Assembly: GCA_903789535.1 (NCBI GenBank)
Contig: CAIFES010000003.1
Span: 124,001-188,000, forward strand
Origin: an uncultured Aeriscardovia sp.
Lineage (GTDB): Bacteria > Actinomycetota > Actinomycetes > Actinomycetales > Bifidobacteriaceae
Reading direction: 5' to 3'
Length of the DNA: 64,000 nucleotides
Made by a program: the position numbers and the translations under genes. This document shows, in pieces, positions 1-64,000 of the stretch (positions are counted from its first letter, which is position 1; each line of letters starts with the position of its first letter). The notes under the pieces are model-generated. The model was not told the DNA's origin and ran no database searches. It saw only the letters and a list, made by a program, of their open reading frames with translations.

Positions 1-420
1 CTCCGTCGTGCCTATGACGACGGCAAGCGCACGACCGGCCAGACCGGCAACGCCATGCTCATCGACCTCGAGACCCGTCTCGACGCCCTGGTTCTGCGTG
101 CCGGCTTCGCCCGCACAATCCGCCAGGCCCGTCAGTACGTGGTCCACCGTCACATCCTCGTCGACGGCAACATCGTCGATCGTCCGTCCTTCCGCGTGAA
201 GGTCGGCCAGGTCATCCAGGTCAAGCCGAAGAGCCAGACCATGGTCCCGTTCCAGATCGCCGCCGAGGGCTCGCACCGCGACGTCCTTCCTGCGGTCCCG
301 GGCTACCTTGATGTGGATCTGACCGCCCTCAAGGCCACGTTCACCCGTGAGCCGAAGGTGGAGGAGATCCCGGTCCAGGTCAACCTCGCGTTCGTGGTCG
401 AGTACTTCGCCCACTACTGA
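1..420 (+). CDS. rpsD: 30S ribosomal protein S4, C-terminal part
   Basis: The frame is open from base 1 and ends in TGA at 418-420, giving 139 residues, so roughly the first third of the usual ~205-residue S4 lies outside the window. The visible part has the S4 RNA-binding fold: RLDALVLRAGFARTIRQAR, then VVHRHILVDG and the RPSFRVKVGQVI strand segment. S4 binds 16S rRNA early in small-subunit assembly and in many bacteria represses its own operon by binding mRNA. It is followed by a strong terminator, so it ends its transcription unit. Function is established for the family; the truncation is due only to the window edge. Confidence 0.97.
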   Translation, partial: LRRAYDDGKRTTGQTGNAMLIDLETRLDALVLRAGFARTIRQARQYVVHRHILVDGNIVDRPSFRVKVGQVIQVKPKSQTMVPFQIAAEGSHRDVLPAVPGYLDVDLTALKATFTREPKVEEIPVQVNLAFVVEYFAHY

Positions 421-764
421 TCCTTTCGCCCATCTGGGTTCTGCCCCGCGGTCGCTTCTGCGCCGTGGGGCTTTTTTATGCTTGGACCTGACTGCCTGGG
501 TTTATTTCTCGAACCTGACCGCCTGGGATTATTTTTTCCTTCCCCCACCTATCTACCCGGGCTGTGAGGCTGTTGTACCGTTGGTGGTAACGCGGCAAGT
601 GTCTCAGACATGCTGAGAAGGACTGGCACGTACCGGCCTGATATCGCAGGTGATATCGCGGCCGGTATGGGCGGGCAGTCGGCTATCCCGTCTGATAACA
701 GCCCTGATAACAGCCGTGGGGACAGTGCGGTTCCCACCGATTTCAGCCGCGGGGGAGGTACGCG
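421..764. other. Spacer with tandem repeats and an inverted repeat
   Basis: No convincing gene lies between rpsD and the membrane protein. Besides the rpsD terminator, it holds a perfect 6-bp inverted repeat (TCTCAG at 602-607, CTGAGA at 613-618), a 12-bp imperfect tandem repeat starting TGATATCGC (639-662) and a perfect 12-bp tandem repeat CTGATAACAGCC (692-715). These sit within 165 bases of the next start codon and could form upstream regulatory structure, though no function can be read from them. Confidence 0.6.
443..477 (+). terminator. Rho-independent terminator after rpsD
   Basis: A 9-bp GC-rich stem (GCCCCGCGG with CCGTGGGGC, one G-U pair) encloses an 11-base loop and is followed by six T residues. 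It lies 23 bases after the rpsD stop. Confidence 0.85.
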
Positions 765-1661
765 ATGGGTACGGCACACAAAGCGGTCACTCCTCGTCCG
801 CTCGCCTGGTGGATGACATGGGACCGATATCAGGCGCCGGTCGTCGTCCTTCTGGTGCTCTGGTCGTTCATCTGTGGCTATTTGCTGAGCGTGAGCGACT
901 GGACGCTCGACTTCGCCCAGGCATCCGGCCAGAACAACGGATTCGGCTTCGAAGCACCGGAATTCCTCCTGTACCCGCTTGCCGGGACCGCGCTGTTGCT
1001 GTTCATCGCCGGACTATCGCCGCTGATGAGCATGACGCTGCCGGTGACGGGTGCTGTCGCGGACGCGGTGGCGCTTATCGGCGCGTCGGTCAGTTCGTAC
1101 ATACACATCGCCGCCGGCTCACCGGGCCGCAGAGGCCTCTCCCCGGTGTGGCTGCTCCTTGCAGAGGCCCTCGTCTGCTTCCTCGCGGTGGCCGCCTTCT
1201 CCTTCGTGCCGTGGGCGCTCTCGGCCGGTCTGATCCGTCCGTCTATCAGCCGCGCCCTCGAGAAACCGGGCACGAGCATGTTCGGACGCTGGATTCGTGC
1301 GAACAATGCGCTTTTCGGTGTGCTGGTGATGGGCGTCCTTGTTTTTGTCGTCGTGAATGGTGTGCTCCTTGGGTATGACATCGCCTATTGGGGTGTGCCG
1401 TCATTCGCCACGAGCATCATTCTTGCCAGTCAGTCCATCTTCCCGGCCTGTCTGTTCTGCTTCGGGTGGGCGGCCGTGCAGGAGGACCGCAATGGCTGGT
1501 GGGCGCTGCTCGCCGCATTTGTGCTGTGTCTGATTCCCGTGCTGGTCGAGTGCCGAATGGATGGAGGGGGTATTTACTGTCTGCTCGCCGGTTTTGCGCT
1601 CGTCGGCGGGGTGATCGGCGAGATCGTCCGTCGTCGTACGAAGCCGAAGAACGTCGATTAA
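765..1661 (+). CDS. Multi-pass membrane protein, unknown function
   Basis: This 298-residue protein has about seven hydrophobic segments, for example near residues 24-42, 66-86, 124-150, 181-205, 212-235, 243-260 and 268-288, so it should be an integral cytoplasmic membrane protein. I recognise no family motif. The start is chosen because GGGGGAGG lies about 7 bases upstream of ATG 765. An upstream-extended frame shifted relative to this one is not supported. The stop TAA overlaps a candidate -10 for the next gene. It ends with a basic tail (RRRTKPK). Function is unknown. Confidence 0.75.
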   Translation: MGTAHKAVTPRPLAWWMTWDRYQAPVVVLLVLWSFICGYLLSVSDWTLDFAQASGQNNGFGFEAPEFLLYPLAGTALLLFIAGLSPLMSMTLPVTGAVADAVALIGASVSSYIHIAAGSPGRRGLSPVWLLLAEALVCFLAVAAFSFVPWALSAGLIRPSISRALEKPGTSMFGRWIRANNALFGVLVMGVLVFVVVNGVLLGYDIAYWGVPSFATSIILASQSIFPACLFCFGWAAVQEDRNGWWALLAAFVLCLIPVLVECRMDGGGIYCLLAGFALVGGVIGEIVRRRTKPKNVD

Positions 1662-1664
1662 AAT
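1659..1664 (+). promoter_or_regulatory. Candidate -10 element of a leaderless promoter
   Basis: TAAAAT lies 7 bases upstream of ATG 1672 and overlaps the stop codon of the preceding gene. Without a ribosome-binding site, this spacing would put the transcription start at or next to the ATG. No good -35 is visible. Confidence 0.4.
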
Positions 1665-1671
1665 CGGTGCC

Positions 1672-2373
1672 ATGATCCTGCATCTGCATCTCGTCCGTCA
1701 TGGCCGGACCTACTTCAACCGCTACAACCGTCTGCAAGGCTGGTCGAATTCGCCGCTGACGGACTCGGGCATCGCCGATGCGAGAAAGGCCGCCGACAAG
1801 CTGAAGAACGTGCGTTTGGCGGCCGCCTACTGTTCCGACACCACGCGTGCTGAGCAGACCGCGCGGATGATCCTCCAAGCCAACACAGTCGCAGGGACCG
1901 TTTCGGACGTGATCGAGAATAAGGCTTTCCGCGAGCAGTTCTACGGCTATTTCGAGGCGATGGACATGAACCTCGCCTGGTATGCCGCCGGCGCCCCGCA
2001 TGGTGCGCCCACCTATGCGCAGATCGTCGAAAAATATGGTGCCGCCGCAACGAAGGATTTCCTCAAGGAGGCGGACCCGTTCCACGACGCGGAGAGCAAT
2101 GACGAGTATTGGACGCGTATCGCCTCCGGCTATGCGCTCATCGCCCGTGATGCAAAGAATGGCACGGACTTTTTCCCGCCGCTGCATGATGGTGACGACG
2201 TGCTGCAGATCTCGCATGGCAACACGCTGCTCGGCCTCGTCCGTCGTTTCGCGCCGGCCGGTTCGGGGCTCGACCTCACGCATCGGCCTGCCAACGGGTC
2301 GGTCACCACGTTCGATTTCGATACGGAGGCTGATTTCGACCACTGTCTGCGTCTCGTCTCGTATAACAAGTGA
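1672..2373 (+). CDS. Histidine phosphatase (phosphoglycerate mutase-like) family protein
   Basis: This 233-residue protein opens with the histidine phosphatase signature LVRHGRTYFN (RHG with the phospho-accepting His at residue 10), followed by the typical LQGW..SPLTDSG segment. Further on are CSDTTRAEQTA and the second catalytic-region motif VLQISHGNTLLGLV. Such enzymes remove or transfer phosphate on small metabolites through a phosphohistidine; the substrate cannot be deduced here. No Shine-Dalgarno precedes ATG 1672, but TAAAAT ends 7 bases before it, so the mRNA may be leaderless. It stands between membrane-protein genes, with no clear pathway partner. Confidence 0.88.
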   Translation: MILHLHLVRHGRTYFNRYNRLQGWSNSPLTDSGIADARKAADKLKNVRLAAAYCSDTTRAEQTARMILQANTVAGTVSDVIENKAFREQFYGYFEAMDMNLAWYAAGAPHGAPTYAQIVEKYGAAATKDFLKEADPFHDAESNDEYWTRIASGYALIARDAKNGTDFFPPLHDGDDVLQISHGNTLLGLVRRFAPAGSGLDLTHRPANGSVTTFDFDTEADFDHCLRLVSYNK

Positions 2374-2477
2374 GACAGACGCAGGCGCCCGGATACAGAC
2401 CCTGCCGATGCTAGAGTTTGAAGCAGCCATTCCACAGTGCGATGGGGGAGGCACAGGCCTCCTTGAAGGAGGCACGC

Positions 2478-3002
2478 ATGTCTGTCGGAGATATCGCCGG
2501 GCTGATCGCCGCGATCGTTTTTGCCATTCTCGCCGGGTTCCTGATCTATCCGCTCATCCGGCTCGGCAAGCTGTTCGACCAGGTGGCGCAGACCGTCAAG
2601 CAGACCGGCGACCATGCCCTGCCCGCCCTTGACGAGTCCGTCACCACCGTCAAAGAGGTGAACAAGACCCTCAAGGATGTCAACCAGATCAGCGATTCCG
2701 CCCAGTACACCGCCCGCAACGCCGGTGCCCTGACCGACCTGTACGCCTCGCTGCTGTCGAAGCCGGCCATCAAGGTCGCCTCGTGGGCCAGTGCCGTCTC
2801 CGGCACGTTCCGCTCTTTTGCCGGCAAGAACAAGAAGAACAAAGCCGATGCCGATGTGTCGGCGTCCACGGCATCCGCACGCAAAACCTCCGCACAGAAC
2901 AGCCGCGACGAGGGGCTGGCGATGAACCGTGCCGTCTCCGCACCCGCCTCCCACGGCCGTCACGCCGCGACCAGCGCCGCGAACAAGCCCGCCTCGAAGT
3001 AA
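2478..3002 (+). CDS. DUF948-type membrane-anchored protein
   Basis: The 174-residue product has one N-terminal membrane helix (about residues 5-27, IAGLIAAIVFAILAGFLIYP) and a soluble region that is probably coiled-coil (KLFDQVAQTVKQTGDHALPA and on). This is the layout of DUF948 proteins found just upstream of alaS in many actinobacteria. The C-terminal 55 residues are low in complexity and rich in Ala, Ser and Lys. I prefer ATG 2478 to an ATG 60 bases upstream because AAGGAGG lies 7 bases before it and the TM helix then begins at once. It is followed 12 bases later by another small membrane protein, suggesting one operon. The role is unknown. Confidence 0.8.
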   Translation: MSVGDIAGLIAAIVFAILAGFLIYPLIRLGKLFDQVAQTVKQTGDHALPALDESVTTVKEVNKTLKDVNQISDSAQYTARNAGALTDLYASLLSKPAIKVASWASAVSGTFRSFAGKNKKNKADADVSASTASARKTSAQNSRDEGLAMNRAVSAPASHGRHAATSAANKPASK

Positions 3003-3014
3003 GGATCGGTCGCC

Positions 3015-3272
3015 ATGAAGCTTTTCCGCAAGATTTTCTGGATGGGGCTCGGCGCCGGTCTCGCCCTCTGGGCGGTCAGCCGCGCCAAGGCCTACGTGCG
3101 TGCCAACACCCCCAAGAAGGCGCGCGAGTTCGTGCTCGGCAGCGATGAGGAGAACGACCAGACGGCGCAGAAGACGCTGCACGGCCTGGCCGACGAGCTG
3201 CGCACCCGCCAGCAGGAGCGCGAGGCCGAGCTGACCGAGCGTTTCATCCGCCGTTCCGAGCCCGCCGACTGA
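3015..3272 (+). CDS. Small membrane protein upstream of alaS
   Basis: This 85-residue protein has one short hydrophobic helix (about residues 7-22, IFWMGLGAGLALWAVS) and then a charged region (KKAREFVLGSDEENDQTAQK) with helical character. Small proteins of this kind follow the DUF948 gene and precede alaS in actinobacteria, which is the arrangement here. No catalytic motif is visible. The ATG at 3015 follows the DUF948 stop by 12 bases; the upstream AAGGATCGG is a usable ribosome-binding site. Function is unknown. Confidence 0.72.
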   Translation: MKLFRKIFWMGLGAGLALWAVSRAKAYVRANTPKKAREFVLGSDEENDQTAQKTLHGLADELRTRQQEREAELTERFIRRSEPAD

Positions 3273-3390
3273 CGGTCGACGGACACACGCCGTACCCACC
3301 CCACGGCATTATTGATAACCGGAGTCTTTCTGCCGCCTGACAGATCGGCGGCCAGTCTGTCCATCCTCGTCAACAAGGAGATATCCGCGC

Positions 3391-6078
3391 ATGCGCACGT
3401 CTGAGATCGCACAGCGTTTTCTCACCTATTTCCAGAAGAACGGCCATCTGGTGGCCCCCTCGGCGTCGCTGATCTCGCCCAACCCCACCACGCTGTTCAC
3501 CATCGCCGGCATGGTCCCGTTCATCCCGTACCTCCTGGGCGAGCAGACCCCGCCGAGCCAGCGCATGACGAGCAACCAGAAGTGCGTGCGCACGCTTGAT
3601 ATCGACGAGGTGGGCAAGACCACCCGTCACGGCACCTTCTTCCAGATGCTCGGCAACTTCTCCTTCGGTGATTACTTCAAGGAGGAGGCCATCCACTACG
3701 CGTGGCACATCCTGACCACCTCCCAGGCCGACGGCGGCTACGGGTTCGACCCTGACAAGCTGTGGGTCACCGTCTACACCAACGATGACGAGGCGGCCTC
3801 CATCTGGCAGAACGAGGGCCTCGACCCGGAGCACATCCAGCGTCTGGGCATGGCGGACAACTTCTGGACCACCGGCGGTCCCGGCCCCGGCGGCCCGTGC
3901 ACCGAGATCTTCTATGACCGTGGCCCGGCCTACGGCAAGGACGGCGGCCCGGTTGCCGATGATAACCGCTACATCGAGATCTGGGACCTCGTCTTCGAGA
4001 CGTACCAGGTCGACGATGTCAAGTCGAAGACCGACATGCATATCGTCGGCGACCTGCACCGCAAGAACATCGATACCGGCATGGGCCTCGAGCGCGTGGC
4101 CTACCTGCTGCAGGGCAAGCAGAACATCTACGAGACCGACGAGGTGTTCCCCGTCATCGAGGCCGCCGAGCAGCTCTCCGGCCGCAAGTACGGCGAGAAT
4201 CACGATGACGACGTGCGCTTCCGCATCGTGGCCGACCACGTCCGCTCGGCGCTGATGATCATGTCCGACGGCGTGCGCCCCTCCAACGTGGGACGCGGCT
4301 ATGTGCTGCGCCGACTGCTGCGCCGCACCATCCGCTCGATGAAGATGCTTGGCGTGGAGGGCGAGGTCATGCCCACCCTGCTGCCGGCCTCCGAGCATGT
4401 GATGCGCCTGAGCTTCCCGGAGATCACCGAGACGTTCCATGACGTGTCCGAGGCCGCATACGGCGAGGAGGACGCCTTCCGTCGCACGCTCGACAAGGGC
4501 ACCGACATCCTCGACGTGGCCGTGAAACAGGCGAAGAAGGATTCGGCCGACAAGGGCACGAAGGCGCTCGTCTCGGGCGAGGATGCCTTCAAGCTGCATG
4601 ACACGTATGGCTTCCCGATCGAGCTCACCCTCGAGATGGCCCGCGAGCAGGGCGTGGACGTGGATGAGAAGGGCTTCAAGACGCTCATGGCTGAGCAGAA
4701 GGCCCGCGCCCGCAAGGACGCGCTCAAGAAGCGCGGCAACGTGGACCTCGACCTGTACGACGACGCTGTCTCCAAGCTCACCAAGCCGATCGAGTTCGTC
4801 GGCTACACGAAGTCCAGCTGCCGTGCGCGCATTCTGGACATCCTCACTCAGGACGGGCCGGTGGACGAGATCAGCGCGCCCGCCGACGTGGAGGTCGTCC
4901 TCAACGTCACCCCGTTCTATGCCGAGCGCGGCGGCCAGCTCGCTGACGAGGGCCAGATCCTCTCCGACGAGGGCGGTGTGTTCGACGTGGATGACGTGCA
5001 GACCCCGGTCAAGGGGCTGCGCGTGCATGAGGGCCGCCTGACCGACGGCACCCTGCACGTGGGCGACGAGGTGAGCGCCTCCATCGACACGGACCGTCGT
5101 GCCGCGCTCGCCCGCTCGCACACGGCCACCCACATCCTGCACCGCGCCCTGCGCGACGTGCTCGGTGAGCAGGCCACGCAGCGCGGCTCGGTCGTGGCGC
5201 CTGACTTCCTGCACTTCGACTACCAGTGGCCGACCGCCCCCACCCGCGAGCAGCTCGACGAGGTCGAGCGCGAGGTCAACGAGAAGATCATGGACGATCT
5301 GCCCGTGACCGCCAAGGAGATGCCGATCAAGGACGCTGAGGACCTGGGCGCCGACCATCTGTTCGGCAGCAAGTACGGCGACATCGTGCGCGTCGTGACG
5401 ATCGGCGAGGATGGCTGGTCGCGTGAGCTGTGCGGCGGCACCCATCTGGACAAGACCGGCAAGGTGGGCAACTTCGTCATCACCGGCGAGTTCTCCAACG
5501 GCTCTGGCGTGCGCCGCATCGACGCCTACATGGGCCACAAGGGCTACGAGTACAACCACACCGAGCATCAGCGTGTGGCGGGCCTCGCCAGCCGCTACAA
5601 CGTGCCGCAGGAGCAGGTGGTCGAGCGTGTGGACCAGCTCGTCGACCAGCTCAAGGCCGCCCAGCACAAGCTCGCCGAGCTGTCCGCCGCGCGTCTGGAG
5701 CAGGCCGTGCCGCAGATGGTCGAGCAGGCCGAGAAGGACGGCGGCGACGTGCTCGTCGCTGTGCGCAACGCCGGCAATCTGGGGGATATCGCCTCCGTGC
5801 GCCAGGTGGCCATGGACGTGCGCGCGCGTCTGGGCGAGGACAAGCCCGTGGTCGTGGCCCTGGCCGGTACCGGCGAGAAGGGCAATCCGCTCGTGTTCGT
5901 GGCCGTCAACAAGGCGGCGAACGCCAAGGGCATCAAGGCCGGTGACCTCGTGCGCACCGCCTCCAAGGTGCTCGGTGGCGGTGGCGGCGGCCGTCCGGAC
6001 TTCGCCCAGGGCGGTGGCCGTGACGCCTCGAAGATCGACGAGGCGCTCAGCGGGCTTTCCGCCTCGGTGAGGGGCTGA
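3391..6078 (+). CDS. alaS: Alanyl-tRNA synthetase
   Basis: The 895-residue protein charges tRNA-Ala with alanine and edits Ser or Gly mischarging. It has the class II aminoacylation core (begins [38 protein letters not shown] is class II motif 1/2 territory). The editing domain has the zinc-type HTATH at residues 577-581 and CGGTH at 681-685. The C-terminal DHHA1 region contains [15 protein letters not shown]. Length fits the family. AAGGAG lies 11 bases before ATG 3391. The order DUF948, small membrane protein, alaS, ruvX, mltG is conserved in actinobacteria and suggests a shared transcription unit. Confidence 0.98.
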
Positions 6079-6226
6079 TTTCCGGCCGCCTCGACGGCTT
6101 GGGAGGTGACGGCGCCATCGGTGGGGATCACCGGTGGCGCCGTTGCTGTGGTGAGGATGCCGCAGCGGGGGAGGATGTCTCTGCGCTGACAAACGGCGAT
6201 GAGGACGCACAGGAGAGAGGACGGCG

Positions 6227-6754
6227 ATGATGGCTGACCGTGATATCTGGATGGGCGTGGATCTCGGCGAGGCACGCGTGGGCGTCGCCCTGTCCGACCC
6301 GGAGAAGAGCCTCGCCTTCCCGCTCAAGGACGTGCGGGTGTACGGTGACTCCTTCCAGGCGCTTGACGAGTGCATCGACATCATCACCGACCGTCATGTG
6401 GGCCATGTGGTCATCGGTCTGCCGCTCGAGCTGTCCGGCCAGGAGGGAAAGTCGGCGAAGAAGGCCCGTCGCTGGGCCCGCCAGCTCACCGTCCGGATGG
6501 GACGGATGGGACTCGAGCCGCCATCGCTGGAGATGAAGGACGAGCGTCTGACCACGGTCACCGCGCATCGTCAGCTGCGCGATTCCGGCTATTCTGAGCG
6601 CAGCCATCGGCCGATGGTCGACCAGCAGGCGGCGGTCATCATCCTCCAGTCCGCGCTTAACGCGCGGAAATCCTCTCTCGCACAGCGGGCACAGGAGGGC
6701 ATGGACGCGACCGCGGATGATCCTTCCGCCGATGTTGAGGCAAGGGGCGAGTGA
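6227..6754 (+). CDS. ruvX: Putative pre-16S rRNA nuclease / Holliday junction resolvase (YqgF/RuvX)
   Basis: The 175-residue protein has the RNase H-like YqgF fold. It starts WMGVDLGEARVGVALSDPE (first metal-binding Asp), has VVIGLPLELSGQEGKSAKKA in the middle, and LEMKDERLTT with the next acidic residue. YqgF proteins process the 16S rRNA 5' end in E. coli, and related proteins cut Holliday junctions; the in vivo role here is not decided by sequence. Two adjacent ATGs (6227 and 6230) are possible. The stop TGA overlaps the mltG start ATG by one base, so translation is likely coupled. Confidence 0.93.
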   Translation: MMADRDIWMGVDLGEARVGVALSDPEKSLAFPLKDVRVYGDSFQALDECIDIITDRHVGHVVIGLPLELSGQEGKSAKKARRWARQLTVRMGRMGLEPPSLEMKDERLTTVTAHRQLRDSGYSERSHRPMVDQQAAVIILQSALNARKSSLAQRAQEGMDATADDPSADVEARGE

Positions 6755-8142
6755 TGGCACAGAAGAAATCCCACCATAACCTGTCAGGCCACACGCGCCG
6801 TGACAAGCCCGATATGCAGGACGATGCGTTCTCCGAGCTCAGTGCCACATTCGGGCGGCCTGCCGAGACGTCGGATCATAAATCCACGGCACAGAATACT
6901 CAGGGGCAGGAGAGCGGCGCACAGGCTTCTTCTGCTGCCGGCTCGTCCATGCCTGCTGCCTCTGCTGCCCGGAAGGGGGCTCCCGACTCCGGGAAGGGCG
7001 GCGTCGTCCCGCCCGAGCCGCCGCTCAGCCGCACCGAGCGGCGCAATCGTGAGCGTCGCAAGTCACGCCGCCGCACGAAGAAGGCGCTGCGTATCAGCCT
7101 GATCATCCTGCTCGTCCTCGCCATCGTCGGCGGGCTCGGTTTCGGTGCGGTGGCGCTCATCAACGGTATCCGCAACCAGCACACTGCGCAGCAGGCCATC
7201 GAGACCGAGGAGGCGGCCGACTGGCCCGGCCCCGGTTACGGTTCCGTCCAGTTCACCATCGCCACCGGCGAATCCGGTGCGAGCGTCGCACGACGCCTGG
7301 CGAAGAAGAAGATCGTCGCCTCCGCGCAGGCGTTCACCGACGCGGTGATCGACGCGGACGCCGGGCAGAAGATCAAGCCTGGCACGTTCACCCTCAAATA
7401 CCGCATGGCCGCTAAGGATGTCGTCACGATCGTCACCGATTCCACCCAGGCCAAGGGCATGATCGGGGTCACGGCGGACGAGCGCGTCAGCGAGGTCATC
7501 ACCTCCGTCGCCTCGCTGTCCAAGACCATCACGAAAGACGATCTGGAGTCGGTCATCAACGGCGGGGGATCGGGGATCCTCCCCTCCGAGGCGAACGGCA
7601 AGTTCGAGGGCTGGCTCCAGCCCGGCACGTACGATCCGAGCGCCTACAGCTCCGCCACCGCTCTGCTGACCGACATGGTCAAGAAGCGCATCGCCTTCCT
7701 CGACGCCCTCAAGGTGCCGACCGGCTCCGAGCGGGAGCAGATCCTCACCATCGCCTCCATCATCGGCGGCGAGGTGAACCGGCAGGAGTATTACGGCAAG
7801 GTCTCGCGTGTGATTGCCAACAGGCTCGCCAAGAACATGCCGCTCGGCATGGACTCCGTGGTGGCCTACGGCAACAATGTCGCGCCTTCACAGCTCACGC
7901 AGGCAATGCTCGAGGATACGTCCAACGCCTACAATTCCCGTGTCAAGACAGGTTTGCCGCCCACGCCGATCAACCAGCCGGACAAGTCGATGATCGAGGC
8001 GGCGATGAACCCGGAGAAGGGCGATTGGCTCTACTTCGTCACGGTCAACCTCAACACGGGCGAGACGAAGTTCACCGCCGATGAGGCGCAGTTCCAGCAG
8101 TACGCCAAGGAATACCGGGACTGGGCCGCCAAGAACCAGTGA
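6754..8142 (+). CDS. mltG: Endolytic murein transglycosylase MltG (YceG-like)
   Basis: The 462-residue protein has a long cytoplasmic, charged N-terminus (about 110 residues), one membrane helix (IILLVLAIVGGLGFGAVAL) and an outward YceG domain. The family cleaves nascent peptidoglycan glycan strands beside the synthases. The active-site region is TIASIIGGEVNRQEYYGKVS followed by VIANRLAKNMPLGMDSVV; Glu340 (in GGEV) aligns with a conserved Glu, while the preceding Glu seen in many homologues (ASIVEKE) is Gly here. ATG 6754 overlaps the ruvX stop (TGATG); GTG 6751 is a slower-looking alternative in the same frame. Confidence 0.93.
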   Translation: MAQKKSHHNLSGHTRRDKPDMQDDAFSELSATFGRPAETSDHKSTAQNTQGQESGAQASSAAGSSMPAASAARKGAPDSGKGGVVPPEPPLSRTERRNRERRKSRRRTKKALRISLIILLVLAIVGGLGFGAVALINGIRNQHTAQQAIETEEAADWPGPGYGSVQFTIATGESGASVARRLAKKKIVASAQAFTDAVIDADAGQKIKPGTFTLKYRMAAKDVVTIVTDSTQAKGMIGVTADERVSEVITSVASLSKTITKDDLESVINGGGSGILPSEANGKFEGWLQPGTYDPSAYSSATALLTDMVKKRIAFLDALKVPTGSEREQILTIASIIGGEVNRQEYYGKVSRVIANRLAKNMPLGMDSVVAYGNNVAPSQLTQAMLEDTSNAYNSRVKTGLPPTPINQPDKSMIEAAMNPEKGDWLYFVTVNLNTGETKFTADEAQFQQYAKEYRDWAAKNQ

Positions 8143-8154
8143 GCCTGCGGATAC

Positions 8155-8895
8155 TCAGGTGCTGGCCGAGAGCAGCATGAGTATGAAGCCCGCATATTGT
8201 GCGGGGATGAACGCGATGGCGGGCGGCCCGCTGTCACGACTGTCGCTGAGAAGGTGCCGATTCAGGCCGTAGCCGCGGATGAGGCACAGACGTCCTCTTG
8301 CGGTCCGAGCGATAGTCCTCATCATCAGCAGCATGAGTGCGCAGAAGGCGGTGAAGAACAACCATCTCGTCAGCACGTCGGCGACCTGGATGACAGGCAG
8401 GATCGGACGTGCTGCCAGCGTCGTCGCAGCCGTCAAGCCTGCGGATGCGGCATGCCGGTGCGGCGGGCAGGTGTCGACCAGTGCGAAAACGAACAGCGCG
8501 GTCGTTAGCGCATCCCCGTCGCCGATAGGACGGCCGGGCAGCATCGATATCGTCCAGACGAATATGGCGACGGCGATGCTGATCCCGAGTGCTTCCCATA
8601 CTCGTTGCCACGGCGTGCGTGCGGCGAGGCACCACAGCACCTGCGTGACAAGCCCGGCGGCGACATGCGCGGGCAACACGGTGTGCGTGCGGGCGTCATG
8701 GATGGCAAGCCACAGACCGCACACACACGCGGGCAGCGCGCACAGCAACGGATACGCCGGTGTCCCCGCTCCTGATGCGTGCAGGCGGGACGTGCACGGC
8801 ATCAGGGCGACAACTCCTGGCGCAGGCAGTCCGGAAGTCGGGAATACTGATGTCCATAATTTCGAGATGAACGATTCCGATGCGAAAGTCTTCAT
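8155..8895 (-). CDS. A24-type prepilin peptidase-like membrane protein (possible TadV)
   Basis: The 246-residue hydrophobic protein carries both aspartate motifs of A24 prepilin peptidases: D67 in LAIHDARTHTVLPAH (compare the family's D-x-R-x-x-x-I-P) and D128 in RPIGDGDALTT (the GxGD motif). These enzymes cut the leader peptide of type IV or Tad pilins on the cytoplasmic face. No pilin or assembly genes lie nearby. As I recall, bifidobacterial tad clusters rely on a tadV-like peptidase encoded elsewhere, and this may be that gene. ATG 8895 follows GCGAGG; a GTG 21 bases upstream is an alternative. It converges on mltG with 12 bases between stops. Confidence 0.68.
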   Translation of the reverse strand: MKTFASESFISKLWTSVFPTSGLPAPGVVALMPCTSRLHASGAGTPAYPLLCALPACVCGLWLAIHDARTHTVLPAHVAAGLVTQVLWCLAARTPWQRVWEALGISIAVAIFVWTISMLPGRPIGDGDALTTALFVFALVDTCPPHRHAASAGLTAATTLAARPILPVIQVADVLTRWLFFTAFCALMLLMMRTIARTARGRLCLIRGYGLNRHLLSDSRDSGPPAIAFIPAQYAGFILMLLSAST

Positions 8896-9030
8896 GCGGC
8901 AAGCCTCGCATGCCACACGCCGGGGCAGAAGTGCCGACAGCGATTGTGGAAAACTCGGGAACGGTGCAATATCAGGCTTTTGAGGCCGTTCTTCCCGATG
9001 GGCGGAACGGGCCTGCCCGTCTGCCGCGAA

Positions 9031-9039
9031 TGATATTTT
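9031..9039 (+). promoter_or_regulatory. Extended -10 promoter, probably leaderless pyrG transcript
   Basis: TGATATTTT (extended TGN plus TATTTT) ends 8 bases before the pyrG ATG. No Shine-Dalgarno lies between, so transcription probably starts at the start codon. No clear -35 is seen, consistent with an extended -10. Confidence 0.5.
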
Positions 9040-9041
9040 AG

Positions 9042-10715
<1,674 letters not shown>

Positions 10716-10764
10716 GCTCGGGCTGTGCTGACTGAGATTCAGTGATACCAGTCGCATTGTGCAG

Positions 10765-10798
10765 AAGGGGGATGGGCCAGACGGTCCGTCCCCTTTCG
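10765..10798 (+). terminator. Hairpin terminator after pyrG
   Basis: A 14-bp stem with several G-U pairs (AAGGGGGATGGGCC with GGTCCGTCCCCTTT) and a short loop lies 50 bases after the pyrG stop. The T tract is weak. Confidence 0.6.
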
Positions 10799-10851
10799 TG
10801 TATCCGGCCGTCGATTTCCTTGCAAAAAGGGGCGGCGTGCTAGGCGTCGCT

Positions 10852-10872
10852 GCACGGTGTGCGATACCGTGC
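10852..10872. promoter_or_regulatory. Inverted repeat upstream of the suf operon
   Basis: GCACGGT (10852-10858) and ACCGTGC (10866-10872) form a perfect 7-bp palindrome arm pair. It extends to 9 pairs with a G-U, leaving a 3-base loop. It lies 138 bases before sufB, between the pyrG terminator and the operon. It could be an operator or an RNA hairpin; no SufR gene is nearby. Confidence 0.4.
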
Positions 10873-11010
10873 GGCGTGTCGCGCGGTGTGGGGCGACTGC
10901 ACGGCATGGGCGGTGGCGTGGACCGCGTGAAACAGGCAATCGGGTGGGGCCGCCCAAGTACTATGGCATATCTGTTGGTCGGATAGCAAGGCGGGAGATA
11001 GATATAGCTG

Positions 11011-12564
11011 ATGGATGGTCAGACAGGCAAGACTGAACACACCCCGCCGGAAGCAGACGGGTTCACCCGCTCCGGGCGCGCGCCCGCACGCGAGTCGCGC
11101 GACGTGGAGATGGGCCAGTACGTGTTCGACCGCACCCGCGTCAACGAGGAGAAGGTCGAGCAGGACGACCGCATTCTTTTGGACTTCGGTGCCTACAAAT
11201 ACGGCTGGCATGATACCGACACGGCGGGCGCGAGGGCACGAAAAGGCATCGACGAGTCGGTGGTGCGCGCCATCTCCGCCGACAAGCACGAGCCGGACTG
11301 GATGCTCGACCTGCGCCTCAAGGGCTACAGGGCCTTCATGGAAAAGCCGATGCCACAATGGGGAGTGGATCTGACCGGTTTCGACCCGCAGGACTTTAAG
11401 TATTACGTCAAACCGCTCGGCCATGAGGCCAGACGCTGGGAGGACCTGCCGCCCGATATCCTCAACACCTACGACCGGCTCGGCATACCGCAGGCCGAGC
11501 GCAAGCGGCTCGTGGCAGGGGTCGCCGCCCAGTACGAGTCCGAGGTGATCTACAACTCTATCCGCAAAGAGCTCTCGCGCCAGGGCGTCATCTTCTGCGA
11601 CACAGACACTGCCGTGCAGAAATATCCGGATCTAGTACGCAAGTACTTCAACACCGTCGTGCCGTATGACGACAACAAGTTCGCCGCGCTCAACACCGCC
11701 GCCTGGTCGGGCGGCTCGTTCGTCTACGTGCCCAAAGGCGTCCACGTCACCATCCCGCTGCAGGCGTACTTCCGCATCAACACGCCCAACATGGGCCAGT
11801 TCGAGCGCACGCTCATCATCGCCGACGAGGGCTCGTACGTGCATTATGTGGAGGGCTGCACCGCGCCCATCTACTCCACCGACTCGCTCCACGCCGCGGT
11901 GGTGGAGATCATCGTCGGCACAAACGCGCGTGTGCGCTACACCACCGTGCAGAACTGGTCGAACAACGTCTACAACCTCGTCACCCAGCGCGCCCTCGTC
12001 AAGGAGCACGGGACCATGGAATGGGTGGACGGCAACATCGGCTCCAAGGCGTCGATGAAATACCCTGCCTGCATCCTCGCCGGCGAGTATGCCAAGGCGA
12101 TGACAATGTCGCTCAGTTTCGCCGGCTCCGGCCAGTACCAGGACACGGGCGCCAAGATGATCCACCTCGCCCCGCACACAAGCTCGACCATCGTCGCCAA
12201 ATCCATCTCGCGCGGGGGAGGGCGCTCGGCCTACCGCGGCCTCGTCTCCATCCCCAAGGGCTCATACGGCGCGCACTCCTCGGTGGTGTGCGACGCGCTG
12301 CTCGTCGACGAGTTCTCCCGCTCCGACACCTACCCGCATGTGGACGTGCGCGAGGAGGACGTGACGATGTCGCACGAGGCCACCGTCTCCAAGGTCTCCC
12401 AGGACCAGCTCTTCTACCTCGAGCAGCGCGGCATCGAGGAGAAGGAGGCGATGGGCATGATCGTGCGCGGCTTCGTCGAACCGATCTCGCGCCAGCTGCC
12501 CATGGAGTACGCGCTGGAGCTGAACAGGCTCGTGGAGCTGCAGATGGAAGGATCGGTGGGCTGA
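11011..12564 (+). CDS. sufB: Fe-S cluster assembly protein SufB
   Basis: The 517-residue protein is the scaffold subunit of the SufBCD complex that assembles [Fe-S] clusters in the cytoplasm. It has the SufB N-terminal region and the long right-handed beta-helix core, with conserved stretches such as [37 protein letters not shown] and the end segment [11 protein letters not shown]. It opens a tight operon: its stop overlaps the sufD ATG by one base (TGATG). The N-terminal 35 residues are poorly conserved and disordered-looking, so a later start is possible, but ATG 11011 has GGGAG some 12 bases before it. Confidence 0.96.
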
Positions 12565-13820
12565 TGGGGAAAATGGTTTCCGAGGACGAGGAGGCCGCGG
12601 TGCGCGCGCGGATGCCGCACTACGACTCTGCCGACCCGTACAAACTACCGGCACTCATGCCCTCCAGCGCTGACCGGTCCATCCGCTCGTTCGATCCGGA
12701 CGATTTTCCTGCGCCCGGCCATCGCAGCGACGAGTGGCGGTATGCGCCCATCGACCGGCTCGACGACTTCTTCCACCCGTTCACCCCGTCGGGGCTGACC
12801 GAGGTCTCGGCCGCGTTCGAGGACGGCACGCCTGTTGCCGGGCCGGTGCGCTTCGGCCGGGCTGATGCCGGCTCATGCCCGGCGGGCAGCGTCGGCAAGC
12901 CCGTCGACAAGGCGTCGGCCGTGCAATGGCAGGCCTCGGCGGGCGCCGGGCGCATCTGGTGGCTCGACGTCACCGGCTCGTGCGACCAGCCCGTCATCGT
13001 CCGCCTCGCAGGCCACGGCGACGGCCTGGATGCCGTCCATCTCGTGGTGACGGTGGCCGACGACGCCCGCGCCGACATCGTCATCGACCACACGGGCCAG
13101 GCGAGCCTTGCCGAGGGTATCGAGATCCGCACGGGCGCGCGCTCGCACGTCAACCTCTCCAGCATCCAGGAATGGCAGAAGGGCAGCCGGCACCTGGGTT
13201 CCCAGCGCATCGAGGTGGGCCGCGGCGCCGAGCTGCAGCACAACGTCATCAGCCTGTCCGGCTCGGTGGTGCGGCTGCGCATGGATCCTGATTTTGCGGG
13301 GCCTGATGGTTTCCTCAACATGCTCGGCATTTACTTCGCCGACCCGGGCAGCTACATGGAACACCGCACGATGGTGGTCCACAACCACCCCTCATGCCGC
13401 TCACGCGTGATCTACAAAGGCGCCCTCGACGGCACAGGTGCCCGCTCGGCCTGGGTAGGAAACGCGCTCATCCTGCCCACCGCCCCCAAGACCGACTCGT
13501 ACGAGCTCAACCGCAACCTCGTGCTCAGCCCGGGCGCCGTCGCCAACTCCGAGCCGCAGCTGGAGATCGAGAACGGCGCCATCGTCGGCGCCGGGCACGC
13601 CAGCTCGGTGGGCCGGTTCGACGACGAGCAGCTCTTCTACCTCGAATCGCGCGGCATCGGCGTCGATCAGGCGCGCAAGCTCGTGGTGCGTGGTTTCTTC
13701 GCCGACCTCATCGGCCAGATCGGCGTCCCAGGCGTGGAAAAACAGCTCATGGACACGATCGACCGGCGTCTGGCGCGCGGTGAGTCGAGCGATATGGCAC
13801 GGATTCTGGAGGAGGACTGA
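12564..13820 (+). CDS. sufD: Fe-S cluster assembly protein SufD
   Basis: The 418-residue SufD pairs with SufB and SufC in the cluster-building complex and is tied to iron acquisition. The beta-helix core is seen in SSIQEWQKGSRHLGSQR, ENGAIVGAGHASSVGRFDDE and DEQLFYLESRGI. The start ATG overlaps the sufB stop. A second ATG nine bases in (12573) is possible. Only 1 base separates its stop from the sufC ATG, so the complex subunits are translated in step. Confidence 0.95.
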   Translation: MGKMVSEDEEAAVRARMPHYDSADPYKLPALMPSSADRSIRSFDPDDFPAPGHRSDEWRYAPIDRLDDFFHPFTPSGLTEVSAAFEDGTPVAGPVRFGRADAGSCPAGSVGKPVDKASAVQWQASAGAGRIWWLDVTGSCDQPVIVRLAGHGDGLDAVHLVVTVADDARADIVIDHTGQASLAEGIEIRTGARSHVNLSSIQEWQKGSRHLGSQRIEVGRGAELQHNVISLSGSVVRLRMDPDFAGPDGFLNMLGIYFADPGSYMEHRTMVVHNHPSCRSRVIYKGALDGTGARSAWVGNALILPTAPKTDSYELNRNLVLSPGAVANSEPQLEIENGAIVGAGHASSVGRFDDEQLFYLESRGIGVDQARKLVVRGFFADLIGQIGVPGVEKQLMDTIDRRLARGESSDMARILEED

Positions 13821-13821
13821 T

Positions 13822-14646
13822 ATGGCGGAAATGTCAGAGAAAACGGCGATCGCACAGAACGTACAGGAGACCCACGTACTGGAGATCCGCGGCCTGCGTG
13901 CCGGGGTCGAGACGAAACAGGGCCGTAAGGAGATTCTCAAAGGCGTCGATCTGACCGTGCGCACCGGCGAGATCCACGCCATCATGGGCCCGAACGGCTC
14001 GGGCAAATCGACGCTCGCCTACACGCTCACCGGCCACCCCAAATATGAGGTGGAGTCGGGCACGGTGCTGCTCGACGGCACGGACATCCTCGCACTCAAA
14101 CCCTACGAGCGCGCACGACTGGGCCTGTTCCTGTCCATGCAGGCGCCCGTCGAGGTGCCCGGTGTGTCGATGACGAACTTCCTGCGCACGGCCGTGACCG
14201 AGGTGCAGGGCAGCGCCCCGAGCCTGCGCGAGTGGGTCGGCGAGCTGGACGAGGCGATGCGGCGGCTGCGCATGGACCCGCGCTTTGCCAACCGGTCGGT
14301 CAATGAGGGCTTCTCCGGCGGTGAGAAGAAGCGCTCCGAGATCCTCCAGCTCGAACTGCTCAAACCAAAATTCGCTCTGTTCGACGAGATCGACTCCGGC
14401 CTCGACATCGATGCGCTGCGCATCGTGGCCGAAGGCATCAACAGAGCGGAGAAGGCCGACCATTTCGGGGCCATGCTCATCACGCACTACACGCGCATCC
14501 TGCGCTATGTGAAGCCGGACTTCGTGCACGTGTTCGCCGATGGGCGTTTCGTGCGCACCGGCGGCCCGGAGCTGGCCGACGAGCTGGAGCAGACTGGTTA
14601 CGACCGGTATCTGCCGCAGGGCAAGAGCGAATCGGCGCTCGCATGA
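13822..14646 (+). CDS. sufC: Fe-S cluster assembly ATPase SufC
   Basis: The 274-residue ABC-type ATPase drives conformational change of SufBD. It has Walker A GPNGSGKST, a signature FSGGEKKRSE and Walker B with DEIDSGLDID, all typical of SufC; there are no membrane segments. ATG 13822 follows GGAGGAGG and begins MAEMSEKTAIAQ, and the sufS start overlaps its stop by four bases (ATGA). The N-terminal ~20 residues are an extension. Confidence 0.97.
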   Translation: MAEMSEKTAIAQNVQETHVLEIRGLRAGVETKQGRKEILKGVDLTVRTGEIHAIMGPNGSGKSTLAYTLTGHPKYEVESGTVLLDGTDILALKPYERARLGLFLSMQAPVEVPGVSMTNFLRTAVTEVQGSAPSLREWVGELDEAMRRLRMDPRFANRSVNEGFSGGEKKRSEILQLELLKPKFALFDEIDSGLDIDALRIVAEGINRAEKADHFGAMLITHYTRILRYVKPDFVHVFADGRFVRTGGPELADELEQTGYDRYLPQGKSESALA

Positions 14647-16004
14647 GCAGGGATGATCCGGCAGTGTCCGCCCGGTCTTCGAGTGGGGCATGGACGCGCT
14701 CGGTACGCGCCCAGTTCCCGATCCTTGTGCAGACGGTCAACGGCCATCCGCTCGACTACCTCGATACGGCCGCTACCGCGCAGAAACCAGAATGCGTGAT
14801 CGAGGCGGAACGGCAGTTCTACACGCGTCTCAACGCAGGCGTGCATCGCGGCACGCACACGCTGGCCATGCGCTCCACGCTTGCCTATGAGAAGGCGCGG
14901 GCACGCGTGGCGCATCTGGTGGGTGCCGACGGTCGAGAGGGCCATGAGGAGATCGTCATCACCCCGGGCTGCACCGCGGCGCTCAACCTGCTCGCCACCT
15001 CCATCGGCTACGCCTCGCTCGACTGCCGGCAGGGCAGGTGCAGGCCGGATGCCGCCTCCCGCGACGGCAGAGGCGACCCGGCACGATTCGCGCTGCATCC
15101 CGGTGACGAGATCGTGGTCTCGCAGGCCGAGCATCATTCGGTCCTCCTGCCGTTTCAGGAGCTCGCAGCCCGCACCGGGGCAAGCCTGCGCTGGTTTGGC
15201 ACCGACAGCGAGGGTAGGATCCGCTCCGACACCGCCGATACGGTGATCGCGCGCAAGACCCGGATCGTCGCGGTCACGCTGGTGAGCAACGTGACCGGCG
15301 CCATCACCGATGTGGCACCGATCATCGAAAGGGCGCATGAGGTGGGCGCGCTCGTCGTGCTTGACCTGTGCCAGGCCGTGCCGCACATGCCCATCGATGT
15401 GAAAAAACTCGGATGCGATTTCGCCGTGTGGTCCGGCCACAAGATGTACGGGCCCACCGGCGTCGGCTACCTGTATGGGCGCCGCGAGTTGCTGGAGGCA
15501 CTGCCACCCGCCTGGTTCGGCGGGGAGATGGTCGATCTGGCCTATCTCGACCGGCCGGCAGTCTATGAACAGCCGCCGCTGCGCTTCGAGGCGGGCACGC
15601 AACCCGTCGCACAGGCCGTGGCAAACGGCGTTGCAGCACAGTGGCTGGAGAATCTGGATTTGGAGAAGATTGCGGCGCATGAGCGTGCCATCACTGCCGA
15701 GCTGCTCAAAATCGCCGACATCCCCGGTATCCGCGTGCTCGGCCCGCTCACTGCCGACAGACGTGTGGCCACGGTCAGCTTCGAGGTCGAGGGCGTGCAT
15801 CCCCATGACGTGGGCCAGTATCTCGATACTCTCGGCATCGCCGTGCGCACCGGGCACCACTGCGCCCAGCCGATCCACCGCCGTTTCGGTGTGGAAGCGA
15901 GCAGCCGCGCCTCGGCCGGCGTGTATACAACGGTGGAGGAGGCCCGCCGGTTTGTCGAGGCGGTGAAAGGCATCCGCCCGTATTTTCTCGGGACACGGGA
16001 CTGA
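14643..16004 (+). CDS. sufS: Cysteine desulfurase SufS
   Basis: The 453-residue PLP enzyme takes sulphur from cysteine for cluster assembly. PLP-binding Lys267 is in WSGHKMYGPTG and the persulfide-carrying Cys407 in RTGHHCAQPIHRRF; LDTAATAQKP and HRGTHTLA are further family marks. It is some 30-40 residues longer than usual SufS because of an N-terminal tail and a basic, poorly conserved insertion (near residues 125-145, RQGRCRPDAASRDGRGDP) between the cofactor-region helices and DEIVVSQAEHHS. It overlaps sufC by four bases and is followed by its partner sufU. Confidence 0.96.
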   Translation: MSRDDPAVSARSSSGAWTRSVRAQFPILVQTVNGHPLDYLDTAATAQKPECVIEAERQFYTRLNAGVHRGTHTLAMRSTLAYEKARARVAHLVGADGREGHEEIVITPGCTAALNLLATSIGYASLDCRQGRCRPDAASRDGRGDPARFALHPGDEIVVSQAEHHSVLLPFQELAARTGASLRWFGTDSEGRIRSDTADTVIARKTRIVAVTLVSNVTGAITDVAPIIERAHEVGALVVLDLCQAVPHMPIDVKKLGCDFAVWSGHKMYGPTGVGYLYGRRELLEALPPAWFGGEMVDLAYLDRPAVYEQPPLRFEAGTQPVAQAVANGVAAQWLENLDLEKIAAHERAITAELLKIADIPGIRVLGPLTADRRVATVSFEVEGVHPHDVGQYLDTLGIAVRTGHHCAQPIHRRFGVEASSRASAGVYTTVEEARRFVEAVKGIRPYFLGTRD

Positions 16005-16022
16005 ACGCGAAGGAGGACGGTC

Positions 16023-16691
16023 ATGCCAGACGATGATCTGTTCGGAATCGGTTTCGGCGGGGTCGATGGCGATTTCTCCGATGATCTTCCTGATGATTCC
16101 ATTGATAATTCTGGCGATGCGATGGGCCAGATGTACCAGGAGTTCATCCTCGAGCAGGCGCGCGCCCCGCACGGCAAGGTCGCCCGGCTCCCTGATCGTG
16201 ACGGCCAGGGGGCTGATCCTTCTGTTATTTCCCACCAGTTCAACCCCACATGCGGCGACGATATTGTCGTACGGCTCTGTGTGGATACGCATCCCGGTGT
16301 CTTTGGTTCTCTTGGCCAATCTGCCGTCGGTTCCGATGGTCCCCAACAGCGACAGGGGCAAGGTGCTCACGAGCCTGTTATTGCCTCAATGTGCTGGTCG
16401 GGCCATGGCTGCGCTATCTGCCAGGCGAGCCTGTCGGTGCTGCATGACATGGTGACGGGCTTGCCGGCAGGCCGGTTCGCCGCGCTGTATGGTGAGTTCC
16501 ACGAGCTGATGGACTCGCGCGGCCGGGGGATCGACGACCCCGAAAAGCAGAAGGACCTCAGCGACGCGCTCGCCTTCCAAGGCACGTCGCGCTTCCCGAT
16601 GCGCATCAAATGCGCGCTGCTGGGCTGGGAGGCCGTGCGCGACTGCCTTGTGACGCTCGGAAGTGAAATGGAAAGGGAAAATCATGGCTGA
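16023..16691 (+). CDS. sufU: SufU-type sulphur transfer / Fe-S assembly protein
   Basis: The 222-residue IscU-like protein is of the SufU class, which accepts sulphur from SufS through a zinc site. Conserved ligands are visible: NPTCGD (C77, D79), CWSGHGCAICQAS (C124, C130, C133) and RIKCALLGW (C197). It is longer than typical SufU (~150) because of an acidic N-terminal extension (MPDDDLFGIGFGGVDGDFSD) and a polar insertion near residues 95-115. AAGGAGG precedes ATG 16023. The end overlaps the next gene by eight bases. Confidence 0.92.
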   Translation: MPDDDLFGIGFGGVDGDFSDDLPDDSIDNSGDAMGQMYQEFILEQARAPHGKVARLPDRDGQGADPSVISHQFNPTCGDDIVVRLCVDTHPGVFGSLGQSAVGSDGPQQRQGQGAHEPVIASMCWSGHGCAICQASLSVLHDMVTGLPAGRFAALYGEFHELMDSRGRGIDDPEKQKDLSDALAFQGTSRFPMRIKCALLGWEAVRDCLVTLGSEMERENHG

Positions 16692-17127
16692 CACACCCGC
16701 ACACCCGCAGTTTGACCCGTTCGCCCCCGGTTCCGCCGCCCCGAGTGTGGAGGCGAGCCGGCACGCGGGACAGGCCAGACCACGCGGGATCACCATCAAA
16801 GCTCCCGACGAGAAGGGCCAGAAGACCGCGCACAAGGTGATCGAGGCGATGAAGAACGTCATCGACCCCGAGCTCGGCATCGACGTGGTCGACCTCGGCC
16901 TGCTCTACGGCGTGGAGATCGACGACCAGGGCCGCGCGATCCTGACCATGACCCTGACCACGCCGGCCTGCCCGCTCACCGACCTGCTTGAGGACGGCGC
17001 CGCAGTGGCGCTGGCCCCGGTGGTCGATTATTTCCGCGTGGACTGGGTGTGGGATCCGGTCTGGGATCTTTCCATGATCACGCCCCAGGGCCGGCAGATG
17101 CTCAACGCCATCGGCTACGACTTCTGA
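16684..17127 (+). CDS. SufT/MIP18-family metal-sulfur cluster protein
   Basis: The 147-residue protein has a DUF59 (MIP18/PaaD-like) domain: VIEAMKNVIDPELGIDVVDL followed by LTTPACPLTD with the conserved Cys. Such proteins help in Fe-S cluster assembly or delivery, as SufT does. The N-terminal 40 residues are proline-rich and variable. ATG 16684 lies inside the sufU end (8-base overlap) with GGAAAGGG upstream. It closes the sufBDCSU cluster, a usual place for sufT in actinobacteria. Confidence 0.9.
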   Translation: MADTPAHPQFDPFAPGSAAPSVEASRHAGQARPRGITIKAPDEKGQKTAHKVIEAMKNVIDPELGIDVVDLGLLYGVEIDDQGRAILTMTLTTPACPLTDLLEDGAAVALAPVVDYFRVDWVWDPVWDLSMITPQGRQMLNAIGYDF

Positions 17128-17188
17128 GCATCCCCGCCGACACGCCGATGTCATGACCCGCGACCATACTGCCTAACAGCACTGTGCA

Positions 17189-17204
17189 GGATATGAAAAT
17201 ATCC
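17189..17204. promoter_or_regulatory. Inverted repeat upstream of the uracil permease
   Basis: GGATAT and ATATCC flank a GAAA tetraloop, a perfect 6-bp hairpin 78 bases before ATG 17282. It may be a protein operator or an RNA hairpin; it does not match a riboswitch I know. Confidence 0.35.
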
Positions 17205-17281
17205 GGCTGGAGTGTGAGAAGGTCAAAAAGACAGTACCCAACTAACTCGCGGACCCGGTGGGACGCAAAAGGGTGGTCAGT

Positions 17282-18778
17282 ATGGCAGATAAAACAAAAA
17301 GCGGGAATATCTTCACCTGGAAGCTCCACGGTGACGGTAAACATCTCGGCCCGGGCGAGGTCGTCGACCCTGACGAGCGCCTGACATGGGGCAGGACGGC
17401 GGGCATCGGCGCCCAGCACGTCATCGCCATGTTCGGTGCGACATTCCTCGTCCCGATTCTCACAGGATTCGACCCCTCGACCACGCTGTTCTTCACGGCA
17501 ATGTCGACGGCCCTCTTCCTGCTCATCAACAAGAACAAGCTGCCCAGCTATCTGGGAAGCTCCTTCGGCTTCATCGCCCCGATCGCCGCCGTCGCCAGCG
17601 CGCACAAGGGACTGGCGGTCGCCAGCTTCGGCATCATGTGCACCGGCATCACCCTGGCGATCATCGGCATCATCGTCCACTACGCCGGCTCGAAGTGGAT
17701 CGACATCATCATGCCCCCGGTCGTGACCGGCGGCATCGTCTCCATCATCGGCTTCAACCTCGCCCCGAGCGTGTGGACCAACTGGAACGCCAAGACGCCC
17801 AAGGGCGCCACGGCAAGCTCCGCCGCCACCGCCGCGGTCACGCTTGCGGCCGTGCTGCTCATCTCCGTGCTCTTCCGCGGTCTGATCGGCCGACTCAACA
17901 TCCTGCTCGGCGTGCTCGTCGGCTACATCTTCGCCGTCGCCAACCATCAGGTCGACTTCAGCGCCGTGGAGAAGGCCGCCTGGATCGGCTGGCCGAAGTT
18001 CCACCTGCCGCAGGCCGACTGGTCGGTGCTGGCCATGTTCATCCCGGTCGTGCTCGTGCTCATCGCCGAGAACGTGGGCCATGTGAAGTCCGTCGCCCTC
18101 ATGACCGGCAAGAACTATGACGACCAGATCGGCACCTCGCTCTTCGCCGACGGCCTCGGCACCGCGCTCGCAGGCCTGGGCGGCGGCTCCGGCACCACCA
18201 CCTACGCCGAGAACATCGGAGTGATGGCCGCCACCAAGGTCTACTCGACCGCCGCCTACTGGTTCGCGGCCGGCTTCGCCCTCATCCTCTCGCTGTGCCC
18301 GAAGTTCGGTGCCATCATCAACACCATCCCCTCCGGCGTGCTCGGCGGCGTCACCACGCTGCTCTACGGCATGATCGGCATGCTCGGCGTGCGCATCTGG
18401 GTGGAGAACAAGGTCGACTTCTCCAAGAACGTCAACCTCGCCGTCGCCGCCGTGACGATGATCGTGGGCATCGCCGACTTCAGCTTCACTGTGCAGGGCG
18501 TCACCTTCAACGGCATCGCCATCGGCTCGGTGCTCTGCCTCGTGCTCTACCACGGCCTGTACTGGCTGGGCCGCCTGTGCGGTACCGTGCTGCCGGAGAA
18601 GGCCGAGGCCCCTGTGGCCGATGCCTCCGGCGCGGGTGTGGGCGATCTCGCCGGCCGTGTGGAGCATCAGGAGCAGGTCTCCGAGCTCGAGGGCAGGAAG
18701 AACGCCGACAAGAACGGCGCTTCCAACTCGAACGCTGCCGACGCGAATACTGCGAAGGATGCCGTCGCCTCCAAGTGA
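17282..18778 (+). CDS. Uracil/xanthine (NCS2) permease
   Basis: The 498-residue membrane protein belongs to the NCS2 nucleobase:cation symporters, closest in feel to UraA-type uracil permeases. Family marks include IGAQHVIAMFGATFLVPIL (TM1), the AENVGHVKSVALMTGKNYDD loop with the substrate-binding Glu in AENVGH, and GGGSGTTTYAENIGVMAATK with the second acidic residue. About 14 membrane segments are expected. ATG 17282 starts MADKTKSGNIF; an ATG-like start 24 bases upstream (17258) gives a basic leader and cannot be ruled out. The C-terminal 60 residues are hydrophilic. It is monocistronic, ended by the terminator at 18909. Confidence 0.9.
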   Translation: MADKTKSGNIFTWKLHGDGKHLGPGEVVDPDERLTWGRTAGIGAQHVIAMFGATFLVPILTGFDPSTTLFFTAMSTALFLLINKNKLPSYLGSSFGFIAPIAAVASAHKGLAVASFGIMCTGITLAIIGIIVHYAGSKWIDIIMPPVVTGGIVSIIGFNLAPSVWTNWNAKTPKGATASSAATAAVTLAAVLLISVLFRGLIGRLNILLGVLVGYIFAVANHQVDFSAVEKAAWIGWPKFHLPQADWSVLAMFIPVVLVLIAENVGHVKSVALMTGKNYDDQIGTSLFADGLGTALAGLGGGSGTTTYAENIGVMAATKVYSTAAYWFAAGFALILSLCPKFGAIINTIPSGVLGGVTTLLYGMIGMLGVRIWVENKVDFSKNVNLAVAAVTMIVGIADFSFTVQGVTFNGIAIGSVLCLVLYHGLYWLGRLCGTVLPEKAEAPVADASGAGVGDLAGRVEHQEQVSELEGRKNADKNGASNSNAADANTAKDAVASK

Positions 18779-18798
18779 GACCGGCATAACAGACGCAT

Positions 18799-18851
18799 CA
18801 GCGTCAGCAGCGTCAGTATCGTCAGTGGTGTCAATATCTAAGTGCAGATAT
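18799..18851. repeat. Short tandem repeats and inverted repeat after the permease
   Basis: Four imperfect 9-bp units (CAGCGTCAG twice, then TATCGTCAG and TGGTGTCAA; 18799-18834) are followed by an ATATCT/AGATAT inverted pair (18834-18839, 18846-18851). All lie in the spacer between the stop and the terminator. Confidence 0.6.
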
Positions 18852-18908
18852 CTGACGGCGGGATAGTCGAGGCCACAGCGCCTGACGAACTCCTGCCGCC
18901 TGAAACAG

Positions 18909-18950
18909 GACCCGGATGGGGGAGCGGAAGCCTCCTGTCCGGGTCTTTTT
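18909..18950 (+). terminator. Rho-independent terminator after the permease
   Basis: An 8-bp stem (GACCCGGA with TCCGGGTC), with extra inner pairing of the G-rich and C-rich arms, is followed by five T residues. Confidence 0.85.
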
Positions 18951-19055
18951 GTCTGCAGTGACGTCGGTGATTGCCTCTGCTGATGGAGATTGTCGTTTGT
19001 CTTTACTGTCGTTAATATCTAACACTAGAAGAAACAAACGGTGAAAGGTAAAGCG

Positions 19056-19622
19056 ATGACGACGACAGGGCAGACGGCACCGACGGCACAGACGGCCGAG
19101 CGGAAGACGCACAACCAGAACACGCAGAAAGGCGGCATAAAGCCGAACATCGCACCATCGGCCGGCACGGGGCAGGAGCGACGGGAACGCACGGGGGCGT
19201 TCGACCCGTCCGATGCGGGCCGCATCGTCCGGGCGGTTGGCATCATCGACAGCCGCGGTCTGCCCGACACCCCGCGCGTCACACAAGGCGAGCTCGGCAT
19301 CCTCGGCGCTCTCGCGCAGCGCGAGGGAACGGCAACACCGGGCGAGCTCGCGCACGACCTGTCGATCACCTCCGCCCGCATCGCCAACGCGCTCAAGACG
19401 CTCGAGCGCAAAGGCTACATCCTGCGTACCAACAGCACACAGGACCGCCGCGCGGTGATCGTCACCCTCACCGAGACCGGCAAGGCCTACGGCGAGAGCT
19501 GTTACCACAAGGCAGTGCAGGATGCCCGCCGAGTGCTCGCGCCCCTCACGCCCGCCGAACAGGCCGAGCTCGCGCGTCTTGCAGACAAGCTCGCCGACGC
19601 CCTGCTGCAGGAGGAGAAATGA
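19056..19622 (+). CDS. MarR-family transcriptional regulator
   Basis: The 188-residue protein has a disordered polar N-terminus (about 45 residues, Thr/Gln-rich) and then a MarR winged helix: QGELGILGALAQREGTATPG, ITSARIANALKTLERKGYI (recognition helix) and the wing NSTQDRRAVIVTLTETGKA. Its stop overlaps the ABC exporter start (ATGA), so it probably represses or senses substrates of the downstream exporter, as MarR regulators beside multidrug ABC genes commonly do. ATG 19056 has AAAGG 6 bases upstream; an in-frame GTG at 19041 is an alternative. The AT-rich stretch just before it (GTTA-N5-TAAC, 19011-19023) could be an operator. Confidence 0.88.
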   Translation: MTTTGQTAPTAQTAERKTHNQNTQKGGIKPNIAPSAGTGQERRERTGAFDPSDAGRIVRAVGIIDSRGLPDTPRVTQGELGILGALAQREGTATPGELAHDLSITSARIANALKTLERKGYILRTNSTQDRRAVIVTLTETGKAYGESCYHKAVQDARRVLAPLTPAEQAELARLADKLADALLQEEK

Positions 19623-21448
19623 TCCGCGCGCTGAGGTATCTGACCACGAAAGAAAAGTGGCAGTGCGTGTTCGTCCTGTTTTTCGTGGTAGTGCAGGTCT
19701 GGCTTGACCTCACCCTGCCGGACTATATGGCCGAGATCACCACGCTCGCCGAGACATCCGGTTCCACGGTCGGCCAGATTCTCCTCGCCGGTCTGATGAT
19801 GGTGCTGTGCGCGCTCGGCTCGATGGCCGCCGCCATGGCAAGCGCCTACTTCGGCAACAAGGTCGCCGCCGGTCTGGCGACCACGCTGCGCGGGCAGGTG
19901 TTCGAGCATGCGGTCAGGCTCTCCAAGGCCGATGTGGACGAGATCGGCTCGGCGAGCCTCGTCAACCGCTGCACCAACGACATCACCCAGATCCAGAATC
20001 TCGTCTCCATGGGTCTTTCCGCCATTCTGAAGGCGCCGATCATGGTGGTGTGGGCCATCATCAAGATCATCGGCTACGGCTGGCAGTGGTCGCTCGCCAC
20101 CGTGGTGAGCGCTGTCACCTTGTGCCTCGCCCTGGGTGTGACGATGAGCATCGCCGTGCCGCGCTTCCAGAAGATCCAAGGACTGACAGATACCATCAAC
20201 CGCCTGACGCAGGAGCATCTACAGGGCATCCGCTCTATCCGCGCCTACAACGCCGAAAACTACGAGAAAACGCGCTTTGCCGATGCCAACACGAACATCA
20301 CGCGCACAAACACGGTCGCCAACCAGGCCACCGCCGTCATCACACCGCTGCTTACCCTGGAATCATCGGCACTGACGCTCGCTATCTACTGGATAGGCGC
20401 CTATATGATCCGATCGGCCGGCAAAAGCACGGGACTGACGCTGTTCTCCGAGATGGTGGTGTTCAGCAACTACGCCATCCAGATCATCATGGCCTTCATG
20501 CTCCTGTCGATCGTGTTCATCCTCTACCCGCGCGCGCAGGTCTCCGCAGGCCGTGTGCTGGAGGTCATCGACCGCACGCCGCGCCTTCTCGACGGTCCGG
20601 GTGTGGGCGAGACGGCGCAGAAGGGGACGGTGGAGTTCCGGCATGTGGACTTCTCGTACCCCTGCGACGGCGCCCGTGTGCTGCATGACGTGAGCTTTTC
20701 TGCCGGCCAGGGCCAGACGGTCGCCTTCATCGGTGCGACCGGTTCGGGAAAGACCACCATCGCCCAGCTCATCGACCGCCTCTATGACGCGAGCGGCGGG
20801 ACGGTCCTCGTCGACGGCCACGATGTGCGCGACTACCGGCTCAGCGAGTTGCATGAGCGCATCGGCTACGTGCCGCAGACCGCCACGCTCTTCGCGGGCA
20901 CGGTGGCGGGCAATGTCTCTTACGGTGACGCCGGCCATGAGATCACCCGCGAGGACGTGGCCGACGCCCTCGACATCACCCAGTCCGCCTCGTTCGTCAC
21001 GCAGATGGACGGTTCCTACGACGCGTCCATCGAGCAGGGCGGACGGAACGTCTCGGGCGGCCAGCGCCAGAGACTCGCCATGGCCCGGGCCATCGCGCGC
21101 CGCCCGGAGATCCTGGTGTTCGACGACTCGTTCAGCGCGCTCGATTTCGCCACCGATCGTGCTCTGCGCGGCCAGCTGCGCGAAAAATGCGCGGACACCA
21201 CGAAGATTATCGTCGCCCAACGTGTGGGCACCATCCGCGACGCCGATCTGATCGTCGTGCTCGATGATGGCCGTGTGGCAGGCAAAGGCACGCATGACCA
21301 GCTCATGCGCACATGCCCGGTCTATCAGCAGATCGTCAGCTCCCAGATGGGCCAGTCGCAGACGGGCGATTCCAAGACGGGCGATTCAAAGATTAAAAGC
21401 TTCCAGATGGACCGGTCCCAGACACGCCAGAAGGAGGCAGACAAATGA
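19619..21448 (+). CDS. ABC exporter subunit A (TM+ATPase), degenerate site
   Basis: The 609-residue half-transporter has six membrane helices (ABC transporter type 1 domain) and an ATPase domain with Walker A GATGSGKTT, signature NVSGGQRQR and Walker B VFDDSFSALD. The catalytic Glu after Walker B is Asp, the hallmark of the degenerate-site partner in heterodimeric exporters (TM287/BmrC type). It pairs with the next gene, with which it overlaps by four bases (ATGA at 21445). The C-terminal tail contains two 15-bp tandem units (21360-21389) coding for a QTGDSKTGDSK-like stretch. Substrate unknown; MarR linkage suggests drugs or toxic compounds. Confidence 0.93.
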   Translation: MIRALRYLTTKEKWQCVFVLFFVVVQVWLDLTLPDYMAEITTLAETSGSTVGQILLAGLMMVLCALGSMAAAMASAYFGNKVAAGLATTLRGQVFEHAVRLSKADVDEIGSASLVNRCTNDITQIQNLVSMGLSAILKAPIMVVWAIIKIIGYGWQWSLATVVSAVTLCLALGVTMSIAVPRFQKIQGLTDTINRLTQEHLQGIRSIRAYNAENYEKTRFADANTNITRTNTVANQATAVITPLLTLESSALTLAIYWIGAYMIRSAGKSTGLTLFSEMVVFSNYAIQIIMAFMLLSIVFILYPRAQVSAGRVLEVIDRTPRLLDGPGVGETAQKGTVEFRHVDFSYPCDGARVLHDVSFSAGQGQTVAFIGATGSGKTTIAQLIDRLYDASGGTVLVDGHDVRDYRLSELHERIGYVPQTATLFAGTVAGNVSYGDAGHEITREDVADALDITQSASFVTQMDGSYDASIEQGGRNVSGGQRQRLAMARAIARRPEILVFDDSFSALDFATDRALRGQLREKCADTTKIIVAQRVGTIRDADLIVVLDDGRVAGKGTHDQLMRTCPVYQQIVSSQMGQSQTGDSKTGDSKIKSFQMDRSQTRQKEADK

Positions 21449-23253
21449 GCTCCTCTGAGAAGATGGTCGCCGCCGACACGACCGATTCGCCGGACCAGAC
21501 CGTGAAAATGCTGCCGGCACTCGGTCATCTGCTCTCCTACGCCAAGCGCTACGGCGTTCGCATCACCATCGCCATCGTCTGTGCGCTGATCGGCGCCGGC
21601 CTCAACCTCGCCGGCCCGAGCCGGCTGGGCGATATAAGCAATCTCCTCCTCGCGGGTGTGAAGAAGTCCTCGCGCATGGATCTGGCGGCCATCGGCAGGA
21701 TCGGCCTTGCCCTGGTCGTGATCTACGCCCTGGGCTTCCTGTTCAATTACGCGCAGGGCTGGCTCATGGCCGACATCACCCAGAGACTGACGCGTGACAT
21801 GCGCGCCGACCTGACCGCCAAGATCGACCGGCTTCCCCTCTCATACCTTGATTCGACACCGCAGGGCGACACCCTCTCGCGTATGACCAACGACGTCGAC
21901 TCGGTGGGCCAGAGCCTGGGTCAGTCTGTCTCCCAGCTCGTCAGCGGCGTGGCGCAGATCCTGGGCGCGGCCGTCATCATGTTCGCCACCAACTGGCAGA
22001 TGGCGCTCTCCGGCATCGTCTCGGCACTCGTCGGTATGGTGTTCTCCCTGCTCATCATCCGCCGCTCCCAGCCGTATTTCGCCGACCAGCAGCGGGCGCT
22101 CGGTGCCGTCAACGCCCAGGTGGAGGAGGTGATGGGCGGCCTCGACGTCGTCACGGTGATGAACGGCGCGGCGGGGGAGAACAAACGCTTTCGCACCCGC
22201 AACACCCGTCTGTACGACGCCGCATGGAAGAGCGCATTCCTCTCGGGCATCATGACCCCGCTCATGATCTTCATCGGCAACATTGCCTACGTGGTGGTGT
22301 GCATTGTCGGCGGCGCGCTCGCCCTGGCGGGCACCATCAGCTTCGGGACGGTGATCGCGTTCATGGTCTACATCCGCCTGTTCACCCAGCCGCTGCAGAC
22401 CATCGCCCAGGCCGCCACGTCCATGCAGACGATGACCGCCGCCTCCGGGCGTGTCTTCGACTTCCTCGCCCTGCCCGAGATGGAGGACGAGTCGGCAAAG
22501 ACCGCGGTGTTTGGCAACGTGCGCGGCGATGTGGTGTTCGACCATGTGCGATTCGGCTACAGCCCCGAGCGCGAGATTATCCACGATTTCTGCGCTCATA
22601 TCCGCCCCGGCCAGAAGGCGGCCATCGTCGGGCCGACGGGCGCGGGCAAGACCACGCTCGTCAACCTGCTCATGCGCTTCTATGAGGTGAACGACGGTGC
22701 CATCCGTCTCGACGGGCGCCGCACGGCCGATACCACCCGTGCCAACCTGCATGACCAGTTCGGCATGGTGCTGCAGGACACGTGGTTCTTCCAAGGAACA
22801 TTGCGTGAGAACATCGCCTTCGACACACCGGGCGTGACCGACGCGATGCTCGACAGGGCATGCGAGGCGTGCGGGCTGGGCGGCTATGTGCGCAGCCTGC
22901 CGCACGGCTATGACACCCGGCTCGAGCCATCCTCCATCAGTGCCGGCCAGCGTCAGCTCATCACCATCGCCCGGGCGATGATCAAAGACGCGCCGCTGCT
23001 CATCCTCGACGAGGCCACCTCCAACGTGGACACGCGTACCGAGCTGCAGGTGCAGAAGGCAATGGACGCGCTCTCTCGCGGACGCACGAGCTTTGTGATC
23101 GCCCATCGCCTCTCCACCATTCGTAACGCTGACATCATCCTCTACATGGAGCATGGTGACGTGCTCGAGACCGGCACGCACGAGCAGCTGCTACGAAAGG
23201 GCGGCAGATACGCGCGGCTCTACAACAGCCAGTTCGATCGGCAGGAGGGGTGA
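21445..23253 (+). CDS. ABC exporter subunit B (TM+ATPase)
   Basis: The 602-residue half-transporter has six membrane helices and an ATPase domain with Walker A GPTGAGKTT and Walker B LILDEATS, which keeps the catalytic Glu. Its signature is a non-canonical SISAGQRQL rather than LSGGQ. Paired with subunit A, which has a canonical signature but Asp instead of Glu, this gives one active and one degenerate ATP site. The two genes are translationally coupled. It converges on the YdeI-like gene with 13 bases between stops and no visible terminator. Confidence 0.93.
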   Translation: MSSSEKMVAADTTDSPDQTVKMLPALGHLLSYAKRYGVRITIAIVCALIGAGLNLAGPSRLGDISNLLLAGVKKSSRMDLAAIGRIGLALVVIYALGFLFNYAQGWLMADITQRLTRDMRADLTAKIDRLPLSYLDSTPQGDTLSRMTNDVDSVGQSLGQSVSQLVSGVAQILGAAVIMFATNWQMALSGIVSALVGMVFSLLIIRRSQPYFADQQRALGAVNAQVEEVMGGLDVVTVMNGAAGENKRFRTRNTRLYDAAWKSAFLSGIMTPLMIFIGNIAYVVVCIVGGALALAGTISFGTVIAFMVYIRLFTQPLQTIAQAATSMQTMTAASGRVFDFLALPEMEDESAKTAVFGNVRGDVVFDHVRFGYSPEREIIHDFCAHIRPGQKAAIVGPTGAGKTTLVNLLMRFYEVNDGAIRLDGRRTADTTRANLHDQFGMVLQDTWFFQGTLRENIAFDTPGVTDAMLDRACEACGLGGYVRSLPHGYDTRLEPSSISAGQRQLITIARAMIKDAPLLILDEATSNVDTRTELQVQKAMDALSRGRTSFVIAHRLSTIRNADIILYMEHGDVLETGTHEQLLRKGGRYARLYNSQFDRQEG

Positions 23254-23266
23254 GCTGCCGCGCTTA

Positions 23267-23854
23267 TCAGTAGTCGAGCAGGCGGCCGTCGTCGTTCCAG
23301 TCACCGAACATCACGTTCTCGGCCGATTTCTCGACGAGCCGGCGAACGCGCTGGTCGAACACCTTGCGGTCGCGGCGCTTGTCGCGCTGGATGGAGTCGA
23401 TGCGCACACGCTGATACAGCGCGGGAAATCTGCTGAAGTTCTCCCAGGCTACGGGGTTGTCGGCAAAAGCGCGGCGGATGTCCTCGTCGATCCGAAAACC
23501 GGACTCGCCCATATCCGGCAGCGCGGCACGGCCGGCATCGGTCATCAGGCCGAGCTTCTCCAGCCGCCGGCAGCGTTCCTTGTTCAGCTCCGACCATGGG
23601 CTGCGTGCCGTGCGCGGGGTGAAGCGTTGCGTGTCCACGCCGTCGATGGTCTTGTGCACGGCGTCGATCCAGCCGAAGCAGAGCGCCTCCTCCACGGCGT
23701 CGAGATACCACAGACGCCCGGGAATCGGCGTCTTGCCGCGTTTGATGGGCACCCAGCACTCGCTCGCGCTCGCGTGATGGCGTTCAAGCCAGCCCCGGAA
23801 CTGCGCCCGTGTGGTGATGGGCAGGATGTTCGTCGCCTCCATGGTGCCCAGCAT
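23267..23854 (-). CDS. YdeI/OmpD-associated family protein
   Basis: The 195-residue protein has the YdeI-type fold: FRGWLERHHASASECWVPIK followed by LDAVEEALCFGWIDAVHKTI, QRFTPRTARSPWSELNKER and the basic C-terminal part. The family's exact biochemistry is unclear; members have been tied to bacteriocin or antimicrobial peptide tolerance in enterobacteria. No ribosome-binding site stands out, so starting at the fifth codon (MEATN, 23842) is possible. It sits between an ABC exporter and a two-component system, both envelope-related. Confidence 0.85.
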   Translation of the reverse strand: MLGTMEATNILPITTRAQFRGWLERHHASASECWVPIKRGKTPIPGRLWYLDAVEEALCFGWIDAVHKTIDGVDTQRFTPRTARSPWSELNKERCRRLEKLGLMTDAGRAALPDMGESGFRIDEDIRRAFADNPVAWENFSRFPALYQRVRIDSIQRDKRRDRKVFDQRVRRLVEKSAENVMFGDWNDDGRLLDY

Positions 23855-23902
23855 ATCGGGGCAGGCGACGCGGCGGCCGGCCGTCGGCTGACGCGCCGGC
23901 TA

Positions 23903-25327
23903 TCAGTTGTCGCGATGGTCGTCCCTGGTGTCGGCCACGCTGCCGGGCAGCAGCACGTCCATGCTGAACACGCCGCGCCGCGTGTCGGCGGACTCCTGCG
24001 CATTGCCGTCGTATTTCTCGGCGATGTGCTTGATGGAACGGATGCCGAAACCGTGCTTGCCCGGCTCGTTCGTCTTGCTCGTCAGCAGCGTACCGGTCGG
24101 AGAGTGGCGCAGGTTTGACGGGTCGAAGCTGTTGTCGCAGTGCAGCACCACGAACCCGCCGCGGCGCTCCACGCTGAAGTGGATGATCTTGCGCTCGTCG
24201 TCTTTCAGCCTCGCGCTCGCCTCGATGGCGTTGTCGAGCATGTTGCCCACGAGCGAGGTGATGTCCAGCGCCTGCAGGCCGGAGAGCGCGGTGCCGTCGG
24301 CCATCACGATCAGGTGCACGCCCAGACGGGCGCATTTGCGCTGCTCGCCGTTGATGACCGTGTCGAGCACGGCATTGCCGGTCTGTGTGAGCGTGGAGGC
24401 GCTGTCAATGTCGTCCTGGAACTGGCGCAGCATGGCCGAGGCGTCCGCTGTGGCAGACTTTGCGGGCCGGCTGGTCGTGGTCGGGGAGCTGTTTGTGGCC
24501 ACGGCCCCGGCATCCGGTCCCTCGAACACCATCACATAATGCTTGAGATCGTGCGAGAGCCGATGGATCTCGTCCAGGTTCTTCTTCAACTCGAGGTATT
24601 GGCGCCGCTCGTCCGCCGCCGTCTTCTCCAGATTCTGTTTCTCCGCGTCGAGCAGGATGTTGCGCCGGTAGATCTGTTGCATGTACATCACCGATCCGGT
24701 GAACAGGATGGTCAGCGTGCGCAGATAGAAGGCGTTGCTCAGCTGGCCGAAAGTGTCGGGATCGCTCTCGGAGAAGAAGCGCAGCGAGGTGGCGGTCGTG
24801 TTGTTGGCCACGAGCAGCCCGGCAATCGAGAGGCAGAAGGCGATGGTGATGCTCAGCCAGCCCACATGCTCCAGCGTGTTGCCGCGGAAGGCGATGCCTT
24901 CGACGATCACACCGAGGATATTGAGCACGATGCCGATGGCGATGAGGATGATCGGCCGCCACATGGTGTGGTACACGGGTGCCATGAGACCGGAGACGGC
25001 CATGGCATAGGCGAAGGAGATGGTCGCCTCCGTGTGGGTGAACGTGTGGGTGGCCACATAGATGCTGGCCTTCCATGTGTGGCCGGTGCCCGCCCACAGA
25101 AGAAGGAAGTCACAGACGGCGGTGACGAGCGGTCCCAGAGGAAATCGGTCGGTGTACGGCTCGTTGGCCATCAGGAAGCTGGTGGCGAGGAACACGGGGA
25201 TGGCCGCGATGTCGGTGACGATCAGACGCCATCTCGGCGCGGGATGCCTGATACAGATGAAATAGGTGGTCAGCGCCATCCATTCGAAGACGGGGACCAC
25301 CAGCTTTGTCAGCAGCGACAGCGTCAT
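23903..25327 (-). CDS. AgrC-like (GHKL) sensor histidine kinase
   Basis: The 474-residue protein has about six N-terminal membrane helices (residues 1-200), then a coiled-coil linker (LDAEKQNLEKTAADERRQYL), the phospho-accepting His in IHRLSHDLKHYV, an N-box LDNAIEASARLKD and a G-box HGFGIRSIKHIAEKYDG. It belongs to the HPK10-type kinases (AgrC, ComD, VirS). Unusually, a roughly 35-residue Thr/Ser/Ala-rich segment (TNSSPTTTSRPAKSATADAS) follows the H-box. It is the second gene of an operon with the response regulator upstream; 4 bases separate stop and start, with GGGGCGG as ribosome-binding site. Such kinases often sense small peptides; no peptide precursor is obvious here. Confidence 0.88.
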   Translation of the reverse strand: MTLSLLTKLVVPVFEWMALTTYFICIRHPAPRWRLIVTDIAAIPVFLATSFLMANEPYTDRFPLGPLVTAVCDFLLLWAGTGHTWKASIYVATHTFTHTEATISFAYAMAVSGLMAPVYHTMWRPIILIAIGIVLNILGVIVEGIAFRGNTLEHVGWLSITIAFCLSIAGLLVANNTTATSLRFFSESDPDTFGQLSNAFYLRTLTILFTGSVMYMQQIYRRNILLDAEKQNLEKTAADERRQYLELKKNLDEIHRLSHDLKHYVMVFEGPDAGAVATNSSPTTTSRPAKSATADASAMLRQFQDDIDSASTLTQTGNAVLDTVINGEQRKCARLGVHLIVMADGTALSGLQALDITSLVGNMLDNAIEASARLKDDERKIIHFSVERRGGFVVLHCDNSFDPSNLRHSPTGTLLTSKTNEPGKHGFGIRSIKHIAEKYDGNAQESADTRRGVFSMDVLLPGSVADTRDDHRDN

Positions 25328-25331
25328 GGTC

Positions 25332-26072
25332 TCACCGCCCCTGCGGTCGTGCGCCTGTGGCGAGCGTCTGCCCCAGCCGGCGGGTCATTGCCTCGATGAA
25401 GCCTTTCTTGCGCGAACGGCTGATATTGAGCCGTCTGTCGGTGTCGAGCACGCAGATCTGGCCCTCGATGGTGCGCACGCGGTCCATGTTGACAATGTAA
25501 TAGGAGTTGATGCGGTAGAACCCGTCCGGTTCCAGACGTTTCTGCAGCTCGGTAAGTGTGGTCGTCACCCGGATGTCGGACTCGTCGGTATGCACGGTGA
25601 TGCGGTGCTGTTCGGACTCGATGTAGGTGATGGAGCCGAGCGGCACCTGATAGAAGGACGAACCCTGCTGCAGCATGATGGTGGGCCGGTCGTCACGATC
25701 GACGGCGTCGATGGCGCGGCCGAACTCGGAATGGAACATCGGCCACGAGAGCGGCTTCAATATATAGGAGAGCGCGTGCACCGCGTAGCCCTTGATGGCG
25801 TACTGCGGTGTGGAAGTGATGAAGACGATGACGCACTTCTGGTCGAACTGGCGCACACGCTCCGCCGCCTCAAAACCGTTGCAGCCCGGCATGAGGATGT
25901 CCATCAGAATGATGTCGTACTGTGCGTTGAATTTGGTGAGGAACGCGAGCGACGAGCCGTAGACGTCGGTGAGGATGTCGTCGCCGCTCTCCTGCGCGTA
26001 GCGGGAGACGAACTGTTTCGCCTGACGCTGGAAGAGAGGATCGTCTTCGACGATGGCACAGCGTATCTGCAT
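25332..26072 (-). CDS. LytTR-family response regulator
   Basis: The 246-residue protein has an N-terminal receiver (IVEDDPLFQ, phospho-accepting Asp58 in DIILMDILMPG) and a C-terminal LytTR DNA-binding domain (ITYIESEQHRITVHTDES, ELQKRLEPDGFYRINSYYI, DTDRRLNISRSRKKGF). Start ATG 26072 is preceded by AGAGGGA; a start 138 bases further upstream is poorly supported. LytTR regulators bind short direct repeats and commonly govern adhesins, bacteriocins or virulence. The divergently placed pilus operon, with an intervening AT-rich region carrying repeats, is the obvious candidate target (inference). Confidence 0.9.
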   Translation of the reverse strand: MQIRCAIVEDDPLFQRQAKQFVSRYAQESGDDILTDVYGSSLAFLTKFNAQYDIILMDILMPGCNGFEAAERVRQFDQKCVIVFITSTPQYAIKGYAVHALSYILKPLSWPMFHSEFGRAIDAVDRDDRPTIMLQQGSSFYQVPLGSITYIESEQHRITVHTDESDIRVTTTLTELQKRLEPDGFYRINSYYIVNMDRVRTIEGQICVLDTDRRLNISRSRKKGFIEAMTRRLGQTLATGARPQGR

Positions 26073-26144
26073 GGCGTTCCCTCTTTCTTGCCTCGAGAAC
26101 CGTGTGAAATCAGTGGCTTCAGATTTGATCAGTAAATCTTTGAG

Positions 26145-26168
26145 TATTGCATTATTGCAGTTTTGCAT
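26145..26168. repeat. Three tandem octamers (TATTGCAT type)
   Basis: Units TATTGCAT, TATTGCAG and TTTTGCAT follow each other without gaps, 73-96 bases upstream of the LytTR regulator start. Single copies of TATTGCA recur at 26247 and 26314. Confidence 0.75.
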
Positions 26169-26261
26169 AAACCTGAAAACTTGCTGACAAAAGTGCCGCA
26201 CTGAAATCAAGATATGTTGCTACCTATGGTAAAGCTGAAAGAGAGCTATTGCAAATGCTCT

Positions 26262-26270
26262 GGGGGGGGG
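26262..26270. repeat. Homopolymeric G9 tract in pilus control region
   Basis: Nine G residues, followed by TGAC, lie 13 bases before the possible -35 of the pilus promoter. They also fall within a potential leader reading frame. Tracts of this kind are prone to slipped-strand length change. Confidence 0.85.
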
Positions 26271-26426
26271 TGACATCCTTTCCTTGAGAATTGATGAATA
26301 TATTTGATAAAGATATTGCATATCAGGAATGAAAATCACCCGATTATGCAAGACGAATTCACACCTCCTGAATTTGCGTTTCAATGAATATTGAAGGCAA
26401 TACCGGAAAGACCGAGGAGGTGGATC

Positions 26427-29400
26427 ATGAAAGCGACGCTCACAAAGATCACGTCTGTTGTGGCGGCGTGCGCGTGTGCCATCGCGATGATCCTTGTCTC
26501 GGTTCTTCTGCCGCAGCAGAAGGCGAGTGCCGCCGATGATTCCGGCAGTTTCACCGCGGACGGTGTAAATATCCCGGACTACTGCGGACATAACAGCGTC
26601 TATCTTCTCAGCACCACCGGCGAGGTCTATCGGGCTTTCGTCCCCAGCGATGGCTCGGGGATGATCACCAACACCGCTGGTGATGTGACCGGAAGAGATG
26701 ATGACACCACAGCGAACGCGACATCGGCAAAGTGCCTTATCCCGATGCCGTATCTGCCGGCAAGCGTCACGGTGCAATACACCACCGCGAAACGCCGGAG
26801 CATCGCGCAGACGATCGGCACCGCCAGAAATGTGACCGGCAAATATAATGCGCTCGGTGCGGATACGTCCGACGGCACCCTGTGGGCCGCGGCGGAGATC
26901 GATACTTCGACCGCGGGCATGGGGATGCAGGTTTTCCGTCTTGATGCTTCCGATCGGCAGGCGCATCAGAGCATGCCGAATCCGGAGATCCGCAACTCTG
27001 GTACCTCTCAGACTCTTGATACGACCGATAAGTCGTATTGGAAGACCGTGGGCGGCTTCATCAAGCTCTCACAGCAGGTCGGTACCCGGTATCCCAATGT
27101 GTTCGGCGGCGCGGTCAACCCGGCGAACCATCGGTATTATGTGGCCAATCTCATTTCCCCGATGAAGGGGACCGCACCGAATACCAAGAATCTCACCCTG
27201 GAGATCCGCAGTTTCTCGTCCGCCGGCCAGGTCGGGGGCACGAAGACGGTGACGATTCCATACACCGGTACCAGATGGGGAGGAAGTTCCACTCCTCGTG
27301 GCGACATCGAGTTCGATGACAACGGCAATCTGACGATCGTCGTCAGCAAGATGCAGACGAGCGACAGCGGTGAGGCACGTTCCGTCGGTATGATCAGCAT
27401 CCCTGCCTCGACGTTGGATTCATCCGATTCGATCACAGGAAGTCTGAGGCTGTTCGCTACCCCTTCATACACGAACGGTGGTGCAGAGATCGGTACGAAT
27501 GTGCGGCGTGAGATTTCAGGTATCGGCTTCTCCGGGACGGATACATCAAGCCTGACCGTCTCGATGTACGATACGACGTCCTGCCCGACGACCGGTTCCG
27601 GATGTGCTATGGATTCTGCGTTGTTCTCGATGAATGTGTCGGACGCCAATCTGAATGAGATCTTCGCGCTGCCGCAGACCCCTCCATACACACAGACGAC
27701 CCCGTCATGGGGGACGTCGGCGGATTCCGTCTGGACACTCGCAAAAGGCTACGAGTCGTGGGGCGGTGGAAGCTCATACACTCAGTCCGACAAGTCCAAT
27801 GATCCTGCACGGTACTATCTGCAGTCACACGAGATCATGGATATCGCCAAAGGCGGTGCGGTCGAATCCTCAAAGCCGTACTCCGGCAGCTACCAGTTCA
27901 CCAAGGTTGATGCAACGTCCGGTGCAACGCTGAGGGGAGCAGAGTTCACGCTCTGGCCGTACGACGGCTCGATCTGCGGGAGTGCACCTACGTCGGCTTC
28001 GGGGATCACCCTCGGCTCGGATGGCAGCCTTACCGGTGCCACGACGGCGGCATCGGATGCGAACGGTCTTGTGTCGTTCACCGACGTCCCGCTCGGAAAA
28101 GCGACGGCGACTGCCCAGACGTCCAGGCAGTTCTGTCTGGCAGAGACTGGCTCGCCGGACGCCTCCGCCTATGAGCTGGACAAGACACCGAGCATCATCG
28201 AGATCCAGCCGTCCGCGACCCAATCCATTACCGTCGGTGCGAATGTGAAGAACACCCGTCGGACCGGCTCCATCTCGTGGACAAAGTCCGATGAGACGGA
28301 TACGACGAATCTTCTGCCTGGCTCGCGGTGGTCGGTGTCGTACACGCCTGAGTCCTCTGATACCGGCACGCTCTCGGGTTGGACGAAAGCAGTGACGGAT
28401 TGCGAGTCGTCCACCTGCAGCGTCGCTTCCGGTGATCTCAAGGACAACGACACCGATGCCGGCGAGTTCACACTCACCGGTCTGACGTGGGGCAAGTATG
28501 TCGTCACTGAGACGCATGCTCCTAAGGGCTACGACATTCCGGAAAGCGGCTACTCCCACACGTTCTATGTAGGCAAGTCCAACTTCAACGGCAATGCGTC
28601 CTATGAGGGTCTGAATCCCGCGTCGAACGCGTTCACCGATCCGCGTGTGAAGTCCGGCGTCATCCGCTGGGGAAAGCTCTCGACCAAGAACACCAAGGGA
28701 GTGCAGAAATCTGGCGACGTGACTGAAGATACTTTTTCCACGCTTGCCAGCGAGGCACTTCCCGGTTCGGGCTGGACACTGTATTCATCGTCGGATCATA
28801 CGACCATCACCATCACCGATTGCGTTGTGAACAATGAGAATGACAACGTAGATGTCTCGGGTTGCGCTGCGAAGTTTGGGTACTCCCCAACGAGCACCGC
28901 ACTGTTCGATACCGATCCACGTCCAGGGATGTTCTGTGTGAACGTGTCGAATGACAAGTTCGCGACGTTCACCTTGGAAGAGGTGACACATCCGAAAGGC
29001 TACAAGCTCAACACGAATGATGATTGGGGGAACTTCACGGTGGACGCCAGTCATCTGTCCCCGCTTCCCAAGGCCATTCTCGATGAGCCGATCGTTCCTA
29101 GCGTCACCTGGGGCAAATACAGCTCTACAGACGTCAATGGGGTTCAGACATCTCTTCCGGATTCGTCGAAGCGACCGCTCGCCGGGTCTGTGTGGAAGGT
29201 TGTCTACTACAGCAGCATGGGTCCGCAGTATTATGCCACCATCAGTGACTGTGTCACGAATGCTTACCATCAATGCACACCGTCACCAGTTGCTGATGGT
29301 GATGGGCGTGCCGGTGTGTTCAGTCTGAATCTGAGTATCTATGGCGTCGGTAAGTACGCCCTCATTGAGCAGACGGCGCCGCTGGGATATCAGCTTGACC

Positions 29401-29609
29401 CTACGCCTCATGTCTTCACCGTCACCGACGACAACCCGAATGTCACGTTCGCGTTTGGCGATGAGATGGCCTCCGGGCCGACCCTGCCGATGTCGGGCGG
29501 CACCTCAACCCAAGTCTTCCGATGGGCCTCCGCCGGGTTCTTCCTCCTGGCGATCCTGTCGGCATCAGTGCTGTGGATCAGGAGGAAAGGCGGTGCGCGA
29601 GTGAAGTGA
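26427..29609 (+). CDS. Large LPXTG-type pilus tip / ancillary pilin (SpaA/CnaB repeats)
   Basis: The 1060-residue surface protein starts with a signal peptide (basic start, hydrophobic core, probable cut after KASA). A ~450-residue N-terminal domain without known motif follows, then about four SpaA/CnaB-like domains, each beginning with a strand such as VTWGKYSS and ending in an E-box like KYVVTETHAPKGY or KYALIEQTAPLGY. The C-terminus has the sortase signal LPMSG (1020-1024, non-canonical fourth residue Ser), a hydrophobic helix and a basic tail. The layout suits a tip adhesin or minor pilin of the FimB/SpaC kind, exposed at the pilus end. AGGAGG precedes ATG 26427 by 6 bases. It is first in the operon with major pilin and sortase C. 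Confidence 0.88.
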   Translation: MKATLTKITSVVAACACAIAMILVSVLLPQQKASAADDSGSFTADGVNIPDYCGHNSVYLLSTTGEVYRAFVPSDGSGMITNTAGDVTGRDDDTTANATSAKCLIPMPYLPASVTVQYTTAKRRSIAQTIGTARNVTGKYNALGADTSDGTLWAAAEIDTSTAGMGMQVFRLDASDRQAHQSMPNPEIRNSGTSQTLDTTDKSYWKTVGGFIKLSQQVGTRYPNVFGGAVNPANHRYYVANLISPMKGTAPNTKNLTLEIRSFSSAGQVGGTKTVTIPYTGTRWGGSSTPRGDIEFDDNGNLTIVVSKMQTSDSGEARSVGMISIPASTLDSSDSITGSLRLFATPSYTNGGAEIGTNVRREISGIGFSGTDTSSLTVSMYDTTSCPTTGSGCAMDSALFSMNVSDANLNEIFALPQTPPYTQTTPSWGTSADSVWTLAKGYESWGGGSSYTQSDKSNDPARYYLQSHEIMDIAKGGAVESSKPYSGSYQFTKVDATSGATLRGAEFTLWPYDGSICGSAPTSASGITLGSDGSLTGATTAASDANGLVSFTDVPLGKATATAQTSRQFCLAETGSPDASAYELDKTPSIIEIQPSATQSITVGANVKNTRRTGSISWTKSDETDTTNLLPGSRWSVSYTPESSDTGTLSGWTKAVTDCESSTCSVASGDLKDNDTDAGEFTLTGLTWGKYVVTETHAPKGYDIPESGYSHTFYVGKSNFNGNASYEGLNPASNAFTDPRVKSGVIRWGKLSTKNTKGVQKSGDVTEDTFSTLASEALPGSGWTLYSSSDHTTITITDCVVNNENDNVDVSGCAAKFGYSPTSTALFDTDPRPGMFCVNVSNDKFATFTLEEVTHPKGYKLNTNDDWGNFTVDASHLSPLPKAILDEPIVPSVTWGKYSSTDVNGVQTSLPDSSKRPLAGSVWKVVYYSSMGPQYYATISDCVTNAYHQCTPSPVADGDGRAGVFSLNLSIYGVGKYALIEQTAPLGYQLDPTPHVFTVTDDNPNVTFAFGDEMASGPTLPMSGGTSTQVFRWASAGFFLLAILSASVLWIRRKGGARVK

Positions 29610-29707
29610 CTTCAGACATCTGGAGGGCTCGCCCTCTGCGGTTCCAATTGATTCAGAAAAGCAATGATTTGAGAAAACTTCTTTCACGTTGAGAGAAAGG
29701 AAATACG

Positions 29708-31309
29708 ATGCAGAACAACAGCATCAAGAAGGCCGTCGCGGGCATCGCTGCGGTGGCAGCGGCCTCCATCGGCCTCGGAATGGCGGCACCCGCCGCAATG
29801 GCGGATGACCTCAGTGTTGGCAACATCAATACGAGCAAGACCGGCACCCTGACCATCCATAAGCGTGCCCAGGCCGATGACAACGGCACCCACAAGGGGT
29901 CCGGCCTCGAGGATAAGAGCGTCACCGGCGAGGGTATCAAAGGCGTCGAGTTCACCGTCTACCCGGTCACCGGCTTCAGCTGGGATGATGCGAACAAGTG
30001 GGGCGACCTCGACAAGCTCTCCGTCGGTACAGACAACAAGGTGTATACGACGGCCAGCGGCACGACCGCTCTCCACGACCCTGCCGCGAGCATCGACACC
30101 GCCAATAAGCACGTCGTCACCACGGATGCCAGCGGAAATGTCTCCATCTCCGGTCTGCCGCTCGGTCTGTACTATGTCGTCGAGACCAACAACGGCAATT
30201 CAAGCCGACAGAACCCGCAGGTGACGGGCGACGCGAACCCGTTCTTCGTCACCCTGCCGTACCCGACGAAGAATGATTCCTCGGCATCCTCGAAGAACGG
30301 CCAGTGGAACTATGACGTCCACGTCTATCCGAAGAACAACGTGAACAATGTCAAGAAGACCGTCGATGTGAGCGGCGCCGTCAAGGTCGGCGACGAGATC
30401 GTCTGGAACATTGACCAGACCGTCCCGGTGCTCGGCAAGGACGCCGAAGGCAACCAGATCAAGTTCACCCACTTCGGCTTCGTCGATCCGCTCGACTCCC
30501 ACACCACGTACCAGAGCATGAAGGTGATCGCCCTCGACAACAAACTGAAGCCGATCTCCCCGGAGGAGGTCGTTCCTTCCTCTTACTACACGCTGACGCA
30601 GGACGGGAACACCATCTCCGTTGACTTCACCAAGGCCGGTCTCGCGCAGCTCGACGCGCGCAAGTATGCCGCCATCCGCTTCGCCGTGACTGTGAAGGTC
30701 ACCTCGCTTCCTGCCAACTATCAGGTGCCCAACAGCGTGTACCAGTGGATCAACACCCCGAAGCCGAGCACTTCCGGCGAGTCCACCCCGGTCAAGTCAC
30801 AGGATCAGCCGTACTACGGCGATTACACCTTCAAGAAGATCGATGACCTGACTCCGGCCAACCCGCTTTCCGGTGCCGAGTTCGTCATGTGGAAGCGCAC
30901 AGGCACCACCTGCGAGCAGACGAAGCCGAACTCTGGCGTGATCAACGCCGATGCTGCTTCCAATACCCAGGGTCTTGTCAAGTTCAGCGGTGTGCTGATC
31001 GGCAAGTTCGCCACCGGTACCACGAATGATCAGGCCACCGCGCACTTCTGCCTCCTTGAGACCAAGGCTCCGGCCGGATACCAGCTCAACAGCACCGTCA
31101 AGGATGTCATCCTGCATGCCGGCGTCAACGGTGCCGGCACGACGGAGAACCCGTACGACCAGGTCAAGAACACCAAGCAGAACGGTCCGAACCTGCCGCT
31201 CACTGGTGCAGCCGGCAAGCTGATTCTCCTGCTCGGCAGTGTCGCGGTTCTCGCTGCGGCCGGTGCCCTGTTTGTGGTCAATTCTCGTCGCCAGCGCGCC
31301 AACCGCTGA
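29708..31309 (+). CDS. Major pilin (FimA/SpaA-type), LPLTG-anchored
   Basis: The 533-residue protein carries a signal peptide ending AAPAAMA, the pilin motif VYPKN (Lys209, the usual cross-linking residue), Cna-B/SpaA-like domains with an E-box CLLETKAPAGYQL, and the C-terminal LPLTG (496-500) with TM helix and basic tail. This is the standard backbone pilin that sortase C polymerises through the YPKN lysine and the LPXTG threonine. AAAGGA lies 7 bases before ATG 29708. It follows the tip gene by 98 bases and precedes sortase C. Confidence 0.92.
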   Translation: MQNNSIKKAVAGIAAVAAASIGLGMAAPAAMADDLSVGNINTSKTGTLTIHKRAQADDNGTHKGSGLEDKSVTGEGIKGVEFTVYPVTGFSWDDANKWGDLDKLSVGTDNKVYTTASGTTALHDPAASIDTANKHVVTTDASGNVSISGLPLGLYYVVETNNGNSSRQNPQVTGDANPFFVTLPYPTKNDSSASSKNGQWNYDVHVYPKNNVNNVKKTVDVSGAVKVGDEIVWNIDQTVPVLGKDAEGNQIKFTHFGFVDPLDSHTTYQSMKVIALDNKLKPISPEEVVPSSYYTLTQDGNTISVDFTKAGLAQLDARKYAAIRFAVTVKVTSLPANYQVPNSVYQWINTPKPSTSGESTPVKSQDQPYYGDYTFKKIDDLTPANPLSGAEFVMWKRTGTTCEQTKPNSGVINADAASNTQGLVKFSGVLIGKFATGTTNDQATAHFCLLETKAPAGYQLNSTVKDVILHAGVNGAGTTENPYDQVKNTKQNGPNLPLTGAAGKLILLLGSVAVLAAAGALFVVNSRRQRANR

Positions 31310-31329
31310 CGATCTCGGAAAGCATGACA

Positions 31330-31362
31330 CGGGGATCGCTGAATGAACCTCCGCGGTCCCCG
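31330..31362 (+). other. Hairpin between major pilin and sortase
   Basis: CGGGGATCGC (31330-31339) pairs with GCGGTCCCCG (31353-31362) in a 10-bp stem with one G-U. There is no T tract, so it may be a partial terminator or an mRNA-stabilising 3' structure that raises major-pilin mRNA over sortase mRNA. Confidence 0.5.
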
Positions 31363-31440
31363 GCCATCGCCTTCCTCAATAAATGAACATACAGAACTCA
31401 AGAGCCTATAATTTCATTTATTCTCTTTTCTATTTCCACG

Positions 31441-31474
31441 CGGGGCGGGAAGGGCGTGTTCCTTTCCCGCCCCG
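31441..31474 (+). other. Second strong hairpin upstream of sortase gene
   Basis: CGGGGCGGGAA (31441-31451) pairs perfectly with TTCCCGCCCCG (31464-31474), loop 12 bases. No T tract follows. Confidence 0.55.
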
Positions 31475-31487
31475 TCTCCGTATCCAG

Positions 31488-31515
31488 GGATTCGTATGCG
31501 AGGATTCGTATGCAG
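31488..31515. repeat. 14-bp tandem repeat before sortase gene
   Basis: GGATTCGTATGCGA is followed directly by GGATTCGTATGCAG. The 14-bp unit is out of any reading frame, consistent with non-coding spacer. Confidence 0.75.
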
Positions 31516-31564
31516 GGAGATGCCGCATTCCCGTATGCTTCGGGTATGCGGGAGGAAGATACGG

Positions 31565-31608
31565 CATCTGACGGGCGTACGACATCTGACAGATATATAA
31601 CATCTAAC
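31565..31608. repeat. Three 18-bp-spaced repeats before the sortase start
   Basis: CATCTGAC at 31565 and 31583 and CATCTAAC at 31601 recur with exact 18-base spacing, ending 18 bases before ATG 31627. Confidence 0.7.
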
Positions 31609-31626
31609 AGGCGGGAGGCGGACGAC

Positions 31627-32679
31627 ATGACGGCACAGCAGCGGGGGAGCCGTGCGGCTGACGACGGGAGCGGGACCAAGACTGAAGCCGACTTCCGCGA
31701 CGGCAAGCCGAAAATCGGCGCAGGGAAGATCGTCTCGGCCCTCTGGCTGCCCTATCTCATCGTCCTGCTCGTCATCGCAGGCCTCACCATGCTCATCTAT
31801 CCGAGCGCGGCGCAATGGCTGAGCCAGTACAACTACGAGCGCACACTCAACAACTACACGGCGGCCATCGCCAAAGACACCGTCACCCCCGACGAGAAAG
31901 AGCAGCTCGCCGCCGCCAAGGCCTACAACGACGCGCTCATCTCCGGCGCCCAGCTGCTGCCCAACCATCGCATCCCCAGCGGTTCGGGTACGCTCAGCGC
32001 CTCTGGCGGCACCATCAAGAGCGGCGGGCGTACCTGGACGTACGACCAGATCCTTGCCGCCGACTCCACAGGACTGATCGGCAAAATCCAGATCCCCAAG
32101 ATCGATGTGGATCTGCCCATCTATCACGGCACATCAGACGAGACCCTGCTCAAAGGCGCCGGCCACCTCGAGGGCACATCGCTGCCCATCGGCGGAAAAT
32201 CGACCAGGACCGTCATCACCGCGCATCGCGGCCTGGCCTCCGCCGAGCTGTTCACCCGCCTCAACGAGATCAAGAAGGGCGACGAGTTCACCCTGCAGGT
32301 GTTCGGCAAGGTGCTCATGTACCGCGTGGTCAGCACGCGTGTGATCGACCCGAAGGACACCGCCGCCATCAAGGCCGTCAAAGGCAAGGATCTTGCCACG
32401 CTCATCACCTGCACTCCGCTGGGCATCAACACACAGCGCATCCTTGTGACGGGCGAGCGCGTGGTGCCCACCCCCAAGAATGCGGCGAAGAAGCTCAATC
32501 TGCCCAAGTTCCCGTGGTTCTTCGTGGGCTACTGCCTGGGACTGATACTGCTGATTGTGTGGGCGGTCTACCAGACGCGGAGCTCCCTGCGGCGTTTGCA
32601 CGACGATGCGCTTGGCGTCGGCACGAAGGACAGCTTCTACCGTCCGACCGGCAGCAGGGGCATGCATCTGAAGGAATAG
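31627..32679 (+). CDS. srtC: Sortase C (pilus-type class C sortase)
   Basis: The 350-residue membrane transpeptidase joins pilin subunits. It has an N-terminal membrane helix (LIVLLVIAGLTMLIYP), the catalytic His200 in VITAHRGL, Cys262 in LITCTPLG and Arg271 in TQRILVTGER. A second C-terminal membrane helix (FVGYCLGLILLIVWAVYQ) is usual for class C. It lies downstream of both pilins. Start ATG 31627 is preceded by GGGAGG; the upstream open frame (from 31456) holds three 18-bp repeats and a 14-bp out-of-frame repeat, so it is probably leader rather than coding sequence. Confidence 0.9.
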   Translation: MTAQQRGSRAADDGSGTKTEADFRDGKPKIGAGKIVSALWLPYLIVLLVIAGLTMLIYPSAAQWLSQYNYERTLNNYTAAIAKDTVTPDEKEQLAAAKAYNDALISGAQLLPNHRIPSGSGTLSASGGTIKSGGRTWTYDQILAADSTGLIGKIQIPKIDVDLPIYHGTSDETLLKGAGHLEGTSLPIGGKSTRTVITAHRGLASAELFTRLNEIKKGDEFTLQVFGKVLMYRVVSTRVIDPKDTAAIKAVKGKDLATLITCTPLGINTQRILVTGERVVPTPKNAAKKLNLPKFPWFFVGYCLGLILLIVWAVYQTRSSLRRLHDDALGVGTKDSFYRPTGSRGMHLKE

Positions 32680-32760
32680 CCGGTTATCGGCGAGAGAAGA
32701 ATTCCGACTATTCCAGCTGATAGGCCGCCTGTCATCGTCTGCCTGGACGATTCAAGGCTC

Positions 32761-33624
32761 TCACGGCCTTGTCGCCCAAAAGGCGACGGCGGAGGAGGCG
32801 GCCACGTTGAGGGAGTCGACGTCGTGGCTCATGGGGATTTTCACGGTCAGGTCGGCGTCGGCGATGGTGCGATGCAGCAGACCCGTCCCTTCGGTGCCGA
32901 AGATCAACGCAAGTTTATCGATATGATCGGGCTCGCCCTCGTCGCTGTGCGTGCGACGCGAGAGCTCGTCCAGGCTGATCGAGTCGTCCTCAAGCGCCAT
33001 CGCCGCAGTAGTGAAGCCGAGGTCATGCAGCTGCTCGAGGCCGGGATGCGGCCAGTTGTGGTGATCATCGCCGCCGATGCGTGTCCATGGCACCTGGAAG
33101 CACGTGCCCATCGACACCCTCACCGCACGACGATACAGCGGGTCGGCGCATGAGGGTGTCACCAGCACGGCGTCCACGTCGAGCGCGGCGGCTGAACGCA
33201 TGATCGCGCCGATGTTCTCGTGGTTGACCACGTTCTCCAGCACCGCCACGCGGCGGGCGTCGCGGCAGACCTCCTCCACGCTCGGCAGCGGCCAGCGGTG
33301 CATCGCCGCCAGCGCACCGCGGTTGAGACGGTAGCCGGTCAGCTTCCTCAGCAACTCCTCGCTGCCTACGAACACAGGGATATCCGGCCCCCACAGGCTG
33401 TCGACAAGATCAAACTCATCCTTCATCGAATCAAGCCATTTTTCCTCAATGAGGAAGGAGAACGGCTTGACATGGGCGGCTAGGGCGCGGTCGATCACCT
33501 TGGGCTGCTCGGCGATGAACAGACCCTTCTCCGGTTCGAGCCGGTTCCTCAGCTGCGGCTCGGTCAGGCTCACATACGCCTGCAGGCGCGTGTCGGAAAG
33601 GTCGGTGATCGTGGTGATGCGCAT
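32761..33624 (-). CDS. TrmH/SpoU-family rRNA/tRNA 2'-O-methyltransferase
   Basis: The 287-residue protein has the N-terminal substrate-binding region (RNRLEPEKGLFIAEQPKVI) and the SPOUT knot: VAVLENVVNHENIGAIMRSA, then LALIFGTEGTGLLHRTIADA and a C-terminal KIPMSHDVDSLNVAASSAVA, the three SpoU motifs. It ribose-methylates a tRNA or rRNA nucleotide using S-adenosylmethionine; the target is not readable. I chose ATG 33624 because the family core starts soon after; an open frame reaches 126 bases further upstream. It converges on the sortase gene. Confidence 0.93.
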   Translation of the reverse strand: MRITTITDLSDTRLQAYVSLTEPQLRNRLEPEKGLFIAEQPKVIDRALAAHVKPFSFLIEEKWLDSMKDEFDLVDSLWGPDIPVFVGSEELLRKLTGYRLNRGALAAMHRWPLPSVEEVCRDARRVAVLENVVNHENIGAIMRSAAALDVDAVLVTPSCADPLYRRAVRVSMGTCFQVPWTRIGGDDHHNWPHPGLEQLHDLGFTTAAMALEDDSISLDELSRRTHSDEGEPDHIDKLALIFGTEGTGLLHRTIADADLTVKIPMSHDVDSLNVAASSAVAFWATRP

Positions 33625-33794
33625 GGTGCCCAGCCTAGGACGGCGAGGGGAGGAGGGATGGTCGGCTGTTATCAGTGCCGAAGACAGATATAAGAGACGC
33701 GTCAGATCGGCGAGACTGTCAGGATGATCGGGGAGAGGACTGCGGGACAAAGGAATATCCGAATATATTTGGTACCCCGACTAAATAAACGGGT

Positions 33795-35246
33795 ATGGCA
33801 CAAAAGCAGCAGACAGAAGCACATATCGAGCAGACTCTTGACCGCACCAAGCGAACCCAGCAAAATCCGGACCATATCCCCGCCACAGTGATCGCGGCAG
33901 TCGTGGCGACCGGACTCATGTCGTTCTGCGGGGTCATCGTCGAGACGTCCATGAACGTGACCTTCCCCACGCTCATGCGCCAGTTCGCCGTCTCCTCCAA
34001 CGTGGTGCAATGGATGACGTCCATTTACCTGCTCGTCGTCGCCGTCATCGTCCCGCTCTCAGCCATCCTCAAAAGCTCGTTCACCACGCGCTCGCTGTTC
34101 ACCGTCGCCAGCCTGTTCTTCTTCGCGGGGCTCATCACCGACGCGCTCGCGCCGAGCTTCCCATTGCTGTTGCTCGGTCGGGCGTTGCAAGGAGTAGGCA
34201 CAGGCATCGCCTTGCCGCTCATGTTCAATATCATCCTCGAGCAGGTGCCGGCAGGCAGGGTCGGCCTGATGATGGGCATCGGCAACCTCATCACCGGCAT
34301 CGCCCCGGCCATCGGCCCCACTTTCGGCGGCATTGTCTCCGACCAGATCGGCTGGCGCTGGGTGTTCTGGATCCTCCTGCCGTTCATCGCCCTCTCCTTC
34401 TTCCTCGGCCAGTGGGGGATCCGCCAGAAATCGACCATCCGCCGCCAGAAAGTTGACGTGCTCAGTGTGATCGGCATCCTCCTGCTCTTCACCGGTTTTG
34501 TCTACGGTTTCAGCAACCTGGGCACCTCGGCGTTCCTCAGCCTCAAGGTGGGCGGGGCACTGCTGGTCGGACTCCTCGGCATGGCGCTGCTCGTCTGGCG
34601 CTCGCTGACCATCGCCCAGCCCGTGCTCAAACTCTCGCTGCTGGGAGACCGCGCTTTTGCCGCCCATGTGCTCGGTTTCTTCCTCACCCAGCTCATCTCG
34701 CTCGGCTTCGCTTTCCTGCTGCCCAACTACATCCAGATCGTCAACGGCTCGACCACGCTGACCGCCGGGCTCGTGGTGCTGCCCGCGGGTGTGGCCGGGG
34801 CGATCTGCGCGCCGCTGTCCGGACGGGTGCTCGACGCGCTGGGTGCGAGGAAGCCGATCGTGACAGGGATATCGCTGTGCGTGGCCTCCTTGGTGACATT
34901 CACGCTGATGAGCCGGTCGATGAGCAACTTCTGGATCGGGTTCGTCTACGTGTTTTACATGGCCGGTATGGGCATGTGCATCGGCAACGTGATGACGAGC
35001 GGGCTGCGGCTCGTGGGGCCGGACGATTCGGCGCAGGGCAACGCGATCATGAGCACGCTGCAGCAGTTCGCCGGCGCGATGGGGACATCGGTGGCGGCGG
35101 CGCTCGTCGCCGCGAGCCAGAAGAGCGCGGGAGGGGTTGTCGGTCGGGCGGCCGCGACGGCGATCGGCACGCAGCACGCGTTCCTCGTGCTCACCGTGCT
35201 GGCCGTCGTGGTGCTGGGTGCCTACATCCGGTATGTGAGGGACTGA
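33795..35246 (+). CDS. MFS transporter, DHA2 (14-TM EmrB/QacA) family
   Basis: The 483-residue membrane protein has about 14 hydrophobic segments and DHA2 motifs: VVETSMNVTFPTLMRQFAVS (motif D1-like in TM1), LGRALQGVGTGIALPLMFNI, GNLITGIAPAIGPTFGGIVS (motif C) and IRQKSTIRRQK in the central loop. It probably exports drugs or other toxic compounds by proton antiport; substrate unknown. No good Shine-Dalgarno precedes ATG 33795, but TAAATA (33782-33787) ends 7 bases before it, so a leaderless transcript is possible. No regulator gene is adjacent. Confidence 0.92.
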   Translation: MAQKQQTEAHIEQTLDRTKRTQQNPDHIPATVIAAVVATGLMSFCGVIVETSMNVTFPTLMRQFAVSSNVVQWMTSIYLLVVAVIVPLSAILKSSFTTRSLFTVASLFFFAGLITDALAPSFPLLLLGRALQGVGTGIALPLMFNIILEQVPAGRVGLMMGIGNLITGIAPAIGPTFGGIVSDQIGWRWVFWILLPFIALSFFLGQWGIRQKSTIRRQKVDVLSVIGILLLFTGFVYGFSNLGTSAFLSLKVGGALLVGLLGMALLVWRSLTIAQPVLKLSLLGDRAFAAHVLGFFLTQLISLGFAFLLPNYIQIVNGSTTLTAGLVVLPAGVAGAICAPLSGRVLDALGARKPIVTGISLCVASLVTFTLMSRSMSNFWIGFVYVFYMAGMGMCIGNVMTSGLRLVGPDDSAQGNAIMSTLQQFAGAMGTSVAAALVAASQKSAGGVVGRAAATAIGTQHAFLVLTVLAVVVLGAYIRYVRD

Positions 35247-35647
35247 CGGGCGGATTTGCTGCGGGAGCTTGTTGTTGTGCGAGTTTGCCGTTTGCTGAGC
35301 GGGAGCTTGTTGTGTGTGTGGGGGGGGGTGACTGTGAAGTTGCAGAGACTGTTGGTGACTGCGAGTGACTGTGAGTGAGAGCCTACGGTGACTGCGGGTT
35401 TCCCAGTCGTCCACATTTCTGATATCGGCGACCGGCACAATCGTCCGCTGGTAAAATGGTTGGAGTTATGCGCTAATCAAGTGAAAAGTTCCGGACGCAT
35501 GGAAGATCTCGAAGCGTGATGCCAAGAGACAACAGACCAGGCAGTCCGGAAAGCCGTGTGACTCGAAAAGTCATCTGATACGAAAGCAACCCTATATAGA
35601 AGTAATCCGATAAAGAAAAACACACATCTACAGAAAGAAGGTGGGAT
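35247..35647. other. Repeat-rich spacer with a second G9 tract
   Basis: This 401-base spacer shows no gene. It holds two copies of a GCGGGAGCTTGTTGT-like unit (35261-35275 and near 35299-35313), a TG run leading into G9 (35320-35328) followed by TGAC, and four copies of GTGACTGYGR (35328-35337, 35355-35364, 35365-35374, 35388-35397). Nearer to the next gene it is AT-rich, with CCTATATAG and a GACT-N5-AGTC pair, and a GAAGG ribosome-binding site 10 bases before the next ATG. Confidence 0.6.
35320..35328. repeat. Second homopolymeric G9 tract
   Basis: Nine G residues preceded by a TG repeat and followed by TGAC, as in the pilus control region. It lies 73 bases after the MFS stop and 320 bases before the AbiEii partner gene. 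Confidence 0.85.
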
Positions 35648-36040
35648 ATGACACTGATTGATTCGAAAGGCGCCGCGAGCAATTCCGTGACGATGCACGC
35701 CTACTCTGCCTATCCCGCCGAGCACCCTGATTCTTTTGACGACCTGCACGGGCCGTCGCACGGCAGGCTTGTTCTGCCGCTGGATGTGTATTGGGGGCCG
35801 GATCGGCAGAAAGGTTTCGATCTGTCGAACCCTGCGGATGTTGTGTATGCCTATTCGGAAGTCGTCGCCAATGCGACCGCTGACCAGCAGGAACGCATGC
35901 TCAACAGAAAGTTACTGGTCAAATACTGGCCGGAACTGTCCATTGATGTCAGACGTATCAGACCGGCGTGGGAGAAAGCTTTCCCCGCGCTCAGAGAAAG
36001 CATGGCAGCATGGAAGACGTCGAGAAACAACGTGGGCTAG
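35648..36040 (+). CDS. Small partner of AbiEii-like nucleotidyltransferase
   Basis: The 130-residue soluble protein has a conserved-looking core: LPLDVYWGPDRQKGFDLSNP, then VVYAYSEVVANATADQQERM and YWPELSIDVRRIRPAWEKAF. I recall such proteins in operon with AbiEii-like nucleotidyltransferases in actinobacteria; their function is not established, and an antitoxin-like role is inference. GAAGG lies 10 bases before ATG 35648. The end overlaps the next gene by 31 bases in another frame, so the two are translationally linked. Confidence 0.7.
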   Translation: MTLIDSKGAASNSVTMHAYSAYPAEHPDSFDDLHGPSHGRLVLPLDVYWGPDRQKGFDLSNPADVVYAYSEVVANATADQQERMLNRKLLVKYWPELSIDVRRIRPAWEKAFPALRESMAAWKTSRNNVG

Positions 36041-36702
36041 CGTTTCAGCGCGAGATATTCAGGCTCCTCTCGCCGGCACTTCACCCGTACGGGTATGCCC
36101 TAGCCGGCTCTGGGGCAATTCGCGAATACAAGCTCATCGATCGGCCGACAGACGATATTGATCTGTTTACCGTCATGGCGCATCAAAAACAAACACGGCA
36201 GGCGGCTGATCTCGCGATCACGCTTTTGTCCGACCATGGCTATCACGTCAAGAAAGTCCGCGAATCACACATCTTTACGAGACTTCTCGTCACGCGCGAG
36301 GATCTGTCGACCGAGATTGATCTGTCGGTCGATGCACGGCAGAAGCCGGCTGTTCTTTTGGCGGATGGCTGGGTCATCTCACCAGAGGATGCTATTGCCT
36401 CAAAGATCGTGGCGATGACATTCCGTGGTGAGCCGCGCGACTATCTGGATGGGGTGGCTATCTACCGCTCGAAGATCATGCCGATGCCCGACCTGTACGA
36501 TCTGTGCCGGAACTTTGACGCCACCTTCAGCGAGGGATTTGTTCTGCTGTCATTGCAACGATTCACTGACATAGACGACCGGCAGTTCGCCCGTTATGTC
36601 GACGCGAAACAGCTTGGAGAGGTCCGTCGTCTTGCCGGTCAGTGGATCGACGAGCTGCGTGCGGCAGGCGTGGAGCCGCCCAGTTATGTTCCTGGGATGT
36701 AA
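36010..36702 (+). CDS. AbiEii/AbiGii-like nucleotidyltransferase
   Basis: The 230-residue protein has the MNT-type nucleotidyltransferase core: YALAGSGAIREYKLIDRPTD then DDIDLFTV (GS and DxD-type metal residues), STEIDLSVDARQ (third acidic residue) and AIASKIVAMTFRGEPRDYLD. AbiEii-type enzymes are toxins that modify tRNA or NTPs in toxin-antitoxin and phage-abortive systems; here the toxicity is inferred only. The start overlaps the upstream small partner by 31 bases. It converges with lacI, 69 bases apart. A defence or stabilisation role is plausible but unproven. Confidence 0.8.
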   Translation: MEDVEKQRGLAFQREIFRLLSPALHPYGYALAGSGAIREYKLIDRPTDDIDLFTVMAHQKQTRQAADLAITLLSDHGYHVKKVRESHIFTRLLVTREDLSTEIDLSVDARQKPAVLLADGWVISPEDAIASKIVAMTFRGEPRDYLDGVAIYRSKIMPMPDLYDLCRNFDATFSEGFVLLSLQRFTDIDDRQFARYVDAKQLGEVRRLAGQWIDELRAAGVEPPSYVPGM

Positions 36703-36771
36703 TCATTGGCTAGAAGAAAGCTATCGCATGACTGCTTGTGCTATTCCTGCCAGCTGCCGATGAAATGTGCA

Positions 36772-37764
36772 TTATTGCGCGACGCATCCGCATGATTCGC
36801 GCACGACGAGCCGGGTCGGGACGATGTGCGTCAATGGTGCGTCGGCGTCCAACGCCGCAGAAACGGCGTAGCGTGCGATCTCTTCCGTATTCTGCTCGAT
36901 GACGGTGAGTGACGGTGAGACGAAACGTGAGACGAAAGTGCCATCGAGCGAGACCATCGCCACATCATGGGGGACATCTAGATGGTGCTCTCGAAGTGCC
37001 CGCAGTGCCCCGAGCCCGACAAGATCCGAGGAAGCGAATATCGCATCGACGGCGGTGTCATCGAGCATTTGTGACGTGGCCTCGTAGCTTGAATCAGCGG
37101 TGAAACCGGCGGAAACAAACAGGCCGGGGTTGATGCCCGCTTCCTGCTGTGCCTGCTTCCAACCGACCACACGGGGATCCTTGACATTGGTACTTCCTGA
37201 AAGAAGCGCGATGTGACGGCGATGATGGCCGATCAGGTGTGCGGTGGCATCGAAAGCAGCCTGACGCAGGTCAGAGGTGACAGAATGCAGATGCCCGATC
37301 GGCTGGCCGCGATCGAGAAGCACCACATGACGACCGATTCTTGAGAGTCGTGCGAGGGCTGCATCACTTTGCGCGGAGGAGATGAAGATGGCGTCGACCT
37401 GTCGGTTGAACAGCTCGTCAATTCGCCTGCGCTCCAGCTGTGCATCGCCATGCGAGAGATTGACCAGCAGGGTGTAGCCGCGCCGGGCCGCGACCTTCTC
37501 AAGATTCTCGGCAAGCTGGCCGAAATACGGGTTGGACATATCCGGCATGACGAGCCCCAGCGTGTGCGTCACGCCGCTCTGCAGCGATTGGGCGAGGGCA
37601 TTTGGCCGATAATCGAGCTGTCTGGCCGCTTCGATGACTTTCCGCGTCGTCGCGGCAGAAATACGGGGGTCATTATTCAATGCAAAACTGACGGTGGCAA
37701 CGGAGACACCGGCGAGTCTGGCCACATCCGCCCGCGTCGAGCGCTTGTGGGGTGTATCGGTCAT
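36772..37764 (-). CDS. LacI-family transcriptional regulator
   Basis: The 330-residue repressor has an N-terminal helix-turn-helix (RADVARLAGVSVATVSFALN, hinge RPNALAQSLQSG) and a periplasmic-binding-like sugar domain ending GCVAQ. It is divergent from a sugar ABC transporter and alpha-galactosidase set, which it most likely controls in response to alpha-galactosides such as raffinose or melibiose (inference). AAGGAGA precedes ATG 37764. A CTTTG-cgat-CAAAG palindrome (37787-37800) lies just upstream of its own start. Confidence 0.95.
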   Translation of the reverse strand: MTDTPHKRSTRADVARLAGVSVATVSFALNNDPRISAATTRKVIEAARQLDYRPNALAQSLQSGVTHTLGLVMPDMSNPYFGQLAENLEKVAARRGYTLLVNLSHGDAQLERRRIDELFNRQVDAIFISSAQSDAALARLSRIGRHVVLLDRGQPIGHLHSVTSDLRQAAFDATAHLIGHHRRHIALLSGSTNVKDPRVVGWKQAQQEAGINPGLFVSAGFTADSSYEATSQMLDDTAVDAIFASSDLVGLGALRALREHHLDVPHDVAMVSLDGTFVSRFVSPSLTVIEQNTEEIARYAVSAALDADAPLTHIVPTRLVVRESCGCVAQ

Positions 37765-38136
37765 CGGGTGTCTCCTTATCTTTTTTCTTTGCGATCAAAG
37801 CTGTCGGGCGTGGCGGCATCCGGCCATCTGCTCGATGGCAGTACTGGAATGCCGCGGCCACAATGCCACGTGTCACATAGTACGTGTCGTGTGTTCCGAA
37901 CCGAGTCGGAAGCATGGGTTTCGCCGCATTTGCTGTGCGGCCTGGTCGATGAGGCGACGACTATTACCGTCGACTTTTCGGGCTGTTGCTGATGATTGCT
38001 GCATGACCGCCTGCGAACGATCGGTGTGCCAGAAATATTTTGACGCCTCTTGTGATCTATATTTACTCGTGTAAACTACTGATTGTCATCACAAAGAAGT
38101 GTTGATGACCCATATCAGTGACGAAGGGTGGAAAAT
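37765..38136. promoter_or_regulatory. Divergent promoter region of lacI and the sugar transporter
   Basis: This 372-base spacer contains a palindrome CTTTG-CGAT-CAAAG at 37787-37800 near lacI. On the transporter side it has TTGTGA (38050-38055) and TAAACT (38072-38077), 16 bases apart, overlapping an operator-like TTTAC-TCGT-GTAAA (38062-38075). No gene is seen in the central part. Confidence 0.55.
38062..38075. promoter_or_regulatory. Probable LacI-family operator
   Basis: The 14-bp palindrome TTTAC-TCGT-GTAAA has the central CG typical for LacI-family sites. It overlaps the -10 of the predicted promoter, where a repressor would block transcription. Confidence 0.55.
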
Positions 38137-39384
38137 ATGAAGGCTCTTCAACGCACCATGGCGGCGCTGCTGTGCTGCACATCACTCGTCGGTCTCGCCT
38201 CCTGCGGCTCTGCCTCCGACGCGAACTCGCTGGAAGTCATGACGGGCATGGCCACAGGCTCCGCCCAGCTCAAGGTCATGCAACAGCTGGCCAGAGGATT
38301 TGAGAAACAGCATCCCGGCGTCCGCATCAACCTGCTGTCCGGGACGAATTCGTACGAGCAGGATATCCGCGTCAGGCTCGCAGGCCGGAACCCGCCCGAT
38401 ATCTGGAACACGCACGGATGGTCGCGCGACCGGTATGCCGCCTTCCTCGAACCGTTGCAGAACAGGCCGTGGGCTTCACGTCTCAACACACTCATGAACA
38501 TCCCCATGCGCACCAAGAGCGGCGCATTTTATGCACTTCCCCTTGATGTGGCGGTGACAGGCATCGTCTACAACAAGGATGTCCTGAGCAAGGCCGGTGT
38601 CGACCCGCGCTCCATCACCAGCTGGGATGACTTCGACAAGGCTTGCGCTGCGGTGACGGCCTCTGGCAATTCCTGCATCGGTGCCTCGGGCAAGGAGACA
38701 TGGACGGGCGGCAACCTGCTGGACTTTCCTGCACCAGGACTCTTCACCACTGCCCAGCTGACAGCACTGCAGAACGGCACTTTTGACGACAAGCCCTTCC
38801 GCGCGCTGTCGGATATGGTGCAGCGCTGGTCGAAGAAGAAGTTCTTCAACGTCGACTACGTCTCGGCGACGAATGACGATGTCGCCCGCTCGGTCGCGCT
38901 CAATAAGACGGCGTTCGTCTTTCAGTCCAACGGATTCGCCATTACCGCCCAGCAATATAACCCAAAGGTCAGGCTCGGATTCATTGCTTTTCCGGCGAGC
39001 ACAGGCAGCCGTTACCTCGTCAGCGGCGAGGACTATGCGCTCGGTGTCGCCAAGGACAGCCCGCGCAAGAAGCTCGCACTCGAGTTCCTTGATTACATCG
39101 CCGAAGCGAAAAATATCAGCCGTTTCACCGCGGTGGCGAACAATGCCTCTGCTTTCAAGGATGTCAAATCCTCACTGGGTGTGATGCAAAGCAGCTATGA
39201 CTACTGGGTCACACGCAGGCACACGCGGATCATCCCGATCTTCGACCGTGTGTATCTGCCCAACGGCATGTGGAGCACGCTGACCACCACAGCGGACGGC
39301 CTGATATCCGGGCAGATCACGGCACCACAGGCTGTCAGCCAGATATCGACGTCATTCGTCAGCCTGTATCGCAAAAAGGCATGA
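38137..39384 (+). CDS. Sugar ABC transporter substrate-binding lipoprotein
   Basis: The 415-residue protein has a lipoprotein signal (LVGLASCGSAS, lipobox Cys) and the extracellular solute-binding family 1 fold: GTNSYEQDIRVRLAGRNPPD, GAFYALPLDVAVTGIVYNKD. It captures an oligosaccharide outside the membrane for the two permeases that follow. ATG 38137 is preceded by GAAGGGTGG. Homologues accompany raffinose or melibiose uptake in bifidobacteria; the adjacent alpha-galactosidase supports alpha-galactosides as substrate (inference). Confidence 0.92.
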   Translation: MKALQRTMAALLCCTSLVGLASCGSASDANSLEVMTGMATGSAQLKVMQQLARGFEKQHPGVRINLLSGTNSYEQDIRVRLAGRNPPDIWNTHGWSRDRYAAFLEPLQNRPWASRLNTLMNIPMRTKSGAFYALPLDVAVTGIVYNKDVLSKAGVDPRSITSWDDFDKACAAVTASGNSCIGASGKETWTGGNLLDFPAPGLFTTAQLTALQNGTFDDKPFRALSDMVQRWSKKKFFNVDYVSATNDDVARSVALNKTAFVFQSNGFAITAQQYNPKVRLGFIAFPASTGSRYLVSGEDYALGVAKDSPRKKLALEFLDYIAEAKNISRFTAVANNASAFKDVKSSLGVMQSSYDYWVTRRHTRIIPIFDRVYLPNGMWSTLTTTADGLISGQITAPQAVSQISTSFVSLYRKKA

Positions 39385-39417
39385 GACGGATACAAAGAGG
39401 ATAAAAGGGGATTCATC

Positions 39418-40344
39418 ATGGCACGGCAACAATCGACAGGGCAACAATCGACAGGGCGACCTCATGCATGGGCGAGCAGGTTCCACGGTGCGAAGATCAA
39501 TCTGTTCTACGTCCCGGCACTCATACTGCTCATCATCTTTCTCGTCTACCCGCTCATCTCCGGCTTCATGATCTCGCTGACAAGCTGGGACGGCTATAAC
39601 CCGCAGCGTCTGTTCGTCGGTGTGACCAACTACGGCACCCTCTTCCGTGATGCGAACTTCAGAATGACGCTCGTCAACACGCTCATCTATGGCGTCGGTT
39701 CGACGATCATCCAGCAGATTCTCGGCCTCGCGCTCGCACTGATGCTCAACCAGAAGATCAAAGGCCGCACGCTCATGCGCGCCATCATCTATCTGCCCGC
39801 GCTCGTGTCGGCCGTCATCATGGGCACGATGTACTACTTCATCTTCCAGTACCAGCAGGGAGCATTGAACACGATCCTCGTCGCCCTGGGGCTTGACCGA
39901 GTCGTCTGGTTCCAGAACCCTCACAACGCCGTGCTCATCATCGTGCTCGTCAACTCGTTCCAGTTCGTCGGCACCTCGATGATCATCTACCTTGCCGGTC
40001 TGCAGGGAATGGACCGCTCGGTGGTCGAAGCAGCGAGCCTCGATGGGGCGACGGGCTGGAAGATGTTCATCAACATCACGCTGCCGATGCTCATGCCGGC
40101 CTTCACCACCAGTGTGGTGCTCAACCTGATCGGCGGGCTCAAGCTCTTTGATGTGATCAAGGTGCTTACCGGCGGTGGGCCAGGTTATTCCACCAATTCC
40201 GTCTCCACGTACATCAGCATCCAGTATTTCGACAACCAGAACGCCGGATACGCGGCCGCCATGGGTGTCGTGCTGTTCCTGATCATCGCCCTCGTCACCA
40301 CGCTGCTCAACAAGGGCCTCGACAAGCTCAACTGGCAGTCGTGA
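39418..40344 (+). CDS. Sugar ABC transporter permease 1 (MalF type)
   Basis: The 308-residue membrane protein has six helices and the coupling-loop motif EAASLDGATGWKMFINITLP (EAA loop). It forms the channel with the next permease. The N-terminal leader holds a perfect 15-bp tandem repeat (39427-39456) coding QQSTG twice. ATG 39418 follows AAAGGGG. The ATPase is not in the locus; a shared MsmK-type ATPase encoded elsewhere is usual in this family (established for such systems). Confidence 0.94.
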   Translation: MARQQSTGQQSTGRPHAWASRFHGAKINLFYVPALILLIIFLVYPLISGFMISLTSWDGYNPQRLFVGVTNYGTLFRDANFRMTLVNTLIYGVGSTIIQQILGLALALMLNQKIKGRTLMRAIIYLPALVSAVIMGTMYYFIFQYQQGALNTILVALGLDRVVWFQNPHNAVLIIVLVNSFQFVGTSMIIYLAGLQGMDRSVVEAASLDGATGWKMFINITLPMLMPAFTTSVVLNLIGGLKLFDVIKVLTGGGPGYSTNSVSTYISIQYFDNQNAGYAAAMGVVLFLIIALVTTLLNKGLDKLNWQS

Positions 40345-40392
40345 GCGCCCTCGGGCACTGCACGATCGCGATAACTGTCAAAGGATAGGAAA

Positions 40393-41262
40393 ATGAGTGT
40401 CTCAGCAAAGAACATCGACCGCGGTGACATCGTCGGGGCGCGACAGCATCGTCACGGCAGGTGGGCGATCTACCTGTTTCTGATCATCGTCTGCCTCGTA
40501 CAGCTCGTGCCGTTCTGGCTCGCCATCTGCCAGTCGACGAAACCGTCCTCGGATATGTCCTCCACGCTCGTGCCGAGGTTGACCAACATCCAGTGGAGCA
40601 ACTTCACCCAGGCCGTCACCGAAGGTGGCATCCTGCGCGCCATCCTCAACAGCGTGATCATCACGCTCGGTGCGACGGTTCTTACCTGTGTGATCGGCGC
40701 GATGGCGGCCTATCCGCTTGCCCGCAGGCCCACGCGCGGCAACAAATTCGTCAGCTCGTTCATTCTGGCGCTGATGATGATCCCGCCGCTGAGCATCCTC
40801 GTGCCGTTGTATACGTTCCTCGTACGCATCGGCGGGGTGAACTCGTACTGGGGGCCGATCCTCGTGCTCGCCACCAGCAACCTGCCGCTGGCCATCTTCC
40901 TCTACACCGCCTTCATCCGGTCCATTCCCTCATCGATCGATGAGGCGGGCATGATGGACGGTGCCGGTCCCATGCGTATCTTCTTCACGCTCATCCTGCC
41001 GCTGCTCAAGCCGGTGACCGCCACCGTCGTCATCATGACCGGCGTGGGGGTGTGGAACGAGTACGCGCTCTCGAGCTATCTGCTCACCGACCAATCCATG
41101 CAGACGATCGCGCCTCGCGTCGCCTCGTTCTTCGCGGCGCAGAGCAGCAATCTCGGTGTCGGTGCCGCGGCGGCTCTCATGGCGGCGCTGCCGATCATCA
41201 TCGCCTATATGTTCCTGCAGCGCTACTTCATCGCCGGCATGGTCGCCGGGGCCGAGAAATAA
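40393..41262 (+). CDS. Sugar ABC transporter permease 2 (MalG type)
   Basis: The 289-residue membrane protein has six helices and the EAA-loop motif EAGMMDGAGPMRIFFTLILP. It pairs with permease 1. AAAGGA precedes ATG 40393 by about 8 bases. It lies 24 bases before the alpha-galactosidase start, suggesting one transcript: binding protein, permeases, glycosidase. Confidence 0.95.
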   Translation: MSVSAKNIDRGDIVGARQHRHGRWAIYLFLIIVCLVQLVPFWLAICQSTKPSSDMSSTLVPRLTNIQWSNFTQAVTEGGILRAILNSVIITLGATVLTCVIGAMAAYPLARRPTRGNKFVSSFILALMMIPPLSILVPLYTFLVRIGGVNSYWGPILVLATSNLPLAIFLYTAFIRSIPSSIDEAGMMDGAGPMRIFFTLILPLLKPVTATVVIMTGVGVWNEYALSSYLLTDQSMQTIAPRVASFFAAQSSNLGVGAAAALMAALPIIIAYMFLQRYFIAGMVAGAEK

Positions 41263-41286
41263 AGCGAGATATCAACAAGGAGCACC

Positions 41287-43542
41287 ATGTTCTTTCCGCA
41301 TCAGAGCGTTTCGCCGGATCAGATTACCCGGCACCAGAAAGCAAACCGGCTCGGGAGAACGACCCGATTTGGGAAAACAACCCGGTTCGGGACGAATACC
41401 GACGATGCCTGCCATGAGCAGACGTTCCTGATCCTGGAGGACCCTGTCGTGGGGGAGCCGGCACCGAGAATCTATCCTGTCACAGTCGCCCGTGCGGATG
41501 AGCCGATTGACACGCCGCCCGCCGAGCAGCCGCTCTCACTGCGGAGCGCCTCGCCCTCATGGCGTGTCCCACGGCTTGTCACAGGACAATGGTCGGGATC
41601 TTTCGCCCGCCCCTCGTTGCGAGGATTCCGCATCATCGATGATGGAGGAGTGATCCGGACGGGCCGGGACTGGTCCCCGTTCTGGCGCGTCGAAAAGGCG
41701 CCAGCGGTCGATGACGATCATTTGAGTCTGGCGATGAAAGACGGGCGTGCCGGTCTGAGGCTCGTCTTCGACTGTGAGAAAGTGGCGGGCGGGTCGCTGA
41801 GAATGCGCCTGAGGCTGCAAAACTGCGCAGACGGCGTCTACATGGTCGAGGGCCTCGAGCTGCATCTGCCGTTGCCGGATGATTTCACCGATATCCTCGA
41901 TTTCACCGGTCGGCATGAACGCGAAAGAACGCCACAGCGCCATCATCTCGCCGACGGGACATGGCTGAGGGAAGGCCGACGTGGCAAACCTTCCTTTGAA
42001 GGTGCGACACTGATCGCCGGGACGGCGGGATTCGACTTCTCTCACGGTTCTGTGATCGAGGTCCAGCCTGCCTGGAGCGGAAACACGGTGTTGGCGGTGG
42101 ATCGTGACAGCGAGGATTCGGCGACTATCTGCGCCGGTGAATTACTGCTGCCTGGGGAGATAGCCCTGAGGCGCGGCGAGTGGTACAGCACGCCCTGGGT
42201 GCTCGTCACTGCCTCTGATCACGGTCTGGACGGGGCGGCGCAGAGCGTGCACCGCTGGCAGCGCAGTCTGCCCGCGCACCCCGATGTCCAGCCTGTGACG
42301 CTGAACGTGTGGGAAGCCGTCTACATGCATCATTCGTTCGAGGCGCTCGCTGATATCGCACGACGTGCCGCCGATCTCGGTGTGGAACGCTTCGTCGTCG
42401 ATGACGGGTGGTTCCACCTGCGCCGCGACGATGATGCCGGCTTGGGCGACTGGTGGGTCGACCCCGAGGTCTGGCCGAAAGGATTGGGCCCGCTCATTGA
42501 TTTTGTCCATCGGCTTGGGATGGATTTTGGCTTGTGGTTCGAGCCGGAGATGATCAATCCGAATTCCGATGCGTACCGTCAGCATCCGCAATGGGCGTTG
42601 CATACGGATGGGCGACTGCCGATGCCGCAGCGGAATCAGCAGGTTCTGGATCTGACCAACCCTGACGCGTATGCGCATGTCCTGGATCAGATGTCGGCAT
42701 TGTTCGAGAAATACCCCATCGATTACGTCAAATGGGATCATAATCGTGACCTGTTGGAGGCAGGAAGCACTCGCGCGGGTGAGGCGCCTGCCGTACATGG
42801 GCAGACACTGGCGTTTTATCGGCTTCTGGACGAACTGCACGCCCGGTTCCCGAAGATCGTCTGGGAATCATGTGCTTCCGGCGGCGGACGTATTGATATG
42901 GGCGTGATTGAACGTGTCTCGCGCTTCTGGACGTCGGATGTCACCGATGCGCTCAGTCGGCAGCAGATCCAACGCTGGACCGTCCAGAATATCGCCCCCG
43001 AATACATCGGTGCACACGTATCTGCACCGACATCGCACCAGACGCACCGCACGTTCTCTCTGGATTTTCGTGCGGCGACGGCTGTGTTCTCTGCGTTCGG
43101 CATCGAATGGGATATCCGTCAGGCATCGCCCGAGGACACCGAGCGTCTGAGACAGTGGATCATCTGGTACAAGAACCACCGACATTTTCTCCATTGCGGG
43201 AACGCTGTGCGTCTCGATGTCGATGACCCCGCGGTGTACGCCTATGGAACGGTGGGGGCCGATGGAGCACGCGCGATTATCGCCCATGCACAGCTGCATG
43301 AATCGGTGTCGAATCGCGGGATGTTCCTGCGCGTGCCCGGCCTTGACGCGGACGCTGACTATCAGCTGCGGTGGAGTGGTCCTGCACCGGCAGAGGCATC
43401 GTTGGAATCGCTCAATCCGGCGGGTCCGATCGGTACCAGATCGATCAGCGGTGCGATGCTCGCCCGACGCGGTGTATGGATACCGCGCTGCCGCCCTGAG
43501 ACGATCCGTCTGATCGACATCCGTCGGGTGGAATCAGACTGA
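41287..43542 (+). CDS. Alpha-galactosidase, GH36
   Basis: The 751-residue cytoplasmic enzyme hydrolyses alpha-1,6-galactosides such as raffinose and melibiose. GH36 marks are RFVVDDGWFHLRRDD, DFGLWFEPEMINPNSD, the nucleophile D484 in YVKWDHNRDL, CASGGGRIDMGV and the acid/base D551 in RFWTSDVTDAL. The first 45 residues have no family counterpart and include three 18-bp repeats (41347-41400) coding RLGRTT, RFGKTT and RFGTNT. AAGGAG precedes ATG 41287. It ends the operon of the sugar importer; the downstream bidirectional terminator closes it. Confidence 0.96.
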   Translation: MFFPHQSVSPDQITRHQKANRLGRTTRFGKTTRFGTNTDDACHEQTFLILEDPVVGEPAPRIYPVTVARADEPIDTPPAEQPLSLRSASPSWRVPRLVTGQWSGSFARPSLRGFRIIDDGGVIRTGRDWSPFWRVEKAPAVDDDHLSLAMKDGRAGLRLVFDCEKVAGGSLRMRLRLQNCADGVYMVEGLELHLPLPDDFTDILDFTGRHERERTPQRHHLADGTWLREGRRGKPSFEGATLIAGTAGFDFSHGSVIEVQPAWSGNTVLAVDRDSEDSATICAGELLLPGEIALRRGEWYSTPWVLVTASDHGLDGAAQSVHRWQRSLPAHPDVQPVTLNVWEAVYMHHSFEALADIARRAADLGVERFVVDDGWFHLRRDDDAGLGDWWVDPEVWPKGLGPLIDFVHRLGMDFGLWFEPEMINPNSDAYRQHPQWALHTDGRLPMPQRNQQVLDLTNPDAYAHVLDQMSALFEKYPIDYVKWDHNRDLLEAGSTRAGEAPAVHGQTLAFYRLLDELHARFPKIVWESCASGGGRIDMGVIERVSRFWTSDVTDALSRQQIQRWTVQNIAPEYIGAHVSAPTSHQTHRTFSLDFRAATAVFSAFGIEWDIRQASPEDTERLRQWIIWYKNHRHFLHCGNAVRLDVDDPAVYAYGTVGADGARAIIAHAQLHESVSNRGMFLRVPGLDADADYQLRWSGPAPAEASLESLNPAGPIGTRSISGAMLARRGVWIPRCRPETIRLIDIRRVESD

Positions 43543-43565
43543 ACTGACTGAACTGGTTGAACGGT
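43539..43565. repeat. 9-bp tandem repeats spanning the alpha-galactosidase stop
   Basis: CTGAACTGA, CTGAACTGG and TTGAACGGT follow one another. The first unit contains the TGA stop codon, so the array is mostly untranslated. Confidence 0.65.
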
Positions 43566-43721
43566 CAGCCCGAGAACTCGAAGGGCCAGGGCGCAGGTCT
43601 GTCCGGCTGAGGGCAGTCTTCGACGCCCGATGACACCCACGAACAGACGGGCACGCTCGGGCGAGTCCCGTGTTCATCCGGGATTCGGGTTATGACGTGC
43701 GGAGTTTGGGGTATGAGATGC

Positions 43722-43753
43722 AAAAAGCCTCCTGTCGAAGCAGGAGGCTTTTT
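43722..43753. terminator. Bidirectional terminator
   Basis: A perfect 13-bp inverted repeat (AAAAAGCCTCCTG / CAGGAGGCTTTTT) with a 6-base loop has T runs on both strands. It serves the alpha-galactosidase transcript and, on the minus strand, the tRNA-Leu gene. Confidence 0.92.
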
Positions 43754-43755
43754 GA

Positions 43756-43847
43756 TGGTGTCCGGAGCGGGAGTTGAACCCGCACGGCCGTTTAAAAATA
43801 GCCACTAGCACCTCAAGCTAGCGCGTCTACCATTCCGCCACCCGGAC
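43756..43847 (-). tRNA. tRNA-Leu (anticodon GAG)
   Basis: On the minus strand a class II tRNA can be folded: acceptor GTCCGGG with TCCGGAC, D arm GGCGGAATGGTAGACGC, anticodon stem CTAGC/GCTAG with a 7-base loop TTGAGGT giving GAG, a long variable arm and T arm GGGTTCAA. CCA is encoded at 43756-43758. It reads CUC/CUU leucine codons. Confidence 0.95.
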
Positions 43848-44127
43848 ATCGCCCGTAGGCAACGAAATGAAACTATACCAGCATGGCCGACCAATGCAAG
43901 AGGGAAATCGTTGTGGAAAACAAATCGGCGGAAAATGACGGATTCGATGGTGCGAGCCGCGTCATCCGGCCGTTCTGCCAATCATCCACAATCGCGAATC
44001 CATCGTTGCGCCGTGTGCGTTCGTGGAAGAATGGGAGAGTCATGACGGCTGAGAAGGCCGCGCTGTGACAGGTTCGCGAGCGGGCCGGTCGCAGTACGAG
44101 CGCTGCCATCAAGGAACGGAGGAAAAC

Positions 44128-44466
44128 ATGGCTCAGAAGGATGATTGCCTGTTCTGCAAGATCGTCGCGGGAAAGATCCCCAGCACGAAGGTGTATGAGG
44201 ATGACCTCGTCTATGCCTTCAACGATCTGAATCCCAAGGCAAAGGTGCATGTGCTCATCGTGCCGAAGAACCATTACGACAACGTGGTGGAGCTGGAGCA
44301 GAAGGAACCGGCCACGCTCGCGCGCATCATCGAGGTAGCGCAGAAGATTGCCAGCGACAAGGCTGACGGCACGTTCCGGCTCATCTTCAACACTGGCAGG
44401 AACGCGGGTCAGTCGGTGTTCCACGCGCATGCTCATGTTCTCACGGGCGAAGTGCTGCCTGAGTAA
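44128..44466 (+). CDS. HIT-family nucleotide-binding protein
   Basis: The 112-residue protein has [20 protein letters not shown] and the triad HAHAHVL (H99, H101, H103). It is an HinT-type hydrolase of nucleoside phosphoramidates. ATG 44128 has GGAGGAAAA upstream, and the length fits. Confidence 0.95.
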
Positions 44467-44627
44467 GGGTGTGCGGAAGTCGCGTTGAGGACGTGCCGTC
44501 GCAGAGCCTGTCACCTGTGCTGGAGGTGATTGCGCCGCAGGCGGTACCGTCAGCTTGCGCGGGCATAATTAAGGGGAAGACAGCCGATCCACAACTGCTG
44601 ATCGAACGAGAGGAAAGGGGCAGAGAC

Positions 44628-45908
44628 GTGGGAACGACCACACGCACGGTGATGATCCCCGAAAAGGTGAGTCCTGTCGTGCTTCTTGGACCTTTTGACG
44701 AGATCCTGCGGCTTGTGGAAGACGGGTTTCCCTCGCTGACCTTTGTGGTGCGCGATCGGAAGATCGAGATTCTCTCGCGTTCGTCGGCTACAGAGCATCA
44801 GGCCATGCAGGCGCGGGCCTTCCTCCGGCATCTTGTCGATGCCGCGGCCAGGGGAGAGGCGCTCGACGCCGATGAGACGCGACGCCTGCTCGAGACGCGC
44901 GATGAGACGGAATCTCAGGGTTCCTCGTCGGATGAGCAAGACCATGTCCCGCCCCATTTTGACGTGCCGTACCGGGCCGAGAAACGTTCATATTTCTCCA
45001 CCTCCGTGCGTCACCGGCGTGAGGCAGAGGAACGTCGACGGCTCGCCGCGGAAGGCCGTGCCCACGCTGAGCAGGAGGCGGCGCGTGCGCGGCGCCGGCA
45101 TCAGTCGGATCACGGCGGCCATGTTCATTCGGATTCTCATGGGAGCCGGACGGCGATGAATAGTGATACGAGGCAGGAGAGCATGTTCTCCACGCCGGCT
45201 GCCGCTACCACGCCGATCGTGATCTCACAGGGGCAGCCCGTGCGTCCCAAGACCGCCGGGCAGAGAAAGTACGTGGCGGCGATTGACCGCAACACCATCA
45301 CCTTCGGCATCGGCCCGGCAGGAACAGGCAAGACGTATCTCGCCGTCGCCAAGGCCGTCGAGGCGTTCGAGACACGCCGAGTGCGCCGCATCATCCTCAC
45401 GCGCCCGGCAGTCGAGGCGGGGGAGAATCTCGGCTTCCTGCCCGGGACCCTCAACGACAAGATTGACCCATATCTGCGCCCGCTCTACGACGCCCTTTCC
45501 GACATGCTCGGCCCGCAGCGATTGCATGAGGAGACCGAGGATGGCTCCATCGAGGTCGCGCCACTCGCTTATATGCGCGGACGCACCCTCAACGACGCGT
45601 TCGTCATCCTCGACGAGGCACAGAACACCACCGAGCAGCAGATGAAGATGTTCCTGACCCGTCTGGGCTTCAACACGAAGATGGTGGTCACCGGCGATGC
45701 CACGCAGGTCGACCTCGCCGTCCACCGCTCCGGACTACGGACAATCGAGCAGATCCTCTCCGGCATCGATTCCATCTCGTTCGTCCATCTGGGCGCCCAG
45801 GACGTGGTGCGCCATCAGCTCGTCGGCAAGATCGTGGGTGCCTACAATCGCCATGACGAAAAAATGCGGCAGGCGCGCGAGCGCGTGCGGGAAGGCCAGG
45901 AACGATGA
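44628..45908 (+). CDS. phoH: PhoH-family ATPase
   Basis: The 426-residue protein is a PhoH-like P-loop protein: an N-terminal KH-like region ([20 protein letters not shown]), an expanded, low-complexity linker of about 100 residues ([12 protein letters not shown] through [11 protein letters not shown]), then the P-loop domain with [23 protein letters not shown] and [11 protein letters not shown]. PhoH proteins associate with RNA metabolism and ybeY. I prefer GTG 44628, preceded by AGGAAAGGGG with 7 bases spacing, to an ATG 159 bases upstream that lacks family residues and overlaps a likely promoter CATAAT (44564-44569). Confidence 0.92.
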
Positions 45909-46867
45909 GCGTGGATGTGGCCAACGAGACAGGATGGACCATTGATCCGAAACAGTTCTCCGACCTCGGCGCATGGGTGCTCGACCAGATGCGCGTCAGC
46001 CCGGACGCCGAGCTGTCCATCACCTTCGTCGATCCGGAGACGATCGCCGCGCTGCACGAGCGGTGGATGGGACTCAAAGGCCCGACCGACGTGATGAGCT
46101 TTCCCATGGACCAGCTGCGGCCAGGAGACCCTGGCAATCCGACGCCCGCCGGAATTCTGGGCGATATTCTCATCTGCCCGGATGTGGCGGCACGACAGGC
46201 CCAGGCGGCGGGCCATTCGGTGATTGAGGAGATGATCCTGCTCACCAGCCATGGCATTCTGCACCTGCTCGGCTTCGACCATTCCACGCACGAGCAGGAA
46301 AAACGCATGTTCGCCCTGCAGCGCACGCTCATGCTCACCTTCCTCGCCCAGCGTGAGGGAGGGCTCAAAGAAGTGATGCTGCCCGCAGGGCGACAGGACA
46401 TGCTCGCCCTTTATGAGAAGCAGCATCCGGAGACGCTCGCGGTGGGCCATGAGACCATTCAAGGCGATAAAGTGCACGCTCCGCAGCCGCGCCCGGCGGT
46501 ACAGACCGGCGGGATGCAGACAGGCCGAATACAGACAGGCGAGGAGCAGGCAGATGCCGAAGCGCTCGCCTCGCATTCTGATGGGAACGCCGTGCCGGAC
46601 GGATCGCCCCGACTCACAGGGCAATCCGGTCCCATGGCAGCATCCGATGCAGGAGCGCTTGAGCAGCCGACTCTTCCGGGCGGGACGACCAGAACGGGAG
46701 CGGAAAAGACGGGCAGCACGAAGCCTGCCGACAAGCCGCATAAGCCGCGCGATTCGGGTATGACAGGACCGGATGACGGTTCCGACTCCGACAACGGTTC
46801 AGGTTCAGGCAGCGGCCCTGATGCGGACAAAGAACAGGGTCCTGATGCGGGGAGGAAGGACAAATGA
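45905..46867 (+). CDS. ybeY: Endoribonuclease YbeY (rRNA maturation) with long tail
   Basis: The 320-residue protein has the YbeY core (to about residue 175): zinc ligands H116, H120 and H126 in [11 protein letters not shown], preceded by the Arg/Asp-rich helix region. YbeY processes 16S rRNA 3' ends and checks 70S ribosomes. The normal length is ~150-180; the rest is a disordered Gly/Ser/Asp/Lys-rich tail that includes three 15-bp tandem units (46502-46546) coding [10 protein letters not shown] and QTGEE. It overlaps phoH by four bases (ATGA) and the next gene the same way. Confidence 0.95.
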
Positions 46868-48270
46868 CGCAGATTGATTCGACATCCCTCATCCTGTCGA
46901 TCTCGGCAGGCGTCATCGCGCTTCTGACCATCTGGTTCTCCTTCGTGATGGCCGGCTGCGAGGCGGCGCTCGGCCGCGTCACGCGCACCGGGCTCAACAA
47001 CCTCTCACTTGATGTTCAGACGGATGAGGGGCTGACGGACTTCGAGAAGCAGAAGAAGCTGCGCAAGGTCGCGAGGGTGCAGAAGCTCGTCGCCTCGCGC
47101 AACGCCACCAGTTCGTCCGCCTCGTTCATGCGCATCTTCATGAACGTGCTCACCGGCGTGCTGCTCACGTTCATCGTCGCCCAGTTCACCCGACTGTGGT
47201 GGGTGCAGATCCTCATCGGCCTCGCCGGTGCGCTGATCGTCGGCTTCATCTCCATCCTCGTGCGCCCCTCGGTGGGCGGACGCCGTCAGCCGCTGGACGT
47301 CATGCTGCGCCACGCACGGCTGCTGCAGGTGGTCGTCGCGCTCACGCCGTTCGCCCGTATCGGCGGACTGCGACGCAGGTTCCGCTCGGAAGGCGACGGC
47401 AACCTCTCCGATGATGAGGCCATCGAGAAGGTACAGAACGAGGAGAGCAAGGCCATCGTCGACCGCATGGTGGAGACGAGCCATCTCGACCCGGATGTGG
47501 CCGACATGCTCAAGAACGTCGTCTCCCTCTCCGACACGCTCACGCGGGAGATCATGGTGCCGCGCACCGATATGGTCTGCATGGGCAAGGACGTCACCCT
47601 CGAGCAGGCACTCAAACTGTTCACACGCTCGGGCTTCTCACGCATCCCCGTCATCGGCGAGTCGGTGGACGACCTTCAAGGCATGGCCTACCTCAAGGAT
47701 GCGGTGCGCGAGATCGCCGAGGACCCGTCCTGCTTTTCCAAGAAGGTCGGGGCCATCGCGCGTGACCCGCTGCTCGTGCCCGAGTCCAAGCCGGTCGATG
47801 ACCTGTTCCACCAGATGCAGCGCGAGCGCCAGCATATCGCCGTCGTCGTGGACGAATACGGCGGAATCGCTGGCCTTGTGACGATCGAGGATGCCATCGA
47901 GCAGATCGTGGGCGAGCTGGAGGACGAGCATGACAAGACCCAGCACACCAACCCGAGGCAGATCGCACCGGAGGTGTGGCGTGTCCCGGCCCGCACGCCG
48001 ATCAGTGACATTGAGGATATCTTCGAGATCGACATCGACGAGGATGATGTGGACACGGTCTACGGGCTTCTGACCAAAGTGCTCGGCCATGTGCCGATCG
48101 TGGGTGAGAGCGGTGTGACGCACGGTCTGCGCATCACCGCCGTCTCCTCCGCGGGCCGGCGCAAGAAGGTGAGTATGCTCACCGTGCAGCCGGAGACCCT
48201 CCATCCGCAGACCGAGGATGGCAGGCAATCCGCATCCGAGAAGAACGAGAAAGAGGACGGCCATGAGTGA
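46864..48270 (+). CDS. CorC/HlyC-type CNNM membrane protein with CBS domains
   Basis: The 468-residue protein has a DUF21 membrane domain (about four helices, residues 10-140), paired CBS domains ([20 protein letters not shown] through [20 protein letters not shown]) and a C-terminal CorC_HlyC domain ([20 protein letters not shown]). It is a CNNM/CorC-like magnesium-linked transporter or modulator; older annotation calls it hemolysin. It overlaps ybeY by four bases and era by eight, the common phoH-ybeY-corC-era block. Confidence 0.93.
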
Positions 48271-49522
48271 GACGACACCGCATACCGCCGACCTGCCCGA
48301 TGCTGCGAATCCAGCCGATGGCACCGATCTGCCGCAGCCCGATATGTTACAAGGGACGGACGTGCCGCAGGAGGCGGACGTGCCTGATGAGGCGGATCTA
48401 CCCGATGACGTGCGTGTGCATGTGCAGGCTCCTGTGACGCGGCCCGGATACAAATCCGGGTTCGTCACCATCGTCGGCCGGCCCAACGTGGGCAAGTCCA
48501 CCCTCATCAATGCCTTGATGGGACAGCATCTGCTTGTCTCCTCCGATCGGCCGGAGACCACGCGCCACGTCGTGCGCGCGGTGCTCACCCGGGACCGCGG
48601 CCAGATCGTGCTGGTCGACACGCCGGGTATCCATCGTCCGCGCACGCTGCTTGGCCAGCGTCTGGACGACATGGTCGACGACGCGCTCAGCCAGATCGAT
48701 GCGATCCTGTTCCTGCTGCCGGCGGACCAGCAGATCGGGCCGGGCGACCGGCGGATCCTCGAGCGGCTACGTGACCAGTTTGGTGTGCGGCACGAGGGCA
48801 AGAGCGGTAAGGGCACAGGCGCCGATACTGCTGATAAAGCCAGCGATGACGCGGCTGCACAGGCTTATTCTGCCTCGACTGAGAATCGCCAAGGCGGGAA
48901 GCAGCAGAGCCGGCGACTGCAAGGTGAAAACCCGCAGGAGGATAAGCCGCGGGACGAGTGGAAGGTGCCGGTCATCGCGGTGCTGACCAAGATCGACAAG
49001 GTCAGGCCTGACCAACTCGCCGCGCGTCTACTCGAACTCGACCAGCTCGCCGGCTTCACGCAGATCGTGCCTGTCTCCTCGGCGGAGAAGGACAATATCT
49101 CCGAGCTGGAGGACGTGCTGTACGACGCCATGCCCGAAGGCCCGCAGATGTACCCGGATGACATGCTCGCCGACCAGAGTCCCGAGGAGGCGATCGCCGA
49201 GCAGATCCGCGGCGCATTCCTGCGCGAGCTGGACGACGAGCTGCCGCATTCGCTCGCCGTCCGGGTGGACGACATCCTCCCGCCCGACAAGACGGAAGGA
49301 CCGGACGGCAAATACACTGTCGCTGCCACGATCTTTGTCGAGCGCAGCAGCCAGAAACCGATTATTCTCGGCCATCGCGCCTCACGTCTCGTTCGCGTCA
49401 AAAAGCGCGTGCGCACGGCGGTCAACAGAATCGTCGGCCACAAGTGCCGTCTTGACCTGCATGTGTCCGTCGCGAAAGACTGGCAGGAGGATCCGAAAAA
49501 ACTCGAACGACTCGGATTCTGA
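48263..49522 (+). CDS. era: GTPase Era with N-terminal extension and G-domain insertion
   Basis: The 419-residue GTPase helps 30S assembly by binding 16S rRNA. G1 is at 72-80 (GRPNVGKST), then DTPGIHRPRT, TKIDK and a KH domain (ATIFVERSSQKPIILGHRAS). It is ~120 residues longer than usual. The first 60 residues are acidic and include three 18-bp repeats (48359-48412; DVPQEA, DVPDEA, DLPDDV), and a ~57-residue Gln/Ala/Lys-rich segment (about 176-232) is inserted between G3 and G4. ATG 48263 follows AGAGGA. Confidence 0.95.
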   Translation: MSETTPHTADLPDAANPADGTDLPQPDMLQGTDVPQEADVPDEADLPDDVRVHVQAPVTRPGYKSGFVTIVGRPNVGKSTLINALMGQHLLVSSDRPETTRHVVRAVLTRDRGQIVLVDTPGIHRPRTLLGQRLDDMVDDALSQIDAILFLLPADQQIGPGDRRILERLRDQFGVRHEGKSGKGTGADTADKASDDAAAQAYSASTENRQGGKQQSRRLQGENPQEDKPRDEWKVPVIAVLTKIDKVRPDQLAARLLELDQLAGFTQIVPVSSAEKDNISELEDVLYDAMPEGPQMYPDDMLADQSPEEAIAEQIRGAFLRELDDELPHSLAVRVDDILPPDKTEGPDGKYTVAATIFVERSSQKPIILGHRASRLVRVKKRVRTAVNRIVGHKCRLDLHVSVAKDWQEDPKKLERLGF

Positions 49523-49574
49523 CACAGATCCATCTGACAGGGGACTTCTGACAGGGAACTCTGGCAGAGGGCTG
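49519..49574. repeat. Imperfect CTGACA-type tandem repeats after era
   Basis: Four units of 13-15 bp begin CTGACACAG, CTGACAGGGGACTT, CTGACAGGGAACT and CTGGCAGAGGGCT. The first overlaps the era stop; the rest are spacer. Confidence 0.7.
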
Positions 49575-49708
49575 TGCAGCATTCAGGATAGCCGGGCTAC
49601 ACCATGACAAACCGGTCCTGCGACGATCTTCATCGACCGGTTTCGAAAACGGCACCGAAACCTAGAGAGCGAAACCTTTATAACAACAACACACACAAGG
49701 AGATCATC

Positions 49709-50767
49709 ATGACAATGACGTCACCGATCAGCGCACAGACGCTCGCCGCGCGCAAAACCCGGCCCGCCAACGTCGCCATCGTCGGCCTGGGGCTCATCGC
49801 CCCGCATATGGCCCAGACGCTGAAGGGCATGGAAAAGGACCCGCGCTACAGCTCGCTCGTGCGGGCCTATGCGGTCGCCACGCACAATAATGTCGAGCGG
49901 GCAGAGCAATTCGCCCGCACATGGGGATTCGAGAAGGCCTACGGCTCGTATGAGGAGCTGTTTGCCGACCCGGACGTCGACATCGTCTATATCGCCACAC
50001 CGCACCCGTTCCACGAGGCCGAAGCTGTGGCGGCGCTCACCGCCGGCAAGGCGGTGCTGGTGGAGAAGACGTTCACCGGCGATGCGGCACAGACGCGGAC
50101 GGTGCTTGAGACGTCACGGCAGAGCGGCAATGCGGCCGTTGAGGCCATCTGGACGCGGTTCATGCCCTCGTGCCGGCGCATCAACGAGGTACTGTCCTCC
50201 GGCATCATCGGCGACATCAAGGAGATCAACGCCACCCTCTCGTATAACACCACCGCGAAGCCGCGCATCCTCGACCCTGCGCTCGGCGGCGGCTCACTGC
50301 TCGATGTGGGTGTGTACGGTTTGAACTTCATCGCCATGCTCACTGATGACGCGCATCCCGAGCGTATCGTCACCTCGGCGGGCATGACCTCGACCGGCGT
50401 GGACGCCCATTCGTCCACCGCGCTCTACCTGCCCGGCGGCGTGCTGGCGACGATGACCTGCTCCTGCGTGGCGGAGGACGACCGGTTCGGCCTCGTCCAT
50501 GGCACGAAGGGCTATGCCGTCGTCACCAACATCAACAACCCCGAGCGACTGGATATCTACGACGACCAGCATCGTCTCGTGCGCTCCGAGGCGCTCAATC
50601 TCGACCAGATCACCGGCTACGAGTATGAGGTGGTCGCCACCGTCCAGGCGTGGCGCACCGGGCAGATCGAGGCGCCACAGATGCCGCACAGCCAGACGTT
50701 GCGGCTGATGGAGCAGATGGACGGGATCCGGGACCAGTGGGGACTGGTCTATCCGTTCGAGAAATAA
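49709..50767 (+). CDS. Gfo/Idh/MocA-family oxidoreductase
   Basis: The 352-residue protein has the NAD(P)-binding start (ANVAIVGLGLIAPHMAQTLK), the SYEELFADPDVDIVYIATPH segment with the conserved HPFH and VLVEKTFTGDAA (EK catalytic-region motif), and a C-terminal Gfo-type domain (LDPALGGGSLLDVGVYGLNF). It probably oxidises or reduces a sugar or polyol; substrate unknown. AAGGAG precedes ATG 49709. It is monocistronic and converges with the acyl-CoA synthetase. Confidence 0.93.
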   Translation: MTMTSPISAQTLAARKTRPANVAIVGLGLIAPHMAQTLKGMEKDPRYSSLVRAYAVATHNNVERAEQFARTWGFEKAYGSYEELFADPDVDIVYIATPHPFHEAEAVAALTAGKAVLVEKTFTGDAAQTRTVLETSRQSGNAAVEAIWTRFMPSCRRINEVLSSGIIGDIKEINATLSYNTTAKPRILDPALGGGSLLDVGVYGLNFIAMLTDDAHPERIVTSAGMTSTGVDAHSSTALYLPGGVLATMTCSCVAEDDRFGLVHGTKGYAVVTNINNPERLDIYDDQHRLVRSEALNLDQITGYEYEVVATVQAWRTGQIEAPQMPHSQTLRLMEQMDGIRDQWGLVYPFEK

Positions 50768-50777
50768 GCCGCTAGAC

Positions 50778-50807
50778 AGCCCCCGGCGACGGGCGGTGCC
50801 GGGGGCT
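50778..50807. terminator. Hairpin between convergent genes
   Basis: AGCCCCCGGC (50778-50787) and GCCGGGGGCT (50798-50807) form a perfect 10-bp stem between two convergent stop codons. There is no T tract. Confidence 0.65.
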
Positions 50808-50814
50808 AGAGGCG

Positions 50815-52833
50815 TCAGTGCTTCTTGAGCGGCACGTACATCTGCTCGTCGAGCAGACGCGCGTAGCGGCGGATCACCTTCGGGCGGATCACCTTGAGCG
50901 AGGCGGACAGCAGCCCGTTGTCCTGCGTGAACCGGTCGGGCAAGATGATGAACTTCCTGACCGACTCGGCGCGGGACTCGCCCTCGTTCGCCTTGTCGAT
51001 GTAGTCCTGCACCTCGGAGCGCACAGCCGCGTTGACGGCCGCCTCCTCCACCGGCATGTTCTCATCGAGACCGTGTGCCTGCAGCCAGCCTTTGAGCTGG
51101 TCCGGGTCGAGGGTGACGAGCGCGGAGACAAACGGGCGCTTGTCACCCAGCACGATGGCATTCTCCACGATCGGGCAGCGTTCGATGGCCTCCTGGATCG
51201 GCTCCGGTGAGACATTCTTGCCGCCGGCGGTGATGATGAGATCCTTGATGCGCCCGGTCACGCTGACGAAGCCGTCCGGGGCGATCGTGCCGATGTCGCC
51301 AGTGCGGTACCAGCCGTCATCGGTGAAGGAACGCTTCGTCTCGGCATCGTTCTTGTGGTAGCGGGCCATGTTGGCGATGCCCTTGATCTGCAGCTCGCCC
51401 TCCTCGCTCACGCGCACGGAGAAACCGGGGAACGCGGTGCCGCAGGAACCCGGGTGGATCGGCGCGTCGATCGGAGTGAACACGGCCGGGCCGGTCGTCT
51501 CCGTCAGGCCATAGCCCTCGTAGACAGGGATGCCCGCGCCGCGGAAAAAGCCGAACAGCGCCGGGTCGAGCGGGGCGCCGCCGCACACGAGCCAGCGCGC
51601 CCGGCCGCCCAGAAACTCGCGCAGCGGCTTGTACACCATCGGGTCATACATGCGCCGCAGCGCGTTCGTGGTGGCATGCGCGTGACCGTAGGCACCCATC
51701 TCGCGCGTCCAACGCCGGGCCACCTTGGCCGCGTCGGCGAACACATGACCCTGGAAGCCGTGGCCGGCCTTCTGACTCGCGGCGTTGTAGATCTTCTCGA
51801 ACACGCGCGGCACGCCGATCATGATGGTCGGGCGGGCCACCTGCAGGTCGGTGATGAGCGTGCGGATGGAGGAAGAGATGTAGTCGTGCAGGTCGGCGTT
51901 GACGGTGATATAGCAGATCGCGCGGGCGAAGTTGTGCGCCTGCGGCAGGAAGAGCAACACCGAGCCCTCCGAGAGCAGCTGGGGATTGTAGGCGGCCAGC
52001 GACTTTGCCTGATAGCAGAAGTCCTCATGCGTCAGCTCCACGCCCTTGGGTGCGGCAGTCGAACCGGACGTATAGACGATCGAGCACAGATCGGTCTTGT
52101 GCACCCCGTCGATCCGCTCATCCAGCTCGGCGTCGGAGACCGCATGGCCGTAGGCCTTGACCGCCTCGAGATCACCGGTGTCGAGCGTGAGGATGCGCTC
52201 GAGGCCGGGGCAGTCGTCCTTGATGGACTCTGCCTTCTTCTGCATCTCCTCGGTCTGGACGATGAGCAGGCGCGCGTCCGAGTTCTTGACGATGTTCTCC
52301 ATCTGCTCAGGCGAATCCGTGTCATAAATGGTGGCGATCACACCGCCGATCGACACCACGGCCGCGTCGACAATATTCCACTCATAGCTGGTGGCGCACA
52401 TGAACGCCACGCCGTCACCCTTCTTGAGCCCCAGATGGATGAAGCCTTTGGCGGCCTGGCGGATGTCCTCAAGCACCTCGCTGCCCGAACGGTCCGTCCA
52501 CACGCCGTCCTTGCGGAAGGTGAACAGCGGGCTGTCGGGCAGCCGCTCGGCGCGCTCGCGGTACAGGTCATAGATGGTATAGGAATCGGGCAGGATCGGC
52601 GCACCGAGGGTGGTCGTCTCCATCATCCCCGTCGTCTGGTCGAGGAACGTACGGGTGGGGTGGCCGCCATCGCCATACTCGATCTCGCTGGGCAGCTCCG
52701 GCTCGGGCAGCCGTGCCGGCTCCTCGCCCTCCTCCTGCGAACGGCCCACGAGGCCTGAGACGGACCCGGCGATCCTGCCGGCGGTCTGTCCCGCACGCGA
52801 GATGAGAGAGGCGAACGGATTATTCAACGCCAT
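50815..52833 (-). CDS. Long-chain fatty acid-CoA ligase (AMP-forming)
   Basis: The 672-residue protein of the AMP-binding superfamily activates a fatty acid with ATP and CoA. Motifs are YTSGSTAAPKGVELTH (AMP/P-loop), GYGLTETTGPAVFT and RTGDIGTIAPDGFVSVTGRI followed by KDLIITAGGKNVSPEPIQEA. It resembles the FadD15-like class. The N-terminal 40 residues are variable. ATG 52833 follows AAGGAG; a start 30 bases upstream is less likely. Confidence 0.95.
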   Translation of the reverse strand: MALNNPFASLISRAGQTAGRIAGSVSGLVGRSQEEGEEPARLPEPELPSEIEYGDGGHPTRTFLDQTTGMMETTTLGAPILPDSYTIYDLYRERAERLPDSPLFTFRKDGVWTDRSGSEVLEDIRQAAKGFIHLGLKKGDGVAFMCATSYEWNIVDAAVVSIGGVIATIYDTDSPEQMENIVKNSDARLLIVQTEEMQKKAESIKDDCPGLERILTLDTGDLEAVKAYGHAVSDAELDERIDGVHKTDLCSIVYTSGSTAAPKGVELTHEDFCYQAKSLAAYNPQLLSEGSVLLFLPQAHNFARAICYITVNADLHDYISSSIRTLITDLQVARPTIMIGVPRVFEKIYNAASQKAGHGFQGHVFADAAKVARRWTREMGAYGHAHATTNALRRMYDPMVYKPLREFLGGRARWLVCGGAPLDPALFGFFRGAGIPVYEGYGLTETTGPAVFTPIDAPIHPGSCGTAFPGFSVRVSEEGELQIKGIANMARYHKNDAETKRSFTDDGWYRTGDIGTIAPDGFVSVTGRIKDLIITAGGKNVSPEPIQEAIERCPIVENAIVLGDKRPFVSALVTLDPDQLKGWLQAHGLDENMPVEEAAVNAAVRSEVQDYIDKANEGESRAESVRKFIILPDRFTQDNGLLSASLKVIRPKVIRRYARLLDEQMYVPLKKH

Positions 52834-53099
52834 GTCAGCTCCTTGCTCCCCGGGGAGGATCATGGCCTCCCGATTCGGACTGATCTCACCTTAAGACCCC
52901 CGCTTCGCCTACGCGAGCGTAAGGTCCGCCCATCGGCGGCCGGTCTTCTTGTTCAGACTGCCGTCTAATATGTCGCTCGCAACGCTTTGGCGAGGGGACG
53001 CGATCCCGTTATCGACTCAGCAGGCACAATTCCGCGGCACTGTCACGGTCTGTTTCCTGGTCTCCTCGCATTGTGGCGAGTCAAGAAAGAAGGAAACAA

Positions 53100-53741
53100 A
53101 TGGCAGAGCCAATCAAGCTCCAGGGCGAGCCCCGCACCGCGTTCGGCAAGGGTGTGGCACGTCGTCTCCGCGTGGCCGGCAAGGTCCCGGCCTCCATCTA
53201 CGCCGGCGGCAAGCAGCCGGTCTTCCTGCAGCTCTCGCAGCAGGATCTGCGCAACGCGCTGCGTCACACCAACGCCGTCTACGACCTCAGCTTCGGCGAT
53301 GAGGAGCATCTCGCCGTCGTCAAGGACGTCCAGCGCAACCCGATCAAGCGCATCGTCGAGCACGTCGACTTCTATGAGGTCAAGGCCGGCGAGAAGATCG
53401 ATGTCGTTGTGCCGATCTTCATCCACGGTCTGACCAAGGGCACCGGCGTCGCCTTCATCGACGTCCAGGAGCTCCACGTGCGCGCCGACGTCTCCAACCT
53501 GCCGGATCGCTTCGACCTCTCCGTCGACGGCCTGCAGGCAGGTGACGAGATCCATGCCGGCGACATCGAGCTGCCCGAGGGTGCCGAGCTCGTCGACATC
53601 GACCCGAAGACCACCGTCGTCTCCGTGACCGTCCCGCAGGAGGAGGCCGCCCCGACCCCGGCGCAGTCCGTGCCGAGTGAGGTCGCCACCGCCGAGGGCG
53701 AGACCGCCCCTGCAGCGGCCAGCGCCTCCGACTCCGAGTGA
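53100..53741 (+). CDS. rplY: 50S ribosomal protein L25 (general stress protein Ctc)
   Basis: The 213-residue L25 of the CTC type binds 5S rRNA in the large subunit. The N-terminal domain (LQGEPRTAFGKGVARRLR, VPASIYAGGK) is followed by the TL5-like C-terminal domain (VVVPIFIHGLTKGTGVAFID) and an Ala/Glu-rich tail. AAAGAAGG precedes ATG 53100. The next gene is rpsT, after 64 bases. Confidence 0.96.
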   Translation: MAEPIKLQGEPRTAFGKGVARRLRVAGKVPASIYAGGKQPVFLQLSQQDLRNALRHTNAVYDLSFGDEEHLAVVKDVQRNPIKRIVEHVDFYEVKAGEKIDVVVPIFIHGLTKGTGVAFIDVQELHVRADVSNLPDRFDLSVDGLQAGDEIHAGDIELPEGAELVDIDPKTTVVSVTVPQEEAAPTPAQSVPSEVATAEGETAPAAASASDSE

Positions 53742-53805
53742 GCCTCGCGGCCTGAACGCCGCAATCACAATCACAGACAAACGTTAGATAATCAGGAGTC
53801 ATCCA

Positions 53806-54066
53806 ATGGCTAACATCAAGCAGCAGAAGAAGCGCGTGATCACGAACGAGAAGCGTCACCTGCGCAACGTCGCCGTCAAGAGCGAGCTTAAGACCCAGGT
53901 GCGCAGGGTGCGCGAGGCTATCGAGGCCGGTGACAAGGAGGCCGCCCAGAAGCAGCTCCTCGTCGCCTCCAAGGCCCTCGACAAGGCCGCCGGCCGTGGT
54001 TTCATCCACAAGAACCAGGCCGCCGAGCGCAAGTCGAAGCTCGCCAAGGCCGTCAACAATCTCTGA
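53806..54066 (+). CDS. rpsT: 30S ribosomal protein S20
   Basis: The 86-residue basic protein begins [20 protein letters not shown] and has helical Lys-rich repeats ending [20 protein letters not shown], all standard for S20, which binds 16S rRNA. CAGGAG precedes ATG 53806. It is followed by a terminator at 54168. Confidence 0.98.
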
Positions 54067-54167
54067 GAGGCTTCCGGCCGATCTGCCCAATCTTTCAGAC
54101 AGCAGTTTTGACCGATCTTTCTGATTGATTTTGTGACGGTTGGTCCTTGCAGAGACTGACACAAGCA

Positions 54168-54206
54168 GCCCCGCGCAGACATCTCACCTGCCTGCGCGGG
54201 GCTTTT
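54168..54206 (+). terminator. Rho-independent terminator after rpsT
   Basis: A perfect 11-bp stem (GCCCCGCGCAG / CTGCGCGGGGC) with a 13-base loop is followed by TTTT. Confidence 0.88.
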
Positions 54207-54340
54207 GTGATAGTGAATCGCCTGTCAGGCTCAGACGTCAGAGGCACGGCTTTTGATGCCGGTAGAATAGGCGTGTCGCAGACAGGTACGCATATCAGCG
54301 CCGGGCGCACACAAGCCAGACACACACGAGGAAGGACGAG

Positions 54341-56235
<1,895 letters not shown>

Positions 56236-56239
<4 letters not shown>

Positions 56240-57984
56240 TGGCCGGTTCTGGCAAGAAGGGTCCCACGGCTGATTCGGCCCGCGGGAATTCCTCCGGGGA
56301 TGCGGACGGGCAGAGAGTGGATCGCCGGCAGAAAGCACAGGATCGGCGGGAACGGCTCATCGCCGAGCATCGTGCGGAGGCGGCCTCGCATACCTTCGAG
56401 ACGTCCGACGAGGTGGTGATCGACGGCAACGCGTTCCTCAAACCGACGGCTGCGACAAAAGAGGAGGAGGAAACTGCCTCTTCTGCGTCCGTCGTATCGG
56501 TCGGAGAACCGTCCTCGTCCACACTCTCCGGCGCACAGATGCCCGGATGGCAGCTGCCGCAGATCGGTGGGGAGGACTGGCAGGAGAACCCCGATCCGGT
56601 GGCCGAGTCCGATCCGCTGGAGAAGGCGCGGGTGCGTCTGGCCGCCCTTGAGGGCAAATCCGCACTGATGGCGCGCGGTGGCGCGGGTGCCGGCGGTTTT
56701 TCGCGCACGCTCTCCGCGCGTGCGGAGGAGGAGGTGCGTCATGACCAGTGTGCGCAGGGCCGGCGCGTGGCCGTGTATGACGAGCATCTGCATGCCGAGG
56801 GGCATGCCCTTCCGCCATTCGAGGTGTACGTGCATATGCCGTATTGTTATCGACGGTGTGGATACTGCGATTTCAATACGTATGTGACGCAGGATTTCGG
56901 TGAGGGCGCGTCCCAACGCGACTATGCGGCGACGGCCGTGCAGGAGATGCGGCGTCTGCGACTGTGGCAGGAGATGACCGGCCAGCCCTCACGTCTCGCC
57001 TCGACGGTCTACTTCGGTGGCGGCACGCCCACGCTGCTGCCCACGCGCGATCTTGCCGCCATGCTACGTGAGATCCAAACGCTGTGGGGGCTCGCGCCCG
57101 GTGTCGAGGTGACGACGGAGGCCAACCCCGACACCGTCAGCGCTGCCTCGATCCGTCAGCTTGCGGATGCGGGCTTTACACGTCTGTCGCTCGGCATGCA
57201 GTCGGCAGTGCCGCATGTGCTCAAAACGCTCGACCGTACGCACCGGCAGAAGAACGTCGAACTGGCCGTCAGATGGGCGAAGAACGCAGGGCTCTCCACC
57301 TCCGTCGACCTCATCTACGGCACGCCAGGCGAGTCGATGGACGACTGGCGCACGAGCCTCGAGGCGGCGATCAGCCTCGGCACCGACCACATCTCCTGCT
57401 ATGCGCTCACGCTCGCCCCGCAGACCCGTATGGGCCGGCAGGTCAAAAGCGGGGAAATTGCCCCGCCGAGCGATGATGACGAGGCTGCCAAATATCGGCT
57501 CGCCGACGAACTGCTCTCCGCCGCCGGCTACCGCTGGTATGAGATCAGCAACTGGGCAAAGCCCGGCAAGGAGGACCGCCACAACCTCGGCTATTGGCGA
57601 GGTGCCGACTGGGCGGGGATCGGGCCGGGCGCGCATGCGCATTACGGCCGACTGCGCACATGGGACAGCCGCCATCCGCTTGTATGGACCCGGCAGATCC
57701 GTCGGCAGATCCTGCCGTGGGCCGGCAGCGAATGGGTGGACGACACAGAGAACGTCGAGGAGACGGTGATGCTCGGCCTTCGCCTGAGGGAGGGCCTGTC
57801 ACTCGACCGTGTGGCGCAGACGGCCGGCATGCCTGTGGGCGCGGCCACGCTCGAACGCCTGCAGGCCGAGGACCTGATCGAACGGTTCGACGGCCCTGAC
57901 GGTGAGCCGCGGATACGGCCGACGCTGCGCGGCCGGCTGCTCAACGACGCCGTCATCTCCGTCGTCCTCGACGATCTGCTCTGA
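56236..57984 (+). CDS. hemW: HemW-like radical SAM protein (oxygen-independent coproporphyrinogen III oxidase family)
   Basis: The 582-residue protein has the radical SAM core from about residue 195: C204, C208 and C211 in [17 protein letters not shown], then [31 protein letters not shown] and a HemW C-terminal domain. HemW carries heme to target enzymes rather than making it, as shown for E. coli; members are often misannotated as HemN. An unusually long, polar N-terminus of ~195 residues precedes the core, with no motif; a shorter start is possible. ATG 56236 overlaps the lepA stop. Confidence 0.9.
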
Positions 57985-57990
57985 TCCGAT

Positions 57991-58028
57991 CCGTGCTGAT
58001 TGGTGGTACTCCGTGCTGATTGGTGGTA
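57991..58028. repeat. 20-bp tandem repeat after hemW
   Basis: CCGTGCTGATTGGTGGTA is repeated with period 20 (18 identical bases; 57991-58010 and 58011-58028), immediately after the hemW stop. Confidence 0.85.
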
Positions 58029-58080
58029 TGCACGGCGTAGAATCAAGACAGATTGTGTGTGGCAGGGGATTGTACGGTCG

Positions 58081-58100
58081 TCTGTCGTCATCTGTCGTCA
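58081..58100. repeat. 10-bp perfect tandem repeat
   Basis: TCTGTCGTCA is repeated twice without gap, ending 12 bases before ATG 58113. Confidence 0.85.
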
Positions 58101-58112
58101 AAAGGGGAGCAC

Positions 58113-58544
58113 ATGCCGAACAGGGCTCAGCGCCGCGCCAACGCGCGACGGAAGAATGATATGAACGGCGAGCGCCGCGCCAGCGACCAGGGCCTCTTCG
58201 AGGCGAAGGCCGATGCCGTCGCCGAGGGCCGCAAGGGCGTGTGGCGTCCTTCCCGCGTCGAGCCCGTCGAGCAGGTGCGTCATGAGCTGACGCCGCAGGA
58301 GAAGGATGCGCAGGCCAAGGTTTCCGCCCGCACCACCGGCTGGGGCATCGCCAAGCTCATCAGCTGGCTGCTCATCGTCCTCTCCTCGCTTGCCTTCCTC
58401 ATCCTCATGTGGATCCCGGGGCTGCCGATGTGGGCCATCCTGACCGTCACCATCGTCTTCGGTCTGGGTGTGCTGAGCCTGTTCATCGTGCGCAGCCCGC
58501 ACGATGTGAACCCGTATCTCGACGCCAACGGCACCGCCGTCTGA
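58113..58544 (+). CDS. Small two-helix membrane protein, unknown
   Basis: The 143-residue protein has a basic N-terminus (MPNRAQRRANARRK) and two membrane helices close together (LISWLLIVLSSLAFLILMWI and WAILTVTIVFGLGVLSLFIV). It occurs after hemW and before ABC exporter genes; I know of no function. AAAGGGGAG precedes ATG 58113 by 4 bases. Confidence 0.75.
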   Translation: MPNRAQRRANARRKNDMNGERRASDQGLFEAKADAVAEGRKGVWRPSRVEPVEQVRHELTPQEKDAQAKVSARTTGWGIAKLISWLLIVLSSLAFLILMWIPGLPMWAILTVTIVFGLGVLSLFIVRSPHDVNPYLDANGTAV

Positions 58545-58577
58545 TCCGTCCGGGGACGGCGGATATCCCGCCGGTCA

Positions 58578-58612
58578 GGGCAGGCACGCGTGTGTCTGCC
58601 CTTTTCTGTTTT
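58578..58612 (+). terminator. Terminator after the small membrane protein
   Basis: A stem with GGGCAG and CTGCCC as outer 6 bp plus CAC/GTG inside is followed by TTTTCTGTTTTTT. Confidence 0.75.
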
Positions 58613-58712
58613 TTGGCCGCGCAGACCGCGTACTCCGGTTGCCCATCGGACCGGACACAGCGCGAACCATCGCACATCCGGGCAGACGGCGAATGTACCG
58701 CGGACTGACGCC

Positions 58713-58749
58713 CGGCAGGAAACAGACATCCGGCAGGAACACAAGCATC
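58713..58749. repeat. 18/19-bp tandem repeat before ABC exporter
   Basis: CCGGCAGGAAACAGACAT (58713-58730) and CCGGCAGGAACACAAGCAT (58731-58749) are adjacent. A decayed third unit may follow. All lie in spacer. Confidence 0.75.
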
Positions 58750-58807
58750 AGGAACATCTGACACCGGCACCCCGCGGCACGGGGCACCGGACGAAAGCGA
58801 GATTTGC

Positions 58808-60619
58808 ATGCTGCGACTTCTGGGACGATACCTGCGGCCCTATTGGGGACAGGTCGTGATCCTGACCGTCTTCCAGATCCTCCAGGCGTTCCTCAACCTC
58901 TACCTGCCCAATCTGCAGGCCGCCGTCATCGACGAGGGAGTGGCGAAAGGAAACATGTCGGCGATCTACTCGACCGGCATCGGCATGCTCGTCATCTCGT
59001 TCTTCCAGGTCATCGCCGCCGTCGCCGCGCTGTGGCTCGCCTCGCGCATCTCCGCGCGCCTGGCCTATGAGCTGCGCCGTGATTTCTTCGGCGCGGTGGA
59101 GACATTCAGTCTCGCCGAGCTCGACCGCTTCTCCGCCGGCTCGCTCATCACGCGCACCACCAACGACGTGCAGCAGGTCCAGCAGACGTTCATGCAGTCC
59201 ACGCTCTTCGTGCTCCAGGCGCCGGTCATGCTCATCGGCGGCCTGGTGATGGCCATCCGCCAGGACGCCCCGCTCTCGCTCTCGTTCCTCGTCATCATCC
59301 CCATCATCCTCGTGGTGGCCGGCGCGGTGCTCGGCTCGCTCGGACCGCTGTTCGGCACGCTGCAGAAAAAGCTCGACGACCTCAACCGCGTGATCCGCGA
59401 GCAGGTCACCGGGGTGCGCGTGATCCGCGCCTTCACGCGCGAGGAGACCGAGACGAAGCGCTTCGGCACGGTCAACAAGGCCACCGACCGCGTGCTCATG
59501 CGTGTGGGCGTTCTCATCAGCTGCGCCATCCCGGTGATGTGGTTCATCGTCAACATGGCCTCGCTGGCCATCATGTGGTTCGGCGGCAGACGCGTGGAGC
59601 AGGGCGCCATGCAGATCGGCTCGCTGCAGGCGTTCATCCAGTACCTCATGATCATGCTCATGGGACTCATGCAGGCGGCCATGATGTCGGTGATGATCCC
59701 GCGCGCCGCCGTCTCCGGCAGGCGCATCAAGGCGGTGATCGACACGAAGCCCGACATCGCCGCGCCGCAGACACCGTATACGCCGCAGGGCGGGCATATC
59801 AGCGGCAAGATCGAGTTCCGCGACGTGAGCTTCGCCTATCCCGGCGCCCAGGAACCGGTCCTCTCGCACATCAGCTTCACCGCACGGCCGGGCCAGACAA
59901 CCGCCTTCATCGGCTCGACCGGCTCGGGCAAATCCTCCATCCTGCGCCTGGCGACGCGCATGTACGACGTCACGGGCGGCCAGGTGCTCGTCGACGGCCA
60001 TGACATCCGCGACTATGACCCGCAGGCCCTGCTGCGCAACTATGGCATGGTGCCGCAGACCGCCGTGCTCTTCAGCGGCACGCTGCGCGACAATATGCGC
60101 TACGGCAAGGACGACGCCACCGACGAGGAGATCTGGAAGGCCCTGACGATCGCCCAGGCGGCCGATTTCGTGCGCGACATCCCCGAAGGGCTCGACGCGC
60201 ATGTGGCCGAGGGCGGCACCAACTTCTCCGGCGGGCAGAAGCAGCGCCTGGCCATGGCACGAGCAATCCTGCGCGACCCGCGCGTCTACACGTTCGACGA
60301 CTCGTTCAGCGCGCTCGACATGGCCACCGACCGTCGGCTCCGAGAAGCACTGCGTCCGGTCACGCGTCGCTCCACCGTTCTGCTCGTCGCCCAGCGCGCC
60401 TCCTCGATCCGTGACGCCGAGCAGATCATCGTCCTCGACGACGGGCGCATCAGCGGCATCGGCACGCACGAGCAGCTCATGGCCACCAACACCGTCTACC
60501 AGCAGATCGTGCGCTCGCAAGGTGGCGATCATGCCGGCGAGATACCGCAGGGCCGCGATCAAGCCGGACAGGATGCTGCCGCCGACAGTCGGCCCACGAG
60601 CGGAAAGGAGGCCCGCTGA
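58808..60619 (+). CDS. ABC exporter subunit A, degenerate ATPase site
   Basis: The 603-residue half-transporter has six membrane helices and an ATPase domain: Walker A GSTGSGKSS, signature NFSGGQKQR and Walker B YTFDDSFSALD, again with Asp in place of the catalytic Glu. This marks it as the degenerate-site partner of the next gene. The C-terminal tail holds a loosely repeated DHAGEIPQGRDQAGQD. It starts MLRLLGRYLRPYWGQV; the stop overlaps the next ATG by one base (TGATG). It is paralogous to the pair at 19619-23253. Substrate unknown. Confidence 0.93.
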   Translation: MLRLLGRYLRPYWGQVVILTVFQILQAFLNLYLPNLQAAVIDEGVAKGNMSAIYSTGIGMLVISFFQVIAAVAALWLASRISARLAYELRRDFFGAVETFSLAELDRFSAGSLITRTTNDVQQVQQTFMQSTLFVLQAPVMLIGGLVMAIRQDAPLSLSFLVIIPIILVVAGAVLGSLGPLFGTLQKKLDDLNRVIREQVTGVRVIRAFTREETETKRFGTVNKATDRVLMRVGVLISCAIPVMWFIVNMASLAIMWFGGRRVEQGAMQIGSLQAFIQYLMIMLMGLMQAAMMSVMIPRAAVSGRRIKAVIDTKPDIAAPQTPYTPQGGHISGKIEFRDVSFAYPGAQEPVLSHISFTARPGQTTAFIGSTGSGKSSILRLATRMYDVTGGQVLVDGHDIRDYDPQALLRNYGMVPQTAVLFSGTLRDNMRYGKDDATDEEIWKALTIAQAADFVRDIPEGLDAHVAEGGTNFSGGQKQRLAMARAILRDPRVYTFDDSFSALDMATDRRLREALRPVTRRSTVLLVAQRASSIRDAEQIIVLDDGRISGIGTHEQLMATNTVYQQIVRSQGGDHAGEIPQGRDQAGQDAAADSRPTSGKEAR

Positions 60620-62574
60620 TGCCACGTCCACAGGCACTCGCACCGATGAGCAGGCAGGACCGTACCTCCACACTGCGCCGGCTCGTCTCCTATCTGACCG
60701 AGCACCGGCTCTGGATCGTCACGGCCGTCATCACCGGCCTGCTCGGCGTGGGGCTGTCGGTCGCCGGCCCCAAGATCCTCGGCCAGGCCACCAACGTCCT
60801 CTTCTCCGGTCTGATCTCCGCCATGCTCGCCAAATGGGGCTACTCGCCCGACCTCACGCACGCGCAGATCGTCACGCGCATGCGCCAGGCGGGGGGAATG
60901 CAGGCCTCGCTCGCCCAGATGGTCTCCAGCATGGACATCGACATCCGGGTGGGCATGGACTGGTCGCTGTTCGGCCGCATCCTGGTCCTGGCCATCATCG
61001 TCTACGTCGTCGCCGTGCTGCTGCGCGTGGCCGAGAACTGGTTCGTCACCCGCATCATCGTCAAAATGGTGTACCGCATGCGCGGCGAGATCGAGCACAA
61101 GCTGCACCATCTGCGCCTGTCCTACTTTGACGGGGTACCGCGCGGCGAGATCATGAGCCGGACCACCAACGACGTCGACAACATCACCGGCACCCTTCAG
61201 CAGATGCTCGGCGAGCTGCTCTTCTCCGTCTTTACGGTGATCGCCGTCTTCGTGATGATGTTCTCCATCAGCTGGCAGCTCACGCTCATCACACTCGTGG
61301 TGATCCCCGTCATCTTCCTCGTCGGCCGGCTCTTCACACGCCGCGCCGAACCGTACTTCGGCCGGCTGTGGAGCGACACCGGCACCGTCAACTCCGACGT
61401 GGAGGAGATGTTCTCCGGCCACCTCGTCGTGCGCGCGTTCAGCCAGCAGAAGAACGCCGAGAAACGCTTCGACGAGGAGAACCGCCGCCTGTACGAGTCC
61501 ACCTACCGCTCCCAACTCATCTCCGGCCTCGTCCAACCCGTCTCCGGCTTCCTGACCAACGCGTTCTACGTGCTCATCATCGTGGTCGGCGGCGCTCAGG
61601 TGCTCGCCGGGAACATGTCGCTGGGCGACTTCCAGGCATTCACGCAATACTCGCGCCAGGCCTCACAGCCCATCACCCAGATCGCCTCGATGACCACCCA
61701 GCTGCAGTCGGCGCTCGCCTCGTGCAAGAGGATCTTCGACTTCCTCGACGCCCCCGAGGAGCAGCCCGACCCGCAGCCGGGTGCGCGCCTGTCACGCCGC
61801 ACGAACGGGGCCATCGACGGGCACGTGGTGTTCAACCACGTCCGCTTCAGCTACGACCCGGACAACCCGCTCATCGAGGACCTCTCCATCGAGGCAAAAC
61901 CGGGCCAGACAGTGGCCATCGTCGGCCCGACCGGTGCAGGCAAGACCACGCTCGTCAACCTGCTCATGCGCTTCTACGAGATCCAGGGCGGCCACATCTA
62001 TGTGGACGGCACCGACACGAAACGCGTCACCCGCCACGAGCTGCGCAGCCACTTCGGCATGGTCCTGCAGGACACCTGGCTGTTCGACGGCACGATCCGC
62101 GACAATCTGCTCTACGGAGTGCGCCCGGGCCAGACCGTCTCGCAAGAGCAGATGCTCGAGGCGGCCAAGGCCACGTATGTCGACGAGTTCGTCCGTCGCC
62201 TGCCCAAGGGCTATGACACGGTCGTCAGCGCCGATTCGGAAGACCTGTCGCAGGGAGAGCGCCAGCTGCTGACCATCTGCCGAGCATTCCTGTCGCGGCC
62301 GGACATCCTCATCCTCGATGAGGCGACCAGCTCGGTGGACACACGTACGGAGATGCTCGTACAGCAGGCGATGGGCCGTCTGCGCGAGGGCAGGACGTCG
62401 TTTGTCATCGCGCACCGGCTCTCGACCATCGTCGACGCGGATCTGATCCTCTATGTCAACCACGGCTCGGTGATCGAGCAGGGCACGCATCAGGAGCTGC
62501 TCGCCAAGGGCGGCGCCTACGCGCGCCTGTACAACTCGCAGTTCGCCGGCGTGGCGGATGAAGACGAGGACTGA
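60619..62574 (+). CDS. ABC exporter subunit B
   Basis: The 651-residue half-transporter has six helices and an ATPase domain with Walker A GPTGAGKTT, the signature DLSQGERQL and Walker B LILDEATS (catalytic Glu kept). A ~40-residue extra stretch (SAMLAKWGYSPDLTHAQIVT region) between TM1 and TM2 makes it longer than subunit A. Together they form a heterodimeric exporter with one active site. AAAGGAGG precedes ATG 60619. Confidence 0.93.
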   Translation: MPRPQALAPMSRQDRTSTLRRLVSYLTEHRLWIVTAVITGLLGVGLSVAGPKILGQATNVLFSGLISAMLAKWGYSPDLTHAQIVTRMRQAGGMQASLAQMVSSMDIDIRVGMDWSLFGRILVLAIIVYVVAVLLRVAENWFVTRIIVKMVYRMRGEIEHKLHHLRLSYFDGVPRGEIMSRTTNDVDNITGTLQQMLGELLFSVFTVIAVFVMMFSISWQLTLITLVVIPVIFLVGRLFTRRAEPYFGRLWSDTGTVNSDVEEMFSGHLVVRAFSQQKNAEKRFDEENRRLYESTYRSQLISGLVQPVSGFLTNAFYVLIIVVGGAQVLAGNMSLGDFQAFTQYSRQASQPITQIASMTTQLQSALASCKRIFDFLDAPEEQPDPQPGARLSRRTNGAIDGHVVFNHVRFSYDPDNPLIEDLSIEAKPGQTVAIVGPTGAGKTTLVNLLMRFYEIQGGHIYVDGTDTKRVTRHELRSHFGMVLQDTWLFDGTIRDNLLYGVRPGQTVSQEQMLEAAKATYVDEFVRRLPKGYDTVVSADSEDLSQGERQLLTICRAFLSRPDILILDEATSSVDTRTEMLVQQAMGRLREGRTSFVIAHRLSTIVDADLILYVNHGSVIEQGTHQELLAKGGAYARLYNSQFAGVADEDED

Positions 62575-62630
62575 TTGTCAGGCGGATCGTCAGACGATAG
62601 GGGACGGCGGATCACAGAAAGGCGGCAGAG

Positions 62631-63764
62631 ATGCGACGCGGCGCGTTCACGGCAGGGGAGAAGGTCCAGCTCATCGACCGCAAGGGCAACAAGCTCACCG
62701 AACAGCTTGTGCCCGGGGCCGTGCTGCAGACAGTGCACGGTTTCCTGCGCCATGATGAGGTGATCGGCGCGCAGCCGGGCAGCGTGGTGACGACCCACGC
62801 CCATCCGCGCCCATTGGAGGATGATCCGGCCGGACGGCAGGGCGGCGCAGCCGTGTCAGCACCATCATCATCCCGGTCACTCTCATCATCCCCGTCATCC
62901 CGGCCGTCAGCGTCATCACGGCAGTCCCGTCGTTACGGGGGATGGCAGTACATGTGCTTCCGCCCGCGGATGGCCGACTACATGCTCTCCATGCCGCGCG
63001 GCGCACAGATCATGTATCCCAAGGACATCGCCCAGGCGCTCTCCTACGGCGACATCCGCCGCGGTGCCCGTGTGCTCGAGTCGGGCGGAGGCTCGGGCGC
63101 GATGAGCCTTGCCCTGCTCGACGCCGTCGGGCCGGAAGGCAGCCTGACCACGCTCGAGCTGCGCGAGGAGTTCGCCCGCATCAGCCAGGCCAATATCACC
63201 CTCTATTTCGGCACCAAGCCGTCGTGGTGGGATCTGCGCGTGACGGATTTCGACACGGGCGCCGCAGCGTTCGCCGACGGCTCTTTCGACCGCATCGTGC
63301 TCGATCTGCTCGACCCGTGGAATAGGCTGCCGCAGGCCGGCCGCGTGCTCGCCCCCGGCGGCGTGCTCGTCTGCTACGTGACGACGACCACGCAGATGGG
63401 CCGTCTCGCCGACGATCTGCGTGCCTCAGGCAGATGGACGGAGCCGGAGATCGTCGAGCTGATGGAACGCACGTGGAAGGCGGAGGGGCTGGCCGTCCGG
63501 CCCGACCACGAGATGATCGGCCACACGGGCTTCCTCGTCATCTCACGGCTGATGGCACCCGGCTTCGCCCGGTTGGAAAAACAGCACCACGGCGGCAAGG
63601 ACACGCGCACGCCGGTGGGAGACGTCACCCGCGGCGAGAAAATACCCGCAGACTCTGAGGGGCTTTCCGAGGGGCGCGACATCAGCGACCACAAACTGCG
63701 GCGGGTGCTGCGCGACCTCGCCCGGCAGGAGCGCGTCCTCGGCGAGTCGGGCAGGCAGGACTGA
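62631..63764 (+). CDS. tRNA (adenine-N1)-methyltransferase, TrmI type
   Basis: The 377-residue protein belongs to the TrmI (m1A58) class: an N-terminal domain (FTAGEKVQLIDRKGNKLTEQ), then YMLSMPRGAQIMYPKDIAQA and the SAM-binding GARVLESGGGSGAMSLALLD followed by VGPEGSLTTLELREEFARIS. Between them is a Ser/Pro/Arg-rich insert (about residues 75-104) encoded in part by two 18-bp units (62865-62900). AAAGGCGG precedes ATG 62631. It overlaps the next gene by one base. Confidence 0.93.
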   Translation: MRRGAFTAGEKVQLIDRKGNKLTEQLVPGAVLQTVHGFLRHDEVIGAQPGSVVTTHAHPRPLEDDPAGRQGGAAVSAPSSSRSLSSSPSSRPSASSRQSRRYGGWQYMCFRPRMADYMLSMPRGAQIMYPKDIAQALSYGDIRRGARVLESGGGSGAMSLALLDAVGPEGSLTTLELREEFARISQANITLYFGTKPSWWDLRVTDFDTGAAAFADGSFDRIVLDLLDPWNRLPQAGRVLAPGGVLVCYVTTTTQMGRLADDLRASGRWTEPEIVELMERTWKAEGLAVRPDHEMIGHTGFLVISRLMAPGFARLEKQHHGGKDTRTPVGDVTRGEKIPADSEGLSEGRDISDHKLRRVLRDLARQERVLGESGRQD

Positions 63765-64000
63765 TGGACGAGCAATCTGTGCAGGCGGAACGGCTCGACG
63801 GACGGCTCGTGCGTGCCGGATTCTCCGACCTCGACGGCGCCCGTGCGCGGCTCGTCGATATCGCCCGTGTACTCGAACCGTCGGCGACATCGTCGGCGGC
63901 ACCGTCGTCAAGCGCGACGATTCCCGCCGATCTTCTGCCGTTCTTCCGCCAGCTGCTGCTGCGCCTGGCCCGGGTGGCGAGCCCGGATGCCGCGCTCGCC
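63764..64000 (+). CDS. Probable glutamine synthetase adenylyltransferase, N-terminal part
   Basis: Seventy-nine residues are visible to the window end without a stop. LVRAGFSDLDGARARLVDIA and FFRQLLLRLARVASPDAALA resemble the start of actinobacterial GlnE, which adenylylates and deadenylylates glutamine synthetase. The catalytic domains lie beyond the window, so the call is tentative. The ATG overlaps the trmI stop (TGATG). Confidence 0.55.
   Translation, partial: MDEQSVQAERLDGRLVRAGFSDLDGARARLVDIARVLEPSATSSAAPSSSATIPADLLPFFRQLLLRLARVASPDAALA

What the first reader, a model, noticed from the sequence alone, without database searches (positions are those of the whole stretch)
26262..26270. 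G9 homopolymer beside the pilus promoter: candidate phase-variable switch
Nine G residues sit 157 bases before the tip-pilin start and 13 bases before a possible -35 (TTGAGA). Pure G tracts are rare here: I found only this and one other of nine bases. Slippage of such tracts switches surface structures in many bacteria, and poly-G tracts have, to my recollection, been linked to bifidobacterial sortase pili. Here the tract is intergenic rather than within the pilin gene, suggesting promoter or leader control.
Basis: partly seen in the sequence, partly recalled or inferred. Interest (0 to 1): 0.75.

Follow-up and report, generated by a model that had tools for sequence, protein, structure and literature searches.

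The report
Slippery G-tract at a pilus promoter
A run of nine G bases sits just upstream of a hair-like pilus operon in a gut bacterium (Aeriscardovia); such runs gain or lose bases easily, and their placement at this and other pilus operons suggests a random switch that tunes whether the pilus is made, although switching itself could not be shown here.

Summary
The G9 tract (26262-26270) is real, intergenic, and lies 156 nt before a sortase-pilus operon (tip pilin 26427, backbone, sortase) that is divergent from a LytTR two-component system. The organism is an Aeriscardovia species (Bifidobacteriaceae). Four of the genome's six sortase operons carry a G>=9 tract at their 5' end: three intergenic (G9, G10, G11), one inside a signal peptide (0.03 expected). 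The published B. breve mechanism, frame fusion inside the pilin gene, is excluded here: TGA at 26385 closes the pilin frame. Family-wide scans revealed a recurrent promoter class, TTGNAA, 7-8 nt, G8-13, TATANN, in which the tract fills the -35/-10 spacer; orthologous copies keep the boxes but differ in tract length. A pilus operon in two sibling Aeriscardovia has it with G9 (17-nt spacer) versus G7 (15 nt). Our tract has the matching -35 (TTGCAA, 26249) but only a weak -10 (TGACAT). Length polymorphism and an effect on pilin were not testable. New variant of a known kind; interest 0.55.

The parts
26262..26270 (+). G9 homopolymer tract (intergenic), candidate slipped-strand contingency tract
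26249..26254 (+). -35-like TTGCAA, 7 nt before the tract; the only TTGNAA in this intergenic region
26271..26276 (+). hexamer TGACAT directly after the tract, at the -10 position of model A (spacer 16 nt); weak, 3/6
26284..26289 (+).
26299..26304 (+). TATATT, alternative -10-like hexamer (5/6) 28 nt after the tract, without a matching -35
   Evidence: sequence
26358..26385 (+). TTCACA-16-TTCAAT, another possible core promoter (9/12); its -10 part is conserved in the sibling G002
26385..26387 (+). in-frame TGA that closes the pilin frame upstream of its ATG; excludes frame fusion through the tract
26415..26420 (+). AGGAGG ribosome-binding site of the tip pilin
   Evidence: sequence
26427..29609 (+). 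tip pilin / adhesin, 1060 aa, signal peptide, SpaA (PF17802) domains
29708..31309 (+). pilin backbone, 533 aa: GramPos_pilinD1, SpaA, LPXTG anchor
31456..32679 (+). pilus sortase (PF04203), 407 aa
25332..26072 (-). divergent LytTR response regulator (PF00072 + PF04397), 189 nt from the tract
23903..25327 (-). sensor histidine kinase (GHKL, PF14501), likely partner of the LytTR regulator

Best explanation
The G9 is a slipped-strand contingency tract that acts at the promoter of the sortase-pilus operon. Gain or loss of G during replication changes the spacing of promoter elements and so the rate of transcription. Most likely (model A) it is the spacer of a sigma70-type promoter: -35 TTGCAA (26249-26254), 7 nt, Gn, then TGACAT (26271-26276) in the -10 position. 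That gives spacers of 15, 16, 17 and 18 nt for G8, G9, G10 and G11, i.e. graded rather than strict on/off control. Because the -10 is weak, the promoter probably also needs an activator, plausibly the divergent LytTR regulator. Shown: the tract, its position, exclusion of frame control, enrichment of such tracts at sortase operons, and the recurrent promoter architecture in relatives. Inferred: slippage in this species, promoter activity, and dependence on the regulator.
For: (1) Four of six sortase operons in this genome have a G>=9 tract at the 5' end: C3 (this one), C5 G10, C8 G11, C7 G9 in the signal peptide; 0.03 expected, Poisson P about 4e-8. (2) The pilin frame is closed between tract and ATG here, at C5, in eight inferred Gardnerella pilus loci and in G059, so those tracts cannot work by frame. 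(3) A family scan for G8 followed by TATANT gave 23 hits versus 4 for the reversed control; TTGNAA-N8-G8 gave 25 versus 7, and the single hit in this genome is this tract. (4) Orthologous copies keep both boxes while the tract varies, e.g. TTGCGAATAGGCGT-G9-TATAGT, TTGCAAATAGGCAT-G10-TATAGT, TTGCAAATAGGCGT-G11-TATAGT. (5) A pilus operon in siblings G003/G001: TTGACC-17 nt with G9-TATATT versus TTGATC-15 nt with G7-TATTCT. (6) TTG lies 13-14 nt before the tract in 4 of 5 Aeriscardovia pilus-upstream tracts but 2 of 38 others. (7) Homopolymer slippage is experimentally known in B. breve pili (PMC9187656) and in Gardnerella (PMC11287997).
Against: The -10-position hexamer here is poor (TGACAT, 3/6), unlike TATANT in the Gardnerella class and in G003. 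Better-scoring core promoters lie downstream of the tract (TTGAGA-16-GATAAA and TTCACA-16-TTCAAT). The tract is absent from the one orthologous locus found in the genus (G002), although that locus looks decayed (pilin ORF ends at 431 aa, no kinase beside the regulator). No second strain of this species was available, so length variation is untested. Many family hits are orthologues, so the counts are not independent, and the TTGNAA pattern was chosen after TTGCAA had been seen at this locus.
Confidence: 0.5

Rival explanations
1. Model B, Bordetella fim-like: the core promoter lies downstream (TTGAGA/GATAAA, or TATATT at 26299) and the tract sits between it and an upstream activator site, so slippage changes the phasing of the LytTR regulator with RNA polymerase.
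For: The downstream -35/-10 pair scores 9/12. A 13-nt direct repeat (AGCTATTGCAAAT 26244 / AGATATTGCATAT 26311) flanks the tract. In four pilus loci of one inferred Gardnerella clade the tract lies about 30-34 nt before a TATAAT/TATACT without a good -35 (measured by eye on the sequences). A LytTR regulator is divergent.
Against: No significant LytTR-type direct repeat at 20-23 bp spacing was found. It does not explain the TTG 13-14 nt before the pilus-upstream tracts.
Confidence: 0.22
2. The tract acts on the divergent LytTR regulator/kinase promoter, and on pili only indirectly.
For: The tract lies 189 nt upstream of the regulator start; minus-strand promoter-like sites exist on both sides of it.
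Against: The other three tract-bearing sortase operons show no evident divergent LytTR regulator in the ORF lists (not tested with domain models), yet have tracts at the first pilin gene. The best regulator promoter-like site (26179-26151, TG-AATAAT) is over 80 nt from the tract.
Confidence: 0.08
3. A neutral or mutational G run, or an assembly error, with no regulatory role.
For: The tract is not conserved in G002; the genome holds other G9 tracts with no evident target, e.g. 35320 in low-complexity DNA; G-run lengths in assemblies are unreliable (PMC9187656).
Against: Strong enrichment at sortase operons and the shared -35 geometry.
Confidence: 0.19
4. Intragenic frame switch as in B. breve bbr_0113/bbr_1889.
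For: Same family, same kind of operon; the sister operon at C7 of this genome does have it: only G9 of G7-G11 keeps its pilin frame open.
Against: Here the in-frame TGA at 26385 and an RBS-preceded ATG with signal peptide at 26427 exclude it. The short ORF from ATG 26226 that ends at the TGA directly after the tract (26271-26273) has no RBS.
Confidence: 0.01

Closest known systems
B. breve UCC2003 sortase-pilus G-tracts (Penno et al. 2022, PMC9187656)
   Same: Bifidobacteriaceae, sortase-dependent pilus operon, tract of similar length at the first gene; slippage proven there
   Different: There the tract is inside the pilin ORF and fuses two frames; here it is intergenic and cannot. The paper only mentions in passing that other UCC2003 G-tracts lie in promoter spacers.
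Gardnerella homopolymer tracts (PMC11287997)
   Same: Most G/C tracts are <300 bp upstream of ORFs, many for surface proteins; variability shown by Sanger sequencing for one tract
   Different: The verified tract is intragenic (signal peptide), and no promoter-spacer architecture is described in the sections and search hits of that paper that I read. Here it is seen across orthologues.
Promoter-spacer contingency loci such as H. influenzae fimbriae (cited in PMC9187656) and Neisseria porA/fetA (from memory)
   Same: Repeat between -35 and -10 tunes transcription of a surface structure
   Different: Gram-negative hosts and other repeats or genes; here a Gram-positive sortase pilus with a divergent LytTR system and a weak -10
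Bordetella pertussis fim C-tract (from memory)
   Same: Homopolymer next to a fimbrial promoter under a two-component system
   Different: Regulator site and core promoter here are unmapped

Membership tests
Sortase-dependent pilus operon | pilin genes with Sec signal and LPXTG/SpaA domains plus a dedicated sortase | tested here: met
   SpaA tip pilin, GramPos_pilinD1 backbone with LPXTG anchor, PF04203 sortase
B. breve-type intragenic pilus G-tract switch | tract within the pilin ORF so that length sets the reading frame | tested here: not met
   in-frame TGA at 26385 between tract and ATG 26427
Promoter-spacer G-tract class (TTGNAA, 7-8 nt, Gn, TATANN) | -35 box 13-14 nt before the tract | tested here: met
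   TTGCAA, 7 nt, G9; only hit in this genome
Promoter-spacer G-tract class (TTGNAA, 7-8 nt, Gn, TATANN) | recognisable -10 hexamer directly after the tract | tested here: inconclusive
   TGACAT, 3/6 against TATAAT; most Gardnerella copies have 4-5/6
Slipped-strand phase-variable locus | tract length varies within a species or clone | not testable with these tools
   one genome per species; only sibling species differ, at another pilus operon (G9 versus G7)
Slipped-strand phase-variable locus | length changes expression of the linked gene | not testable with these tools
   needs reporter or transcript data
Bordetella fim-type (tract between activator site and core promoter) | activator binding site upstream of the tract | tested here: inconclusive
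   one search finds a 13-nt repeat flanking the tract; one search finds no significant LytTR-spaced repeat

The most novel reading that the evidence does not exclude
In Bifidobacteriaceae outside the B. breve model, sortase pili are gated at transcription by G-tract spacers. At this locus the slippage tract tunes a weak-box promoter that also needs a LytTR two-component regulator, so random switching and sensing are combined in one promoter, while the same genome switches another pilus by an intragenic tract.
Probability: 0.25. Interest if true: 0.7.

Novelty: new variant of a known kind. Interest (0 to 1): 0.55.

Why it matters
Pili decide how gut and mucosal commensals attach to the host. 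If the tract works as proposed, one genome uses two kinds of slippage switch, at transcription and at reading frame, on different pili, giving mixed populations from a single cell. It also offers a testable promoter class (TTGNAA, 7-8 nt, Gn, TATANN) that links this gut commensal to surface-protein variation in Gardnerella.

Tried and rejected
Frame fusion through the tract: rejected (TGA 26385). Leader peptide from ATG 26226 to the TGA directly after the tract (26271-26273): no RBS, rejected. LytTR direct repeats at 20-23 bp spacing: not above shuffled sequence. Canonical promoter scan of the intergenic region: only minus-strand hits, near chance. DNA search of the intergenic region in 59 genomes: only itself. 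Tip-pilin scan of the GTDB contigs: no relatives. LytTR regulators of B. canis and B. italicum: no G-tract beside them. The genome's longest tracts (G16, G17, G21) were dismissed as assembly-gap junk beside low-quality sequence and runs of N. The experimentally verified variable tract of Gardnerella was checked as a possible promoter-type precedent: it is intragenic.

Full report
Observation. The window holds G9 at 26262-26270, exactly as reported. It is one of only two G/C runs longer than six in 64 kb. Genome-wide, G/C runs of at least 6, 7 and 8 number 112, 40 and 32. Twelve of the 32 sit in low-quality sequence, mostly beside runs of N, and are treated as junk; of the other 20, lengths are 8:6, 9:9, 10:4, 11:1. 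So runs of nine or more are commoner than the decline from six to seven predicts, as expected of a genome with contingency loci.

Surroundings. Downstream on the same strand lie a 1060-aa SpaA-domain tip pilin (ATG 26427), a backbone pilin with LPXTG anchor, and a sortase. Upstream and divergent lie a LytTR response regulator and a GHKL sensor kinase. The pilin start has a good ribosome-binding site, and its frame is closed upstream by TGA at 26385. Tract length therefore cannot change the pilin reading frame. The mechanism supported in B. breve, fusion of two frames inside the first pilin gene (PMC9187656), is excluded at this locus.

Association with pili. Protein search finds sortase genes in six gene clusters of this genome (two of the seven matches lie in one cluster, C8). 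Four clusters have a G>=9 tract at the 5' end: this one (G9, 156 nt upstream), C5 (G10, 245 nt upstream), C8 (G11, 340 nt upstream of an LPXTG protein; here the frame happens to stay open back to the tract) and C7 (G9 in the signal peptide, where only G9 of G7 to G11 keeps the frame open). About 0.03 would be expected by random placement of 14 tracts. Elsewhere in the family, pilus loci carry either intragenic tracts or intergenic ones with a closed frame (eight inferred Gardnerella loci and G059).

Architecture. Scanning 189 Bifidobacteriaceae genomes for G8 followed by TATANT found 23 matches against 4 for the reversed control. Most are upstream of signal-peptide surface proteins in inferred Gardnerella, with TTGAAA or TTGCAA 14 nt before the tract. 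A second scan for TTGNAA-N8-G8, asking nothing about the -10, found 25 against 7; all 17 inferred Gardnerella matches have a TA-starting hexamer directly after the tract, and the only match in the present genome is the tract under study. That pattern was chosen after I had seen TTGCAA at this locus, so it is not a blind test for this tract. In orthologue groups the boxes are kept while the tract runs from G8 to G13. In the sibling Aeriscardovia genomes G003 and G001, another pilus operon has TTGACC-17-TATATT with G9 and TTGATC-15-TATTCT with G7. Across 43 tracts in three Aeriscardovia genomes, TTG stands 13-14 nt before the tract in 4 of 5 pilus-upstream tracts and in 2 of 38 others (hypergeometric P about 0.0006 by hand, or about 0.003 if the two sibling operons are counted once). 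These facts favour the tract as a promoter spacer.

Mechanism for this locus. With G9 the distance from TTGCAA to the next hexamer is 16 nt, with G10 17 nt. The hexamer itself, TGACAT, is a poor -10. Downstream candidates score better as isolated promoters, so a Bordetella-like arrangement with the tract between an activator and a downstream core promoter remains open. Which is right needs the transcription start. The divergent LytTR regulator is an obvious candidate activator, but no significant LytTR-spaced repeat was found.

Limits. Only one genome of the species is held, so within-species length change was not tested. The one orthologous locus found in the genus (G002) lacks the tract, but its pilin ORF is short and no kinase lies beside the regulator. 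Family counts include orthologues. Published evidence that such tracts slip comes from B. breve (PMC9187656) and Gardnerella (PMC11287997), not from this species.

Verdict. The interpretation, a candidate phase-variable switch acting at transcription, is strengthened but its geometry is revised. It is a new variant of a known kind of contingency locus.

Noticed in passing
window 35320-35328: Second G9 tract in GT-rich intergenic DNA after an MFS transporter gene, about 320 nt before a small ORF that overlaps an AbiEii-type nucleotidyltransferase gene (35968-36702, PF08843).
   Followed up: partly
L067:2984-2991 and 3669-3678: A sugar-transferase (PF02397, EPS priming type) gene appears split into two frames at a G8 tract, with a G10 tract just before its start: candidate phase-variable exopolysaccharide.
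   Followed up: partly
L065:3036-3044: C9 tract near the end of an Eco57I-type methylase (PF07669) ORF that overlaps the next ORF: candidate phase-variable restriction-modification.
   Followed up: partly
L081:2972-2980: G9 inside the signal peptide of an LPXTG pilin next to a sortase in the same genome; only G9 of G7-G11 keeps the frame open.
   Followed up: yes
L033:9757-9765: In the sibling G002 the orthologous LytTR regulator has a C9 tract at its C-terminal end, and its pilin ORF is short.
   Followed up: partly
L074:2990-2998: In-frame G9 near the start of a FemAB-family gene (peptidoglycan bridge), a possible cell-wall contingency locus.
   Followed up: no
L243:1463-1535 and L256:1493-1561: Twin G tracts about 62 nt apart at the same place in siblings G001 and G003 differ in length (9/10 versus 9/7).
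   Followed up: no
L283-L294, inferred Gardnerella genomes: The published forward primer for a Gardnerella homopolymer amplicon matches many places per genome, as if it lies in a dispersed repeat.
   Followed up: no
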